Origin: Bacteroidota bacterium | Lineage (GTDB): Bacteria; Bacteroidota; Bacteroidia; Chitinophagales; Chitinophagaceae | Length of the DNA: 55,022 nucleotides | Direction: 5' to 3' | Assembly: GCA_018971025.1 (NCBI GenBank) | Contig: JAGWVE010000008.1 | Span: forward strand, 1-55,022 | Shown: positions 1 to 55,022 of the stretch, piece after piece | Numbering within the stretch: the first letter of the stretch is position 1 | Layout of the letters: each line of letters starts with the position of its first letter | Notes under the pieces: generated by a model | Databases searched by the model: none | Seen by the model: the letters and a program-made list of their open reading frames with translations, nothing else | Told to the model about the DNA's origin: nothing | Translations under genes and position numbers: made by a program

Positions 1-585
1 ACCACCAATCCGGTTCAGCAGGACGCATACATTCAGGCGGCTACTAAAAAAGGATATACCGTTGTTAAAATGGAAACCCTCGTAGACTCGGCTTTCATTA
101 ACAATATGGAAATGAAATGGGAGAATGTAACTTTTGTAAGAGTTGACGCGGATATCGTTGATAATTTAATTGACAAGCAGGAGTCTAACGAATCTGTGCT
201 TAGTAAAGACGACGCCGAAAAATTAAAGGAGCTATTTAATCTACAAATTGCAGATTTACACGTTACCACAGAGGTTAAAGGCTTAAGTGCTGATAGCGCA
301 CCGGTGGTGGCTACTAGGCCAGAATTTATGCGCCGTATGAAAGATATGGCCGGCGTAGGTGGAGGTATGACTGCGTTTTATGCGCAAATGCCGGATGAAG
401 TAACCTTAACGGTTAATGGTAATCATCCAATTTATCAGACCCTATTAAAAGAAGGCAACGCGGAGCTACAAAAAAGTCAGGTGCGTAATTTAGCAGATCT
501 AGCTTTACTATCTCAGGGGTTATTAAAAGGGAATGATTTAACCAACTTCATTAATAGAAGCGTAGATCTATTACAAAATAAATAA
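1..585 (+). CDS. htpG: Chaperone protein HtpG (Hsp90), C-terminal part, 5' truncated by window edge
   Basis: The frame is open from base 1 and ends with TAA at 583-585, giving 194 residues of a protein that begins outside the window. The first visible residues, TTNPVQQDAYIQAATKKGY, match the region of bacterial Hsp90 just before the C-terminal dimerisation domain, and the rest (ending near SVDLLQNK) fits that domain. HtpG is a cytosolic ATP-dependent chaperone; its ATPase and middle domains would lie upstream. An internal ATG at position 70 is not the true start, because the homologous reading frame continues upstream of it. The gene converges on recJ with a 20 bp gap and no obvious hairpin terminator. 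Confidence 0.9.
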   Translation, partial: TTNPVQQDAYIQAATKKGYTVVKMETLVDSAFINNMEMKWENVTFVRVDADIVDNLIDKQESNESVLSKDDAEKLKELFNLQIADLHVTTEVKGLSADSAPVVATRPEFMRRMKDMAGVGGGMTAFYAQMPDEVTLTVNGNHPIYQTLLKEGNAELQKSQVRNLADLALLSQGLLKGNDLTNFINRSVDLLQNK

Positions 586-605
586 GCGTAATTTAAAAAG
601 CGCGG

Positions 606-2303
606 TTAAGCACTTAAGCGAAGGTCAATCATTTTGAGCTGAATGGTTTTTTCATTATTCCATTCATTTTCGTCGAGTGTAAAAACAATATCTAATGGCT
701 GATTCATTTGTAGCAATGCAAATTTATCAGCCATTTTAAATCCTATTCCTGTAAGTGTAATACCGTTTTGTTGTAATACAAACCGGATATGCTGCTCTTT
801 TACAATTTTTGAGTAGCTCGTATTGTTGACGCCTCTTGCAATAAACACAGGCTTCATATTTTCGGGACCAAAAGGTTCCATCTGCGACAAAATATTATAA
901 AACCCTTGGTTGATTTCTGTAAAAGAAATAGGTGCGTCAATAACAATCTCTGGAATGAGTAAGTCGTCGGTAATTTGAGCTGCAACAGCTGCTTCAAATG
1001 CCGCCGCAAAAGCAGGAACCTTCTCCGGAAGCAGGGTCATACCGGCGGCGGCAAAATGCCCACCATAGCCAATTAAATGTTCGCGGCAAGCATGTATGGC
1101 TTCATATAAATTAAAGCCAACCACACTGCGTGCGCTGCCTGCAGCAATATCTCCACTTTTGGTTAACACAATCGTGGGTCTATAATAGGTTTCTATCAGT
1201 CTACTCGCTACAATACCTACCACACCTTTATGCCAGCTTTCTTGGTATACAAAAGTTGTTTTTTTACCCGTATGCGATGGGTCGTTGATAATTTGAGCGA
1301 GGGCGTCTTCTGTAATACTGCTATCTGCTTCACGTCTATCTAAATTATCAGACTGGAGCATTTGTGCAAATTCTAGTGCCTTGGTAGCGTCTTTTTCAAT
1401 AAATAATTGCACAGCTTTTTTTGCATCATCCATTCGGCCAGCAGCATTGATGCGCGGCGCTATTACAAATACCAAATTGGTTAAGAGCATTTTTTTCTCA
1501 ACCTTAGAAAGTTGGAGTAATGCTTTTATGCCAGGGCATGGATTTTGATTTACTTTTTCAAGTCCGTAGTAGGCTAAAATTCTATTCTCGCCAGTGAGTG
1601 GTACAATGTCTGCAGCTATTGCTGTGGCTGCTAAATCTAAATAGTCTAGATAGCTGGATGCGGGTAAGTCTAATTTTTGCGCTAGCGCCATCATTAATTT
1701 AATCCCCACGCCACAACCACATAGTTCTTTGTATGGGTAAGGGCAATCAATTTGTTTGGGATTTAAAATAGCAACAGCAGGAGGTAATATAGGGTCTGGT
1801 AAGTGGTGATCACACACAATAAAATCAACACCTAATGTTTTTGCATACGCAATAAGATCGGTAGATTTTATACCGCAGTCTAGAGATACAATTAAAGTAC
1901 AACCTGTTTCTTTGGCGTAATCGATTCCCATTTTAGAAACACCGTATCCTTCTTTGTAACGGTGCGGAATGTAATAATCAGTATTATCATGAATGCCACA
2001 AATAAACTGATACATGCTTGCCACCGCTGTGGTTCCATCAACATCGTAATCGCCAAAAACAAGTATTCTTTCGTTTGTGTCACGTGCCGTTAAAATGCGG
2101 GCAACCGCTTTGTCCATGTCTTTCATGAGCCAAGGATCATGTAGGTCCGACAGCTGGGGTCTGAAAAAGCTTTTTGCAACGTCAAAGGTTTCGATACCCC
2201 TTGCTACTAATATGCTACAAATGGTTTTATTGATAGACAAGGCGGCTTGTAAGGCCTCCGTTTTGACTGCATCGGATGCTACTATCGTCCACCTTTTTTC
2301 CAT
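606..2303 (-). CDS. recJ: Single-stranded-DNA-specific exonuclease RecJ
   Basis: The 565-residue protein carries the DHH phosphoesterase motifs of RecJ: GDYDVDG (D85, D87, D89), LDCG (D142) and the signature DHH at residues 165-167. The DHHA1 part has the GGH motif (GGHFAAAGM). RecJ degrades single-stranded DNA 5' to 3' in recombination and mismatch repair, using Mn/Mg held by these acidic and His residues. Length is normal for the family. The ATG at 2301-2303 shares one base with the stop codon of the upstream polyprenyl synthase (TAATG), so the two genes are probably cotranscribed and translationally coupled. All catalytic motifs look intact. Confidence 0.95.
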   Translation of the reverse strand: MEKRWTIVASDAVKTEALQAALSINKTICSILVARGIETFDVAKSFFRPQLSDLHDPWLMKDMDKAVARILTARDTNERILVFGDYDVDGTTAVASMYQFICGIHDNTDYYIPHRYKEGYGVSKMGIDYAKETGCTLIVSLDCGIKSTDLIAYAKTLGVDFIVCDHHLPDPILPPAVAILNPKQIDCPYPYKELCGCGVGIKLMMALAQKLDLPASSYLDYLDLAATAIAADIVPLTGENRILAYYGLEKVNQNPCPGIKALLQLSKVEKKMLLTNLVFVIAPRINAAGRMDDAKKAVQLFIEKDATKALEFAQMLQSDNLDRREADSSITEDALAQIINDPSHTGKKTTFVYQESWHKGVVGIVASRLIETYYRPTIVLTKSGDIAAGSARSVVGFNLYEAIHACREHLIGYGGHFAAAGMTLLPEKVPAFAAAFEAAVAAQITDDLLIPEIVIDAPISFTEINQGFYNILSQMEPFGPENMKPVFIARGVNNTSYSKIVKEQHIRFVLQQNGITLTGIGFKMADKFALLQMNQPLDIVFTLDENEWNNEKTIQLKMIDLRLSA

Positions 2304-3265
2304 TAATATTTTCTATCGGTTGTATACCTTACTAGTTCTTCAAGTGCTTCGCGAACTTCGGAAGGAGGGAAGCTGTGAAGTATTTCAAGCGCCTCATCTC
2401 TAAAGGCAAACATTTTACCTGTTGCATAGTTTATGCCGCCAAATTTTTCTACTGCATCTAGAACAAAATCAACTTTATCTTTTTGGGTATTTTGATTTTT
2501 GATGATGTAGATAATTTTTTTACGCAGTGCTGCGTCGCAATTGTTAAGCGTATAAATAAGTGGCAGCGTTAGTTTTTTTTCTTTGATATCATTACCCGTG
2601 GGTTTACCAATGGATTGGTTGCTGTAATCAAAGAGGTCATCTTTTATTTGAAAAGCCATACCCACTTTTTCTCCAAAGAGGCGCATTTTTTCGATGGCGT
2701 CATCATTGTCAAAAGTAGTAGAAGCGCCCGCTGCACAAGATGATGCCAAAAGCGAAGCAGTTTTGCCGCCTATAATTTCGTAATAAATAGATTCGTCTAA
2801 ATTGAGTTTGCGCGATTTTTCTAATTGCAATAATTCGCCTTCACTCATGAGTCTTACGGCAGTAGAAAGAATTTGTAAAACGCGGTGGTCTTTATTATCT
2901 AGAGAAAGTAAAAGGCCTTTAGAAAGCAAATAGTCGCCAACTAAAACAGCAATTTTATTTTTCCATAAAGCATTGATCGAAAAAAAACCCCTGCGTTCAT
3001 TTGCTTCGTCTACCACATCATCATGAACAAGTGTTGCGGTATGTAATAGTTCAACCAAAGAAGCTGCACGGTATGATGCATCATTAATGTCGCCACCTAA
3101 TTTAGCGCTGAGTAACACAAACATAGGACGCAGTTGTTTGCCTTTTCGGCGCACAATGTATTGCATGATGCGGTCTAGGAGCGCAACCCTGCTTTTTACG
3201 GCTTCCCTAAAATGAACCTCAAAAAGGTCTAATTCTTTTGATATAACTTTCTTGGCTAGTTCCAT
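2303..3265 (-). CDS. Polyprenyl (trans-isoprenyl) diphosphate synthase, IspB type
   Basis: This 320-residue protein has both aspartate-rich motifs of trans-polyprenyl synthases: DDVVD at residues 82-86 (first motif) and DDLFD at 209-213 (second motif), with GKQLRP near residue 42 for IPP binding. Such enzymes elongate allylic diphosphates with IPP in the cytosol. In Bacteroidota the usual product is the menaquinone side chain, but chain length cannot be read from sequence. The ATG at 3265 lies about 14 nt from a TATATTGC element at 3279-3286 on the minus strand, a likely -7 box. It overlaps recJ by one base and appears to lead that two-gene operon. Confidence 0.9.
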   Translation of the reverse strand: MELAKKVISKELDLFEVHFREAVKSRVALLDRIMQYIVRRKGKQLRPMFVLLSAKLGGDINDASYRAASLVELLHTATLVHDDVVDEANERRGFFSINALWKNKIAVLVGDYLLSKGLLLSLDNKDHRVLQILSTAVRLMSEGELLQLEKSRKLNLDESIYYEIIGGKTASLLASSCAAGASTTFDNDDAIEKMRLFGEKVGMAFQIKDDLFDYSNQSIGKPTGNDIKEKKLTLPLIYTLNNCDAALRKKIIYIIKNQNTQKDKVDFVLDAVEKFGGINYATGKMFAFRDEALEILHSFPPSEVREALEELVRYTTDRKY

Positions 3266-3278
3266 TGTTTACAGGGCT

Positions 3279-3286
3279 GCAATATA
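3279..3286 (-). promoter_or_regulatory. Putative -7 element of the polyprenyl synthase/recJ operon
   Basis: Read on the minus strand the bases are TATATTGC, one T short of the Bacteroidota -7 consensus TAnnTTTG and followed by C as at most other promoters here. It lies 14 nt upstream of the ATG. No clear -33 TTTG is seen, so this is a tentative call. Confidence 0.4.
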
Positions 3287-3425
3287 GCCAGGATTGGGCA
3301 GAATTTAACGAACAAAAAGCAGCGAAATGCGTTAGTACTGCCTCTAAGTAAGGTAATTGTCTGCGTATTTACACTTTTAACAATGTCTAAAGCATAGATA
3401 GTTCCAGGATCTATCATATTTAGAG

Positions 3426-3433
3426 TAATTTTG
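3426..3433 (+). promoter_or_regulatory. Putative -7 promoter element of the OmpA-family gene
   Basis: TAATTTTG matches the Bacteroidota -7 consensus TAnnTTTG exactly and ends 23 nt before the ATG at 3457. The 191 bp gap to the divergent polyprenyl synthase gene holds no other recognisable element; a good -33 TTTG at 19-21 bp spacing was not found. Confidence 0.5.
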
Positions 3434-3456
3434 TATTATCATTAATTTAATAAGTT

Positions 3457-4980
3457 ATGGCAAGTAAGAAAGTTGTTTTAATGGGCACACTAGCACTCCT
3501 AGTAAGTACCATTGGTTTCGCACAAACAGATTTTGGTTGGGATTGGAGAGACTCTTCTAAAGTAGCGGTTAAAAACCAGCCTCAACGCAATGAGTTTATC
3601 AATAACGTATACCCTTACCCTGCAAAGCCACGCAATCAGTGGGAATTAGGGTTTGGACTTGGTATTGCTACCATGTCTGCAGATGTTAAATCTAAGCCAG
3701 GATTTGGCGGTTCCGTATCTGTACGTAAAGCATTAAGTCATACTTTTTCGTTGCGTGCAAGTATCGCAGATTTAAATAGTTCCGGCGAGCCTAACACTTA
3801 CCAGCTTACTCAAAATAGAGTGCCATTTAAAACCAAAACGCGTCAACTAGGTGTAGATGTTATCGCGTCTCTTAATACGCTTAATTATTACAGAGGCAAC
3901 CCTAAAACAAATGTGTATGTTTTAGCTGGATATACACTTTCTGGCTCTAAAGTATTATACAAAACAGCAACCCCTGGTGCACAGGCAGGTGGCTACCGCA
4001 TATTTTATGGTTTAGGTGAGCCTGGTAGCGACGAAGGTTTATTAACCACTGGTTTAGGTGCTACCGTTAATGGCCGAAAGTCATACGCCATTTACAATAG
4101 CTTTAGCGCCGGTGCTGGTATATCCTTTAAACTTAGTGATGTTGTTAGCGTAGGTCTAGAGCAGCGATTTACGTTTGCTGCTTCTGGTTACGATTATTTA
4201 GATGCAGTAAAAGCAGGCAATAGCAATGATTATATCGGACAAACATCTGCAAGAATCAATATTAACTTAGGTGACCGTTCTAGAAAAGTAGCGCCGCTTT
4301 GGTGGCTTAACCCTAACAATTATTTATACCAAGAAATCAACGCGCCTAAGCATATGAAACTACCTAAGGTTAAATTACCGGACGTAGACAATGATGGTGT
4401 AACAGATCAGTTTGACCTAGAGCCTAATACACCAGCTGGTGTTGCAGTAGATGCGCACGGCAGAGCAAAAGACACAGATGGTGATGGTGTTCCAGATTAT
4501 AAAGACAAAGAGCTTATTACCCTTCAATCTTGTTTCCCTGTAAACAATGATGGCGTAGGTACTTGTCCTGAGCCTGCATGTTGCAAAGAAGTAAAAGAAA
4601 TGGTATCGGGCTTAAAAACAAATAGCGGATCACTTTGCCAAATTGGCGAATTGTCTACTATTGTTTTTGATAAAAATAAAAACAAACTTTCTAAAGAAGC
4701 TACTGAAACACTTGCAACACTTGCTGCTAAAATAAATGCAAACCCAAGTTGTAATATTCGCGTAACGGGTTATGGCTACACGTCAAAATCTGCACAACAA
4801 TTAAGTTGGGAACGCGTAACAGCTGTTATCAAATACCTAACCGAAAAACAAGGTATTTCAGAGAGCAGATTTATATTTAACGCTGGCGCAGTAGGTAATG
4901 AACTACTTGTTAGTTTGTTTGGTACCGACGAAGTAGGAACGGGTGCTGCAACAGCTCCGCATCCTGAATTAAAAAAATAA
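3457..4980 (+). CDS. OmpA-family outer-membrane protein with TSP type 3 calcium-binding repeats
   Basis: The 507-residue protein starts with a signal peptide (residues 1-22, cleavage near FA-QT). Residues about 60-275 look like a membrane beta-barrel with alternating aromatic strands. Residues 309-349 hold two aspartate-rich thrombospondin type 3 motifs (DVDNDGVTDQFD and DTDGDGVPDYKD) that bind calcium. Residues about 397-480 form an OmpA-like peptidoglycan-associated domain. A Cys cluster (C359, C370, C375, C376, C394, C432) may form disulfides. The OmpA domain keeps the Arg of the LSxxR helix (R453), but the Asp that normally contacts diaminopimelate appears to be Tyr441. It is a stand-alone gene with its own promoter and terminator, probably linking outer membrane and cell wall. 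Confidence 0.85.
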   Translation: MASKKVVLMGTLALLVSTIGFAQTDFGWDWRDSSKVAVKNQPQRNEFINNVYPYPAKPRNQWELGFGLGIATMSADVKSKPGFGGSVSVRKALSHTFSLRASIADLNSSGEPNTYQLTQNRVPFKTKTRQLGVDVIASLNTLNYYRGNPKTNVYVLAGYTLSGSKVLYKTATPGAQAGGYRIFYGLGEPGSDEGLLTTGLGATVNGRKSYAIYNSFSAGAGISFKLSDVVSVGLEQRFTFAASGYDYLDAVKAGNSNDYIGQTSARININLGDRSRKVAPLWWLNPNNYLYQEINAPKHMKLPKVKLPDVDNDGVTDQFDLEPNTPAGVAVDAHGRAKDTDGDGVPDYKDKELITLQSCFPVNNDGVGTCPEPACCKEVKEMVSGLKTNSGSLCQIGELSTIVFDKNKNKLSKEATETLATLAAKINANPSCNIRVTGYGYTSKSAQQLSWERVTAVIKYLTEKQGISESRFIFNAGAVGNELLVSLFGTDEVGTGAATAPHPELKK

Positions 4981-5010
4981 GGTTCGAGAAAATTTTAGAT
5001 ACAATGCAAA

Positions 5011-5035
5011 ATGCCCCGCGTAGCGGGGCATTTTT
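5011..5035 (+). terminator. Rho-independent terminator after the OmpA-family gene
   Basis: ATGCCCCGC (5011-5019) pairs perfectly with GCGGGGCAT (5023-5031) around a GTA loop and is followed by a T-run. It lies 30 nt after the stop codon at 4980. Confidence 0.9.
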
Positions 5036-5088
5036 GTTAAATAGGATCAGTGATGTTGTGTTGCGGCTTGATTGGTTTTTTGGGGCTC

Positions 5089-5150
5089 GCGAAATTTTTT
5101 TATTGCGCGCGAATTTTTTCTATTGCGCGCGAAGCGCGCAATAGCTTTTT
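5089..5150. repeat. Tandem GCGCGAA/TTTTTT repeat ending in a GC-rich hairpin
   Basis: Two near copies of a ~20 bp unit of the form CGCGAA-T(6)-TATTG follow each other from 5089. The last copy runs into a perfect inverted repeat, CTATTGCGCGC (5120-5130), loop GAA, GCGCGCAATAG (5134-5144), followed by CTTTTT. It sits between two converging genes, so it may be a back-up terminator for the plus strand or a structured intergenic repeat. A related CGCGAAAA/TTTTCGCG element occurs at 50615-50645. Confidence 0.6.
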
Positions 5151-5159
5151 AAAAAAATC

Positions 5160-5819
5160 TTAGCTCACTAAATTTAAATGCAGCTCGCCAAAATTTTGAA
5201 GCGAAGAAATTTTTAAATCTGCGGCGCCAAAACGTTCGTCTTTTTGTTGGGTAACATGCGGCACAATCACACATTTCATGCGTGCTGCTTTAGCGGCAAC
5301 GAGTCCATTAAAGGAGTCTTCGAAGCAAAGACAGTGCGTTGGGTGGGAGCCGAGCATGTTTGCGCAGTTAAGGTAAACTTGTGGGTGGGGTTTGCCGTAA
5401 GGTAAGTCTTCTGCAGATGCAGCGGCTTGTATATAGGGTCCAATGCCAGTCATTTTTACCACAAGTTCAATTAGTTCTGGTGGTGAAGAAGTAGCAAGTC
5501 CAATCTTAAAATTTCGTTTGTGAAAAAAGTCAAAAATATAAGCAACACCTGGCATCACTTTTCCGGTAGACTCTATTTTTTGTAGTACCAATTCTACAAT
5601 CTTTTTTTCTACCACTTTTAACTCGGTATCGCCAATATTAAAATAGTTAAACCACCATTGTACAAATTCTTTTGTCCTTAATCCTGTGGTTGATTTGTAT
5701 TGTTCTTCCGTTAAATTAACGCCATATAATTTAAATACTTCAGCAGCTGCGTCGTTCCATAAAGGCTCACTGTCTACAAGTAATCCATCAATGTCAAATA
5801 TTACAGTATCTAATTGCAT
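5160..5819 (-). CDS. HAD-superfamily hydrolase, beta-phosphoglucomutase / hexitol-phosphatase (YniC/HxpB) type
   Basis: This 219-residue protein begins with the HAD nucleophile motif FDIDGLLVDSEPLW (D9 nucleophile, D11 acid/base). It continues with LATSS (motif II), KPHPQVY (motif III Lys) and CFEDSFNGLVAAKAA (motif IV). The SEPLW variant is typical of YniC/HxpB-like sugar-phosphate phosphatases, although beta-phosphoglucomutases look similar. Substrate cannot be fixed from sequence. A TACTTTTG -7 box at 5837-5844 lies 17 nt upstream of the ATG on the minus strand. The downstream region holds the GCGCGAA repeat. Confidence 0.85.
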   Translation of the reverse strand: MQLDTVIFDIDGLLVDSEPLWNDAAAEVFKLYGVNLTEEQYKSTTGLRTKEFVQWWFNYFNIGDTELKVVEKKIVELVLQKIESTGKVMPGVAYIFDFFHKRNFKIGLATSSPPELIELVVKMTGIGPYIQAAASAEDLPYGKPHPQVYLNCANMLGSHPTHCLCFEDSFNGLVAAKAARMKCVIVPHVTQQKDERFGAADLKISSLQNFGELHLNLVS

Positions 5820-5836
5820 GCTGCTAATTTAAGACA

Positions 5837-5844
5837 CAAAAGTA
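5837..5844 (-). promoter_or_regulatory. Putative -7 promoter element of the HAD phosphatase gene
   Basis: TACTTTTG on the minus strand matches TAnnTTTG exactly, 17 nt before the ATG at 5819. No convincing -33 element was found. Confidence 0.5.
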
Positions 5845-5917
5845 TGCCTACCGCCTTAGAATTAGACCTAAACGCCTATAATTTTAAACAAATGCATGGC
5901 AATTTGGTTACATTCCT

Positions 5918-5946
5918 TATTTTGCATCACTTGATTAACGTGATGC
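5918..5946 (+). promoter_or_regulatory. Putative -7 box and 5'-leader hairpin of the PlsC-like gene
   Basis: TATTTTGC (5918-5925) resembles the -7 box with one T missing. It is followed at once by an inverted repeat GCATCAC (5924-5930) / GTGATGC (5940-5946) that ends one base before the ATG at 5948. The hairpin could hide the start codon or act as an operator. Confidence 0.35.
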
Positions 5947-5947
5947 C

Positions 5948-6715
5948 ATGAAATTAATAGATCGTTTTAGACATATTCGGGTGATTCGCACGGTGTTATA
6001 TGCGGTGGTTGGTTTTATCACATATCCAGGACTTGTTTTAATAAACAAAGTAAAAATTGAAGGCACCGAAAATTTATTTAACCTGCCTAAAAAGAATGTT
6101 TTATTTGTTAGCAATCACCAGACCTATTTTGCGGATGTCATTGCTTTTGTACATATTTTTTGTGCCGTAAAATGGAGAAAGCATAACCGCCTTGGCCTCC
6201 CTTTTTATTTACTCAATCCATTTACCAATGTGTATATGGTGGCAGCCGCCGAAACCATGAATGCCAACTGGCTTACTAAATTATTTAAACTTTGCGGAAC
6301 GCTTACGGTAAAAAGAACATGGCGTGCCGAAGGAAAAGACGTATCAAGAGAAAGAGATGCAGCAGATACACAAAAAATAGATCAAGCATTAAATCATAGT
6401 TGGGTGATTACGTTTCCGCAAGGAACAACAAAACCGTTTGCACCGGGTCGTAAAGGCACGGCGCATATTATCAAAAATAATCAGCCCGTAGTTATTCCCG
6501 TTGTGATAAATGGATTTTGGAGAGCTTTTGATAAAAAGGGACTCAGCTTTAAAAAAATGGGCACCATGTTATCGGTTCGTTTTAAAGAGCCCATGGTTAT
6601 TGATTATACCGCTCCAGTAGAAGAAATACTTTCTCAAGTAATGGACGCTATCGAACAAAGCAAAGAGTATATGCTAAAGGGTAGACATCACGTATTAGCG
6701 CAACTAGAAAAGTAA
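5948..6715 (+). CDS. PlsC-like 1-acyl-sn-glycerol-3-phosphate acyltransferase family protein
   Basis: The 255-residue protein has the glycerolipid acyltransferase block NHQTYFAD. His57 and Asp63 are five residues apart (HX5D) rather than the common HX4D. The second block reads FPQGTT at 156-161 where most family members have FPEGT. A hydrophobic stretch at residues 14-34 probably anchors it to the inner membrane. The family transfers acyl groups to lysophosphatidic acid or related lipids. The unusual motif spacing and Glu-to-Gln change mean the exact acceptor is uncertain, and it could be a specialised lipid acyltransferase. It is divergent from the HAD gene. Confidence 0.75.
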   Translation: MKLIDRFRHIRVIRTVLYAVVGFITYPGLVLINKVKIEGTENLFNLPKKNVLFVSNHQTYFADVIAFVHIFCAVKWRKHNRLGLPFYLLNPFTNVYMVAAAETMNANWLTKLFKLCGTLTVKRTWRAEGKDVSRERDAADTQKIDQALNHSWVITFPQGTTKPFAPGRKGTAHIIKNNQPVVIPVVINGFWRAFDKKGLSFKKMGTMLSVRFKEPMVIDYTAPVEEILSQVMDAIEQSKEYMLKGRHHVLAQLEK

Positions 6716-6762
6716 GCGCAACAATTACTTACGCAACAGTTGCAAGTACAATCATCAAAAAA

Positions 6763-7278
6763 TTAATCTTTAATAAATAGCGCCTTTAATTCATTGGCGT
6801 CGTCTGGCTTCATTTTCCCTGCAAGAATCAAGCGAAGCTGTCTGCGTCTGAGGGCTCCGTCAAATAATCTTTTTTCCAAATCGGTTTCTGGAATTAATTG
6901 TGGAACCGCAGTAGGTCTATTACTGGGGTCTAATGCAACAAATGTAAAATAGGCTTCGTTACTTTCGTATTTTTCTTTTTTCTGTAAATCTTCACCCCAC
7001 ACTTTTACATAAATTTCCATAGAGGTAGTAAAAGCTCTACATACATGTGCTTCAATGTGTACGATATTGCCTAGCTTAATGGGATTTTTAAAACTGATAT
7101 TATCTACAGAAGCGGTCATGCTAGGGAGGTTGCAATGTTTTCCTGCAGCCATGCCAGATGCAATATCCATCCAGTACATGAGGCGCCCTCCCATTAAATT
7201 ACCAAAAGTGTTGGTGTCGTTTGGAAGTACCAGTTCGTTCATTACTATAAAACTCTCGCTTGCTTTTTTGGCCTCCAT
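6763..7278 (-). CDS. Acyl-CoA thioesterase, hotdog fold (YciA/BACH type)
   Basis: The protein of 171 residues shows the hotdog acyl-CoA hydrolase signature LPNDTNTFGNLMGG (residues 18-31) followed by YWMDIASG with the likely catalytic Asp38. Such cytosolic enzymes hydrolyse medium- and long-chain acyl-CoAs to free fatty acid and CoA. The frame is open further upstream to an ATG at 7308, but an exact -7 box TACCTTTG lies at 7297-7304 on the same strand, so transcription should begin downstream of that codon. The ATG at 7276-7278 (MEAKKASESF) is therefore preferred. It is transcribed away from the converging PlsC-like gene. Confidence 0.85.
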   Translation of the reverse strand: MEAKKASESFIVMNELVLPNDTNTFGNLMGGRLMYWMDIASGMAAGKHCNLPSMTASVDNISFKNPIKLGNIVHIEAHVCRAFTTSMEIYVKVWGEDLQKKEKYESNEAYFTFVALDPSNRPTAVPQLIPETDLEKRLFDGALRRRQLRLILAGKMKPDDANELKALFIKD

Positions 7279-7296
7279 AGTTGTAGGTTTAGAATG

Positions 7297-7304
7297 CAAA
7301 GGTA
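7297..7304 (-). promoter_or_regulatory. Putative -7 promoter element of the acyl-CoA thioesterase gene
   Basis: TACCTTTG followed by C on the minus strand is an exact TAnnTTTG match, 18 nt upstream of the ATG at 7278. Its position decides the start, because the alternative ATG at 7308 would be upstream of the transcript. Confidence 0.6.
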
Positions 7305-7348
7305 ACAAAGCCTATTGGTATTTTGTTCGTAGATGTTTAATCATGCTA

Positions 7349-8446
7349 CTAAATTACAACATGCTCTAGTGTTTGTAAATAGGCAGGATCAACATCCGCG
7401 CCAATGCCAGGCTCATTGGTAAGTTCTAAATGCATACCTGTATACTTGGCGCCCCCAATTACGGGATCAATTTTATGTCCAAGTAAACAGGTGTCTAAAT
7501 CGTAAAACTTAATATTGTCTAAGCTCATGGCAACATGCACTTTCGCACTTAAGGCAACCCGACTTTCAAGCATGCCACCCATCATACAAGGGATGCCTGC
7601 TGCTTCAGCAATTTTGTTTATGGCAAGTGCTTCTTTTATGCCGCCACTTTTTGCAAATTTTATATTGATAGAAGCGCATGCTTTGCTTGCAATGATGCGC
7701 TCTGCATCATAATGCGTGTAAACACTTTCGTCGGCCATGATGGGTATCGGAGAAATCTTGCAAAGTGCAGGTAATAAATGATCATTAAATGTGCGCATAG
7801 GTTGTTCGCAAAACTGAATATCAAATGCGGCAAGTCCAGTAAGCGCAGTTACTGCGTCATTGTATGACCAGCCCTGATTGGCGTCTATGCGAAGCACAAT
7901 GTTTGGACCAACTGCTGCTCTGATTTTTTGAATGCGTTCAATATCTGTAACCGGATCTTTGCCTAATTTAACTTTAATCATGCGCACGCCATCAGATACA
8001 AATTTTGTAGCAGTTGCTGCCATGTTTTGTGGTGTATCTATACCAATCGTTAAATCACTTTCAATTTCTTTTATGGATCCCCCTAAATACTTGTACAACG
8101 GAAGGCCTGCATGCTTAGCAGCTAAATCGTAAAGCGCTAGATCAAAAGCACTTTTAGCAGTAAAATTGCGCGCCGTATATACATCAAGTTCTGCAAGTCT
8201 AGCGTCTATGTCTAATGCATTTTTATGTTTCCAAATAGCTGCAAAATCTTTTGCCATTTCATAACAAGTAGCTTGTGTTTCCCCAACAATCATGGGAAAA
8301 GCAGAACATTCACCAATGCCTATATGCCCTGTATTGGTATGCACGCGAATTAAAATGTTTTGAGCAAAATGCATAGTGCCTGTTGCAATGGTAAACGGCA
8401 CCATTGGAATCGAATATTTATAGACCTCTATTTTTAAAATTTCCAT
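7349..8446 (-). CDS. Dipeptide epimerase (L-Ala-D/L-Glu epimerase type), enolase superfamily
   Basis: The 365-residue protein starts at ATG 8444-8446 (MEILKIEVYKYSIPM); an extended frame to 8653 has no family similarity. It shows the muconate-lactonising-type motifs: KVK (K158, K160), metal ligands D188, E214 and D239, the second catalytic lysine K263 (NIKFAKSGG), and the DLD motif (D316, D318) diagnostic for dipeptide epimerases. These enzymes interconvert L-Ala-D-Glu and L-Ala-L-Glu, feeding recycled peptidoglycan peptides into catabolism. Specificity for other dipeptides is possible. It is divergent from the SDR gene across a 91 bp gap. Confidence 0.88.
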   Translation of the reverse strand: MEILKIEVYKYSIPMVPFTIATGTMHFAQNILIRVHTNTGHIGIGECSAFPMIVGETQATCYEMAKDFAAIWKHKNALDIDARLAELDVYTARNFTAKSAFDLALYDLAAKHAGLPLYKYLGGSIKEIESDLTIGIDTPQNMAATATKFVSDGVRMIKVKLGKDPVTDIERIQKIRAAVGPNIVLRIDANQGWSYNDAVTALTGLAAFDIQFCEQPMRTFNDHLLPALCKISPIPIMADESVYTHYDAERIIASKACASINIKFAKSGGIKEALAINKIAEAAGIPCMMGGMLESRVALSAKVHVAMSLDNIKFYDLDTCLLGHKIDPVIGGAKYTGMHLELTNEPGIGADVDPAYLQTLEHVVI

Positions 8447-8537
8447 AGCCCAATTTCTGCAATTATTTAATACGGCCCTTATTTTATTGAGTGGCAAACA
8501 AAACAGCCCATGTCTTGTTATACTCAAAAACAAAGTC

Positions 8538-9251
8538 ATGGAAACAATCAAAGGCAAACGCGTATTATTATTTGGAGCTACTGGCGGTATTGGCGCTAAA
8601 GTGGCAGAATTATTAATGGGCGGTGGCGCTACTGTTTTTATGCTGGCTCGCAATGCTCAAAAACTACAAGAATTGGCGGCAAAATTGTCGGTTCCAGCTG
8701 GTCAGTATTTTACCGTAGACATTACAGATGCAGCGGCTGTAGATACTGTGGTTGCCCAGGTGGTAGCGGGTGGCGGGGTAGATATCCTGATCAATGCAGT
8801 AGGAGTGGGCATTATAAAGCCTATCGAAACGCTAACCCATCAAGACTTTGCTGATTCACTGCAAATTAATTTAGTAGGTAGTTTTAACGCTGTAAAAGCG
8901 GTGTTGCCATCCATGAAAGAAGCTAAAAAGGGCCTGATTATTAATATTCCGGGGGTTCTTGGCAAAGTGCCCATGGCAGGAGCAGCAGCCTATAGCGCAA
9001 GCAAATACGGTATTGTTGGTATGATGCAAAGCATTAGAGAGGAGATTAAGCGCACCGAAATCAGAATTACCAATTTGTTTTTAGGCGGGGTGGACAGTCC
9101 ATTTTGGGACACCATCGATTTAAGGGTTCAAAAAGATAAAATGATTGTGGTAGATGAAGCGGCTAAAGCCATTTGGTTTTTATGCCAGCAGCCAAGATCG
9201 GGGGTGGTGAGCGAGATGGTGCTCCAGCCTTTTAACCATCAGGCAATTTAA
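8538..9251 (+). CDS. Short-chain dehydrogenase/reductase (SDR) with atypical active site
   Basis: The 237-residue SDR protein starts at ATG 8538 (METIKGKRVLLFG); the upstream in-frame codons lack similarity. It has the dinucleotide motif GATGGIG (residues 13-19), NAVG in place of NNAG, and the YSASK motif with Tyr152 and Lys156. The residue 13 positions before the catalytic Tyr, normally Ser, is Gly139 within NIPGVLG, so a classical catalytic residue seems to be missing. The reaction cannot be predicted; it may be a weak reductase, an epimerase-like protein or a regulatory homologue. It shares an intergenic region with the divergent dipeptide epimerase. Confidence 0.8.
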   Translation: METIKGKRVLLFGATGGIGAKVAELLMGGGATVFMLARNAQKLQELAAKLSVPAGQYFTVDITDAAAVDTVVAQVVAGGGVDILINAVGVGIIKPIETLTHQDFADSLQINLVGSFNAVKAVLPSMKEAKKGLIINIPGVLGKVPMAGAAAYSASKYGIVGMMQSIREEIKRTEIRITNLFLGGVDSPFWDTIDLRVQKDKMIVVDEAAKAIWFLCQQPRSGVVSEMVLQPFNHQAI

Positions 9252-9343
9252 CACTGGTATACCCTTTTTTGCTAAACCTGATATAAATTCTTTTTTTTAT
9301 TGATACCTGTTCCGATATTCGCGGTCACGAACAACTGTTAGCG

Positions 9344-10531
9344 ATGAACATTTCCTTTGATAATACCCAAAATGCATTTGCATACAAATCAAACAAGGCA
9401 CTAAAAAGTGCTAAGTATTTATTTGGATTTATGGGCTATCCAAAGCTTGTTCAACTAGGTACAAGAATGGTGCCTGCAATGTTAAAATTAGGACTTCCAA
9501 TTAAAGGCATTATCAGAAATACAATTTTCAAACAATTTGTTGGGGGCGAAACCTTAGAAGAAACGATTCCAGTTTCTGAGATGCTTGCCAATTACGGAGT
9601 GGATGTTATTTTAGATTATGGTGTAGAAGGAAAAGAAGGCGAAGAAAATTTTGACCATGCAACGCAGGTATTTATTGATGTGATCAATCATGCAGCATTA
9701 CAAAAAAATATTCCGTTTATTAGTATCAAAGTAACAGGGCTTGCGAGCCATGAACTGTTGCAAACATTACATGAAGCACCTCGTTTACGCAGCGGTATTC
9801 ATGACAATGAAATAGAGCAAGCGGCCTGGGACCGAGTGAGAGAGCGCATGTACGCCATTTGCGAAGCTGCTGCCGAAAAAAATATTGGCGTATTAATTGA
9901 TGCAGAAGAAAGTTGGATTCAAGATCCTATTGATCGGTTAACCATGGAAATGATGGCTGTTTTTAACAAACAAAAAGCAGTTGTTTTTAATACCATTCAG
10001 CTCTATCGTCATGACCGCTTACATTTTTTACGCATCTCACATCAAATTGCGGAAGAGCAAGGTTTTATTTTAGCGTTAAAATTAGTTAGAGGTGCTTACA
10101 TGGAAAAAGAGCGTGCACTAGCGCTAGAAAAAAACAGACAATCTCCTATACAAATTTCAAAAGAAGCCACCGACGCAGACTATGATGAGGCGGTTCGTTT
10201 TTGCATGGATCATATTCATTCTACAGCCGTAATTATTGCTTCGCATAACGAACAAAGTAATTTGCTTGGCGCTAAGCTATTAGATGAAATGATGTTGCCA
10301 CATAACCATCCGCACGTGCATTTTTCGCAGTTATATGGCATGAGCGATACCATTACTTTTAACTTAGCCAAAGAAGGATTTAATGTAAGTAAGTATCTTC
10401 CATTTGGCCCCATTCAGGACGTCATTCCTTACCTAATGCGCAGGGCACAAGAAAATACCAGCGTTAGTGGTCAAACGGGTCGCGAATTACTACAGTTAAA
10501 ACGCGAGTTAGCAAGGCGTAAATCCTTGTAA
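9344..10531 (+). CDS. putA: Proline dehydrogenase (PRODH)
   Basis: The 395-residue protein matches the monofunctional proline dehydrogenases of Bacteroidota. The beta/alpha barrel motifs LKLVRGAYMEKE (residues 245-256) and ASHNEQS near residue 301 line the FAD and substrate pocket, and a C-terminal RRAQENTS segment carries the conserved arginines that bind the proline carboxylate. It oxidises proline to pyrroline-5-carboxylate, passing electrons to the quinone pool at the inner membrane. No P5C dehydrogenase domain or gene is adjacent, unlike the fused PutA of enterobacteria. The gene stands alone, with no exact promoter box seen in the 92 bp upstream. Confidence 0.92.
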   Translation: MNISFDNTQNAFAYKSNKALKSAKYLFGFMGYPKLVQLGTRMVPAMLKLGLPIKGIIRNTIFKQFVGGETLEETIPVSEMLANYGVDVILDYGVEGKEGEENFDHATQVFIDVINHAALQKNIPFISIKVTGLASHELLQTLHEAPRLRSGIHDNEIEQAAWDRVRERMYAICEAAAEKNIGVLIDAEESWIQDPIDRLTMEMMAVFNKQKAVVFNTIQLYRHDRLHFLRISHQIAEEQGFILALKLVRGAYMEKERALALEKNRQSPIQISKEATDADYDEAVRFCMDHIHSTAVIIASHNEQSNLLGAKLLDEMMLPHNHPHVHFSQLYGMSDTITFNLAKEGFNVSKYLPFGPIQDVIPYLMRRAQENTSVSGQTGRELLQLKRELARRKSL

Positions 10532-10615
10532 ACACTACGGCATAGCTACTTTTAGGTATAATTCACAGATTCTCCCCAAATTCTATTTTGGTTTCTTACA
10601 TCGCAGATCCTGGCG

Positions 10616-10623
10616 TAATTTGC
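10616..10623 (+). promoter_or_regulatory. Putative -7 element of thyA
   Basis: TAATTTGC lies 4-5 nt before the ATG at 10628, one T short of the full consensus TAnnTTTG. If real, transcription begins at or near the start codon and the mRNA would be leaderless or nearly so. Confidence 0.4.
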
Positions 10624-10627
10624 AGCC

Positions 10628-11422
10628 ATGCAGCAATACCTACAATTACTCCAACATATTTTAGATAACGGCACAGAAAAAACGGATAGAACAGGCACTG
10701 GAACCAAGAGCTGTTTTGGCTATCAAATGCGCTTTGATTTGCAAAAAGGTTTCCCAATGGTTACCACAAAAAAACTGCACGTTAAAAGTATTTTTTACGA
10801 GTTGCTTTGGTTTTTGAAAGGCGAAACCAATATCAAATATTTAAAAGAAAATGGTGTTTCTATTTGGGACGAATGGGCCAACGAAGAAGGCGAGTTGGGT
10901 CCTGTTTATGGAAAGCAGTGGCGTAGTTGGGAAGGTGCAAATGGCGTTGTTGTAGATCAAATTACAGCGCTAATCGAGCAAATTAAAAAAACGCCAGATA
11001 GTAGGCGTCTTATTGTGAGCGCATGGAATGTGGCAGAACTTCCAAAAATGGCCCTCATGCCATGTCATACATTATTCCAATTTTATGTGGCGGATGGTAA
11101 ATTAAGTTGTCAATTGTATCAGCGCAGTGCCGATGTTTTTTTAGGCGTACCTTTTAATATTGCTTCTTACGCTTTATTAACGATGATGATTGCACAAGTA
11201 TGTGATTTAGCGCCCGGCGATTTTGTGCATAGTTTTGGAGATGTACACTTGTATAATAATCATATCGAGCAGGCAAAATTGCAATTAAGTAGAACCCCCT
11301 TTGAGCTACCTACTTTAAAAATCAATCCAGCTGTAAAAGATATTTTTAGTTTTGATTTCTCAGATTTTACCATAGAAAATTATCAGTGCCATCCGGGTAT
11401 TAAAGCACCGGTAGCGATATAA
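10628..11422 (+). CDS. thyA: Thymidylate synthase ThyA
   Basis: At 264 residues the protein has the length of E. coli ThyA, and its catalytic cysteine falls at the same position (C146 in [12 protein letters not shown]). Also present are the phosphate-binding Arg pair in [28 protein letters not shown], and HLYNNHIEQ. The enzyme converts dUMP to dTMP using methylene-tetrahydrofolate, producing dihydrofolate. The dihydrofolate reductase gene follows after 38 nt, so the two form the usual thyA-folA pair that makes dTMP and regenerates the cofactor. Confidence 0.97.
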
Positions 11423-11460
11423 TGTAACGGTATATTATTATTTACTTTTTAACAACTATT

Positions 11461-11955
11461 ATGATTGTTTCATTAATTGTGGCTGCCGGAAATAACAACG
11501 CCATTGGAAAAGACAATCAATTGTTGTGGCACTTACCAAAAGATCTTCAGTTTTTTAAGCAAACAACTTGGGCTATGCCTGTGGTGATGGGCCGAAAAAC
11601 CTTTGAATCCCTTGGTGGCAAGCCGCTTAATGGGAGGATTAATATTATTATTACTAGACAAACAAATTGGTCTCACGAAGGCGTTGTAGTCGTGCACTCA
11701 TTAGCTGACGCTATATTTTACGCCAAAGAATCGGATTATAAAGAAGTGTTTATAGCAGGGGGTGGAGAAATTTATGCGCAGGCGTTACCAAAAGCAAACA
11801 AAATATTTTTAACAAGAGTAGACGCTACTATAGACGGCGATACTTTTTTTCCTGAAATAGATTCTTCTGATTGGGCTTTAGCGAATGAAGTTACCCATGC
11901 ACCACATGAAAAGCATGCTTTTGGATTTTCTTTTCAAACATGGCTTCGCAAATAA
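11461..11955 (+). CDS. folA: Dihydrofolate reductase
   Basis: This 164-residue protein has the DHFR signature: AAGNNNAIGKDNQLLWHLPKD near the N-terminus with the catalytic Asp of the PKDLQFF segment, GRKTFESLG for NADPH binding, and AGGGEIYAQALP near residue 100. It reduces dihydrofolate to tetrahydrofolate with NADPH in the cytosol. It lies directly downstream of thyA on the same strand and is followed after 18 nt by a methyltransferase gene, suggesting one transcript. Confidence 0.96.
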   Translation: MIVSLIVAAGNNNAIGKDNQLLWHLPKDLQFFKQTTWAMPVVMGRKTFESLGGKPLNGRINIIITRQTNWSHEGVVVVHSLADAIFYAKESDYKEVFIAGGGEIYAQALPKANKIFLTRVDATIDGDTFFPEIDSSDWALANEVTHAPHEKHAFGFSFQTWLRK

Positions 11956-11973
11956 AACGGCACGATTATATTT

Positions 11974-12771
11974 ATGTATGGACCTCTTACGTTAGCATTT
12001 AAATATTTACGCTATTACTTGACAGCGGCTAACGGAAAAGGGCATGGCGTGCATTCTCCATTTGTTTTTGAATTTATCACACGCGTTTTAAATGACAAGA
12101 GGAGGTTTTATGCATTTGATGGCATCGAAAAAATAAGAACACAATTATTATCCAATCATAGCACTATTGAAATACAAGATTTTGGTGCCGGTTCGCGTGT
12201 TGCAAAAACCAATACTAGAAAAGTTAGTGACGTAGCTAAAGGTTCTTTAAAACCTGCCAAATACAGCCAGCTTTTGTTTAGGATGATTGACTATTACGGA
12301 CCAGCGCAAATTATGGAGCTTGGCACTTCGCTTGGTATTACTACAGCCTATTTAGCATCCGCCAATACAAATGCGAAGGTGACAACATTTGAAGGTTCGG
12401 CAACGATTGCGCAAATAGCTAGGCAAAATCATGGGTCATTGGGGCTTGCGAATATATCTTTGCTGGAAGGGAATTTTGATGATCAACTGCCCAAATGGCT
12501 TGCGCACAATAAAAAAGTAGACTTTGCATTTATAGACGGCAATCATGCATACAAGCCTACGATAGCTTATTTTGAGGCACTGCTTGATGTAGTTGAAGAT
12601 CATTCTATCCTTGTTTTTGATGATATCCACTGGAGTAGAGAAATGGAGGCGGCTTGGGCTCAAATAAGTGCCCATCCGAGGGTAACATTAAGTATCGATC
12701 TGTTTTTTATAGGCATTGTTTTTTTTAGGAAAGAATTTGCTCAAAAACAGCAGGTTTCTATCCGATTTTAG
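11974..12771 (+). CDS. Class I SAM-dependent methyltransferase (O-methyltransferase-like)
   Basis: The 265-residue protein has a Rossmann-type SAM-binding motif I, IMELGTSLGITTAYLA, an acidic motif II (TTFEGS), LLEGNF, and the DFAFIDGNHAYKPT and DDIHWS segments typical of O-methyltransferase-like folds. The substrate is not identifiable. An N-terminal extension of about 100 residues (KYLRYYLTAANGKGHGVHSP) is characteristic of a Bacteroidota subfamily. It is the third gene of a tight thyA-folA-methyltransferase run. Low confidence on biological role, high on fold. Confidence 0.8.
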   Translation: MYGPLTLAFKYLRYYLTAANGKGHGVHSPFVFEFITRVLNDKRRFYAFDGIEKIRTQLLSNHSTIEIQDFGAGSRVAKTNTRKVSDVAKGSLKPAKYSQLLFRMIDYYGPAQIMELGTSLGITTAYLASANTNAKVTTFEGSATIAQIARQNHGSLGLANISLLEGNFDDQLPKWLAHNKKVDFAFIDGNHAYKPTIAYFEALLDVVEDHSILVFDDIHWSREMEAAWAQISAHPRVTLSIDLFFIGIVFFRKEFAQKQQVSIRF

Positions 12772-12816
12772 TGAGATTTTAATAAGATTTAATAAAAGGG
12801 CTATCTAATAAATAAG

Positions 12817-12824
12817 TAAATTTG
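12817..12824 (+). promoter_or_regulatory. Putative -7 promoter element of the transhydrogenase operon
   Basis: TAAATTTG, an exact TAnnTTTG match followed by C, ends only three bases before the ATG at 12828. The predicted transcription start would fall on or next to the start codon. The TTG within the box is also an in-frame potential start, which is why a longer reading frame appears from 12822. Confidence 0.55.
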
Positions 12825-12827
12825 CAC

Positions 12828-13952
12828 ATGATTCTCGGAATACTAAAAGAAACCAACAACGATAAGCGTGTATCGTTATTACCAGAGCAGGCCGCTGTTT
12901 TGGTGGCAAAGCAAGTAAATGTAGTAGTAGAAACAGGTGCAGGTAATGCAGCATATGCCGCAGACGCCACCTACACTGAAAAAAACGTGTCAGTTAAAGA
13001 CCGTGCTACAGTATTATCAACTTCTGATCTTGTACTTTCTATCAATCCATTATCGGCTTCAGAGATGGCGCAGTTAAAACCAGGTGCGGTTGTACTTGGT
13101 ACCTTTCAGCCCCTTTTTAATGTAGACTTAGTAAAGCAAGCGATTGATAAAAAAGCAAGCTTATTTAGTATGGATATGATTCCACGTACCACACGCGCAC
13201 AAAGTATGGACGTGTTAAGTAGCCAGGCAAACATTGCAGGGTATAGAGCCGTATTATTAGCTGCTACTATGTTCCCTAAATATTTTCCCATGTTTATGAC
13301 GGCAGCAGGAAGTATTCCGCCCGCTAAAATGGTGATCATAGGAGCAGGTGTTGCAGGGCTTCAAGCAATTGCAACCGCTAAAAGATTGGGTGCTGTTGTA
13401 GAAGTGTCAGACACTAGACCGCAAGTGAAAGAAGAAGTAATGAGCCTTGGTGCAAAATTCATTGAAGTAGAAGGTGCTGCGGATGCATCAAAAGCAGGTG
13501 GTTATGCGGTAGAGCAATCAGAAGAGTTTAAGCAAAGACAACAGCAAAGACTTGCTGAGTCTATCGCTAAAGCAGATATCATTATTACCACCGCACAAAT
13601 TCCAGGTAAAAAAGCGCCGGTATTAATTACGGATGCGATGTTAAAATCTATGAAGCCAGGTAGTGTAGTAATTGATTTAGCTGCGGCTACCGGTGGTAAC
13701 ACGGCTGTTACAAAAAACAATGAAACCATTGTTTACGAAGGTGTAACTATTTTAGGTAATAGTAATTTGGCTTCAGATATGCCATCTGACGCAAGTAAAT
13801 TATATGGCAAAAATATTTTAAACTTTTTACAACTCATCATTACTAAAGAAGGATCACTCGAATTAAATTTTGAAGATGATTTAGTAAAAGGTTGTTGCAT
13901 AGCGCACGAAGGTGCAGTAGCTAATGAAAGAGTAGCGGCACTTATTAATTAA
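12828..13952 (+). CDS. pntAA: NAD(P) transhydrogenase subunit alpha part 1 (NAD-binding, dI)
   Basis: The 374-residue protein begins MILGILKETNNDKRVSLLPE, the alanine dehydrogenase/PNT N-terminal domain, and continues with the NAD-binding fold (KMVIIGAGVAGLQAIATAKRLGA). The loop carrying Gln in ARVSDTR-type motifs is visible as VEVSDTRPQVKEEV. The segment AQIPGKKAPVLIT forms the NAD site. It is the peripheral, NAD(H)-binding domain of the proton-translocating transhydrogenase that couples hydride transfer from NADH to NADP with proton entry. pntAB and pntB follow directly, giving the three-gene arrangement. Start ATG 12828 was chosen over TTG 12822 because the latter lies in the -7 box. Confidence 0.94.
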   Translation: MILGILKETNNDKRVSLLPEQAAVLVAKQVNVVVETGAGNAAYAADATYTEKNVSVKDRATVLSTSDLVLSINPLSASEMAQLKPGAVVLGTFQPLFNVDLVKQAIDKKASLFSMDMIPRTTRAQSMDVLSSQANIAGYRAVLLAATMFPKYFPMFMTAAGSIPPAKMVIIGAGVAGLQAIATAKRLGAVVEVSDTRPQVKEEVMSLGAKFIEVEGAADASKAGGYAVEQSEEFKQRQQQRLAESIAKADIIITTAQIPGKKAPVLITDAMLKSMKPGSVVIDLAAATGGNTAVTKNNETIVYEGVTILGNSNLASDMPSDASKLYGKNILNFLQLIITKEGSLELNFEDDLVKGCCIAHEGAVANERVAALIN

Positions 13953-13971
13953 TTTTTTTTGAATAAATAAT

Positions 13972-14280
13972 ATGGAAGCAATTTTAAACTGGGTACACGT
14001 TCATATCGACATCATATACATTGTGGTGCTTTCGATTTTTTTAGGTATTGAAGTTATTGGAAGAGTACCTAGTGTGCTGCATACGCCACTCATGAGTGGC
14101 GCCAATGCGATTCATGGCGTTGTTATTATTGGAGCCATTATTGTAATGGGTAAAGTAGAGCCAGGACATTATCTAACACTGATCATTGGCTTTTTAGCAG
14201 TGGTGCTTGGTACTTTAAATGTGGTAGGTGGTTTTGTTGTTACCGACCGTATGTTAGAAATGTTTAAGAAAAAGAAGTAA
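13972..14280 (+). CDS. pntAB: NAD(P) transhydrogenase subunit alpha part 2 (membrane dII segment)
   Basis: This 102-residue protein is hydrophobic, with about three to four membrane helices (for example IIYIVVLSIFLGIEVIG, IHGVVIIGAIIVMGK, LIIGFLAVVLGTLNVVGG). The sequence VIGRVPSVLHTPLMSGANAI is the signature of the transhydrogenase alpha C-terminal domain. It forms part of the proton channel in the inner membrane. In enterobacteria this segment is fused to the NAD-binding domain; here it is a separate gene 19 nt after pntAA and 39 nt before pntB. Confidence 0.93.
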   Translation: MEAILNWVHVHIDIIYIVVLSIFLGIEVIGRVPSVLHTPLMSGANAIHGVVIIGAIIVMGKVEPGHYLTLIIGFLAVVLGTLNVVGGFVVTDRMLEMFKKKK

Positions 14281-14319
14281 TTAAGGTAGCTGCTATTGTA
14301 GCATCAAATAAATAATTTT

Positions 14320-15747
14320 ATGGAATTAAGTATACTCACAATTTGTTATTTAATAGGCTCACTCACTTTTATCATTGGGCTTAAAATGTTGTCACATCCA
14401 GAGTCTGCAAGAAAAGGGAATATGGTGGCTGCAGTAGGTATGTTCATTGCCATTTTTGGCACTATCTTTTTGTACCAAGAAAACGGCGTTGGATTAGGTA
14501 ACTATGGATGGATTTTTGGTGCCTTGATTTTAGGAACTATTATTGGTGTACTAGCTGCAAAGCGTGTTAAAATGACTGCCATGCCTGAGCTGGTAAGTTT
14601 ATTTAATGGTATGGGTGGTGCTTGTGCTGCTTTAATATCTGTTATTGAGTTTGGTCATATTGCAGCATTATACAGTGGTGAACATGCAACGCAAGCGGCT
14701 CCAACCCAGGGTACTTTGCTAACCATATTTTTAGGCCTCATTATTGGTTCTGTTTCTTTTGCAGGTAGTATTATTGCCTGGGGTAAACTAAATGGTAAAA
14801 TCAAAGATTTTTCTTTTAAAGGACAACAAGTATTCAACCTTGTTTTATTTTTTGCAACATTAGCTGTTGCTGGATATTTAGTAGTAGCTATAGATAGTGC
14901 CAACTATTTATTGTTCTATGGCATTTTAGTTGCTGCACTTATTTATGGTGTACTTTTTGTACTTCCTATTGGTGGTGCCGATATGCCAGTTGTCATTTCT
15001 TTATTAAACTCATTTACGGGTGTTGCTGCTGCTTGTGGTGGATTCTTATACAACAATAGCGTTATGTTAACGGGTGGTATTTTAGTAGGTGCTGCTGGTA
15101 CTTTATTAACGGTGCTGATGTGTAAGGCCATGAACAGAAGTCTTACCAATGTACTTATTGGATCATTTGGCGGAAGTGCTGCTGGTGGTGGTTCTACTGC
15201 TGCTGGTCCGCAAGGCGCATTCAAAGAAATTTCCATTTCTGATGCGGCTGTGTGTATGAGCTATGCAAACAAAGTAATTATTGTTCCTGGTTATGGATTA
15301 GCTGTAGCACAGGCGCAACACGTATGTCACGAATTAGAAAAATTATTAGAAGATAAAGGCGTTGATGTGAAATATGCTATACATCCGGTAGCGGGTCGTA
15401 TGCCAGGTCATATGAACGTATTGTTAGCTGAAGCAGATGTTAGCTATGACAAGCTTATTGAAATGGAAGAAGCCAACGACGAATTTAAATCTACAGATGT
15501 GGTGCTTATTTTAGGCGCTAACGACGTGGTAAATCCGGCTGCTAAAACTGATCCTGCTTCTCCAATTTATGGTATGCCAATTTTAGAAGTAGAACAAGCT
15601 AAAACGGTTATCGTAAACAAAAGAAGTATGAAGCCTGGGTATGCTGGTATTGAAAATGATTTATTCTTCCAGCCTAAAACTTCCATGTTGTTTGGTGATG
15701 CAAAAGCTGCGCTTCAAAAATTAGTAGCAGAAATTAAATCATTGTAA
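14320..15747 (+). CDS. pntB: NAD(P) transhydrogenase subunit beta (membrane dII and NADP-binding dIII)
   Basis: The 475-residue subunit has about nine membrane helices in its first 280 residues, including MPELVSLFNGMGGACAALIS and PVVISLLNSFTGVAAACGG, the conserved proton-channel helices. The last 180 residues form the NADP-binding domain with VIIVPGYGLAVAQAQH, HPVAGRMPGHMNVLLAEA, LGANDVVNPAA and VIVNKRSMKPGYAGIEN. Together with PntAA and PntAB it makes NADPH at the expense of the proton gradient. The downstream methyltransferase gene begins one base after this stop codon. Confidence 0.95.
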   Translation: MELSILTICYLIGSLTFIIGLKMLSHPESARKGNMVAAVGMFIAIFGTIFLYQENGVGLGNYGWIFGALILGTIIGVLAAKRVKMTAMPELVSLFNGMGGACAALISVIEFGHIAALYSGEHATQAAPTQGTLLTIFLGLIIGSVSFAGSIIAWGKLNGKIKDFSFKGQQVFNLVLFFATLAVAGYLVVAIDSANYLLFYGILVAALIYGVLFVLPIGGADMPVVISLLNSFTGVAAACGGFLYNNSVMLTGGILVGAAGTLLTVLMCKAMNRSLTNVLIGSFGGSAAGGGSTAAGPQGAFKEISISDAAVCMSYANKVIIVPGYGLAVAQAQHVCHELEKLLEDKGVDVKYAIHPVAGRMPGHMNVLLAEADVSYDKLIEMEEANDEFKSTDVVLILGANDVVNPAAKTDPASPIYGMPILEVEQAKTVIVNKRSMKPGYAGIENDLFFQPKTSMLFGDAKAALQKLVAEIKSL

Positions 15748-15748
15748 T

Positions 15749-17113
15749 TTGTCATTACCTACACCATTTTTACAATCTTTAGAAGGGGTAGTAGGTTATC
15801 ACAAAGCTGCTTTTGAAGCAGTGCATGCGAGCGGCGAAACCGTTACGGCTATTCGTGTAAATCCTAGTAAAAAGCCGGATCAAATTTTATTTGAACATAC
15901 AAGCCCGGTGCCTTGGTGTCCGCACGGATATTATTTAGAGGCGCGTCCTTCATTTACATTAGATCCTAATTTTCATGCAGGTGCTTATTATGTGCAAGAC
16001 GCGAGTAGTATGTTTTTGTGGCAAGCACTTGCAAATGTAGTAGGTGCATCTAATGGGCAAAAAGTGCTTGACTTATGTGCTGCACCTGGCGGAAAGTCTA
16101 CACTACTTAGTACGTATTTTAACAATGGCCTTGTTGTTTCTAACGAAGTAATTAAGCAGCGCGCATCGGTGCTGGTAGAAAATATGACTAAGTGGGGTGC
16201 TAGTAATACGGTTGTTACAAACAATGACCCTGTACATTTTCAATCTTTACCTGGTTTTTTTGATGTAATGGTGGTTGATGCGCCATGTAGTGGTAGTGGA
16301 CTTTTTAGAAAAGATCCTTCTGCGATAGATGGCTGGAGTGTAGATTTGGTTGCACTTTGCGCGCAAAGGCAACAGCGTATTTTAGCAGACGCTTTACCAG
16401 CATTAGCGGATGGCGGTGTGTTAATATATGCCACATGTTCTTATGATCCGCAGGAAGATGAAATGATTGCTGATTGGCTTGTAAACGAAATGGGGCTAAC
16501 GCCGCAAGCCATAGATATTGACCCTGCATATGGAATAATTGAAACAAAGGCCGGCCAGTCCGGCGCTCCTGGATACCGTTTTTATCCCAATCATGTAAAA
16601 GGAGAAGGTTTTTTTATTGCAGCATTTAAGAAAGAAAAAAGTTTACCCGCCGCGTATAAGCCGTTTAAAACCAAAGATGCGGTTTTAGAAAAACTCACCA
16701 AAAAAATGCAGGAGCAACTTGTACAGCATATTGCGCTTGATAATAATACGGCAACATTTTTACAGTCGGGTATGATAAAAGCAATACCGGCTGTATTTGA
16801 AGCTAGTATTTTACAATTGGCTTCACAGCTATATATTAAAAAAGCGGGAGTGTCTGTTGGCGAAATTAAGGGGCATGATTTTATTCCTGCCCATGAACTT
16901 GCGGTAAGTTATTTGCCACTTGATACATTTAACGCTATTGATTTAGATAAAGAGCAAGCGCTTTCGTATCTTAGAAGAGCCGAGTTTAGTTGCACGGTTC
17001 AAAAGGGTTGGAGTTTGATGCGTTACAATGGACTTGGATTAGGGTGGGCGAAAATATTACCCAACCGAATTAATAATTATTACCCACAAGAGTGGCGTAT
17101 TTTAAAAACATAA
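15749..17113 (+). CDS. RsmB/RsmF-type RNA m5C methyltransferase (NOL1/NOP2/sun family)
   Basis: The 454-residue protein has SAM motif I LDLCAAPGGKSTLL (residues 107-120), motif IV DAPCSGSG with Cys180, and motif VI YATCSYDPQEDE with the second catalytic Cys230. The C-terminal region (from about residue 290) looks like the PUA-like extension of RsmF-type enzymes. It methylates cytosine C5 in rRNA; the target is inferred, not visible. The only plausible start is TTG at 15749, one nucleotide after the pntB stop; no in-frame ATG exists before motif I. That start implies translational coupling to pntB. A second member of the family is at 49421-50599. Confidence 0.85.
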   Translation: MSLPTPFLQSLEGVVGYHKAAFEAVHASGETVTAIRVNPSKKPDQILFEHTSPVPWCPHGYYLEARPSFTLDPNFHAGAYYVQDASSMFLWQALANVVGASNGQKVLDLCAAPGGKSTLLSTYFNNGLVVSNEVIKQRASVLVENMTKWGASNTVVTNNDPVHFQSLPGFFDVMVVDAPCSGSGLFRKDPSAIDGWSVDLVALCAQRQQRILADALPALADGGVLIYATCSYDPQEDEMIADWLVNEMGLTPQAIDIDPAYGIIETKAGQSGAPGYRFYPNHVKGEGFFIAAFKKEKSLPAAYKPFKTKDAVLEKLTKKMQEQLVQHIALDNNTATFLQSGMIKAIPAVFEASILQLASQLYIKKAGVSVGEIKGHDFIPAHELAVSYLPLDTFNAIDLDKEQALSYLRRAEFSCTVQKGWSLMRYNGLGLGWAKILPNRINNYYPQEWRILKT

Positions 17114-17815
17114 ATGATATTGATGAAAAATAGATTTTTTTGCATGCTTACAGCTGCGCTTTTTTTACTTGCATGTAATTCAAGTGCTCAAAATGTTGAT
17201 GCTAATACATTTGAACAAAAAATAAATGCAGGTGGAGTGCAAGTACTAGATGTACGCACAGCTGGTGAATACAATGGTAGCCATATAAAAAATGTGCTAC
17301 AAGCCGATTGGACCGATAAGGCTCAATTTGCAGAGCGTACAAAATATTTAGATAAGAACAAGACACTTTTGGTGTACTGTGCAGGTGGCGGTAGAAGTGG
17401 GCAAGCAGCGGTATGGTTAAAAGAGCAAGGGTTTAAAGAAGTGGTTAATTTGCAAGGGGGTATTACTGCGTGGAATGCTGCTGGTAAGCCAGTAGTAAAA
17501 CAAGAGGGCGTTGCAGAATTGTCAAGCACTGCTTTTAATGCCACAGTTGCAAGTAATCAAATAGTACTGGTGGATGTAGGCGCAGAGTGGTGCCCGCCAT
17601 GCAAAAAAATGGAGCCGGTACTTGAAACCTTGTCAAAAGAGTTGCAGGGTAAGTATACTTTTTTAAAGGTAGATGGAGGAAGGGACGTGGCCGTAATGAA
17701 AGAAATAGGTGCCTCGGTACTACCCACATTTATGGTCTATAAAAACGGAAAACGCAGCTGGAAAAAAGAGGGCATTGTTACGCTCGAAGAATTAAAAGAA
17801 GCGCTGATAAAATAA
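17114..17815 (+). CDS. Rhodanese-thioredoxin fusion lipoprotein
   Basis: The 233-residue protein starts with a lipoprotein signal whose lipobox is LLAC (Cys21). Residues about 28-120 form a rhodanese domain with the active-site loop YCAGGGRS (Cys89). Residues about 135-232 form a thioredoxin domain with WCPPCK (Cys160, Cys163) and the conserved cis-Pro in VLPTFMVY. Both active sites are intact. The protein is probably attached to the periplasmic face of a membrane and may act in sulfur transfer coupled to thiol-disulfide exchange, but substrates are unknown. The ATG abuts the upstream stop codon with no gap; ATG 17123 is a possible alternative start. Confidence 0.88.
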   Translation: MILMKNRFFCMLTAALFLLACNSSAQNVDANTFEQKINAGGVQVLDVRTAGEYNGSHIKNVLQADWTDKAQFAERTKYLDKNKTLLVYCAGGGRSGQAAVWLKEQGFKEVVNLQGGITAWNAAGKPVVKQEGVAELSSTAFNATVASNQIVLVDVGAEWCPPCKKMEPVLETLSKELQGKYTFLKVDGGRDVAVMKEIGASVLPTFMVYKNGKRSWKKEGIVTLEELKEALIK

Positions 17816-17816
17816 T

Positions 17817-18767
17817 TTATTGCGCGCTTTTAATGGTGTAGCCCCTTAAAAAATCTTGTACTTGCATTCTTTTTTTGCCTTCTAACTGAAGGTCTGTAAT
17901 GTGAAGGTATCCATCTGTGCAAGCAAATTTCAAATAGGTTTTGTTGTCTGTTATAACTGTGCCTACTGCGCTTTGGTGACTACAAATTTCTTTTTGTGCC
18001 GCAAAAATTTTAAAAATCTTATCGTCTAGTTTAGTGAGCGCACCCGGAAATGGCGAAAGGCCTCTAATTAAATTAAAGATCGATTCGGCAGTATTATTCC
18101 AGTTAATGGTGCAGGTTTCCGTAAATATTTTGGGAGCGTGTTTTAATAGTTGCGGGTCATTATTTATAATATCTTCCTGGTCTTTTTCTAGGAGCGTATT
18201 GCTAAGGAGCCCTTTAAGTGTAGTTACTAAAAGATTGGCACCAAGCACCATCATTTTATCATGAATGGTGCCCGCAGTATCCGCTTCAGTGATTGGGAGT
18301 TTATCTTGTAATAAAATATTGCCTGTATCAATGGCGGCTTTTAATTTAAAAGTAGTAACGCCTGTTTCTTTTTCTCCATTGATAACCGCCCAGTTAATAG
18401 GCGCAGCTCCTCTATAAGAAGGAAGCAAGGAGCCGTGCACATTAATAGTGCCCATGGGCGGCATATTCCAAACAATTTCTGGGAGCATTCTAAAGGCAAC
18501 AACTACAAATACATTTGCGTTTAAAGCCTCTAATGCACTTATAAACGCAGGGTCTTTTAATTTAACAGGTTGTAAAACGGGTAAGTTATTTTCTACCGCA
18601 TATTTTTTGACAGCACTTTGTTGTAACTGAAGTCCACGGCCTGCAGGTTTATCTGGGGCTGTAACAACAGCACTAATGGTAAAGCCCGCTTTAACAAGTG
18701 CATCCAGTGATGCAACCGCAAAAGGAGGGGTCCCCATAAAAACAATACGTGTATCTGCTGGATTCAT
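17817..18767 (-). CDS. fmt: Methionyl-tRNA formyltransferase
   Basis: The 316-residue protein has the formyltransferase core: RIVFMGTPPFAVASLDAL at the start, APDKPAGRG, the catalytic block NVHGSLLPSYRGAAPINWA (Asn-His with the downstream Asp in the TGVTTF...DTGNIL region), and a C-terminal OB-like domain. It transfers a formyl group from 10-formyl-tetrahydrofolate to initiator Met-tRNA. The gene lies 11 nt downstream of the NamZ-like gene on the same strand, so the two are likely cotranscribed. It converges tail-to-tail with the rhodanese gene with only one base between the stop codons. Confidence 0.95.
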   Translation of the reverse strand: MNPADTRIVFMGTPPFAVASLDALVKAGFTISAVVTAPDKPAGRGLQLQQSAVKKYAVENNLPVLQPVKLKDPAFISALEALNANVFVVVAFRMLPEIVWNMPPMGTINVHGSLLPSYRGAAPINWAVINGEKETGVTTFKLKAAIDTGNILLQDKLPITEADTAGTIHDKMMVLGANLLVTTLKGLLSNTLLEKDQEDIINNDPQLLKHAPKIFTETCTINWNNTAESIFNLIRGLSPFPGALTKLDDKIFKIFAAQKEICSHQSAVGTVITDNKTYLKFACTDGYLHITDLQLEGKKRMQVQDFLRGYTIKSAQ

Positions 18768-18778
18768 AAAGAGTGTGC

Positions 18779-19987
18779 TTATTCGAAGTCTGTGTAAAGC
18801 AAATATTTTTTTCTGATGGCTTTAAAAGCGTCAATATCTTTTTTCCAACTAGCTCTAATTTCTTTTTCTGAAGCGCCTGCAATAATTTGTTTTTGAAGCG
18901 CATCGTTACCGGCAAGTTTGTTAAAAAAATAGTCTGTGGGCTTACCTGATTTTGGCGTGATAAAAAACTTTTCTTTTTCTGGAAATAGTTTGTAGGCCTC
19001 TAGTAAATAACTCAATTGAATTTTACCATCAACTTTTTGTAAAACTTCTTTATCTGTGCCTGCAAGGTTCCATCCATAGCAGAGCTGATCTTTTAGTTTA
19101 GGTTCTTTAGCGCCATCTCTACTGGTTGGCGTAAAAGCGTATAATGTTTTTGGTAAACTAGGGTGCCCAAAAATAGCAAATGGAAAATCAGTTCCACGGC
19201 CTTCGCTTAAAATGGTTCCTTCAAACAAACAGTTGCTTCCATACCAGTACACAGACGACATGTTGCCTAAGTTTGGAGAAGGCTTAACCGGTAAAACATA
19301 TTTGCTTTTATGGGTGTAGTTTTTATTTTTAATGATCGTAATGCTTGGAAGTTTGGTAGCGCTCGCAGCAGCTTTTGCCCATTTTTCACCAATGAGCATT
19401 TTAGCATATTCTCCCATAGTCATACCATATACCATAGGTATAGGTTGCATGCCTACAAAACTTTTATAAGCAGTATCTAATACTGGCCCGTCTACATAAA
19501 AACCATTTGGGTTAGGTCTATCAAGTATAATAAGCGGCTTGTTGTTTTCGATCGCCGAATTAATATATTCCTCTAGGGATGATATGTAGGTATAAAAACG
19601 AGTACCTACGTCTTGGATATCAAAAAGCATTACATCTACGTCTTGTAAATCTTCGGCGCTGGGTCTTCTTTTTTTACCATACAATGAAATCACAGGAATG
19701 CCTGTTGCTGCATCTTTATAATCACCTACTTTTTCGCCAGCATCAGCGGTTCCCCTAAACCCATGCTCCGGTCCAAAGGCCTTGGTAATTTGTAGGCCTA
19801 AGTTTACCAGTGTATCCACTAAATGCTTACTACCAATGGTAGCAGTATGGTTGGCAAATAAGCCAATTCTTTTGCCTTTTAACTGAGGAAGGTATTCACT
19901 GGTTTGATAAGCACCAGGCTTAATTTCTTGGCTAAAAGCATTCATACTCAGGGCGCAGGCCAGTATAAATAGGTATATTTTTTGCAT
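18779..19987 (-). CDS. NamZ-like exo-beta-N-acetylmuramidase (DUF1343, GH171)
   Basis: This 402-residue protein carries a signal peptide (cleavage near AFS-QE, residue 19). It has the DUF1343 landmarks RIGLFANHTA, GPEHGFRGTADAGEKV, ISLYGKKRRPSAEDLQDVD and FDIQDVGTRFYTYISSL. Characterised family members (NamZ of Bacillus subtilis and Tannerella forsythia) remove terminal N-acetylmuramic acid from peptidoglycan fragments. It is thus predicted to act in the periplasm on cell-wall turnover products. It is upstream of fmt in one operon and divergent from the FKBP gene. Function is by family, not proven here. Confidence 0.85.
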   Translation of the reverse strand: MQKIYLFILACALSMNAFSQEIKPGAYQTSEYLPQLKGKRIGLFANHTATIGSKHLVDTLVNLGLQITKAFGPEHGFRGTADAGEKVGDYKDAATGIPVISLYGKKRRPSAEDLQDVDVMLFDIQDVGTRFYTYISSLEEYINSAIENNKPLIILDRPNPNGFYVDGPVLDTAYKSFVGMQPIPMVYGMTMGEYAKMLIGEKWAKAAASATKLPSITIIKNKNYTHKSKYVLPVKPSPNLGNMSSVYWYGSNCLFEGTILSEGRGTDFPFAIFGHPSLPKTLYAFTPTSRDGAKEPKLKDQLCYGWNLAGTDKEVLQKVDGKIQLSYLLEAYKLFPEKEKFFITPKSGKPTDYFFNKLAGNDALQKQIIAGASEKEIRASWKKDIDAFKAIRKKYLLYTDFE

Positions 19988-20034
19988 GGGTATGTTTTTT
20001 AGGACATTTACGCCCGAAAGTTACTCAAAAATAC

Positions 20035-20066
20035 TTGCCAAAACCTCGTTTTTGGTTTGTACTTTT
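20035..20066 (+). promoter_or_regulatory. Putative promoter of the FKBP gene (TTG-N21-TACTTTTG)
   Basis: TACTTTTG at 20059-20066 is an exact -7 match, and a TTG at 20035-20037 lies 21 nt upstream, within the usual -33 spacing. It rules out a start at TTG 20035 for the gene and leaves a leader of about 40 nt. Confidence 0.6.
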
Positions 20067-20109
20067 GCCGTTCGGCCCTGCCGAAATCTTTCAATTACAA
20101 ATAAATAAC

Positions 20110-20565
20110 ATGCAACAAGTTAAAAAAGGTGATACTGTAAAAGTGCATTATCATGGTAAGTTAACAAATGGTTCAACTTTTGATTCTTCAGAAGGCAGAG
20201 AGCCACTTGAGTTTGAAGTAGGTGGCGGTATGGTAATTCCAGGCTTTGATGATGGCGTTACAGGTATGGCTATTGGCGAAAAAAAGACAGTAACGATTCC
20301 TGCAGATCAGGCTTACGGACCTAAGCAAGAAGAAATGGTAATGGAGTTTCCAAAAGACCGTTTCCCTGAAGACATGGTTCCTGAAGTTGGTATGCAATTA
20401 AATATGAGTAATGGCAGCGGGCAAAATTTCCCTGTTGTTATTGTTGAAATCAGAGAAACATCTGTTGTGCTAGATGCGAACCATCCATTAGCAGGTGAAA
20501 CTTTAGTTTTTGATTTAGAATTAGTGGCTATCAATGGTGCTACTTCTATGATCATCATGCCATAG
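20110..20565 (+). CDS. FKBP-type peptidyl-prolyl cis-trans isomerase, SlyD-like
   Basis: The 151-residue protein begins MQQVKKGDTVKVHYHGKLTN and contains the FKBP active-site residues FDSSEGREPLEF, MVIPGFDDGVTGM and the inserted-in-flap domain (PADQAYGPKQEEMVMEFPK to NHPLAGETLVFDLELV) found in SlyD-like enzymes. It catalyses proline isomerisation and can act as a chaperone in the cytosol. The His-rich metal-binding tail of E. coli SlyD is absent. The start ATG 20110 was chosen because a promoter occupies 20035-20066. A strong terminator follows. Confidence 0.92.
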   Translation: MQQVKKGDTVKVHYHGKLTNGSTFDSSEGREPLEFEVGGGMVIPGFDDGVTGMAIGEKKTVTIPADQAYGPKQEEMVMEFPKDRFPEDMVPEVGMQLNMSNGSGQNFPVVIVEIRETSVVLDANHPLAGETLVFDLELVAINGATSMIIMP

Positions 20566-20585
20566 TATTTCAAATTAATTTTGAA

Positions 20586-20625
20586 TAAAAAAGAGCCGCT
20601 CTACCATAGTAGAGCGGCTCTTTTT
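20586..20625. terminator. Bidirectional terminator hairpin between the FKBP gene and pepT
   Basis: AAGAGCCGCTCTAC (20591-20604) pairs perfectly with GTAGAGCGGCTCTT (20609-20622) around a CATA loop, flanked by A-run and T-run. It ends the FKBP transcript and lies only 15 nt before the pepT ATG, so pepT needs its own start within or after it. A TACATTTA near-match to the -7 box sits at 20628-20635. Confidence 0.9.
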
Positions 20626-20640
20626 CGTACATTTAAAACC

Positions 20641-21897
20641 ATGATGACAGCTTATAATTTTACGGTTACCGAACGTTTTCTACGCTATGTACAAATCGAT
20701 ACACAAAGTGATCCTGCAGCTACTTGTTTTCCTAGCACAGCAAAGCAGTTACACCTTGCGCAGCTATTAGAAAAAGAATTGACAGCCATGGGGCTTGCAA
20801 ATGTTCATATCGACGAGCATGGGTATACCCATGCAACCATACCAAGTAATACCACTAAAAATGTGCCCGTTATATGTTTTTGTAGCCATATCGATACTGC
20901 GCCAGATTGTAGTGGCAGAGGTGTAAACCCCATACTGCATAAAGATTACACGGGTGCGCCCATTGTTTTACCTGATGACAATAGCCAGGTTATCACAACA
21001 GAAGCCTATCCGTATTTAAAAAATCATATTGGAAAATCAGTTATTACAGCAAGTGGCACAACGCTACTTGGCGCTGATGATAAAAGTGGTGTTGCCATTA
21101 TTATGGACATGGCGCATTATTTAACAACACATCCAACTATTGAACACGGGGATATTAAAATATTATTTACTCCCGACGAAGAAGTAGGTAGAGGTACCGA
21201 AAAATTAGACTTAGCAAAACTAGGTGCCCATTTTGGATTTACACTTGATGGCGGCGAGCTAGGCAGTTTTGAAGATGAAACTTTTAGTGCAGACGCTGCA
21301 ACGATTGTAATTGATGGTGTTAGCGCGCATCCAGGATACGCGAAAGGCAAAATGGTGAATGCCTTAAAAATTGCTGCAGAAATTGTAGCAACATTACCAA
21401 AAGATGCTTGGTGTCCGGAAGCCACCAGTGGCAAAGAAGGTTTTGTGCATCCAGTAGGCGTTCATGGTATTCAGGAAAAAGCAACCATCGAATTTATTGT
21501 GCGTGATTTTGATACGGCAATACTAGCGGTGCACGAAAAAAAATTATTTGATCTAGCGCAAAATATTGTCTCCAAGTATCCTGGCGCAACCATTACCTGT
21601 TCAGTAACGGAGCAGTACCGAAACATGAAAGAAATTATTGACCAGCACCCACATATCTCGGCGCTTGCAAAAGCAGCTTATGAAAAAGCAGGACTCACGC
21701 TTGTGAAAGAGCCTATTAGAGGCGGCACGGATGGTTCAAGGCTTAGTTTTATGGGACTTCCATGCCCTAATATATTTACCGGCATGCAGGCTATTCACAG
21801 CAAGCACGAATGGGTGGGGGTAACTGATATGGAGAAATCAGTGGAAGTACTCGTAAATATTTGTAATTTAAATACCAATAGCTTTAACGAAAAGTAA
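20641..21897 (+). CDS. pepT: Peptidase T (tripeptide aminopeptidase)
   Basis: The 418-residue protein has the M20 metallopeptidase motifs of PepT: FCSHIDTAPD (His83, Asp85), LLGADDKSGVAIIMD with the bridging Asp, and FTPDEEVGRGTEKLD with the catalytic Glu-Glu. The closing zinc ligand lies in IHSKHEWV. PepT removes the N-terminal residue of tripeptides in the cytosol. The reading frame extends upstream through the terminator hairpin, so the start was set at ATG 20641; ATG 20644 is immediately adjacent. The GMC oxidoreductase pair follows 4 nt later on the same strand. Confidence 0.93.
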   Translation: MMTAYNFTVTERFLRYVQIDTQSDPAATCFPSTAKQLHLAQLLEKELTAMGLANVHIDEHGYTHATIPSNTTKNVPVICFCSHIDTAPDCSGRGVNPILHKDYTGAPIVLPDDNSQVITTEAYPYLKNHIGKSVITASGTTLLGADDKSGVAIIMDMAHYLTTHPTIEHGDIKILFTPDEEVGRGTEKLDLAKLGAHFGFTLDGGELGSFEDETFSADAATIVIDGVSAHPGYAKGKMVNALKIAAEIVATLPKDAWCPEATSGKEGFVHPVGVHGIQEKATIEFIVRDFDTAILAVHEKKLFDLAQNIVSKYPGATITCSVTEQYRNMKEIIDQHPHISALAKAAYEKAGLTLVKEPIRGGTDGSRLSFMGLPCPNIFTGMQAIHSKHEWVGVTDMEKSVEVLVNICNLNTNSFNEK

Positions 21898-21901
21898 TTC
21901 T

Positions 21902-23581
21902 ATGTCTTCTAATACCTTTGATGCGATTGTAATTGGTTCTGGAATCAGTGGCGGATGGGCTGCCAAGGAGCTGACCGAAAAAGGCTTGAAAACAATTGTA
22001 CTAGAAAGAGGTAGAGACGTTGTTCATTTAAAAGATTATCCAACTGCCACCAAAAACCCTTGGGAGTTTGCACACCGGAATAAAAAATCAGCTGCTTTTA
22101 AAAAAGAAAATCCCATCGTTTCAAAATGTTATGCATTTGGCGAATCGTCGGAACACTTTTTTGTAAAAGATGCAGAACATCCTTACGTGCAAGAGAAGCC
22201 CTACGATTGGATTAGAGGATATCAGGTAGGAGGTAAGTCATTACTATGGGCAAGACAAACGCAGCGCTGGAGTAAATATGATTTTGAAGCGCCTAAGCGT
22301 GATGGCTTTGCAGTAGACTGGCCTATCAGATACGAAGACATAGATGCATGGTATACGCATGTAGAAAAATTTGCCGGCATAAGTGGTAATAAAGATGGTT
22401 TGGATACACTTCCAGATGGCGATTTTTTACCTCCTTGGGAAATGAATTGTGTTGAAGAAGCATTGGCAGAAAAAATCAATAGTGCCTATAAAGACAGGCG
22501 CGTTATTCAGGGTCGCTGCGCGCATTTAACAAAGCCCAACCCGGTGCATTTAGAGCAGGGCCGTGGCCAATGTCAGGCAAGAAGTTTATGCGAAAGAGGT
22601 TGTCCATTTGGTGGTTATTTTAGTAGCAATGCAGCCACACTTCCTTGGGCACAAAAAACAGGCAATTTAACATTACGTCCAAACTCGGTAGTACATTCTA
22701 TTATTTATGACGAGGCTACACAAAAAGCATCGGGTGTTAAAGTAATTGATGCTATTACAAAAGAGGAGATTATATTTTATGCAAAAATCATTTTTGTAAA
22801 TGCTGCCTGTATCAATACCAATTTGATACTATTAAATTCTACATCCAAAAGATTTCCGAATGGCCTTGGTAACGACAATGGTTTATTAGGAAAGTATATT
22901 GCGTTTCATAATTATAGAGGAAGCATTACCGCCAATTATGAGGGTCATTTAGACCAGTATTATTATGGCCGCAGACCCACACAGGTAATGATGCCTAATT
23001 TTAGAAATGTCCACAAACAAGAAACTGATTTTTTGCGAGGATACATGGTGCATTTTAGTGCAAGTAGAGGAAAGGCAAGTGCAGATGGTGTTGGCAGGGA
23101 TTTTAAAGAAGCCCTCACAGAGCCAGGTCCGTGGAGTATTTATATGATGATGCAAGGAGAAACAATTCCAAAAGAAAGTAACCATGTGCGTTTACATCCT
23201 ACATTAAAAGATGCATGGGGCATTCCTCAAATTGTTACCTCGGTAGATTATGATGACAATGACGAAAAATTATTGCAAGATTTTTTAAAGCAAGGAGTAG
23301 AAATGTTAGAGAAAGCGGGTTGCACAAATATTGCTCCTTACGATAGCAAGCAAGCCCCCGGATTAGATATTCATGAAATGGGTGGCGTAAGAATGGGAAG
23401 AGATCCAAAAACATCACTACTAAACGAGTGGAATCAAATGCACTTGTGTCAAAATGTTTTTGTAACAGATGGCGCAGCCATGACATCTACCAGTACACAA
23501 AATCCTTCGCTAACTTTTATGGCACTAACTGCACGTGCTGCTAATTATGCAGTGGAGCAGATAAAAAAAGGGAAACTTTAA
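21902..23581 (+). CDS. GMC-family oxidoreductase (first of a tandem pair)
   Basis: The 559-residue protein has the FAD-binding motif VIGSGISGGWAAKEL (from residue 10) and the C-terminal GMC block HEMGGVRMGRDPKTS followed by FVTDGAAMTSTSTQNP, which carries the active-site His/Asn region. Between them is a conserved Cys set, C224-x5-C230-x3-C234 (ending GCPFGGYFS), of the kind seen in large subunits of membrane sugar and gluconate dehydrogenases. No signal peptide and no small-subunit gene are visible. It is likely a flavin sugar or polyol dehydrogenase. The next gene is a close paralogue 18 nt downstream. Substrate unknown. Confidence 0.88.
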   Translation: MSSNTFDAIVIGSGISGGWAAKELTEKGLKTIVLERGRDVVHLKDYPTATKNPWEFAHRNKKSAAFKKENPIVSKCYAFGESSEHFFVKDAEHPYVQEKPYDWIRGYQVGGKSLLWARQTQRWSKYDFEAPKRDGFAVDWPIRYEDIDAWYTHVEKFAGISGNKDGLDTLPDGDFLPPWEMNCVEEALAEKINSAYKDRRVIQGRCAHLTKPNPVHLEQGRGQCQARSLCERGCPFGGYFSSNAATLPWAQKTGNLTLRPNSVVHSIIYDEATQKASGVKVIDAITKEEIIFYAKIIFVNAACINTNLILLNSTSKRFPNGLGNDNGLLGKYIAFHNYRGSITANYEGHLDQYYYGRRPTQVMMPNFRNVHKQETDFLRGYMVHFSASRGKASADGVGRDFKEALTEPGPWSIYMMMQGETIPKESNHVRLHPTLKDAWGIPQIVTSVDYDDNDEKLLQDFLKQGVEMLEKAGCTNIAPYDSKQAPGLDIHEMGGVRMGRDPKTSLLNEWNQMHLCQNVFVTDGAAMTSTSTQNPSLTFMALTARAANYAVEQIKKGKL

Positions 23582-23599
23582 ATTTTAAAATTCAAACGC

Positions 23600-25312
23600 A
23601 TGTCAGATACCGCATACCTCAATACAAAAGCTACGGCTGGTAATACATATGATGCCATTGTTATTGGATCTGGCATTAGTGGTGGATGGGCCGCCAAAGA
23701 ACTCACCGAAAAAGGCTTAAAAGTTTTACTCTTAGAACGTGGTAAAGACCATCAGCACATTAAAGATTATAAAGGGATCAATGATGATCCATGGGATACG
23801 CCACACCGAGGCAGAACCACCAAGGAGCAGCAGGAAAAATATCCGGTAATACATAGAGGATGGGCTGCCAACGAACGCGTAATGGACGCCTGGACCAATG
23901 AAGAAGATTGTCCGTACACCGAGGTAAAACCTTTTACCTGGTGGAGAAGTTATAGAATGGGGGGTAGGTCACTATTGTGGGGTAGACAAAGCTACCGTTT
24001 AAGTGATTTAGATTTTGAAGCCAATGGAAAAGAAGGCGTTGGTGTAGATTGGCCCATTCGTTATAAAGACATTGCACCTTGGTATGATCATGTAGAAAAA
24101 TTTGCAGGCATTAGTGGATCACTAGAAGGGCTTCCGCATTTACCCGATGGTCAATTTTTACCACCTATGGATTTGAACTGTGTAGAAAAAGATGTGGCTG
24201 CAAGAATCAAAGAAAAATTTAAAGGAGAAAGACATTTAATTATTGGAAGAGTTGCCAATTTAACAAAAGCCATCGAAGGGCGTACCAATTGTCAATTTAG
24301 AAATAGATGTTGGGAAGGTTGTCCTTTTGGTGGATATTTTAGTACCCAGTCTTCTACAATGCCAGCCGCTTTAAAAACGGGTAATTTAACCGTTAGGCCT
24401 TTTTCTATTGTTACTAAACTGTTGTACAATAAGAATACTAAAAAAGCAGATGGGGTTGAAGTACTCGATTCGGAAACCAATAAAACATACACGTTTAATG
24501 CTAAAATTGTTTTTCTTAATGCGTCTGCATTAAACTCGGCGTGGGTACTATTTAATTCTGCTACAGATATTTGGCCAGGTGGTTTAGGTAGTAGCAGTGG
24601 AGAGCTTGGACACAATGTAATGGATCATCATTATAATTTAGGCGCGTCTGGAAGAATTGAAGGCTTTGAAGACAAATACATTTATGGTCGTCGTCCCAAT
24701 GGTTTTTATATTCCAAGGTTTGTAAACATGGGTACTGATAAGCGAAATTATTTACGTGGTTTTGGATACCAGGGAGGCGCAGGTAGAGAGGGCTGGAGTA
24801 GAGAAGTAGCTGAGCTTTCTATTGGTGCTGCGTTTAAGGAAGCCCTTACGGAGCCTGGTTCTTGGACCATTGGCGCAACGGGTTTTGGAGAAATACTGCC
24901 GTATCACGAAAATAAAATATCCTTAGATCCAACTAAAAAAGACAAATGGAATTTACCAGTGTTGTCTATGGATTGCGAGCTCAAACAAAATGAACTTGAT
25001 ATGCGTAAAGACATTGTTTCAGAATTAAAAGCAATGTTAGAAGCTGGCGGTGCAAAAAATATTACCAGCTACGATAACGGACACGCTATTGGACATGGTA
25101 TTCATGAAATGGGTACAGCCAGAATGGGTAGAGACCCAAAAACATCTGTATTAAATGGAAACAATCAGGTGTGGGATGCAAAAAATGTTTTTGTAACGGA
25201 TGGTGCATGTATGACATCAAGCGCCAATCAAAATCCTTCACTTACATATATGGCATTAACAGCACGTGCTGCCAACTTTGCAGTAGAAGCATTAAAAAAG
25301 GGAGACCTATAG
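23600..25312 (+). CDS. GMC-family oxidoreductase (second of a tandem pair)
   Basis: This 570-residue paralogue of the preceding gene shares the FAD motif (VIGSGISGGWAAKELTEKGL from residue 21), the Cys set C231-x5-C237-x3-C241 and the C-terminal HEMGTARMGRDPKTS block. A region around residues 395-420 (GGAGREGWSREVAELSIGAA) differs from the partner, suggesting different substrates or a heteromeric pair. It probably arose by duplication. The stop codon (25310-25312) lies inside the loop of a terminator hairpin. The family context suggests sugar oxidation. Confidence 0.88.
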   Translation: MSDTAYLNTKATAGNTYDAIVIGSGISGGWAAKELTEKGLKVLLLERGKDHQHIKDYKGINDDPWDTPHRGRTTKEQQEKYPVIHRGWAANERVMDAWTNEEDCPYTEVKPFTWWRSYRMGGRSLLWGRQSYRLSDLDFEANGKEGVGVDWPIRYKDIAPWYDHVEKFAGISGSLEGLPHLPDGQFLPPMDLNCVEKDVAARIKEKFKGERHLIIGRVANLTKAIEGRTNCQFRNRCWEGCPFGGYFSTQSSTMPAALKTGNLTVRPFSIVTKLLYNKNTKKADGVEVLDSETNKTYTFNAKIVFLNASALNSAWVLFNSATDIWPGGLGSSSGELGHNVMDHHYNLGASGRIEGFEDKYIYGRRPNGFYIPRFVNMGTDKRNYLRGFGYQGGAGREGWSREVAELSIGAAFKEALTEPGSWTIGATGFGEILPYHENKISLDPTKKDKWNLPVLSMDCELKQNELDMRKDIVSELKAMLEAGGAKNITSYDNGHAIGHGIHEMGTARMGRDPKTSVLNGNNQVWDAKNVFVTDGACMTSSANQNPSLTYMALTARAANFAVEALKKGDL

Positions 25313-25326
25313 TGTCTCCCTTTTTT
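25294..25326. terminator. Bidirectional terminator overlapping the end of the second GMC gene
   Basis: GGGAGAC (25300-25306) pairs with GTCTCCC (25314-25320), flanked by six A and six T bases that extend the stem to 13 bp. The stop codon of the GMC gene is in the loop. It serves the GMC operon and can also serve the converging Gfo/Idh/MocA gene. Confidence 0.88.
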
Positions 25327-25346
25327 AATATATTTTAAATTAAAAC

Positions 25347-26540
25347 TTATTCAATAATTTGATCGGATATTTTTCCGGTGGTCTTATGTTTAAGGATTAA
25401 TTTTTTAGCACCGTAATGCGTCATTTCTTCTTTAATTAAATAATGATCTGCATCGTATTCTACCAAGTGACTTTCTTTAGTAAGGCCTGTTTGTCCTCTC
25501 CAAATATCTAGTTGTACAGGCTCCCATAATTTTGTTTTAGCAGACTTGTAAGCCGCATCAATAATAGCGTTCACCACATAGCCATCATAAAAAGTTTCTT
25601 TGGGATCTACGCCTTTTTCCATGGCATTAAACATATCCATGAACATGTGGTTGTAGCCAAGTTCATTTAACTCGTCGCCTACGGGAAATAACCAGCCGCT
25701 ATCGCTCTCTGCTTTTTCTGCAATATAGTCGCCACCTTTTCCAGTCGTAAACATGTCAAATCCGGTCCGTAAAAAACTATTGATCCAAATAGTGCCTTCG
25801 GTACCCATTACTTCATCTCTTAAGTCTAAGCCACCTCTAAAAGTCCAGCTTACTTCAAATTGACCAATAGCACCGTTTTCGTATTTCACAAGACCAATGG
25901 CATGGTCTTCTGCATCGATCGGTTTTACCTGTGTATCTGCCCAGCACATCACTTCAATGGGTTTAATGTCTTTACCAATATAACCACGCGCAATTTCGAT
26001 ACAGTGGCATCCTAAATCTAAAATACAACCACCGCCCGCTTGTTCTATATCCCAAAACCATTCGCTGTGGGGGCCAGGATGTGTTTCTCTAGATTTAGCC
26101 CATAATATTCTACCCAGCGCACCATCTTTAACAGACTGCGTTGCTTTAATAAATTTAGGGGTGTATACAAGGTCTTCTAGGTAACCATTAAAAATGCCCG
26201 CTTCCTCTACCGCAAGTAGCATGCGCTTTGCCTCTGCAGCATTACGGCCAAGTGGCTTAGTGGTCATCACCGCTTTTTTATGTTTACAACAAAGCATCAC
26301 TGCTGCTTCATGTAAATTATTAGGAAGTGCAATACATACAATGTCTACACTTGGATGCGCAATGGCTTCTTCCATTTCGGTGGTCCAGTGTACACAAGCA
26401 TAATCTTCTGCAAATTTTTTAGCAGACTCTTCTCTACGAGAATAAATAGAAACCACTTTATCTCTACTTCTGTAACCTTGTAAAGCTTCGGCATAAAAAC
26501 GGCCAATAAAGCCGGAACCTAACATAGCAATGTTTTTCAT
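25347..26540 (-). CDS. Gfo/Idh/MocA-family NAD(P)-dependent oxidoreductase
   Basis: The 397-residue protein has the Rossmann motif IAMLGSGFIGRFYAEAL and the family landmark DLGCHCIEIARG. The usual EKP motif, which helps bind cofactor and holds the catalytic Lys, reads TKP here (T94, K95, P96), keeping Lys but not Glu. Family members oxidise or reduce sugars and inositols, often making or using 3-keto derivatives. It lies 10 nt downstream of the MFS transporter gene on the same strand, likely one operon. Substrate unknown; neighbours suggest a sugar derivative. Confidence 0.87.
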   Translation of the reverse strand: MKNIAMLGSGFIGRFYAEALQGYRSRDKVVSIYSRREESAKKFAEDYACVHWTTEMEEAIAHPSVDIVCIALPNNLHEAAVMLCCKHKKAVMTTKPLGRNAAEAKRMLLAVEEAGIFNGYLEDLVYTPKFIKATQSVKDGALGRILWAKSRETHPGPHSEWFWDIEQAGGGCILDLGCHCIEIARGYIGKDIKPIEVMCWADTQVKPIDAEDHAIGLVKYENGAIGQFEVSWTFRGGLDLRDEVMGTEGTIWINSFLRTGFDMFTTGKGGDYIAEKAESDSGWLFPVGDELNELGYNHMFMDMFNAMEKGVDPKETFYDGYVVNAIIDAAYKSAKTKLWEPVQLDIWRGQTGLTKESHLVEYDADHYLIKEEMTHYGAKKLILKHKTTGKISDQIIE

Positions 26541-26550
26541 GATCTTTTAA

Positions 26551-27783
26551 TTATGAAGCAGCGAGCTGCTTTTTTTCTTTGAAAAATAATACAAATAATA
26601 CGAGTACAATACTTGCAATAACGGCAGGGTATAACCAAATGGTCTCCCAAATATGATGTTGTGTAGTTACGCCATTAATAGTAGTGCTTTGGTTGTAGGC
26701 GTTTGCTACATAGCCACTATAATTTGTGCCAATAAACATGCCCACGCCGTATGTGGCAAATGTAAATAAGCTTTGCGCTGCATTTTTAATTTTTTCGCCA
26801 GCCATTTTTTCTGTGTACATATAGCCTGTTACAAAAAAGAAATCGTAACAGATGCCGTGTAATATAACACCAGCGTATAATAGCCACTCTGCATCCATAT
26901 TGCCATACGCAAAACAGATGTAACGAATAGCCCATGCAGCCATACCTAATACCAGCATTTTTTTAACACCCAGTCTGTAAAATAAAAACGGGATGGTGAT
27001 AATAAATAAGGCTTCTGACATTTGACCCATTGTCATTTTAGCGGCGGTATTAGAACCCCAAAATTCACCTAAAAACGAACCTGCAAAACCGTAATAAAAT
27101 GAAAGTGGAATACAAATTAAAATAGCCGCAATAAAAAATAGTAAAAATGATTTTTCTTTTAAAAGCACAAATGCATCTGCACCAAAAATGGCGCCAAAGG
27201 ATGTATTGTTAGCGGTAGATTTTGGTGGTGTATTAGGGAGGGTAAAACTAAATATGCCTAGTAGTGCAGAAGCGCAAGCGGCAATGATAAAAGTAGTTTC
27301 CCCTTCACCAATGGCTAGTTTAGAAATCACAAGCCCGGCTACAATCCAACCCAGTGTGCCAAAAACGCGAATCCATGGAAACTGTTTACCCGGATCACTC
27401 ATTTGTGCAAACGCAACACTATTGCTTAATGCAATGGTTGGCATGTATAGTAAAGAGTAGGCAAGTATCACCCAGTAAAAAGAAGTGGTAGCAGTCATTT
27501 TAGTAGCATAAAATAATAGCGCAGCACCTATAATGTGTAAGATGCCCATGATTTTTTGTGCAGCAAAAAAACGGTCTGCAATCATGCCTACAAAAAAAGG
27601 AGAGAGCATGGTAGCAATAGCCCCAGCGCCATAGGTAGCACCTTTGGCAAGGTCTACTACATTTTGACCTTCTGCTTTAAATAAGCTGTCCATGTATGGG
27701 CCCATTGTTACGTACCAGGCACCCCAAATGTAATATTGTAAAAACATCATGGCAGCAAGCATGATTCCTGTTTTCATTTTCAT
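26551..27783 (-). CDS. MFS transporter, nucleoside:H+ symporter (NupG) family-like
   Basis: The 410-residue protein from ATG 27783 (MKMKTGIMLAAMMFLQYYIWGAWY) shows about 12 hydrophobic segments and the nucleoside-permease family feature of aromatic YYIWGAWYVTMGPYM at the start of helix one. It is a predicted inner-membrane proton symporter. In Bacteroidota this family often sits with Gfo/Idh/MocA and GMC oxidoreductases and is thought to carry sugar derivatives rather than nucleosides; that is inference. The extended frame to 27822 starts at TTG and is not supported. It shares a promoter region with the divergent ThuA gene. Confidence 0.85.
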   Translation of the reverse strand: MKMKTGIMLAAMMFLQYYIWGAWYVTMGPYMDSLFKAEGQNVVDLAKGATYGAGAIATMLSPFFVGMIADRFFAAQKIMGILHIIGAALLFYATKMTATTSFYWVILAYSLLYMPTIALSNSVAFAQMSDPGKQFPWIRVFGTLGWIVAGLVISKLAIGEGETTFIIAACASALLGIFSFTLPNTPPKSTANNTSFGAIFGADAFVLLKEKSFLLFFIAAILICIPLSFYYGFAGSFLGEFWGSNTAAKMTMGQMSEALFIITIPFLFYRLGVKKMLVLGMAAWAIRYICFAYGNMDAEWLLYAGVILHGICYDFFFVTGYMYTEKMAGEKIKNAAQSLFTFATYGVGMFIGTNYSGYVANAYNQSTTINGVTTQHHIWETIWLYPAVIASIVLVLFVLFFKEKKQLAAS

Positions 27784-27847
27784 AAGCAAATTGTTAATCG
27801 TTTTTCTTACATTAGGGTTCAATTTAAGTAATTTTCAAACGTTATTT

Positions 27848-28588
27848 ATGAAAAATAAATCAAACCTTTTACGCCTTGCTATACTTGTTATCATGATAGC
27901 TGTTACTGCTGCTGTATCAGCGACAGTTAAAAGCCCAAAGCAGGTTAAAATATTGGTATTTTTTGAAACAAAAGGCTTCTACCATAGTTCTATTCCAGTA
28001 GCAGTTGCCGCGCTTCAAAAATTAGGGCAAAGCAATAATATGCTGGTTGATACAACATCTTTATCAGAAACATTTTTACAAGATAATTTACAAGATTATA
28101 ATGCGGTTGTATTTATGAGTACCACCGGCGATGTTTTTAATGAAGCGGAGCAAGCGGCGTTTAAAAAATACATTAATAATGGAGGAGGATTTGTGGGGAT
28201 TCATGCAGCCACCGATACCGAGTATGGTTGGCCTTGGTACAATCAGTTAGTTGGGGGTTATTTTAAAAGTCATCCTAAACAACAAGAAGCTGTATTAAAT
28301 GTTGTAGATGGTAATCATAAGTCCACCAAACATTTACCTGCACAGTGGAAGCGCTTTGATGAATGGTATAATTTTAAAGACATGCAACCAGGTTTGCATA
28401 TTCTTATGACCATCGATGAAAAATCATATCAAGGTGGTGAAATGGGCGATACGCATCCAATGGCTTGGTACCATAAATTTGATGGAGGTAAAGCATTTTA
28501 TACGGAGCTAGGTCATACCAACGAATCTTACGCTGATCCGCTTTTTCTGTCTCACATCCTTGGAGGCATTAGGTATGCGGCTAAATAG
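27848..28588 (+). CDS. ThuA-domain protein, secreted
   Basis: The 246-residue protein from ATG 27848 begins with a signal peptide (MKNKSNLLRLAILVIMIAVT, cleavage near residue 24). It has the ThuA glutamine-amidotransferase-like fold: VLVFFETKGFYHSS-like start, DYNAVVFMSTTGD, GGGFVGIHAATDTEYGWPWY and PMAWYHKFDGGKAFYTELGH. In rhizobia ThuA works with the dehydrogenase ThuB in disaccharide breakdown through 3-keto sugars. Here a Gfo/Idh/MocA gene and two GMC genes lie close by. Its stop overlaps the converging metZ gene by 8 bp. The exact reaction is unknown. Confidence 0.85.
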   Translation: MKNKSNLLRLAILVIMIAVTAAVSATVKSPKQVKILVFFETKGFYHSSIPVAVAALQKLGQSNNMLVDTTSLSETFLQDNLQDYNAVVFMSTTGDVFNEAEQAAFKKYINNGGGFVGIHAATDTEYGWPWYNQLVGGYFKSHPKQQEAVLNVVDGNHKSTKHLPAQWKRFDEWYNFKDMQPGLHILMTIDEKSYQGGEMGDTHPMAWYHKFDGGKAFYTELGHTNESYADPLFLSHILGGIRYAAK

Positions 28589-29750
28589 CGGCAAGAGCCT
28601 GTGTGATATCTGCTAGGATATCATCTCTGTGCTCGAGTCCTACGCTGATTCTAATAAGTCCGGGTGTGATATTAACAGCGAGTCTTTCAGCTTCTGAAAG
28701 TTTTGCGTGTGTGGTGCTGGCAGGGTGAGAAGCAATGCTTCTTGTGTCTCCAAGGTTAGCCGTTAAAGACAGCATCTTTAAATGGTTTAAAAATGTTTTT
28801 CCGGCTTCTAATCCACCTTTTAATTCAAAGCAAACAATGCCACCACCATTTGTCATTTGTTTTTTAGCAATACTATGTTGTGGATGACTTGCTAAAAATG
28901 GATAACGCAGTGTAGCAATGGCTGCATGATTTTCTAATGCCTCTGCAATAAATAAAGCATTGGAAGCGTGCCTTTCCATACGTACATCTAATGTTTCGAT
29001 ACTCTTACTTAAAAGCCATGCATTAAATGGAGAAAGTGCAGGTCCTGTGCTTCTGCAAAACAGGTAAATATTTTTAATGAGTTCTTTTTTGCCAACAACT
29101 ACGCCACCTAATACACGGCCTTGACCATCTATCCATTTGGTTGCCGAGTGTACTACTAAATCTGCACCAAAGTCTATGGGGCGTTGGTTTACAGGCGTTG
29201 CAAAACAATTGTCAACGTTTAAAATAAGGTTGTGTTTTTTAGCAACCCTGCCAATCATTTCTAAATCTAAAATATCTAGTCCTGGGTTGGTAGGTGTTTC
29301 TAAATAAATCATTTTTGTTGCTGGTGTGATAGCGGCTTCCCACTCGGCTTCAGTTGCTGTTGCTAACACATAGGATGTGTCGATGCCATAGTTAGGAAGG
29401 TATTTTGCAATCACCGTATGTGTGCTACCAAAAATAGAATTACATGAAAGTAAATGATCACCCTTTTTTAATAGCGCCATAAAAGATCCAAAAACAGCAC
29501 TCATGCCAGAAGCTGTTGCGTAACCTGCTTCGGCGCCTTCTAACGCACAAATTTTATCTGTAAATTCCTGCACATTGGGATTGCTGAATCTGCTGTAAAT
29601 ATTATCATCCGTTTCATCTGCAAAAGCAGCGCGCATACTTTCTGCATCATCAAAACAAAAGCTACTCGTCAAATAAAGTGGACTGCTATGTTCCATTTCA
29701 TTTGTTTGCGTGGTTCTAATTCTTATGGCGTCTGTTTGCGGCTTTGACAT
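28581..29750 (-). CDS. metZ: O-acyl-homoserine sulfhydrylase (MetZ-type), PLP-dependent
   Basis: The 389-residue protein belongs to the Cys/Met metabolism PLP family. The PLP lysine is K205 in VHSATKWIDGQG, and SRFSNPN (residues 53-59), ETPTNPGLDILD and the C-terminal RISVGLEHRDDILADI are typical. It makes homocysteine from an O-acylhomoserine and sulfide. The MetZ label implies O-succinylhomoserine, but the divergent neighbour is a MetX-type acyltransferase, so O-acetylhomoserine may be the natural substrate. Its promoter region contains an exact -7 box and an imperfect dyad. The ATG is at 29748-29750. Confidence 0.88.
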   Translation of the reverse strand: MSKPQTDAIRIRTTQTNEMEHSSPLYLTSSFCFDDAESMRAAFADETDDNIYSRFSNPNVQEFTDKICALEGAEAGYATASGMSAVFGSFMALLKKGDHLLSCNSIFGSTHTVIAKYLPNYGIDTSYVLATATEAEWEAAITPATKMIYLETPTNPGLDILDLEMIGRVAKKHNLILNVDNCFATPVNQRPIDFGADLVVHSATKWIDGQGRVLGGVVVGKKELIKNIYLFCRSTGPALSPFNAWLLSKSIETLDVRMERHASNALFIAEALENHAAIATLRYPFLASHPQHSIAKKQMTNGGGIVCFELKGGLEAGKTFLNHLKMLSLTANLGDTRSIASHPASTTHAKLSEAERLAVNITPGLIRISVGLEHRDDILADITQALAAI

Positions 29751-29768
29751 AGTATATATAGATGCGTT

Positions 29769-29805
29769 GCAGCAAAGGTAAGGTTCATAAACAACCTACC
29801 GCTGC
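29769..29805. promoter_or_regulatory. Imperfect dyad over the metZ -7 box in the metZ/metX divergent region
   Basis: GCAGC (29769-29773), GGTA (29777-29780) and GGTT (29782-29785) pair with AACC-TACC-GCTGC (29793-29805), giving a 13 bp stem with small bulges and a 7-base loop. It contains the minus-strand -7 box TACCTTTG (29773-29780) of metZ, so it is a candidate operator or leader structure shared by the two methionine genes. It does not resemble a SAM riboswitch core. Confidence 0.5.
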
Positions 29806-29860
29806 TAGCTTTCTAAAATATTTTATGTCTAGTGGCCAACTTGTAGTTATTTTGTGCTTG

Positions 29861-30883
29861 ATGCAGTCGCAAACTCAATATCTAACATACAAACACCCGT
29901 TCGTTTTGGAATGCGGTGAAGTGTTGCCTAGCTTAACCATTGCTTACCATACCTATGGCGCCAAAAATGAAGCTGGCACCAATGTGGTATGGGTTTGTCA
30001 TGCTTTAACAGCAAATGCAGATGTGTCGGATTGGTGGAAAGGATTGGTGGGAAATGGGTCACTTATTAATGAGCAGGATTATTTTATTGTTTGTGCAAAT
30101 ATTATTGGGTCTTGTTATGGGTCTACTGGTCCACTTAGTGAAAACCCAAATACCGGTACTCCCTATTTTTCAAGTTTCCCTTCTGTAACCATTAGGGATA
30201 TGGTAAATGCACATATCTTATTGAGAGAAGCACTTGGTATTCATTCCATTGCTTTATTAATGGGAGGAAGCATGGGAGGCTATCAGGCCCTCGAATGGTC
30301 TTTACTTGAACCTACCCGCATTCAAAAGTTGTTTTTAATTGCTACATCGCCATCCGAAAGTGCTTGGGGTGTTGCTGTTCATACGGCGCAGCGTTTAGCT
30401 ATTGAGGCTGATCCTACATGGAATTCGATGGATGCAAATGCAGGTGCTGCAGGTTTAAAAGCAGCGCGGGCCATTGGTATGTTAACCTACCGTAATTATG
30501 GAATTTTTCAGGAAGCACAAACCGATCCTGATCCAGAAAAAATAGACAATTTTAAAGCGTCTTCTTATATCAATTACCAGGGCGATAAACTTGTTAAAAG
30601 ATTTAATGCCTACTCGTATTGGTTACTTACCAAATCAATGGATAGTCATCATTTGTCTAGAGGAAGAGGCATGGATTTAATGGCAGCGCTTCATGCCATT
30701 AATATTCCAACGCTAATTATTGGCATTAAAAGTGACATATTATGTCCACTAGAAGAGCAGCGTTTTATGGCAGCTCATTTACCCAATGCACAACTCGTAG
30801 AAATTGATTCTACTTACGGGCATGATGGTTTTATTATTGAAACCAAACAAATTACCACGCATCTAGCTCCGTTTTTACAATAA
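29861..30883 (+). CDS. metX: Homoserine O-acetyltransferase (MetX type)
   Basis: The 340-residue alpha/beta hydrolase begins at ATG 29861 (MQSQTQYLTYKHPFVLECGE); the longer frame from 29762 overlaps the promoter dyad and lacks similarity. The nucleophile elbow LLMGGSMGGYQALEWS gives Ser137, and the triad is completed by Asp292 (IKSDILCP) and His321 (YGHDGF). The substrate pocket signature CHALTANADV is present. It transfers an acyl group from an acyl-CoA to homoserine at the first committed step of methionine synthesis; acetyl is the default assumption, but some MetX use succinyl. It is divergent from metZ. Confidence 0.9.
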   Translation: MQSQTQYLTYKHPFVLECGEVLPSLTIAYHTYGAKNEAGTNVVWVCHALTANADVSDWWKGLVGNGSLINEQDYFIVCANIIGSCYGSTGPLSENPNTGTPYFSSFPSVTIRDMVNAHILLREALGIHSIALLMGGSMGGYQALEWSLLEPTRIQKLFLIATSPSESAWGVAVHTAQRLAIEADPTWNSMDANAGAAGLKAARAIGMLTYRNYGIFQEAQTDPDPEKIDNFKASSYINYQGDKLVKRFNAYSYWLLTKSMDSHHLSRGRGMDLMAALHAINIPTLIIGIKSDILCPLEEQRFMAAHLPNAQLVEIDSTYGHDGFIIETKQITTHLAPFLQ

Positions 30884-30891
30884 ATTTTTAT

Positions 30892-32934
30892 TTACTGCGG
30901 ATGATAAATGCTTTTCGCATTTTTGTAAACCTCCTCTTTATTTAAGGTCATCTTTTTTGTTTGTTGACGCGTATACATTTCCATTTGGTCTGTGTAATGA
31001 GTCGAGTTTTGTTGCGCAGAAGCACCATAAACATTGAGTGACTCAATTTGCGGTCCGTCTTTGGTAAACCTTACCAGCTCTATATATGCGTCTCCCTGAT
31101 TGCCTTTCCATTTGCCATCTTTGTATGGAACGGAGTACATCGGTGCAAGCACATCTGGTAAGCCTGGAAGTGGAATTTCTTTAGTACCACGAACCAATTT
31201 TTGAACTTCACCTAAACGAATATTTGTTTTTCCAAAATCCTTGAGCATGGTTTGTTTCGCTTCTCTTAATAATTGTGCGGCTAAAGTTTTGCTGATGATT
31301 TTATTTTGAAGGTAAAGGGCTTTGTTGTTGCTTGCCGCAGCCTGTACAAAAAAGAATGTACCTGCGCCAATATTATCAACATCAGCGTTTCTGTTCCAAT
31401 TATTTAATTGCGTAATGATGTCTGCGATATCTGGGAATTCGGTGCTGTTTAATAAAAAAACAGAATCTATTTTACTAGGAAAATAAAAAGAAGACGGGTA
31501 CTGTCTATCAAATTTAATGCGTTTAAAATCTTCATAACTGACTTTGTTGAGTGGCGTAATGAGTTCGTCAAAACGCATGCTCCTATTGTTTTCTAGCGTT
31601 TCATAGCCCATGGTTGGGTCTTTAATAACCGGGTTATCTTGGCCTAGTGTGCTATGAAAAGGAGAGTGGTTGGTATTGTATACATAGCCCGCTTTAGGTT
31701 GCAGCACCTGAGGTAAATCTGAAAGTGGATGAAGGTTGGTCCACAGTGTTTTGCTGGTATTGCCAGGTAGTGTTGTTTTCCAATTGTAGGCTTTGTCTCT
31801 AACCGGAATTCGGCCGTTACTAATGTAAAATATCGTATCGTAACGATCGGCGTAAACAATGTTGTAGCCGGGAATGGCAAGCATGTTTAATGCTTTTTTA
31901 AATTCAGTAAAGTTTTTTGCCTTGTTAAAAGTATACCACTGTTCTAGTCCTCTTATATCCATTTGTGCTGGCATACGTATAGAAAAAACGCCTCTTGGTG
32001 TGATAATCGTTGGTCCGTATTTGCTCCAATATGCTTTTTTGCTGAGGGGTACCATAACACCCGCAATTTTTACTTTAAGGGGTGCCGATTTTGTTTCTAA
32101 TGTTTCCCATGCACCATCAAATTTGTATTGTAATTTATTGGCAGGGTTCATTTCTAATTGATACACGTCTAATTTATCAGGAGCATTTACAGTATGTGCC
32201 CATCCAAGGTATTCGTTACAACCGTGTAAGATGCAGGGAGCGCCCGGAAAGTTAGCGCCAATAATATTCCAGCCATCTTCACTACATAAATGTGCTTCAT
32301 AAAAAGCAACAGGGCCTTCGAGAGGCTGATGTGCGTTGATGTCTAGGTATACTTGACCATCGGTGGTTTTGGCGCTGTTAAACGCAAATGCATTGCTGCC
32401 TGCTGTTTTATAATTTTCTAATAATGGAACCGTGCCGCCAAAAATAGAACTCAATGCTTTATCTGCACCAGACAACACGCAAAGTTGTAGCACCGAATAT
32501 TGTACCATGTCTTTGGGGGTTACTGGAAATATTTTTTTGAGAAGTACTTGTTTTGGATGTGCTGCAGCATATGCATTTAATCCGGCCGCATAGCCTTCTA
32601 ATAATTTTTTAAACGCTGGGCTTAAATCAGATTCGTATTTTTCTTCTACTAATTCAGGGATACGTAATAAGTGTATGATATAATCTATAGAAGCACCTTT
32701 TTTACCTTGGTATTGTGCCAGCATAGACTTGCCCGCCATTAATGATTGTTGTATGGTGCCAAAATCATCTTCTGCATGTGCCCAAGCAAGGCCATACGCT
32801 ACATCCGGATCGGTTTTGCCAAAAATATGGGGCACACCATAGCTGTCTCTAACAATGTCAATTTTTGCAGGGTTTATTTGCGCACGTAATTGAATAGCGA
32901 ATAAACAGATAAATAGTAAAGTCAGTAATCTCAT
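30892..32934 (-). CDS. Penicillin-acylase-family N-terminal-nucleophile hydrolase, secreted
   Basis: The 680-residue precursor has a signal peptide (residues 1-18), then an alpha-chain region starting KIDIVRDSYGVPHIFGKTD. The autocatalytic cleavage site precedes Ser180 in YKTAGSNAFAF, the predicted N-terminal nucleophile of the beta chain. HTVNAPDKLDVY and NNRSMRFDEL are also typical. Family members hydrolyse amide bonds in penicillins, acyl-homoserine lactones or other N-acyl compounds in the periplasm. Substrate is unknown. It converges with metX and lies 11 nt downstream of the DUF2490 gene on the same strand. Confidence 0.88.
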   Translation of the reverse strand: MRLLTLLFICLFAIQLRAQINPAKIDIVRDSYGVPHIFGKTDPDVAYGLAWAHAEDDFGTIQQSLMAGKSMLAQYQGKKGASIDYIIHLLRIPELVEEKYESDLSPAFKKLLEGYAAGLNAYAAAHPKQVLLKKIFPVTPKDMVQYSVLQLCVLSGADKALSSIFGGTVPLLENYKTAGSNAFAFNSAKTTDGQVYLDINAHQPLEGPVAFYEAHLCSEDGWNIIGANFPGAPCILHGCNEYLGWAHTVNAPDKLDVYQLEMNPANKLQYKFDGAWETLETKSAPLKVKIAGVMVPLSKKAYWSKYGPTIITPRGVFSIRMPAQMDIRGLEQWYTFNKAKNFTEFKKALNMLAIPGYNIVYADRYDTIFYISNGRIPVRDKAYNWKTTLPGNTSKTLWTNLHPLSDLPQVLQPKAGYVYNTNHSPFHSTLGQDNPVIKDPTMGYETLENNRSMRFDELITPLNKVSYEDFKRIKFDRQYPSSFYFPSKIDSVFLLNSTEFPDIADIITQLNNWNRNADVDNIGAGTFFFVQAAASNNKALYLQNKIISKTLAAQLLREAKQTMLKDFGKTNIRLGEVQKLVRGTKEIPLPGLPDVLAPMYSVPYKDGKWKGNQGDAYIELVRFTKDGPQIESLNVYGASAQQNSTHYTDQMEMYTRQQTKKMTLNKEEVYKNAKSIYHPQ

Positions 32935-32945
32935 AAATAAAATTC

Positions 32946-33668
32946 TTAATAGTCTTTCAATTCGTTGGTAGACGATTTCTCATTATTTTGTTTTCGAAAA
33001 AGTTCATGAAAAAAGCCGAGCACCAAAAAGTCTCTGCCAATTTCATCATTTATTTTATAGTCAAATTGGTGAAGGTAGCCAATTTGTAGTGTTGTTTCTT
33101 TATTGGGCTTGAAGCTAAACGCATACTGAAGTCTATTTCTTTCAAAGTAGGGTTCCTTGCTCGTAAAAAATAATTCGTTGCTAATACTAGTTTGAAAAGG
33201 CTGGTATCCTTTTCTTTCCTGGCCAAAGGGGTATGAAACGCCAAGCCTATACCGCTGTCTATCTCTGAACCCGTTACTGGTAAATCTTAATTCGGTTCTG
33301 TAACGCTGTTCTATTTTGATTTTTCCTATCGATTGAAATAAAATGAGCTGCGGCCAGACTCTAAATTCGTTGTTGTTTTTAGGTGTAATAAAGTTGCCGC
33401 CTTCTTGAAAAGTTTGATAGCTACCCGCACCAAGCGTTACTTGCCATTGCTTATTTACTTTATAATTGAAGCCGCCTTTGTATTCGTAATAGTGGAAATG
33501 GTTATAAAATTTTAGAGAACGAAGCTGCGTTTCCCCAAATACACTCCATTTATTTGACATCTTATATTTTAAGTTCAGAATATTCCAACTCCCCAAATCA
33601 AATTTTTGAGAAAAACTTATATTTGTTACAAGAAGTAAAATATAGAGGAGGGTAGTTTTGTTTTTCAT
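32946..33668 (-). CDS. DUF2490 outer-membrane-like protein
   Basis: The 240-residue protein from ATG 33668 (MKNKTTLLYILLLVTNISFS) has a signal peptide and then a beta-barrel-like pattern of alternating residues rich in aromatics (KWSVFGETQLRS, HYYEYKGGFNY, IEQRYRTELRF, YRLGVSYPFG). This matches DUF2490, a family of predicted outer-membrane barrels of unknown function in Bacteroidota. The extended frame to 33683 starts at TTG. It is probably cotranscribed with the acylase-like gene downstream. Confidence 0.8.
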   Translation of the reverse strand: MKNKTTLLYILLLVTNISFSQKFDLGSWNILNLKYKMSNKWSVFGETQLRSLKFYNHFHYYEYKGGFNYKVNKQWQVTLGAGSYQTFQEGGNFITPKNNNEFRVWPQLILFQSIGKIKIEQRYRTELRFTSNGFRDRQRYRLGVSYPFGQERKGYQPFQTSISNELFFTSKEPYFERNRLQYAFSFKPNKETTLQIGYLHQFDYKINDEIGRDFLVLGFFHELFRKQNNEKSSTNELKDY

Positions 33669-33739
33669 AAATAGTGTAGCCAAGTCCTTGTTTAATTATT
33701 CTTTTCCAGATTTTGTATTATTTTTATTAAAACTTACGC

Positions 33740-33919
33740 ATGTCAATTATCAAACAAGTTAAAGAGTATCTCTTTATTTCAAAAAGAGACCCCAATGAGC
33801 CACGCACTCAGTGGATGAAATACATGCATGGAATGAACCGTATTTCACTTTTTATGTTTTTGATTGCGGTAATTATAATCCTGTTTAAGACGCTGATTTT
33901 ACCCCTCATGAATAAATAA
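33740..33919 (+). CDS. Small single-pass membrane protein (59 aa), possibly DUF6728
   Basis: ATG 33740 to TAA 33919 encodes 59 residues: a basic, Pro-containing cytosolic part ([19 protein letters not shown]) followed by one hydrophobic helix (residues about 35-49, [15 protein letters not shown]). The pattern of K-x-Y-x-x-x-x-KRDP followed by HGMNRIS is what I recall for the DUF6728 small-protein family of Bacteroidota, but I cannot confirm the family. The final 21 bp overlap the 3' end of lpxB on the opposite strand. Function unknown. Confidence 0.7.
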
Positions 33920-35029
33920 TTTAGGGCCAGCTAGTTCCATGATTTCTTTGGCAACTTTTGCAGAAGCGTCTCCGCCACCTGCTGCTAGTAATGCATGTAA
34001 AGATTGGTAGTTATCCATTACTTCTTTTCTGTTCGCTTCATTTTCTGTGATATTGCGAAGTGCTGCGGTTAATTGCTGCTCCGTTAATTTTTCTTGAATA
34101 ATTTCTTGGACAATTTCTTTGTCCATTATCAGGTTCACTAAAGAAATGAATTTTATTTTTACGAGCCATTTTGCAATTTGGTATGAAAACTTGCTGGTTT
34201 TGTAGCACACCACTTCTGGTACTTTAAAAAGCGCTGTTTCTAATGTAGCAGTACCGCTTGTAACAAGTGCGGCATCTGCAACACTGAGTAAGTCGTAGGT
34301 GTTATTTTTAACAAGTGCTACATTGGCGTAGCCCATTAAAAAGCGGTTGTAAAAAGGGGCGTCTTGCCCTGGTGCTTGCGCCACCATAAAAGTGTAGTCC
34401 GGAAAATGTGGCGTTACACTTAGCATGATGGGAAGCATTTTGATAATCTCTTGTTTTCTACTTCCTGGTAATAATGCAATTACTTTTTTATTGTCTGTTA
34501 CAAGTGGGGTATTGCTTTTGAAGGATTCAATGACCTGTAATAGTGGATGACCTACATAGGTAACATCCCAATTCCATTTATTTTTAAAATATTCTTTTTC
34601 AAAAGGAAGTATGCAAAACATTTTATCAATGCACAGCTTCATCTTTTTAACCCTGTTTTCTTTCCATGCCCAAACCTGCGGTGCGATATAATATACAACC
34701 CTGAATCCTTGTTTTTTTGCCCATTCGGCAATACGTAAATTAAAACCAGGGTAGTCTACAAGTACGAGTACGTCGGGTTGCCAAGCATCAATATCTTGTT
34801 TGCAAAACCGGATGTTTTGTAAAATGGTGGGTAGGTTTTTGATCACCTCTAAAAAGCCCATAAAGGCAAGATCTCTATAATGTTTTACAAGGGAAGCCCC
34901 CGCCTGTTGCATTAAATCACCTCCCCATGCCTTAATACTGGCGGCAGGGTCCAGCTTTTTAATTTCTTTGATGAGGTTACTGCCGTGTAGGTCTCCGCTG
35001 GCCTCACCAGCAATAATATAGTACTTCAT
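33899..35029 (-). CDS. lpxB: Lipid-A-disaccharide synthase
   Basis: The 376-residue glycosyltransferase has the LpxB landmarks [18 protein letters not shown] at the start, [55 protein letters not shown] and [21 protein letters not shown]. It joins UDP-2,3-diacylglucosamine and lipid X to form the lipid A disaccharide on the inner leaflet of the inner membrane. Here it stands apart from other lpx genes. A TAAATTGC element at 35039-35046 (minus strand) is a possible -7 box 9-10 nt before the ATG. The BlaI-type operators lie just beyond, so the repressor might influence this gene too. Confidence 0.95.
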
Positions 35030-35072
35030 AGGCTCCTTGCAATTTACGTCAGATGGGCCAAAATGTTAATAA

Positions 35073-35128
35073 AACTAAAAAAATAGTTAAAAAACTAAAA
35101 ATTTAGTTGTTAAACTAAAAAATTAGTT
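35073..35128. promoter_or_regulatory. Triple palindromic operator AACTA-N6-TAGTT, phased at 20 bp
   Basis: Three 16 bp palindromes lie at 35073-35088, 35093-35108 and 35113-35128, each AACTA-N6-TAGTT with perfect arms. The second (AACTAAAAATTTAGTT) and third have longer symmetric arms. Their centres are exactly 20 bp apart, close to two helical turns, so dimers would lie on one face of DNA. They end just before a -7-like box (TAGCATTG, 35130-35137) of the BlaI-type gene. They are most simply the repressor's own operators and also lie near the lpxB promoter. Confidence 0.8.
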
Positions 35129-35151
35129 TTAGCATTGTGTTTCAAATGTAA

Positions 35152-35520
35152 ATGTGTATGAAACCATTAACAAAAGCAGAAGAGCAAGTGATGCAGCAGG
35201 TATGGAAATTATCTAGTGCCTATTTAAAGGATATTGTAGAAGCATATCCTACACCAAGACCGCATACCAATACGGTGGCAACCCTTGTTAAAATTTTGGT
35301 AGACAAAGGATACATTGGCGTAGAGGCCATGGGTAGGGTGCACCGATATTTTCCTTTAGTGAGTAAAGAATCTTATTCTACCAATTCTATTAAATCTTTG
35401 GTGGACGCTTATTTTGAAGGCTCATTTAGTGAAGCTGTTTCTTGCATGTTGCAGCAAAAAGAAATCAGTGTTCAAGAATTGGAACTCTTATTAAATCAAC
35501 TGAAACAATCAAAAAAATAA
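35152..35520 (+). CDS. BlaI/MecI/CopY-family transcriptional repressor
   Basis: The 122-residue protein has the winged-helix BlaI fold: LTKAEEQVMQQVWKL, then the recognition helix region PHTNTVATLVKILVDKGYIG with wing VEAMGRVHRYFPLV, and a C-terminal dimerisation region (SLVDAYFEGSFSEAVSCML) that in BlaI contains the site cut by BlaR1. Such repressors bind palindromes as dimers and are released when the partner protease cleaves them. Three matching palindromes lie upstream, and the M56 protease-like receptor gene starts 3 nt after the stop. ATG 35158 is an alternative start. It is likely autoregulated. Confidence 0.92.
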   Translation: MCMKPLTKAEEQVMQQVWKLSSAYLKDIVEAYPTPRPHTNTVATLVKILVDKGYIGVEAMGRVHRYFPLVSKESYSTNSIKSLVDAYFEGSFSEAVSCMLQQKEISVQELELLLNQLKQSKK

Positions 35521-35523
35521 GTC

Positions 35524-37719
35524 ATGTATCCAACACTTTATTACTTGTTACAAGTGCTTGTATGTAGTGCCGTTTTGATGGTTTATTATTTACTCGTACT
35601 GCGCAATAAAAAATTTCATCAATACAACCGGTTTTATTTACTTGGCGTTGCGGTAGTGTCTTGGATCGTTCCGCTCATTAAAATAGTTTGGGAGCAGCAG
35701 CATGCTGGTGTTAGGCAAGTAGATTTGTTAACAGTTGTTGCAGCAAGTAATTCTGAAATAGAAGCCATGGTTGCTTCAAAACAAGAATCGGTTGATTGGC
35801 TTTCATTGCTTCCAAATTTGTATGTTGGGGTATCTATTTGTTTGGCAATTGCGATGATTGTTTCATTGTATAGGATTTATAAAATTTATACAACACACGA
35901 ATGTCGAAATCTGCAAGAGTTTTATTTAGTAATGACGCGCGTAAAGGGGACGCCCTTTTCTTTTTTTAGTTATATTTTTTGGAATGCCGAAATTGACATC
36001 CAAACACCTGCCGGCAAGCAAATTTTGCAACATGAGTTAACGCATGTGAAGCAGTTTCATTCTATTGATAAAATAGGTATGCAATTGATTTTGATTGTTG
36101 GCTGGTTCAATCCTTTCTTTTGGCTGCTCAGAAAAGAGCTGCACATGATTCACGAATTCATTGCCGATAAAAAATCGGTAGAAAACGGGGATGCTGCTAG
36201 CTTGGCTCAAATGTTGTTGACTACGGCTTATCCCGGACAACAATTTTCACTCACCAATCCATTCTTTTTTTCACCAATTAAACGAAGATTAAAAATGCTT
36301 ACGACCAACCAAAATCCAACATTTAATTATGTTAGAAGGCTTATTGCACTTCCACTTTTAGCGGTGGTTGTTTTACTATTTGCTTTTAGAGCAAAAGAAA
36401 ATACGAATACTGTTGCGCCACTTTCAAAAACCTACACTGTTGTGTTAAATGCAGGACATGGTGGAGAAGATAAAGGTGCTATTGCAGCAGATGGAACAAC
36501 TGAGGCTCAGTTAACCCTTGCCATTGTACATCAAATGCAGGCCCTCAACAAAAATGATAAAGTTAAACTGGTATTAACACGTGATGCAGATGTTACACAA
36601 TCTGTGGTAGCAATTTCTGAATTCGCAAATGCACAATCTCCAGATTTATTTGTTTCAATTCATGTAAACAATGTAGTTGGTTCTACTGCTAAGAAAGCTA
36701 AATATGAAGGTGCTGAAATTTATATGGCTGCAAAAAATAAAGCAGTTAATTATGACGCTAATTACACATTGGCAAATCATTTAGCAGCATCATTGCAAGA
36801 AGTTGGTACGCCATTTAATGGAGTAAAAACAAGAGACATGGGCATTTGGGTGTTACAGGCTGTTAAATGCCCGTCTGCAATTATTGAAACGGGTTACTTA
36901 AGTAATAGTAAAGACCTTACTAAAATGAAAGATGCGGGTTACCAACAAAAGTTGGCAGCAAGTATTTTAAAAGGGATTGAAAATTATTTAAGCAATCAAG
37001 AGCGTGGAACTAACAATGTTGTCATTGATACCGTTAAAAAAGCAATCTTTGTTCAAGGCTATAAAATTTCACCAGAAGATACTTTAATAGCTTCTAAAGA
37101 GAAGGGTAGTAGTATCGTTATTAAAATGGATGGGGCCGGTGCTAAAACAAATGGACAAAAGCCGATGTATGTTTTAGATGGAGAAGTTATATCTGAATCA
37201 ATAATGAGTGTGATTGATCCAAACAAAATTGAAGCCATCAATGTATTAAAAGGTCCATCTGCAACAGCACTCTATGGCGATAAGGGTAAAGATGGCGTTA
37301 TACTCATTACAACCAAAAAGGGAAATGCCGGAAAAGATGCTAGAGAACCTATTGTTGTACAAGGTTATAAAATAGACAAAAGTAAGTTTGAAGTTGTTGC
37401 AGATACTATTAAAGCAGATGTAAAATCTATTTTGATCAAGTCTAACAATTTAGCAGATGCCAAATCAATGTCAAAGAACATGGATGAGGTTACTGTTTTG
37501 CAAGGAAATTCGATTGTCATTAAAACGGAAGGGAAAAAAGTGTCTGCCCTTATTTTTGTAGATGGCGAGAAAAAAACACAAAAAGAAATGGATGCTATGT
37601 CTCCAGATCAAATAAAGTCTGTTGAAATATTAAAAGGCGATGCAGCCATTAAAGCATATGGTGCAGAAGCTAAAGATGGTGTTATCAAAATTACCACCAA
37701 GAAAAAAGTAAACTTATAA
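35524..37719 (+). CDS. M56 (BlaR1-like) metalloprotease receptor fused to Amidase_3 and TonB-plug-like repeats
   Basis: This 731-residue membrane protein starts with helices at about 1-26, 35-55 and 95-118. An M56 zinc protease domain follows, with HELTH (H170, E171, H174) and EFIAD (E211, D215), and then a helix at 273-290. The extracytoplasmic part contains an Amidase_3 domain (303-490) with zinc ligands H312, E327 and H380 and catalytic E455, all intact. Residues about 508-600 and 610-728 are two repeats that start VQGYKI and end in YG-x-x-x-KDGVI-x-ITTKK, similar to TonB-receptor plugs. BlaR1 normally ends in a penicillin-sensing domain; here an amidase stands in its place. It forms an operon with the BlaI-type gene. 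Confidence 0.85.
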   Translation: MYPTLYYLLQVLVCSAVLMVYYLLVLRNKKFHQYNRFYLLGVAVVSWIVPLIKIVWEQQHAGVRQVDLLTVVAASNSEIEAMVASKQESVDWLSLLPNLYVGVSICLAIAMIVSLYRIYKIYTTHECRNLQEFYLVMTRVKGTPFSFFSYIFWNAEIDIQTPAGKQILQHELTHVKQFHSIDKIGMQLILIVGWFNPFFWLLRKELHMIHEFIADKKSVENGDAASLAQMLLTTAYPGQQFSLTNPFFFSPIKRRLKMLTTNQNPTFNYVRRLIALPLLAVVVLLFAFRAKENTNTVAPLSKTYTVVLNAGHGGEDKGAIAADGTTEAQLTLAIVHQMQALNKNDKVKLVLTRDADVTQSVVAISEFANAQSPDLFVSIHVNNVVGSTAKKAKYEGAEIYMAAKNKAVNYDANYTLANHLAASLQEVGTPFNGVKTRDMGIWVLQAVKCPSAIIETGYLSNSKDLTKMKDAGYQQKLAASILKGIENYLSNQERGTNNVVIDTVKKAIFVQGYKISPEDTLIASKEKGSSIVIKMDGAGAKTNGQKPMYVLDGEVISESIMSVIDPNKIEAINVLKGPSATALYGDKGKDGVILITTKKGNAGKDAREPIVVQGYKIDKSKFEVVADTIKADVKSILIKSNNLADAKSMSKNMDEVTVLQGNSIVIKTEGKKVSALIFVDGEKKTQKEMDAMSPDQIKSVEILKGDAAIKAYGAEAKDGVIKITTKKKVNL

Positions 37720-38010
37720 AAACCACTTAACGGCTAAGGACGCTAATGCATACAAACAAGTTGCAATAAATACGCCCTTAGCCGTTTTGTCTTTTTGCGC
37801 ATTGATATAGAGCGTAAAAACAACAGCGTTGCATATGAGGCAAAGGCTTACAATGGCCGTTAGTAAAGACTTTTGCAGTATTAGTACTTCAAAAAATTCG
37901 GAAAGTGTAAAACGGCTAAATTTATAAAAGTAATAGCCAAATAATCCTACAATTGGCGTTAAACAACCAAGTACAATGCCAAGTTTTAAATCGTCTCTTT
38001 TGAATATCAT
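37714..38010 (-). CDS. Small three-helix membrane protein of unknown function
   Basis: The 98-residue protein from ATG 38010 (MIFKRDDLKLGIVLG) has three hydrophobic helices: residues about 9-27, 45-64 and 77-95. I do not recognise a characterised family. The ATG overlaps the surE stop codon in an ATGA arrangement, so it is probably translated with surE; ATG 38019 is an alternative start. Its 3' end overlaps the M56 gene by 6 bp in the converging direction. Confidence 0.7.
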   Translation of the reverse strand: MIFKRDDLKLGIVLGCLTPIVGLFGYYFYKFSRFTLSEFFEVLILQKSLLTAIVSLCLICNAVVFTLYINAQKDKTAKGVFIATCLYALASLAVKWFL

Positions 38011-38798
38011 AATTTCCATTTTGTTTCTAAGGTCTTTTTAAGACCATAGTGTGTAAGGTCAAATTGAACAGGAACCACACTTACATAATTGTGTTTGAGT
38101 GCCCATGAATCAGTGTCTTTACTAGATTCTAAATTATTGAATTCGCCAGTAAGCCAGTAATATTTTTTACCGTGTGGATCTTTACGTTGGTCAAATTTTT
38201 CTTCGTATTTGGCATAGGCCTGTCTACAAATTTTAATCCCTTTAATTAATTTTTCATCCACTGCAGGGATATTTACATTGAGGCATAAATGTTTGTCAAG
38301 TGGTTTACCTGCAAGCATTTTTTCTACAATGATGCGTACGTATTTTTGTGCACCTGAAAAGTCAGCGTCGATGCTATAATCGAGTAATGAAAATCCGATA
38401 CTAGGAATACTTTCGATAGATGCTTCTAATGCCGCCGACATGGTGCCTGAATAAATCACATTAATGGAGTGGTTGGCTCCATGATTGATGCCACTTAAGC
38501 AAATGGTAGGCTTTTTATGCAAAACAACGTCTACTGCTAGTTTAACACAGTCTACAGGGGTGCCACTGCAACTATAGGTTTCTACCCCTTCAAATACATT
38601 TACTTTTTGGAGGCGTAAAGGGTGCCCAATGGTAATGGCGTGACCCATGCCACTTTGGGGCTTATCTGGGGCCACTACAACAATGCGTCCTAGGCCTTTA
38701 ACGGCTTCTACCAGGGCTTTGATGCCTGGGGCCGTAACGCTGTCATCGTTGGTGATTAATATGGTTGGGATTTCCTTTGTTTTTGCTGATTTTGCCAT
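38007..38798 (-). CDS. surE: 5'/3'-nucleotidase SurE
   Basis: The 263-residue protein from ATG 38798 (MAKSAKTKEIPTILITNDDS) has the SurE metal site ITNDDSVTAPGI, with Asp-Asp ligands, SGxxHGAN (SGINHGANHSINVIYSGTMS) and the VVAPDKPQSGMGHA segment. The usual NDDG is NDDS here. The enzyme dephosphorylates nucleoside monophosphates and is linked to stationary-phase survival. The longer frame to 38813 begins at a TTG that lies next to a TATCTTGC promoter-like box (38803-38810), so it is not used. It is divergent from the XRE/S24 regulator. Confidence 0.92.
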   Translation of the reverse strand: MAKSAKTKEIPTILITNDDSVTAPGIKALVEAVKGLGRIVVVAPDKPQSGMGHAITIGHPLRLQKVNVFEGVETYSCSGTPVDCVKLAVDVVLHKKPTICLSGINHGANHSINVIYSGTMSAALEASIESIPSIGFSLLDYSIDADFSGAQKYVRIIVEKMLAGKPLDKHLCLNVNIPAVDEKLIKGIKICRQAYAKYEEKFDQRKDPHGKKYYWLTGEFNNLESSKDTDSWALKHNYVSVVPVQFDLTHYGLKKTLETKWKL

Positions 38799-38802
38799 GG
38801 GT

Positions 38803-38810
38803 GCAAGATA
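38803..38810 (-). promoter_or_regulatory. Putative -7 element of surE
   Basis: TATCTTGC on the minus strand lies 5 nt before the ATG. It is one T short of the consensus TAnnTTTG. A direct-repeat half-site of the neighbouring regulator (AATACTAAAAATA at 38821-38833) lies just upstream, so that regulator may also act on surE. Confidence 0.35.
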
Positions 38811-38820
38811 CAAATAGAAA

Positions 38821-38866
38821 AATACTAAAAATAAATTTGGTAATACTAAAAATATTAGTATTTTGC
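38821..38866 (+). promoter_or_regulatory. Promoter and operator of the XRE/S24 regulator
   Basis: A palindrome AATACTAA-N5-TTAGTATT occupies 38842-38862, and its left arm with spacer (AATACTAAAAATA) is repeated exactly 21 bp upstream at 38821. It overlaps a promoter made of TTTG (38836-38839), 19 bp, and TATTTTGC (38859-38866). The palindrome fills the space between -33 and -7, as expected for an autorepressor site. Confidence 0.75.
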
Positions 38867-38883
38867 AGCTAAATCAATTAGTT

Positions 38884-39642
38884 ATGTCAAACGCCGGAAA
38901 AAATTTACGTCACTTGCGCAAGCAGCGTGGTTGGACCCAGGAAGAATTTGCAAATAAGCTAAACATTAAAAGAAGCCTTGTTGGCGCCTACGAAGAAGAG
39001 CGTGCCGAGCCTCGTTTGGAGGTGATGGAAGCCATTTGTTCTTTGTTCAAGCTCAGTTTAGAGGACTTCTTATTTCAAGATCTTACAGGTAGCACGCCAA
39101 AGGGGGTTTCTTACCTCGAAAGTCGCAGGCAATTAAAAATGATTGCCGAGTCTGCTCAAATTAGTTTTGTGCCAGTAAAAGCTGCCGCAGGTTATTTAGC
39201 GGGCTACGCTGATCCTGAATTTGTAGATGAGCTTAATACCTTTACCCTACCTATGTTAGCGCCTGGTCAATACCGCGCTTTTGAAATAGTGGGGGATAGC
39301 ATGTTGCCAACCCCAAGTGGTAGTGTGATTGTAGGTGAAAAAGTAGAAAATTTTGATGAGGTTAAAAATAGCAACACCTACGTAGTGCTTTCTAAAAGCG
39401 AAGGTGTGGTATATAAGCGTATTGTACGCGACAACGAGAAAAAGAATAACCTCACGCTTATTAGTGACAATCCACAGTACGAGCCTTACCATGTAAATGC
39501 AGAGGATGTATTAGAAGTATGGAAGGCCGTTTATATTTTGCAAAAAGCCAGTGCAGTGCCAAGGTGGGATGTAAACCAACTAGCCGGAATGGTTAATAAT
39601 TTGCAGGAGCAGGTGAGTACACTAAAAAGTAAGCTTAACTAA
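38884..39642 (+). CDS. XRE-family regulator with LexA-like S24 peptidase domain
   Basis: The 252-residue protein from ATG 38884 begins with a helix-turn-helix of the XRE type (residues 4-60, GWTQEEFANKLNIKRSLVGAYEEERAEPRL split across the helices). A hinge and an S24 domain follow, with nucleophile Ser139 in EIVGDSM and Lys178 in VVYKRI. An Ala-Gly pair at 102-103 (VKAAAGY) is a possible self-cleavage site. LexA/CI-type proteins of this layout are stress-responsive repressors; whether this one cleaves itself is not known. A 21 bp palindrome over its own promoter suggests autoregulation. Confidence 0.88.
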   Translation: MSNAGKNLRHLRKQRGWTQEEFANKLNIKRSLVGAYEEERAEPRLEVMEAICSLFKLSLEDFLFQDLTGSTPKGVSYLESRRQLKMIAESAQISFVPVKAAAGYLAGYADPEFVDELNTFTLPMLAPGQYRAFEIVGDSMLPTPSGSVIVGEKVENFDEVKNSNTYVVLSKSEGVVYKRIVRDNEKKNNLTLISDNPQYEPYHVNAEDVLEVWKAVYILQKASAVPRWDVNQLAGMVNNLQEQVSTLKSKLN

Positions 39643-39686
39643 TAGGGCCTATTGGTTTCATTATTTTAACCATTGGTACTTTTTTT

Positions 39687-39727
39687 AAGGGGGCAAACGA
39701 TAGTTTCAACTATTTTTGCCCCCTTTT
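39687..39727 (+). terminator. Terminator hairpin that contains the -7 box of the next gene
   Basis: AAGGGGGCAAA (39687-39697) pairs with TTTGCCCCCTT (39715-39725), with an inner stem ATAGT/ACTAT, followed by T bases. It ends the XRE/S24 transcript. The 3' arm contains TATTTTTG (39711-39718), an exact -7 match for the DUF5916 gene that starts at 39728 or 39734. Confidence 0.8.
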
Positions 39728-42193
39728 ATGTTTATGCGCAAAATAATAATAAGTATACTGTTGGTTTTGGTCGTTGCCTTTGGGATAGCGCAGCCTAAAA
39801 AAATTGCAGCCCTCAAAATAAATACCACAATTAAATTGGATGGGTCTTTGGATGAACTTATCTGGGGCCAGGCAGCTTCTGCTACTAATTTTATTCAAAA
39901 TAGCCCACAATTGGGCGCTCCATCTTCAGAACCAAGTAAGGTTTCTATATTATATGACGATCAGGCCATTTATGTTGGTGCATATTTATACGGCAAACCT
40001 CAAAATATTAGAAAGCAATTAACAGCAAGAGATGGCGAGCAGCGTAAAGACGTAGATTATTTTGCTGTATTTTTTGATACCTATAACGATGATCAAAATG
40101 CTGTTCAATTTTTAGTAACCACACGCAATGTGCAATCGGATGCAAGACTACTGCCTAATTTAACCAGCCAGTTTGGTCCACCATCTGATTATTCTTGGGA
40201 TGCAGTGTGGGAGAGTAAGGTTCAAATGCATGCAGATGGTTGGTCGGTAGAAATAAAAATTCCATATTCGGCACTTCGCTTTTCAAAAAAAGAAATACAA
40301 GACTGGGGTGTCAATTTTGAACGTTACGATAGAGGTAGCAATGAAAATGGTTATTGGAATAAAATTGATCCCAATCAAAACGGATTTGTCAATCAGTTTG
40401 GTGATCTAACAGGGTTGCAAAATATTGAACCGCCACTTCGTTTGTCTTTGCTGCCTTATGTGTCTGCAGGTTCAAGGTCTGTACCTTATGCAAATGGTAT
40501 TACAAATAAAAACTTTTTACGTAGTGGGGGTATGGATGTGAAATATGGAGTGAACGAAAGTTTTACGCTAGACGCAACACTTATTCCTGATTTTGGACAA
40601 GTGGTTTCTGATAATGTGGTACTTAATTTAACACCTTACGAAGTTCAGTTTCAAGAAAATCGTCCATTTTTTACAGAGGGGATTGAGTTATTTAATAAGT
40701 CTGCACTGTTTTATTCGAGACGCATTGGGTCTACGCCAGAAGGTTATTATGCCATCAATAATAAAGTGGCTAACAATAGTAATTTGTCTATTATTTCAAA
40801 CCCAGGTATATCGCAACTGTATAACGCCACTAAATTTTCTGGAAGAAATAAAAAGAAATTAGGGATTGGTGTATTTAATGCACTTGTGGCACCAACTACA
40901 GCAACTATTTTAGATAAAACAACGGGCGTAAAAACAAATTACGAAACGAGCCCTTTAACCAATTACAATATTTTGGTGTTGGATCAGGCACTTGCTGGTA
41001 GGTCGTCTCTTACATTTACCAATAGCAATGTATGGCGCAGTGGGGGCTCTCGTAATGCCAATGTTACCGGATTAGATGCAAGTTTGTTTGATAAAACCAA
41101 TACGCATCAGCTTATTTGGAATGGAAGGGTGAGTGCAATTTCTGGAGTAGATAATTATACAGGGTTTAAAAATATTTTGGCTTTTGCAAAAGTGAGTGGG
41201 AAAGTGCAGTATTTATTACATACCAATATTGAGTCTGATAGGTACGATCCCAACGATATGGGATTTTTGTTAGCGCCCAACGAGTTTTCGGGTATTGCGC
41301 GAATCAGCTACAATCAGTTTAAGCCTACCAAAAAGTTTTTACAATACAGTTACACGCTTAGTTTACAGCCTTCCTATTTATACAAACCCAATGTATTTAC
41401 CAATTTTGTTATTAGTGCAAAAGGTTTCTGGTTTTTTAAAAATTTCTGGGATGCATCTGTAAATATTATGATTCAGCCGCAGTGGCAACATGATTATTTT
41501 GAAATGAGAACTGCAGGTTTAATGATTAAAAGGACTGGTTATTTTTATACAGGTGTTTCAGGAAGTTCCGATAGTCGCAAACAATTTTTTTTCAGATACA
41601 ATGTAGGCTTTGCAGAATCGCCAATACCTAACGACGCTTATATCAGTTTAAATATTGCCCCGCGCTATCGTTTTGATGATCACTTTAGTTTGGATATTGA
41701 TTTAAAAAGAGATGAGGATAATGGTCAGTACGGTTATGCATTTAGAAATGCAGCGGGTGTGCCTATCGCAGGCCGCCGGAAGGTCACCAGTTTTACAAGT
41801 ATTGTAAATGGTATTTATAATTTTAATGCACGCATGAATATATCTGCGCGGGCTAGACATTATTGGAGTAAGGTGGAGTACGAAAATTTTTATAATGTTT
41901 TGCAAAATGGGGGTTTGTCTGAAATAGCTTTTGTGCCTGGTAAAAATCAAAACTTTAATGTGTTTAACATCGATATGTTTTACACCTGGGACTTTGCTTA
42001 CGGAAGTAGGTTTATTATAGGGTGGAAAAACTGGTTAGGATCTGATTTTAATTTGCCTTACGAGTCGTACAAAAATTATACCACCAATGCGAGAGCTGTG
42101 TTTCAGCAGCCACATGGTAACGAAATTACCTGTAAGCTTATTTACTATCTAGACTATATGAAGTTAAAAGCAAAGAATCCTTTAAAGCCTTAG
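39728..42193 (+). CDS. DUF5916 outer-membrane protein with N-terminal CBM9-like domain
   Basis: The protein of 821 residues (819 if it starts at ATG 39734, MRKIIISILLVLVVAFG) has a signal peptide with cleavage near GIAQ. The first 220 residues resemble the carbohydrate-binding family 9 fold (LDGSLDELIWGQA, YDDQAIYVGAYLYG, DYFAVFFDTYNDDQNA, WSVEIKIPYSALRF). The remainder is a DUF5916-type barrel with many amphipathic strands and the plug-like TPYEVQFQENRPFFTEG segment. The function of the family is unknown; an outer-membrane role in uptake or export is inferred. Its stop overlaps the converging substrate-binding-like gene by 4 bp. Confidence 0.85.
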   Translation: MFMRKIIISILLVLVVAFGIAQPKKIAALKINTTIKLDGSLDELIWGQAASATNFIQNSPQLGAPSSEPSKVSILYDDQAIYVGAYLYGKPQNIRKQLTARDGEQRKDVDYFAVFFDTYNDDQNAVQFLVTTRNVQSDARLLPNLTSQFGPPSDYSWDAVWESKVQMHADGWSVEIKIPYSALRFSKKEIQDWGVNFERYDRGSNENGYWNKIDPNQNGFVNQFGDLTGLQNIEPPLRLSLLPYVSAGSRSVPYANGITNKNFLRSGGMDVKYGVNESFTLDATLIPDFGQVVSDNVVLNLTPYEVQFQENRPFFTEGIELFNKSALFYSRRIGSTPEGYYAINNKVANNSNLSIISNPGISQLYNATKFSGRNKKKLGIGVFNALVAPTTATILDKTTGVKTNYETSPLTNYNILVLDQALAGRSSLTFTNSNVWRSGGSRNANVTGLDASLFDKTNTHQLIWNGRVSAISGVDNYTGFKNILAFAKVSGKVQYLLHTNIESDRYDPNDMGFLLAPNEFSGIARISYNQFKPTKKFLQYSYTLSLQPSYLYKPNVFTNFVISAKGFWFFKNFWDASVNIMIQPQWQHDYFEMRTAGLMIKRTGYFYTGVSGSSDSRKQFFFRYNVGFAESPIPNDAYISLNIAPRYRFDDHFSLDIDLKRDEDNGQYGYAFRNAAGVPIAGRRKVTSFTSIVNGIYNFNARMNISARARHYWSKVEYENFYNVLQNGGLSEIAFVPGKNQNFNVFNIDMFYTWDFAYGSRFIIGWKNWLGSDFNLPYESYKNYTTNARAVFQQPHGNEITCKLIYYLDYMKLKAKNPLKP

Positions 42194-43341
42194 TAGGCGT
42201 ATGTTTTAGCGGCTTTGATTTGTCCGTTTTGTTTTCTAAAAAAGTACAAATTTTTGTTTTCTTGGTAGTCTGTTTGACTTTTTATACTACTATTAAATAC
42301 AGGTACTATTTTAAAGCTATTAAAAACGTTTGTTGGTTTGGTAAATAGGCTACCTGTAAAATAAAGTAAAGTTTCGTAGCCTTTAAAAAACTGATCGCTT
42401 GGGCGGCCTTGGTATTTGAGTTTATAGGCGTTTGTTAATTGCTTTAATAATTTTTCATTGCCATTAAAATAATAAGGGCTTGCGTAAATAATTTCTACAT
42501 TGGGAACATCCAATGTTTTAAGACCATCCCATGTTGGCATGCCAATAACAGTGGATTTATAAATAGGATTTTCGTTCAATACTTTTATAAGCGCAGCGCC
42601 AAAGCTTTCTTTGAGACTACCGCACATGATAATATTTTGTTTGGTGGAGTCTAAATAGGGTAGGATGTCACCAAAAACGATGCTATCCTGTAATTCAATA
42701 TTTAAAAAGGAGAGTGCCTGTTTGCTAACACTACCTGATATAATATTTTGAATATAATCTTCGGTGGGTCCTTTTTTCTTGCAATACAAGATGGTGTTTT
42801 TTGCAAAGTTATTTTGCAGATAACTGTTAATTGCCTCACACTGTGTTTTTAGTGTTGGGTTTAAAATAGTAAAAAACGGATTATTGGTAACCCCTGCATC
42901 GTTAGGAAAAACAGCTGATACCATGGGTGTTTGGTGCGCGAGTGCAAAATCGGCAATAAGTTTTGTGTCGGCTCTATTGGTAACAGCACTGATTATTAGC
43001 CCTGTATTTTGTATGCTAGAATCGGTAAGAAGAGTTGCTAATGAATTGTTTTTTTGTTTGGCATCAATGATGCGAATTTCTAAAGGGGTATTTGTTTTGT
43101 TTAAAGAATCTATAGCCATTAAAATGCCGTTGTAAAAATCAAGCCCAGGGAGCATGGTTTTAGGTAAATTATTATTACCTAAAGTGTAATCGGCTCCATT
43201 AAACGCAGCATCAATTTCTAGCGAAATGAATACAACAACCTTTTTTGCTACTGGAATGGTGGAGGTTGTTTGCGCATATGTCTTGGCAAAGCAGCTTAAC
43301 AATAAAACAAAGAGAGTCGTATACAGTAGGCTACTTTTCAT
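42190..43341 (-). CDS. Periplasmic-binding-protein-like (type I) lipid-free secreted protein
   Basis: The 383-residue protein has a signal peptide (residues 1-23, cleavage near TYA-QT) and a pattern of alternating Rossmann-like lobes resembling amino-acid ABC-transport binding proteins of the Leu/Ile/Val type, for example FYNGILMAIDSLN, GLIISAVTNRADT, NTILYCKKKGPTEDY and FFKGYETLLYF. No ABC transporter genes are adjacent, so a transport function is uncertain; it could be a scaffold or sensor. It lies 11 nt downstream of guaA on the same strand. Assignment is to fold only. Confidence 0.65.
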   Translation of the reverse strand: MKSSLLYTTLFVLLLSCFAKTYAQTTSTIPVAKKVVVFISLEIDAAFNGADYTLGNNNLPKTMLPGLDFYNGILMAIDSLNKTNTPLEIRIIDAKQKNNSLATLLTDSSIQNTGLIISAVTNRADTKLIADFALAHQTPMVSAVFPNDAGVTNNPFFTILNPTLKTQCEAINSYLQNNFAKNTILYCKKKGPTEDYIQNIISGSVSKQALSFLNIELQDSIVFGDILPYLDSTKQNIIMCGSLKESFGAALIKVLNENPIYKSTVIGMPTWDGLKTLDVPNVEIIYASPYYFNGNEKLLKQLTNAYKLKYQGRPSDQFFKGYETLLYFTGSLFTKPTNVFNSFKIVPVFNSSIKSQTDYQENKNLYFFRKQNGQIKAAKTYAY

Positions 43342-43352
43342 AACATATTATT

Positions 43353-44888
43353 TTACTCCCACTCAATGGTTGCAGGCGGTTTGCTGCTAATGTCATATAC
43401 CACACGATTAATGCCCCTTACCTGATTGATAATTTCGTTTGAAACATGCGCTAAAAATGAATAGGGTAAATGTGCCCAATCGGCGGTCATCCCATCTACA
43501 GAGGTTACTGCTCTTAATGCAACCGTAAACTCGTAAGTTCTTTCGTCACCCATTACGCCAACACTTTTTACGGGGAGTAAAATAGTGCCTGCCTGCCAAA
43601 CCTCGGTATATAAATTGTGTGATTTTAAAGCATTGATATAAATGGCGTCTGCTGCTTGTAATAAAGCTACTTTTTCGGCATTTACTTCGCCAAGTATTCT
43701 GATGGCAAGCCCTGGTCCAGGAAAAGGATGTCTATTAATCATGTCGGCAGGAATACCAAGTTCTAAACCTACTCTGCGTACTTCATCTTTAAATAAATAC
43801 CTAAGTGGTTCTACTAAAGATAAATGCATGGTATCTGGAAGTCCACCCACATTGTGGTGCGACTTAATAGTTTGTGAAGGTCCATGAACACTTACACTTT
43901 CAATAACGTCTGGATAAATGGTGCCCTGTCCTAAAAAACTTACGTCTTTTACTTTAGCAGCTTCTTCTTGGAAAACATCAATAAATAATTTACCAATAAC
44001 TTTTCTTTTGGCTTCCGGGTCTGTTTTATCTTTTAAGTCTGCGTAGAATCTTTCTTTTGCATCGATGCCCGTTACATTCAGGCCAAGCTCTTTGTACATT
44101 TCTAACACTTGTTCAAACTCACCCTGACGTAATACGCCGTTGTCTACAAAAATGCCGTGAAGTCTTGTGCCAATGGCTTTGCTTATAAGTGTTGCTGCAA
44201 CAGTGCTATCTACACCACCGCTAAGCGCCATGATTACTTGACGGTCTCCAATTTGCTCTTTTAATTTTGCAACGGTTTCTGTTACAAATGAAGCAGGGGT
44301 CCAGTTCTGGCTGCATCCGCAAGTGTTCACCAAAAAGTTTTTGATAATTAATTTGCCTTGCGTAGAATGGTATACTTCAGGATGAAATTGTAATCCAAAT
44401 AATGGATGTGTATCTGTGGTAGTTTTTTTAAATGCTGCAATAGGAATACTTTCTGTGGTTGCTGTAATTTGAAAACCCTCCGGTAAAGCAACAATAGAAT
44501 CGGAGTGGCTCATCCATACTTGCGATCCATTATCAACACCAGCAAGTAAAGTGTCTTGTTCTTGTATTTGTAAATGTGCGCGGCCGTATTCTCTTTTATT
44601 TGATTTGTTAACCGTGCCGCCAAATGTTTTAGCGGTTAATTGCGCTCCATAACAAACCCCTAGTACGGGAACTTTTTGTATGAAACTTGCAATGTCTACA
44701 ACAGGAGCATTTTCTTCGTTCACACTAAATGGAGATCCACTTAATATGATTCCTTTTAATCCGGGCTCAAAAGTAAATGACTTATGAAAGGGGATGATTT
44801 CGCAATACACATTGGCCTCTCTAACCGCTCTGGCAATTAACTGTGTATACTGGCTACCAAAATCTAGGATAAGAATTTTTTCTGTCAT
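43353..44888 (-). CDS. guaA: GMP synthase (glutamine-hydrolysing)
   Basis: The 511-residue protein starts at ATG 44888 ([20 protein letters not shown]). The N-terminal glutamine amidotransferase has the catalytic Cys79 in [10 protein letters not shown] and His-Glu in QFHPEVYHS. The ATP-pyrophosphatase domain has the P-loop [16 protein letters not shown], and the C-terminal dimerisation domain ends KPPATIEWE. It converts XMP to GMP. A frame extending to 44930 runs into the rpsT terminator and is not used. Confidence 0.97.
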
Positions 44889-44917
44889 AGCTGCGAAGTT
44901 AATTGAAATTGGGAGCA

Positions 44918-44947
44918 CAAAAAAAACCAACCCGCAGGGTTGGTTTT
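44918..44947 (-). terminator. Rho-independent terminator of rpsT
   Basis: On the minus strand AAAACCAACCC pairs with GGGTTGGTTTT around a TGC loop (44923-44947) and runs into a string of T bases. It lies 46 nt after the rpsT stop and just upstream of guaA, which is therefore likely to have its own promoter. Confidence 0.9.
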
Positions 44948-44992
44948 AATAATATCTATCAAAGTTGATAAGTATCTGCTTTGCCGTGTAAC

Positions 44993-45247
44993 TTATGCAG
45001 CAGCAACAGCCTTTTTGGCTAGTTTGCTCTTTAAGTTAGCAGCTTTATTTTTGTGGATAATACCACGCTTAGCAAGTTTATCAATCATCGAAATGACGTT
45101 TGGTAATGCTTCTGTATAAGCTTTGGTATCAGTACCGGCTTTAAGTTCACGAACTGCATTACGGGTAGTTTTACCATAGTAACGATTACGCTCGCGACGT
45201 TTAGCCGCTTGTCTCACATCTTTTTTAGTAGCTGAATGGTTTGCCAT
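44993..45247 (-). CDS. rpsT: 30S ribosomal protein S20
   Basis: The 84-residue basic protein MANHSATKKDVRQAAKRRER is typical S20, including RNRYYGKTTRNAVRELK and the C-terminal KGIIHKNKAANLKSKLAKK-type segment. S20 binds 16S rRNA early in small-subunit assembly. The gene is monocistronic, with an exact -7 box TACCTTTG (45270-45277, minus strand) 22 nt upstream of the ATG and a strong terminator downstream. A 6 bp inverted repeat (TTTGAA-N6-TTCAAA, 45295-45312) overlaps the expected -33 region. Confidence 0.97.
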   Translation of the reverse strand: MANHSATKKDVRQAAKRRERNRYYGKTTRNAVRELKAGTDTKAYTEALPNVISMIDKLAKRGIIHKNKAANLKSKLAKKAVAAA

Positions 45248-45269
45248 GTTCTAATTTTTTTCAGGACGG

Positions 45270-45277
45270 CAAAGGTA
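45270..45277 (-). promoter_or_regulatory. Putative -7 promoter element of rpsT
   Basis: TACCTTTG followed by C on the minus strand is an exact match to TAnnTTTG. An inverted repeat TTTGAA-N6-TTCAAA at 45295-45312 covers the place where the -33 element should be. The 172 bp gap to sucA has no clear sucA promoter. Confidence 0.6.
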
Positions 45278-45419
45278 AGGGCTAGACCTCAAAGTTTGAA
45301 ATTTTATTCAAAAAAAACATCGATTTCGTTAATTTTCAATGAAATTACCCCTTTTTTTCTCCTTTTTATGACCGATATTTGCTCGGCAATTTGATAAATT
45401 AGACTCGTAAGACTATCAC

Positions 45420-48176
45420 ATGAAGGATTTTTCTTATATAACCAATTCCCATCCCGCTTTTATAGAAGAGACCTATAAAGCGTTTGTACAAGATCCAAGT
45501 TCGGTAGACCCAGACTTAAAAAAGTTTTTTGAAGGCTTTGATTTTGCAGTTTCTAATGGTCATGCAGGAAGTGGCGCGCCTACTACTGCAACTACCGCTG
45601 CATCCACAAGTAGTACTGGTATAGATTGGCAAAAAGAAATCAATGTGTACCGTCTTATTTTGGGTTATCGAAATAGAGGGCATTTATTGGCGTTAACAAA
45701 TCCAATTAGACCGCGTAAAGACAGACAAGCCAATTTAGATTTATCTTATTTTGGATTATCTGATGCTGATTTGTCGCAAACTTTTCAAGCAGGAAAATTT
45801 GTTGGCCTGGGTGCTACTTCATTAAAAAATATTTTAACGCATTTACAAACCTGCTACACCTCAAGTGTTGGTGCAGAGTTTAAATATATTAGCAGTAAAG
45901 AAAAAGTTTCGTTTTTGATTGCAGAAATGGAAACCAACTTTAAAGCGCCTATTCATTTAGAAAAAAAGAAACACATCCTCGAAAAATTAAATCAAGGTGT
46001 GATTTTTGAAAAGTTTTTACATACCAAATATATTGGTCAAAAAAGATTTTCATTAGAAGGAGGGGAGAGTACAATTGCTGCACTGGATGCTATCATTAAT
46101 ACCGCCGCGTCACATGACGTGCAAGAAGTTGTAATTGGTATGGCACACCGTGGTCGTTTAAATGTGCTCGCTAATATTATGGGTAAAACCTATGAGCAAA
46201 TATTTAGTGAGTTTGAAGGAACTGCCATTATTGATCAAACCATGGGTAGCGGCGACGTTAAATACCATATGGGTTATGGTTCAGAAATTACAACACCCGA
46301 TCAGAAAAAGATTCATTTAAAATTAGTACCTAACCCTTCACACCTTGAAGCGGTAGATCCAGTCGTACTTGGTTTTGCAAGAGCAAAAGCAGACGTGCTA
46401 GATCAAAGTGCTTTTGACAAATACTTGCCTATATTAATTCATGGTGATGCTTCTGTTGCAGGACAGGGTATTGTGTATGAAGTGCTTCAAATGAGTAACC
46501 TTCGTGGTTATCATACAGGTGGTACCATCCATTTTGTGATCAACAACCAAATTGGTTTTACCACAGATTTTGATGATGCAAGAAGTGCTGATTATTGTAC
46601 ATCGGTTGCTGCTATGGTGCAAGCGCCTGTGTTACACGTAAATGGTGATGATGCAGAAGCGGTTGTAAAGTGTGCCGAAATTGCAACACGTTACCGTCAA
46701 AAATTTAATTCGGACATTTTTATTGATATGGTGTGTTACCGTAGACACGGTCACAATGAGGGCGATGATCCTAAGTATACGCAACCTCAACTGTATGCAT
46801 TAATTGACAAGCATCAAAATCCGAGAGAAACCTATACACAGTTTTTAATCCAAAATGGTGAGCCGGAAGCACAATCCCTTGCCAAAGAGATGGAAAAGAA
46901 ATTCTGGGCTGATTTGCAAGAGCGCCTAGATGAAGTAAAACAACATCCACTCCCTTACAAATACCAAGCGCCAGAACTTGCATGGCAAAATATGGGTAAA
47001 GCAACAGAAGCAGATTTTCAATCTTCGCCAACAACTGCAATTACACAAGACAGATTTAATTTATTATTTGAGCGTTTGATGCAATTCCCTCAAGATTTTA
47101 AACCACTTAAAAAAGTGGAAAAATTATTACAGGAAAAAATCAAGCTCATGGAAGCTGAGCAAAAAGTAGACTGGGCTACTGCCGAATTAATGGCATATGG
47201 CTCATTACTTATTGATGGCAATATTGTTCGTATGAGTGGTCAGGACGTGCAGCGCGGTACGTTTAGTCACCGTCACGCCGTAATCCGTGATGAGCAAACA
47301 AATAAGGGTCATAACAGGCTCAATCATTTTACAGAAGGTCAAGAAAAATTTAGAATTTATAATTCATTGTTGAGTGAATATGGTGTGCTTGGTTTTGAAT
47401 ATGGTTATGCCATGGCAAACCCTAACGCACTTGTTATTTGGGAAGCGCAGTTTGGTGATTTCTGTAATGGCGCACAAACCATGATTGATCAGTTTATTGT
47501 GGCAGGTGAGCAAAAATGGCAACGTCAAAATGGACTTGTAATGTTACTGCCGCATGGTTATGAAGGGCAAGGCCCTGAGCATAGTAGTGCTCGTTTAGAG
47601 CGCTTCTTGCAAATGGCTGCCGAGTTAAACATGGTTGTAACTAATATTACTTCGGCGGCTAATTTATTCCATGCATTACGTAGACAGCTTACATGGAACT
47701 TTAGAAAGCCCATGATTAATTTTTCTCCAAAAGCAAACCTGCGTAACCCAGGCACTTATAGTAAAGTAGAGGAATTTTTACAAGGTGGCTTTAAAGAAGT
47801 AATCGATGATGTATTTGTACAAGATGCGGCTGCTGTTAAAAAAGTTTTGTTTTGCACGGGTAAAATTTATTTTGAATTAGCAGAAAAGCAAGCAAAAGAA
47901 AATAGACAAGACATTGCTGTTGTAAGACTTGAACAAATTTATCCACTAGCACAAGATCAATTAAGTGCGCTGCATAAAAAATACAGCAAGGCTACTTGGT
48001 TTTGGGTACAGGAAGAACCGCAAAACATGGGCGCGGCTAGCTTCTTAAAAATGAATTTACACACGATTAATTTTGGTGTAATTAGTAGAAGTGCAAGTGC
48101 GTCAACTGCAACCGGTTATGCAAAAGTGCATGCTGCAGAACAGTTAGAGGTTATTGAAACAGCATTTAATATTTAA
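45420..48176 (+). CDS. sucA: 2-oxoglutarate dehydrogenase E1 component
   Basis: The 918-residue protein has the E1o N-terminal motif FIEETYKAFVQDPSSVDPDL, the GMAHRGRLNVLANIMGK region, the active-site HGDASVAGQGIVYE and IGFTTDF segments, the thiamine-diphosphate motif (GDDAEAV...NSDIFIDMVCYRRHGHNEGDDP, split by other residues), and HGYEGQGPEHSSARLERFLQ. It decarboxylates 2-oxoglutarate in the TCA cycle and passes the succinyl group to the E2 encoded next. The next gene, sucB, follows after 26 nt. Confidence 0.97.
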   Translation: MKDFSYITNSHPAFIEETYKAFVQDPSSVDPDLKKFFEGFDFAVSNGHAGSGAPTTATTAASTSSTGIDWQKEINVYRLILGYRNRGHLLALTNPIRPRKDRQANLDLSYFGLSDADLSQTFQAGKFVGLGATSLKNILTHLQTCYTSSVGAEFKYISSKEKVSFLIAEMETNFKAPIHLEKKKHILEKLNQGVIFEKFLHTKYIGQKRFSLEGGESTIAALDAIINTAASHDVQEVVIGMAHRGRLNVLANIMGKTYEQIFSEFEGTAIIDQTMGSGDVKYHMGYGSEITTPDQKKIHLKLVPNPSHLEAVDPVVLGFARAKADVLDQSAFDKYLPILIHGDASVAGQGIVYEVLQMSNLRGYHTGGTIHFVINNQIGFTTDFDDARSADYCTSVAAMVQAPVLHVNGDDAEAVVKCAEIATRYRQKFNSDIFIDMVCYRRHGHNEGDDPKYTQPQLYALIDKHQNPRETYTQFLIQNGEPEAQSLAKEMEKKFWADLQERLDEVKQHPLPYKYQAPELAWQNMGKATEADFQSSPTTAITQDRFNLLFERLMQFPQDFKPLKKVEKLLQEKIKLMEAEQKVDWATAELMAYGSLLIDGNIVRMSGQDVQRGTFSHRHAVIRDEQTNKGHNRLNHFTEGQEKFRIYNSLLSEYGVLGFEYGYAMANPNALVIWEAQFGDFCNGAQTMIDQFIVAGEQKWQRQNGLVMLLPHGYEGQGPEHSSARLERFLQMAAELNMVVTNITSAANLFHALRRQLTWNFRKPMINFSPKANLRNPGTYSKVEEFLQGGFKEVIDDVFVQDAAAVKKVLFCTGKIYFELAEKQAKENRQDIAVVRLEQIYPLAQDQLSALHKKYSKATWFWVQEEPQNMGAASFLKMNLHTINFGVISRSASASTATGYAKVHAAEQLEVIETAFNI

Positions 48177-48202
48177 TTTAGCATACTTAGAAATATCATT
48201 TT

Positions 48203-49420
48203 ATGATTGAAATAAAAGTTCCAGCAATTGGAGAATCTATCTCAGAAGTTACTTTGTTAAAGTGGACAAAAAAAGATGGCGACTACGTAGAAAGAGACGA
48301 AGTAATTGCCGAGTTTGAAAGTGAAAAAGCAACTTTTGAAGTAAATGCTGAGCAGGCGGGTGTGCTTACCACACTAGGTAAAGAAGGGGATACATTGCTT
48401 ATTGGTGATGTACTTGCTAAAATTGATGAAACTGCCGAAAGGCCCGCAGCAGCTGCCGTTCCGGCCGCACCGGCTGCGCCGGCGCCAGTTGCTCCGAAAT
48501 CGGAAGCACCTGTTGCTGCGATCCCTAACGATGTAAAAGCAACACCGGTAGCATCTGCTATTATTGCTGACAAAAAAGTAGACCCTACAGCCATTACTGC
48601 AACCGGTACTGGCGGAAAAATATTAAAGCAAGACGTATTAGAAGCGTTATCGCATCCGGGTAAAAAAGCGTTTGCGGGCACCGAGCTAAATTCAAGAAAT
48701 GTGCGTCAAGAAAAAATGAGCGCGCTCCGCAAAACCATTAGCCGACGACTGGTAGAGTCTAAAAATACAACGGCCATGCTTACTACGTTTAACGAAGTAG
48801 ACATGACGCGTATTATGGAAGTGAGAAAGCAGTTTAAAGATAAATTTAAAGAAAGCCATGGCGTTAATTTAGGCTTCATGAGCTTCTTTGCTAAAGCATG
48901 TTCTACTGCACTAGGCGAGTGGCCTTCTGTAAATGCTTATATCGATGGCGATCAAATTATTTACCACGATTACGCAGACATTAGCATTGCAGTGAGTACG
49001 CCTCGCGGTTTAACGGTGCCAGTTATGCGCAATGTAGAAAGCATGAGCATGGCTGACGTAGAAAAAACAGTGGTGATGCTTGCTGGTAAAGCGCGCGACA
49101 GTAAACTTACTGCCGACGATTTACAAGGGGGTACTTTTACCATCACCAATGGTGGTGTTTTTGGTAGCTTAATGAGTACGCCTATTATCAATATTCCTCA
49201 GAGTGCTATTTTAGGCATGCATAAAATACAGGACAGACCGATGGCTATTAATGGTCAGGTGGTTATCAGACCTATGATGTATGTAGCGCTTAGTTACGAT
49301 CACCGCATTATTGATGGTCGTGAGAGTGTTGGATTTTTAGTACGTGTGAAAGAACTTCTAGAAAATCCTGAGTTACTACTCATGGGTAAAGATCCTGTTA
49401 AAACATTACTAGAACTCTAA
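48203..49420 (+). CDS. sucB: 2-oxoglutarate dehydrogenase E2 component (dihydrolipoyllysine succinyltransferase)
   Basis: The 405-residue protein has a lipoyl domain at residues 1-80 with the lipoyl lysine K42 in [10 protein letters not shown]. An Ala-Pro-rich linker follows (about 85-115), then an E3-binding motif ([18 protein letters not shown] to [12 protein letters not shown]), and a catalytic domain ending with the active-site [17 protein letters not shown]. It takes the succinyl group from SucA and transfers it to CoA in the TCA cycle. It forms an operon with sucA, and an RNA methyltransferase gene follows with no gap. Confidence 0.97.
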
Positions 49421-50599
49421 GTGCGTTTTCAATCGTATTGCAACACGGCGGTTACTATCATTAATGCTTATAAAGGAGGTGTACCTTTTGTGCACCATCT
49501 CAAACAATATTTTGCTGCACACAAAAAGCATGGTTCTACTGATCGTAGAACCATTGCGCATTTATGTTATACCTATTACCGCCTCGGTGCTAGTATCTCA
49601 AATTTTGATACAGATAAAGGCTTACAGCTTGCTATTTTTTTATGTGAAGCCAAGCCTGGCAATTGGAGCTTTTTGTTTGAGCCGAGCTGGCTTGCAGCCT
49701 GGGGTACATTAGATCAAAAATTAGCTTTTATTAAAGAGCAGCTTCCGGGTTATAGGGTCGAAAGTATTTTTCCTTTTGCGGCGCATTTGTCGGAAGGGAT
49801 GGATGCTACTGCCTTTAACAGGAGCCACCTACTACAACCTGATTTATTTATTCGCATCAGGCCCAAGCAGGAAGATGCAGTGGTCTCTAAATTAAATAAG
49901 GCGGAGATTCATTTTGAAAAAATTTCCGACACTTGCCTACGACTTGCGAGTGGAACTAAATTAGATGAAGTGCTGCTCATTAATAAAGAAGCAGTGATTC
50001 AAGATTACAGTTCACAACAAATTGGAAATGTATATGCGCTTGCCACGGAGTTTGCAGATTCTAAAAAAAGAGTGTGGGACGCCTGCGCTGCAAGTGGTGG
50101 TAAGTCTATTTTAGCGGTAGATCTTTTAGGGCAAATTAAATTAACGGCTTCTGATATGCGCGCTTCTATTTTGCGAAATTTGCAAACACGTTTTACTGCG
50201 GCGGGTATGGGCGCGTATCAATCTTTTGCAGTGGATCTTACCAGCGCGCACGATCTTAGTAATTTTGCAAAGCTTGCCGATTTTATTATTTGTGATGCGC
50301 CATGCTCGGGGAGTGGCACCTGGGGTAGAACACCCGAACACCTTGCCTTTTTTGATGAGGCTTCTATTGATAATTATAGACAACTACAACAATCAATTAT
50401 TACCAACACGCTACCGTATGTAGCGGTGAATGGATATTTTTTATACAGCACCTGTTCTGTGTTTGCTGCAGAAAATGAAGCGCAGGTAAAATTTATTACA
50501 ACAAATTTTCCGGCATTCAAACTTGTGCATCAGCAGTTATTTACAGGCTACACAACAAAAGCAGACACCATGTTTGCGGCACTGTTTCAGAAAAAATAA
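49421..50599 (+). CDS. RsmB/NOP-family RNA m5C methyltransferase
   Basis: The 392-residue protein has SAM motif I VWDACAASGGKSILAVD (near residues 218-234), motif IV CDAPCSGSGTWGR with Cys295, and motif VI YSTCSVFAAENEAQV with Cys345, so both catalytic cysteines are kept. The N-terminal domain, with DRRTIAHLCYTYYRLG, resembles the NusB-like region of RsmB. It methylates cytosine C5 in RNA; the site is not known. The start is GTG at 49421, directly after the sucB stop codon, with no in-frame ATG before about residue 127. It is coupled to sucAB. Confidence 0.85.
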   Translation: MRFQSYCNTAVTIINAYKGGVPFVHHLKQYFAAHKKHGSTDRRTIAHLCYTYYRLGASISNFDTDKGLQLAIFLCEAKPGNWSFLFEPSWLAAWGTLDQKLAFIKEQLPGYRVESIFPFAAHLSEGMDATAFNRSHLLQPDLFIRIRPKQEDAVVSKLNKAEIHFEKISDTCLRLASGTKLDEVLLINKEAVIQDYSSQQIGNVYALATEFADSKKRVWDACAASGGKSILAVDLLGQIKLTASDMRASILRNLQTRFTAAGMGAYQSFAVDLTSAHDLSNFAKLADFIICDAPCSGSGTWGRTPEHLAFFDEASIDNYRQLQQSIITNTLPYVAVNGYFLYSTCSVFAAENEAQVKFITTNFPAFKLVHQQLFTGYTTKADTMFAALFQKK

Positions 50600-50614
50600 G
50601 TAAGAGAAGTTTTT

Positions 50615-50645
50615 GCGAAAAGTTTTTTCGCGAAAAGTTTTCGCG
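50615..50645. repeat. Two overlapping palindromes CGCGAAAA/TTTTCGCG between converging genes
   Basis: GCGAAAA (50615-50621) pairs with TTTTCGC (50625-50631), and CGCGAAAA (50629-50636) pairs with TTTTCGCG (50638-50645). The two hairpins share CGC and cannot form together. The element lies between the methyltransferase and mnmA stop codons. It may terminate both genes, and it recalls the CGCGAA repeat at 5089-5150. Confidence 0.65.
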
Positions 50646-50649
50646 GCAT

Positions 50650-51756
50650 TTATAGTAAGATGCCGCGCTGGATGACGCCACCACCGATTACGTCGTTGCC
50701 TTCATAAAAAACAGCACTTTGTCCGGGCGCAATACTTTTTACGGGCTCGTAAAAGCGTGCTCTAATGCCGTTTTCGGTATTAAATAAATGACTGGTTGCG
50801 CCACTGTCTTTGTATCTGATTTTTGTAATGGCTTCTGTACCATCTTCGATACTATCGTATTTGATCCAATTAATTTTAAGCACTTCCATATCGTTTTGAT
50901 CTAGGTCTGCTTCTGTGCCTAGTACAACGGTATTGGTATTCGGGTCAATGGCTGTAACGTATGCAGGTTTGCCTAGTGCTATTTCAAGTCCTTTGCGCTG
51001 ACCAATGGTATAAAAAGGATAGCCTTTGTGTTTGCCTAATCTTTTTCCTGTTTTATCTACAAACCAACCGCCATTTACTTTTTCTTCTAAGCCGTCTACA
51101 TTTCTTTTTAAAAATCCACGGTAGTCATTATCCGGCACAAAACAAATTTCGTAGCTCTCGCTTTTTTTAGCAAGCTCGGGGTAGCCCATATCATGCGCCA
51201 TTTGTCTGATATCTTTTTTATGGTATTGACCCAGTGGCATAATGGTTCTACTCAGTAATTCTTGATCCAGTCCCCAAAGCACATAGCTCTGATCTTTGGT
51301 ATCATCAAGACCTTTACTAATAACATATCTATTGTTGGTATGTTGTCTTACAGAGGCGTAATGTCCCGTTGCAATAAAATCGCATTCAAGGGCATTGGCT
51401 CTTTTTAAAAGTGCACGCCATTTAATATGCGTATTACACATGACGCAAGGGTTGGGTGTACGGCCCGCTAAATATTCTTCAACAAAATTTTCAACCACAA
51501 AATCACCAAACTCATCACGGATGTCTAAAATAAAATGGGGGAATCCATTTTGTACGGCTGCCTGTCTAGCATCATTAAAAGAATCAATATTACAGCAGCC
51601 CGTTTCTTTGGTACTCGTGCTACCACTTGTTGCATAATCCCATGTTTTCATGGTAATGCCAATCACTTCATAGCCTTCATTGTGGAGCATAAGTGCAGCA
51701 ACGGTACTATCAATACCGCCACTCATGGCAACCAATACTTTTCCTTTCCGGCTCAT
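50650..51756 (-). CDS. mnmA: tRNA-specific 2-thiouridylase MnmA
   Basis: The 368-residue protein from ATG 51756 (MSRKGKVLVAMSGGIDSTVA) has the PP-loop SGGIDST, the first catalytic Cys in NPCVMCNTHIKW, the second Cys in SYEICFVPDNDYRGF, and the C-terminal beta-barrel. It adds sulfur to U34 of Lys, Glu and Gln tRNAs using ATP. The frame runs on to 51777, but that start is a TTG inside the promoter box TAATTTTG (51775-51782, minus strand), so ATG 51756 is preferred. It is divergent from ssb. Confidence 0.95.
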   Translation of the reverse strand: MSRKGKVLVAMSGGIDSTVAALMLHNEGYEVIGITMKTWDYATSGSTSTKETGCCNIDSFNDARQAAVQNGFPHFILDIRDEFGDFVVENFVEEYLAGRTPNPCVMCNTHIKWRALLKRANALECDFIATGHYASVRQHTNNRYVISKGLDDTKDQSYVLWGLDQELLSRTIMPLGQYHKKDIRQMAHDMGYPELAKKSESYEICFVPDNDYRGFLKRNVDGLEEKVNGGWFVDKTGKRLGKHKGYPFYTIGQRKGLEIALGKPAYVTAIDPNTNTVVLGTEADLDQNDMEVLKINWIKYDSIEDGTEAITKIRYKDSGATSHLFNTENGIRARFYEPVKSIAPGQSAVFYEGNDVIGGGVIQRGILL

Positions 51757-51774
51757 AGATTCTAGATTCAGGTG

Positions 51775-51782
51775 CAAAATTA
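51775..51782 (-). promoter_or_regulatory. Putative -7 promoter element of mnmA
   Basis: TAATTTTG followed by C on the minus strand matches TAnnTTTG exactly and lies 18 nt before the ATG at 51756. It shows that the TTG at 51777 is not the start codon. Confidence 0.55.
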
Positions 51783-51899
51783 AGCTAATCGGGGGCTAAA
51801 TGCCTAAAATCCGGTTATTTCACATGATTTACACCTTACGAAAAGCGAAATTTCACTCTTTTATCCATTTTACCGATATTTACCCAAAACACACGAGAT

Positions 51900-52319
51900 A
51901 TGATAAAATTATTAGCGATTGGAAATTTAGGTAAAGACGCCGTTTTAAACAATGTAAATGGCAAAAACGTAATCAATTTTACAGTAGCACACACAGAAAG
52001 ATATAAAGACGCACAAGGCAATCAAAAAGATAAAACCACTTGGGTTGATTGTGCATATTGGACAGATAGAACAGGTATCGCGCCGTATCTAAAAAAAGGT
52101 ACACAAGTTTATGTAGAAGGAACACCAGATGTTAGAACCTATACCACGCAAGATGGTAGAAATGGGGCGACACTTTCGGTGCGTGTTGCATCGGTTCAAC
52201 TACTGGGTGCAAAACCTAGTGAAGGTGGTGGTGCTCCACAAAGCGCGCCTTCTTATGGCGGACAATCTAGTGCACCCGCAGCTGGTGACATGAATGAGTC
52301 TGACGATCTTCCATTTTAG
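51900..52319 (+). CDS. ssb: Single-stranded DNA-binding protein
   Basis: The 139-residue protein has an OB fold (residues 1-105, with GNLGKDAVLNNVNGKNV, TTWVDCAYW and YVEGTPDVRTY), a Gly/Ser/Pro-rich flexible linker and the acidic C-terminal tail DLPF that recruits repair and replication proteins. The protein binds single-stranded DNA in replication and repair. It is followed after 10 nt by a secreted FAD oxidoreductase gene on the same strand, an unusual neighbour. Confidence 0.95.
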   Translation: MIKLLAIGNLGKDAVLNNVNGKNVINFTVAHTERYKDAQGNQKDKTTWVDCAYWTDRTGIAPYLKKGTQVYVEGTPDVRTYTTQDGRNGATLSVRVASVQLLGAKPSEGGGAPQSAPSYGGQSSAPAAGDMNESDDLPF

Positions 52320-52329
52320 TTAGCATAAC

Positions 52330-54228
52330 ATGCGTTCATTATTTTTTATTGTATGTGCTGTTTTACTTGCAACCTCAAGTAAAGCGCAGGATAAACCTAT
52401 ATACACCGATGTACTTGTGGTGGGTGGCACCACAGGTGGTGTGGCCGCCGCTTTGCAAACTGCAAAGATGGGACTTAACACTGTTGTGGTAGAACATACA
52501 CCCTGGTTGGGTGGCATGCTTTCGGCGGCGGCTGTTAGTTGCACCGATGGTAACCACGAATTACGCAGTGGTATCTGGGAAAGTTTTAGACAAGCACTTT
52601 ACAAACATTACAAGTCTACCAATTTGTTTACGGGTTGGGTAAGTGAAACTTGTTTTGAACCGCATGTAGCCGATAGTATTTTTAAAGCATGGGTGCACGC
52701 GCAGCCTAACATGCAGGTATACTATCATTGGTATTTTGATAAAGCCATCATGAACGGCAACACCATTACCGGAGCCGTATTTGAAAATGTGCGCGGGCAA
52801 CATTTAACCGTGTACGCAAAGCGTGTGATAGACGCCACAGATTTAGGCGATGTATATGCGGGCGCAGGGGCAGCTTACGATTTAGGTACCGAAGACAGTA
52901 CCCAAAGTGGTGAAAAAATTGCTCCCGGAAAATCAGATGTCATTCAAGATTTAACATGGGCGGCTGTTTTAAAAGATTACGGCAAAGGAGCGAATAAAAC
53001 AATTGCGATGCCAGCGGGCTACAATGCACTTGCATATTACTGTTCTACCGCCGATGCGCCTTGTAATGCAAAGCCATATAGTTTAGGCACACAAAAAGTG
53101 CTAGAGTATGGCCGCATAAAAACTACAGATGGTTCTTTAAAATACATGCTCAACTGGCCAGCTTTTGGTAACGATTATTACATCAATGTAGTAGAAAAAA
53201 AGCCTATCGAAAGAGAAGCGTATTATAACGCTGCTAAAAATTTTACGTTAGGGTTTATTTATTTTTTACAAACTGAATTAAAGCAACCACAAATTGGTTT
53301 AGCAACCGATGAAGTAAATGAAGGCATGGCCTTTATGCCATATAACAGAGAGGGGCGAAGGTTAAAAGGAAAAGTGCGTTTAAATATTGATCATATTGCA
53401 AAGCCGTTTAATTACAATTTGTACCGAACCGGCATTTCTGTGGGCGATTATCCCGTAGATCATCACCATGCAAGATACAATGGAAAAGTTCCTCCCATTC
53501 CTTTTCCTTCAGTACCGTCATTTAATATTCCTCTAGGTGCTTTAGTTCCAGAAAATACACAAGGATTGGTTGTTTGTGAAAAAGGAATTTCTGTAAGTAA
53601 TATTGCTAATGGAACAACAAGGTTGCAACCTGTGGTTTTATTGACAGGGCAAGCTGCTGGCATGCTTGCAGCGGTGTCGTTACAACATAATACTCCAGTA
53701 CAAGATGTTTCGGTAACAGCCGTTCAAAAAGCGCTTTTACAAGAAAAGGTTTACTTAATGCCTTACGCTGATGTAAAGCATACAGACAAAGCCTTTGAAG
53801 CTATTCAGTGGGTAGGTTCTTGGGGTATTATTAAAGGTATTGGAAAATCTGTGGGTTGGGCTAATAAAACTTATTTTAAACCAGATTCGTTAGTAACCTA
53901 TTCAGAAATCACAACTGGCTTACAAGCACTTGTGCCGCTTACGTTTTCTGACAAAATAAAGCCAAACGATCCGGTTACAACTGCACAGTTATTTGAAATG
54001 ATTGCCCGTTTTAATGCGGCCGTTGCAAAAAATAGTAAAGCAGCCCGCGCAGCTAAAATAGCAGGTGGTTTTTTAATTGCCGATCAAACCTATAAAAATG
54101 CAGGATTTGAAGTGCCTGGAATTACAAAGTCTCTAACACGTAAAGAAGCGAGTTTTATTTTATATCAGTTAGCAAAAGGGTTAGACTATCTTGATAAAGA
54201 TTTTACGGGCGCGGCCTTTTTTAAATAA
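52330..54228 (+). CDS. Secreted FAD-dependent oxidoreductase with C-terminal SLH-like region
   Basis: The 632-residue protein has a signal peptide (residues 1-20, SSKA-QD). Its FAD-binding fold includes VLVVGGTTGGVAAALQTA, WLGGMLSAAAVSCTDG and VIDATDLGDVYAGAGA, as in the PF12831-type family found widely in Bacteroidota. Residues about 475-525 (YADVKHTDKAFEAIQWVGSW then GIIKGIG and YFKPDSLVTYSEI) and a second piece near 600 resemble S-layer-homology repeats. Its electron acceptor and substrate are unknown. An Ldh-family gene follows after 6 nt. Confidence 0.8.
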   Translation: MRSLFFIVCAVLLATSSKAQDKPIYTDVLVVGGTTGGVAAALQTAKMGLNTVVVEHTPWLGGMLSAAAVSCTDGNHELRSGIWESFRQALYKHYKSTNLFTGWVSETCFEPHVADSIFKAWVHAQPNMQVYYHWYFDKAIMNGNTITGAVFENVRGQHLTVYAKRVIDATDLGDVYAGAGAAYDLGTEDSTQSGEKIAPGKSDVIQDLTWAAVLKDYGKGANKTIAMPAGYNALAYYCSTADAPCNAKPYSLGTQKVLEYGRIKTTDGSLKYMLNWPAFGNDYYINVVEKKPIEREAYYNAAKNFTLGFIYFLQTELKQPQIGLATDEVNEGMAFMPYNREGRRLKGKVRLNIDHIAKPFNYNLYRTGISVGDYPVDHHHARYNGKVPPIPFPSVPSFNIPLGALVPENTQGLVVCEKGISVSNIANGTTRLQPVVLLTGQAAGMLAAVSLQHNTPVQDVSVTAVQKALLQEKVYLMPYADVKHTDKAFEAIQWVGSWGIIKGIGKSVGWANKTYFKPDSLVTYSEITTGLQALVPLTFSDKIKPNDPVTTAQLFEMIARFNAAVAKNSKAARAAKIAGGFLIADQTYKNAGFEVPGITKSLTRKEASFILYQLAKGLDYLDKDFTGAAFFK

Positions 54229-54234
54229 TTTTTC

Positions 54235-55022
54235 ATGACTGTTTTTTCTTATCATACCTTATACAATTTTACCGAGTCTGTTTTTTTAGCCATGGGTTGT
54301 TCTGCGGCCGATGCTACAACGGCTACTAAAGTGCTGATTGCTGCAGATTTACGTGGGATAGATTCACATGGCGTTGCTCGCTTAAGTGGATATGTGCGTT
54401 TGTGGGAAGCAGGCCGTATTAATGCTACGCCTAATATTCATGTGGTGCACGAAACGCCTTCTACAGCTGTAGTGGATGGTGGGGCAGGCTTAGGCCTAGT
54501 GGTTGCACCCTATGCGATGCAAATAGCAATTGATAAAGCAAAGCAGGTTGGCACCGGATGGGTATCCGTAAAAAACTCAAATCATTTTGGTATTGCAGGG
54601 TATCATGCCATGATGGCCCTCGAGCATGATATGATTGGCATGGCCATGACCAATGCAAGTGCTCTTGTAGCGCCTACATTTTCGTCAGAAAAAATGCTAG
54701 GCACCAATCCTATAGCAGTGGCTATTCCTGCTGGTTACGAGCCTGCTTTTGTAGCAGATATGGCTACCACAACAGCAGCCAATGGTAAGCTTGAAATACT
54801 GCAACGCAAAAATGCAGATGCTCCAATGGGTTGGGTGCAAGATGCGGCGGGCAATGATGTAACAGATGCTAATATTTTAAAAAAGGGTGGGGCACTGCTG
54901 CCACTTGGAAGTGATAGAGAACATGGTAGTCATAAAGGCTATGCACTTGGTTCTATTGTTGATATTTTTTCGGCGGTATTAAGTGGTGGTAGTTATGGTC
55001 CATGGGCACCGCCTTTTCCTGC
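54235..55022 (+). CDS. Ldh-family (malate/L-lactate/ureidoglycolate) dehydrogenase, 3' truncated by window edge
   Basis: ATG 54235 opens a frame that runs off the end of the window, giving 262 residues. It has the family motifs RGIDSHGVARLSGYV, VVDGGAGLGLVVAP, VKNSNHFGIAGYHA, TNASALVAPTFSSEKMLGTNPI and SHKGYALGSIVDIF. These NAD(P)-dependent dehydrogenases act on 2-hydroxy acids such as malate, lactate or ureidoglycolate, or on imino acids; substrate cannot be set. It lies 6 nt downstream of the FAD oxidoreductase, suggesting an operon. Confidence 0.88.
   Translation, partial: MTVFSYHTLYNFTESVFLAMGCSAADATTATKVLIAADLRGIDSHGVARLSGYVRLWEAGRINATPNIHVVHETPSTAVVDGGAGLGLVVAPYAMQIAIDKAKQVGTGWVSVKNSNHFGIAGYHAMMALEHDMIGMAMTNASALVAPTFSSEKMLGTNPIAVAIPAGYEPAFVADMATTTAANGKLEILQRKNADAPMGWVQDAAGNDVTDANILKKGGALLPLGSDREHGSHKGYALGSIVDIFSAVLSGGSYGPWAPPFP

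Follow-up and report, generated by a model that had tools for sequence, protein, structure and literature searches.

What would a BlaI-type repressor and its M56 membrane protease be for when the receptor carries a peptidoglycan amidase and plug repeats in the place where BlaR1 and MecR1 carry a penicillin binder? The question is raised by one locus in a window of 55,022 nucleotides (the whole stretch of DNA that was analysed, contig JAGWVE010000008.1 of assembly GCA_018971025.1), which is a contig of a 2.02-Mb Chitinophagaceae genome, 93% complete. The closest copies among named records are those of a Chitinophagaceae bacterium, an uncultured Bacteroidetes bacterium, and a Sediminibacterium sp.

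The initial annotation had described a BlaI/MecI-type repressor gene followed after 3 nt by a single frame joining M56, Amidase_3, and plug-like parts, and both frames were found as claimed (Table 1). The layout also held up in Pfam and NCBIfam searches of the 731-aa protein, with M56, Amidase_3, and plug matches all present. This protein is the sole M56 gene product found in its own, 93% complete genome, which holds two further Amidase_3 genes, both elsewhere.

Table 1. Features of the locus, in positions of the window
Feature	Position	Strand	Remarks
lpxB, divergent neighbour, possible second target	33899..35029	-	43 nt to operator 1
Likely BlaI operator 1, 16-bp dyad	35073..35088	.	
Likely BlaI operator 2	35093..35108	.	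20 bp from operator 1
Likely BlaI operator 3	35113..35128	.	20 bp from operator 2
-7-like box TAGCATTG	35130..35137	+	one base off TAnnTTTG
blaI, BlaI/MecI-type repressor	35152..35520	+	122 aa; alternative start ATG at 35158
M56-Amidase_3-plug receptor, 731 aa	35524..37719	+	frame and Pfam/NCBIfam matches
Membrane helices and M56 protease, residues 1-300	35524..36423	+	
HELTH zinc motif, residues 170-174	36031..36045	+	
EFIAD, third zinc ligand E211, residues 211-215	36154..36168	+	
LTNPF, residues 243-247	36250..36264	+	aligned with BlaR1 autocleavage loop LSHSF
Last membrane helix, residues 268-287	36325..36384	+	
Amidase_3 domain, residues 303-490	36430..36993	+	Pfam, model, structure match
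SusC/RagA-type plug repeat 1, residues 526-606	37099..37341	+	Pfam, NCBIfam
Plug repeat 2, residues about 651-728	37474..37707	+	limits by eye from model and sequence

The repressor is a member of the BlaI/MecI family, with the winged helix and a Penicillinase_R match over residues 6-119 of 122 (Pfam, 3.7e-28), and it matches solved MecI at 5.1e-9. Phenylalanine at the P1' position of the BlaI cut site has been reported to be almost invariant (PMC9834060). The expected position holds Met 99 in the window, and among 89 BlaI proteins it is methionine in 76, leucine in 13, and never phenylalanine; for this reason we file the window BlaI under its sequence family and not as a proven M56 substrate, and cleavage at that bond cannot be taken for granted.

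The 731-aa protein belongs to the M56 (BlaR1-type) protease family. Peptidase_M56 is matched at residues 165-259 (Pfam, 4.8e-10), the BlaR1 membrane and protease fold is present, and the HELTH and EFIAD motifs lie where the initial annotation had placed them. The zinc ligands H170, H174, and E211 correspond to H201, H205, and E242 of BlaR1, with the glutamate about 37 residues on. Of 94 distinct M56 proteins, 93 retain both the HExxH motif and E211 and one has a gap there, and F247, the P1' phenylalanine of a putative autocleavage loop, is present in 91, the other three having gaps. Two relatives (L009 and L010) score 30.8 and 23.7 against a Pfam M56 cut-off of 31, yet they fit the family alignment. 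No Pfam match to a penicillin-binding sensor was obtained at E up to 1, and Amidase_3 and Plug were matched instead. Since no penicillin-binding domain was found, the locus is by membership an M56/BlaI pair and not a BlaR1/MecR1 beta-lactam receptor. With the BlaR1-BlaI and MecR1-MecI systems of Staphylococcus and Bacillus it shares a repressor and an M56 membrane protease, the membrane scaffold, HExxH with a glutamate 37 residues on, the autocleavage-loop phenylalanine, and operators at the promoter of the system. It differs from them in its outer domain, which is an amidase with plug repeats and not a penicillin binder, in the P1' residue of its BlaI, in its Gram-negative host, and in that no clustered operator was found at other genes.

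Amidase_3 is matched at residues 306-487 (Pfam, 3.2e-39), and the residues H312, E327, H380, and E455, to which the initial annotation had pointed, are all in place; the first three are kept in 53 of 53 fused proteins (window included) and E455 in 52, with a gap in the remaining one. Residues 301-490 were modelled at a pLDDT of about 91, the rest of the full model being poor (mean 65.8), and superposition gave TM scores to the target of 0.93 for 4rn7, 0.91 for CwlV (1jwq), and 0.89 for LytH (7tj4). An amidase fold in the 303-490 region, without which the initial annotation had considered its proposal lost, is thus found by Pfam, by the model, and by the match to 4rn7, and with the Amidase_3 fold and the zinc and catalytic residues intact, the domain may be an active enzyme. 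Hydropathy and charge suggest that it is periplasmic, and this predicted topology speaks against the cytosolic placement on which the same proposal might have foundered. Because the linker from the last helix to the start of the amidase is only 12 to 56 residues long (median 40; 51 of the 53 fused proteins measured), the amidase may have its site of action close to the inner membrane and not in the mature wall. The AmiC-like copy in the same genome is interrupted in its profile match, whereas the fused domain has no such interruption. An Amidase_3 fold that lacks an auto-inhibitory part of the AmiA/B/C type is shared with LytH of S. aureus and CwlD of C. difficile, whose activity is reported to depend on the partners ActH and GerS, respectively, the partner of LytH being a membrane protein (PMC8496864); here, by contrast, a single chain combines the amidase with the membrane protein and is tied to a repressor. 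The AmiC-like gene (L168, 3404-4345) was seen to lie between LptD-like and Mce/MlaD-like frames, as named by eye.

The tail was assessed by sequence; Foldseek with the full model returned mostly amidases. Pfam matches Plug at 1e-10, a threshold of E up to 1 giving two stretches and the stricter E up to 0.01 giving one, and NCBIfam places a SusC/RagA signature in two stretches of the protein. The second repeat is the second stretch in both collections, is covered at residues 686-727 by one NCBIfam model, and shows strands in the predicted structure. From SusC/RagA proteins the receptor has the plug domain and not the outer-membrane barrel, ending after the second plug. While the two plug-like repeats of the initial annotation are present here, a plug tail is no fixed part of the layout, being variable among the fused relatives. 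In an alignment of 40 rows (39 of the 50 complete fused proteins and the non-fused L065; a second alignment held 26 of the 50), Plug was matched in 24, TonB_C in 20, and Peptidase_M23 in one, and neither Plug nor TonB_C was matched in 8 of 10 further fused proteins, including L009, L152, and L155, which had been hand-picked for odd-looking tails. Another M56-plug protein (L105, 5989-7938) ends in a Por secretion (type IX) sorting domain, which is odd for an inner-membrane protein, and a stretch similar to it by eye lies at the end of L109.

The candidate operators of the window have counterparts across the related loci. At least two ACTA-N6-TAGT dyads (one mismatch allowed), two or three each, stand upstream of blaI in 90 of 92 loci, which include the window and are related and hence not independent, and a shuffled control (50 shuffles) gave a mean of 0.48 loci and a maximum of 3. 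The spacing from dyad to dyad is 20 bp in 96 of 123 cases. The -7-like box is named after TAnnTTTG, which we take to be the -7 consensus for Bacteroidota; the pattern TAnnTT[TC]G occurs 2 to 3 nt past an operator in 52 of the 92 loci, the imperfect box of the window itself not matching it. In a wider draw of 18 loci (own included), at least two exact-core dyads precede the M56 gene in 15, L155 has one dyad with a mismatch, and none were found at L150, where a blaI gene is present, or in the 100 bases covered upstream of the M56 frame at L153.

Searching the window's own genome, in its 93% complete assembly, for the exact 16-bp operator gave three sites, all at this operon, and the reversed pattern gave five. 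Because of this chance control the number of operators is not unusual; it is their gathering at one promoter that is. Paired bare cores within 4 to 34 bases were found in nine of nine genomes, with all 15 forward matches at the blaI locus and 4 matches in total in the reversed control over the nine, and a stricter paired pattern was found in eight of the nine. A wider BlaI regulon was considered and, on the searches of the own genome, set aside. With two mismatches the operator gives 188 matches in the own genome against 365 in the reversed control, so that weak operators are indistinguishable from noise, and single core dyads number 19 (3 at this operon and 16 elsewhere) against 74 in the control. 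The six outlying dyads inspected among the 16 are all internal to long frames, of which one is gcvT-like by eye; one of the 16 repeats the 14-letter core of operator 2 exactly. The dyads offer a short and clear candidate BlaI operator for Bacteroidota.

Among 80 named loci, some of them cut by contig ends, lpxB is present in 64, surE together with a 101-aa gene in 42, and all three in 40. Across 68 measured loci from all sources, lpxB and blaI run divergently, with 55 to 798 bp between them (median 124). The predicted lpxB start is no more than 50 nt from the first dyad in 31 of these loci, and in some only 2 to 8 nt away. Because the first dyad is often this close, BlaI might also act on lpxB, so that lipid A synthesis would share the switch; dyads are also present at loci where lpxB is far off or was not seen. 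The 101-aa membrane-like protein (window 37714-38019, minus strand) has no Pfam family above cut-off. This chromosomal setting, recurring beside lpxB and in many loci beside surE and the 101-aa gene, bears on whether the pair regulates beta-lactam resistance as BlaR1/MecR1 do. Both proteins are related to the BlaR1/MecR1 and BlaI families, but besides the setting, the absence of a penicillin-binding domain and of any other clustered operator in the 93% complete genome makes a resistance operon very improbable in our view.

How widespread the fusion is was asked with a survey for the M56 and Amidase_3 layout, which proved to be recurrent. Counting 94 distinct M56 proteins (window included; copies of the window locus, L001, L002, L005, and L149, and near-identical rows left out), 53 carry the amidase, 33 are complete without it, and 8 are without it and cut by a contig end, the absence being uncertain for these 8 of the 41 that lack it. 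A profile of the M56-amidase junction gave spanning matches, judged by eye, in at least 6 of 395 Bacteroidota genomes, five of them among the 14 drawn from the window's family (own genome included) and the sixth outside that family but within its class (G177); there M56 and an amidase are joined without plugs, again behind a blaI gene. Across the window's family the spanning match was seen, again by eye, in at least 91 of 394 genomes, and one of these matches contains two stops. Among the loci examined, L050 comes from the cultured Sediminibacterium magnilacihabitans DSM 22423 and L058 from S. goheungense DSM 28323. Conservation across so many independent contigs excludes a chance fusion or a chimeric contig, and the intact residues and purifying selection speak against a decayed one. 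In six pairs drawn from four close relatives, and hence not independent, dN/dS is 0.13 to 0.16 for the amidase, 0.06 to 0.20 for M56, and 0.26 to 0.51 for plug 2.

The fusion is at the same time patchy. On the M56 tree (quick method; L042, L056, and L103 left out), amidase presence changes 17 times, by gain or loss, at least 10 of these changes being forced by starred branches. In a comparison of M56 identity that took in 93 of 106 rows (13 left out), L065 is 80% identical and lacks the amidase, retaining three operators, M56, and plug. In the amidase tree, where branches are long, a single branch has all 57 fused rows on the same side, with support of only 73/75 and recovery in 70% of bootstrap trees; the AmiC-like copy of the window's genome stands apart from them. 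Reading the changes as many losses assumes the single origin of the fused domain, an origin that is weakly supported, and repeated gain or recombinational exchange of the fused amidase may account for the pattern instead. An amidase gene adjoins M56 in ten loci (L064, L068, L075, L079, L083, L084, L085, L087, L089, and L090), two of which, L064 and L068, have the fused domain as well. Substitution of such a neighbour for the missing domain was considered and set aside, the trait requiring just 2 changes on the tree and not one of 7 independent pairs supporting a link. Nor is an origin of the fused domain from these neighbours supported, since the two form separate tree groups (10 neighbours 99/97; fused 73/75). 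In L085 (1-3550) and L010 (2-988), a second M56 gene was seen next to the first.

The initial annotation had taken the amidase for the sensor, and what stands of this is that an intact amidase, accompanied by a BlaI/M56 pair, follows the last membrane helix just where BlaR1 has its sensor, which itself resembles an enzyme (a class D beta-lactamase). It is conceivable, and we entertain it only tentatively, that the last helix shifts when the amidase pocket is occupied by substrate or product and that this triggers M56, hydrolysis being secondary. The amidase as a necessary sensor is disfavoured because the domain is patchy while M56, operators, and tail stay, as the forced changes on the tree and L065 illustrate; moreover, a pure sensor need not retain every catalytic residue. 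Sensing by the tail (plug or TonB_C) or the membrane part, with the amidase only cargo when the switch opens, is a doubtful though possible alternative. It would fit the non-fused relatives, which share M56 and operators and of which ten were scanned, with Plug in all ten at E up to 0.01 (seven above the curated cut-off) and TonB_C in seven, and it would fit the clustered operators being found only at this operon. It fits less well with the 8 of 10 hand-picked fused proteins that have the amidase and neither tail match, or with dN/dS, which is higher for both plug parts than for the amidase in all six pairs.

Because the amidase is patchy, L065 keeps the rest, and the clustered operators serve this operon, we prefer a self-contained, autoregulated switch controlling how much of a membrane-tethered wall amidase is made, a reading that we regard as about evenly poised between right and wrong. 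As the conserved dyads suggest, BlaI would hold expression of the operon low by occupying two or three operators of its own promoter. In BlaR1 and MecR1 the M56 part removes BlaI, and by family likeness the zinc protease of an activated receptor would cut or otherwise remove it here. Its removal would then yield more of the same receptor, including an amidase whose catalytic residues appear intact and which, held close to the last helix, would cut stem peptides off peptidoglycan that is nascent or loose. An additional amidase gene standing beside the M56 gene in one clade would fit this reading, though that link comes to a couple of events on the tree at most. The Plug or TonB_C tail could be a second, variable input or a docking part. 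No clustered operators having been found elsewhere, the receptor is probably the main product of its own switch. The amidase is probably its output, and perhaps also one input among others; that all catalytic residues are kept likewise argues against a mere sensor.

The amidase might also make the ligand itself, its stem peptides being trimmed to gamma-D-Glu-diamino acid, which would release BlaI from DNA. This peptidoglycan dipeptide has been reported to bind BlaI/MecI and to destabilise the DNA complex, and a wall hydrolase has been proposed upstream of that signal (PMC3305447); purified BlaR1, however, is reported to cleave BlaI itself at the Asn101-Phe102 bond, with no other factors present (PMC9834060), and we consider a ligand made in this way unlikely. 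Improbable as well, in our judgement, is a receptor that signals to itself, in which the dipeptide from freed wall peptides or the occupied amidase would inactivate BlaI until loose peptidoglycan is trimmed, with lpxB, and so lipid A synthesis, perhaps sharing these operators. If this were true, wall turnover and outer-membrane supply would be set by one BlaI switch. In Porphyromonas gingivalis, hemin has been reported to alter the expression, and the nearby DNA methylation, of a BlaI-family gene whose neighbour encodes an M56 protein (PMC10470040).

Each domain family of the receptor is known. Bacteroidota M56 proteins with plug or TonB_C tails have the same M56, similar operators, and the same kinds of tail, but not the amidase. 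We found no description of an M56-Amidase_3 protein in the open-access literature, judged mostly by title and abstract and with few subscription papers and no preprints, which agrees with the view of the initial annotation that the layout was undescribed. That view needs narrowing in one respect, as a review of M23 hydrolases mentions proteins holding M23 and M56, with no function given in the passage concerned (PMC9662197); these share with the present receptor an M56 part joined to a wall hydrolase and differ in the hydrolase fold. The BlaR1-type receptors that we found described are penicillin-resistance switches, while here the same frame carries a wall hydrolase, frequently so in one Bacteroidota family, and seems to serve mainly itself. 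Two questions would thereby become testable in one protein, namely what M56/BlaI pairs that lack a penicillin sensor answer to and whether peptidoglycan fragments act on BlaI. One fused relative (L066, 6001-8178) joins M56, Amidase_3, and an M23/LytM-like domain in one chain, its tail weakly resembling DipM (E 0.009). By eye, no M23 zinc ligands were seen in its M23/LytM-like domain; amidase activators of the EnvC type likewise have none, and from its sequence the domain looks like an amidase activator in cis.
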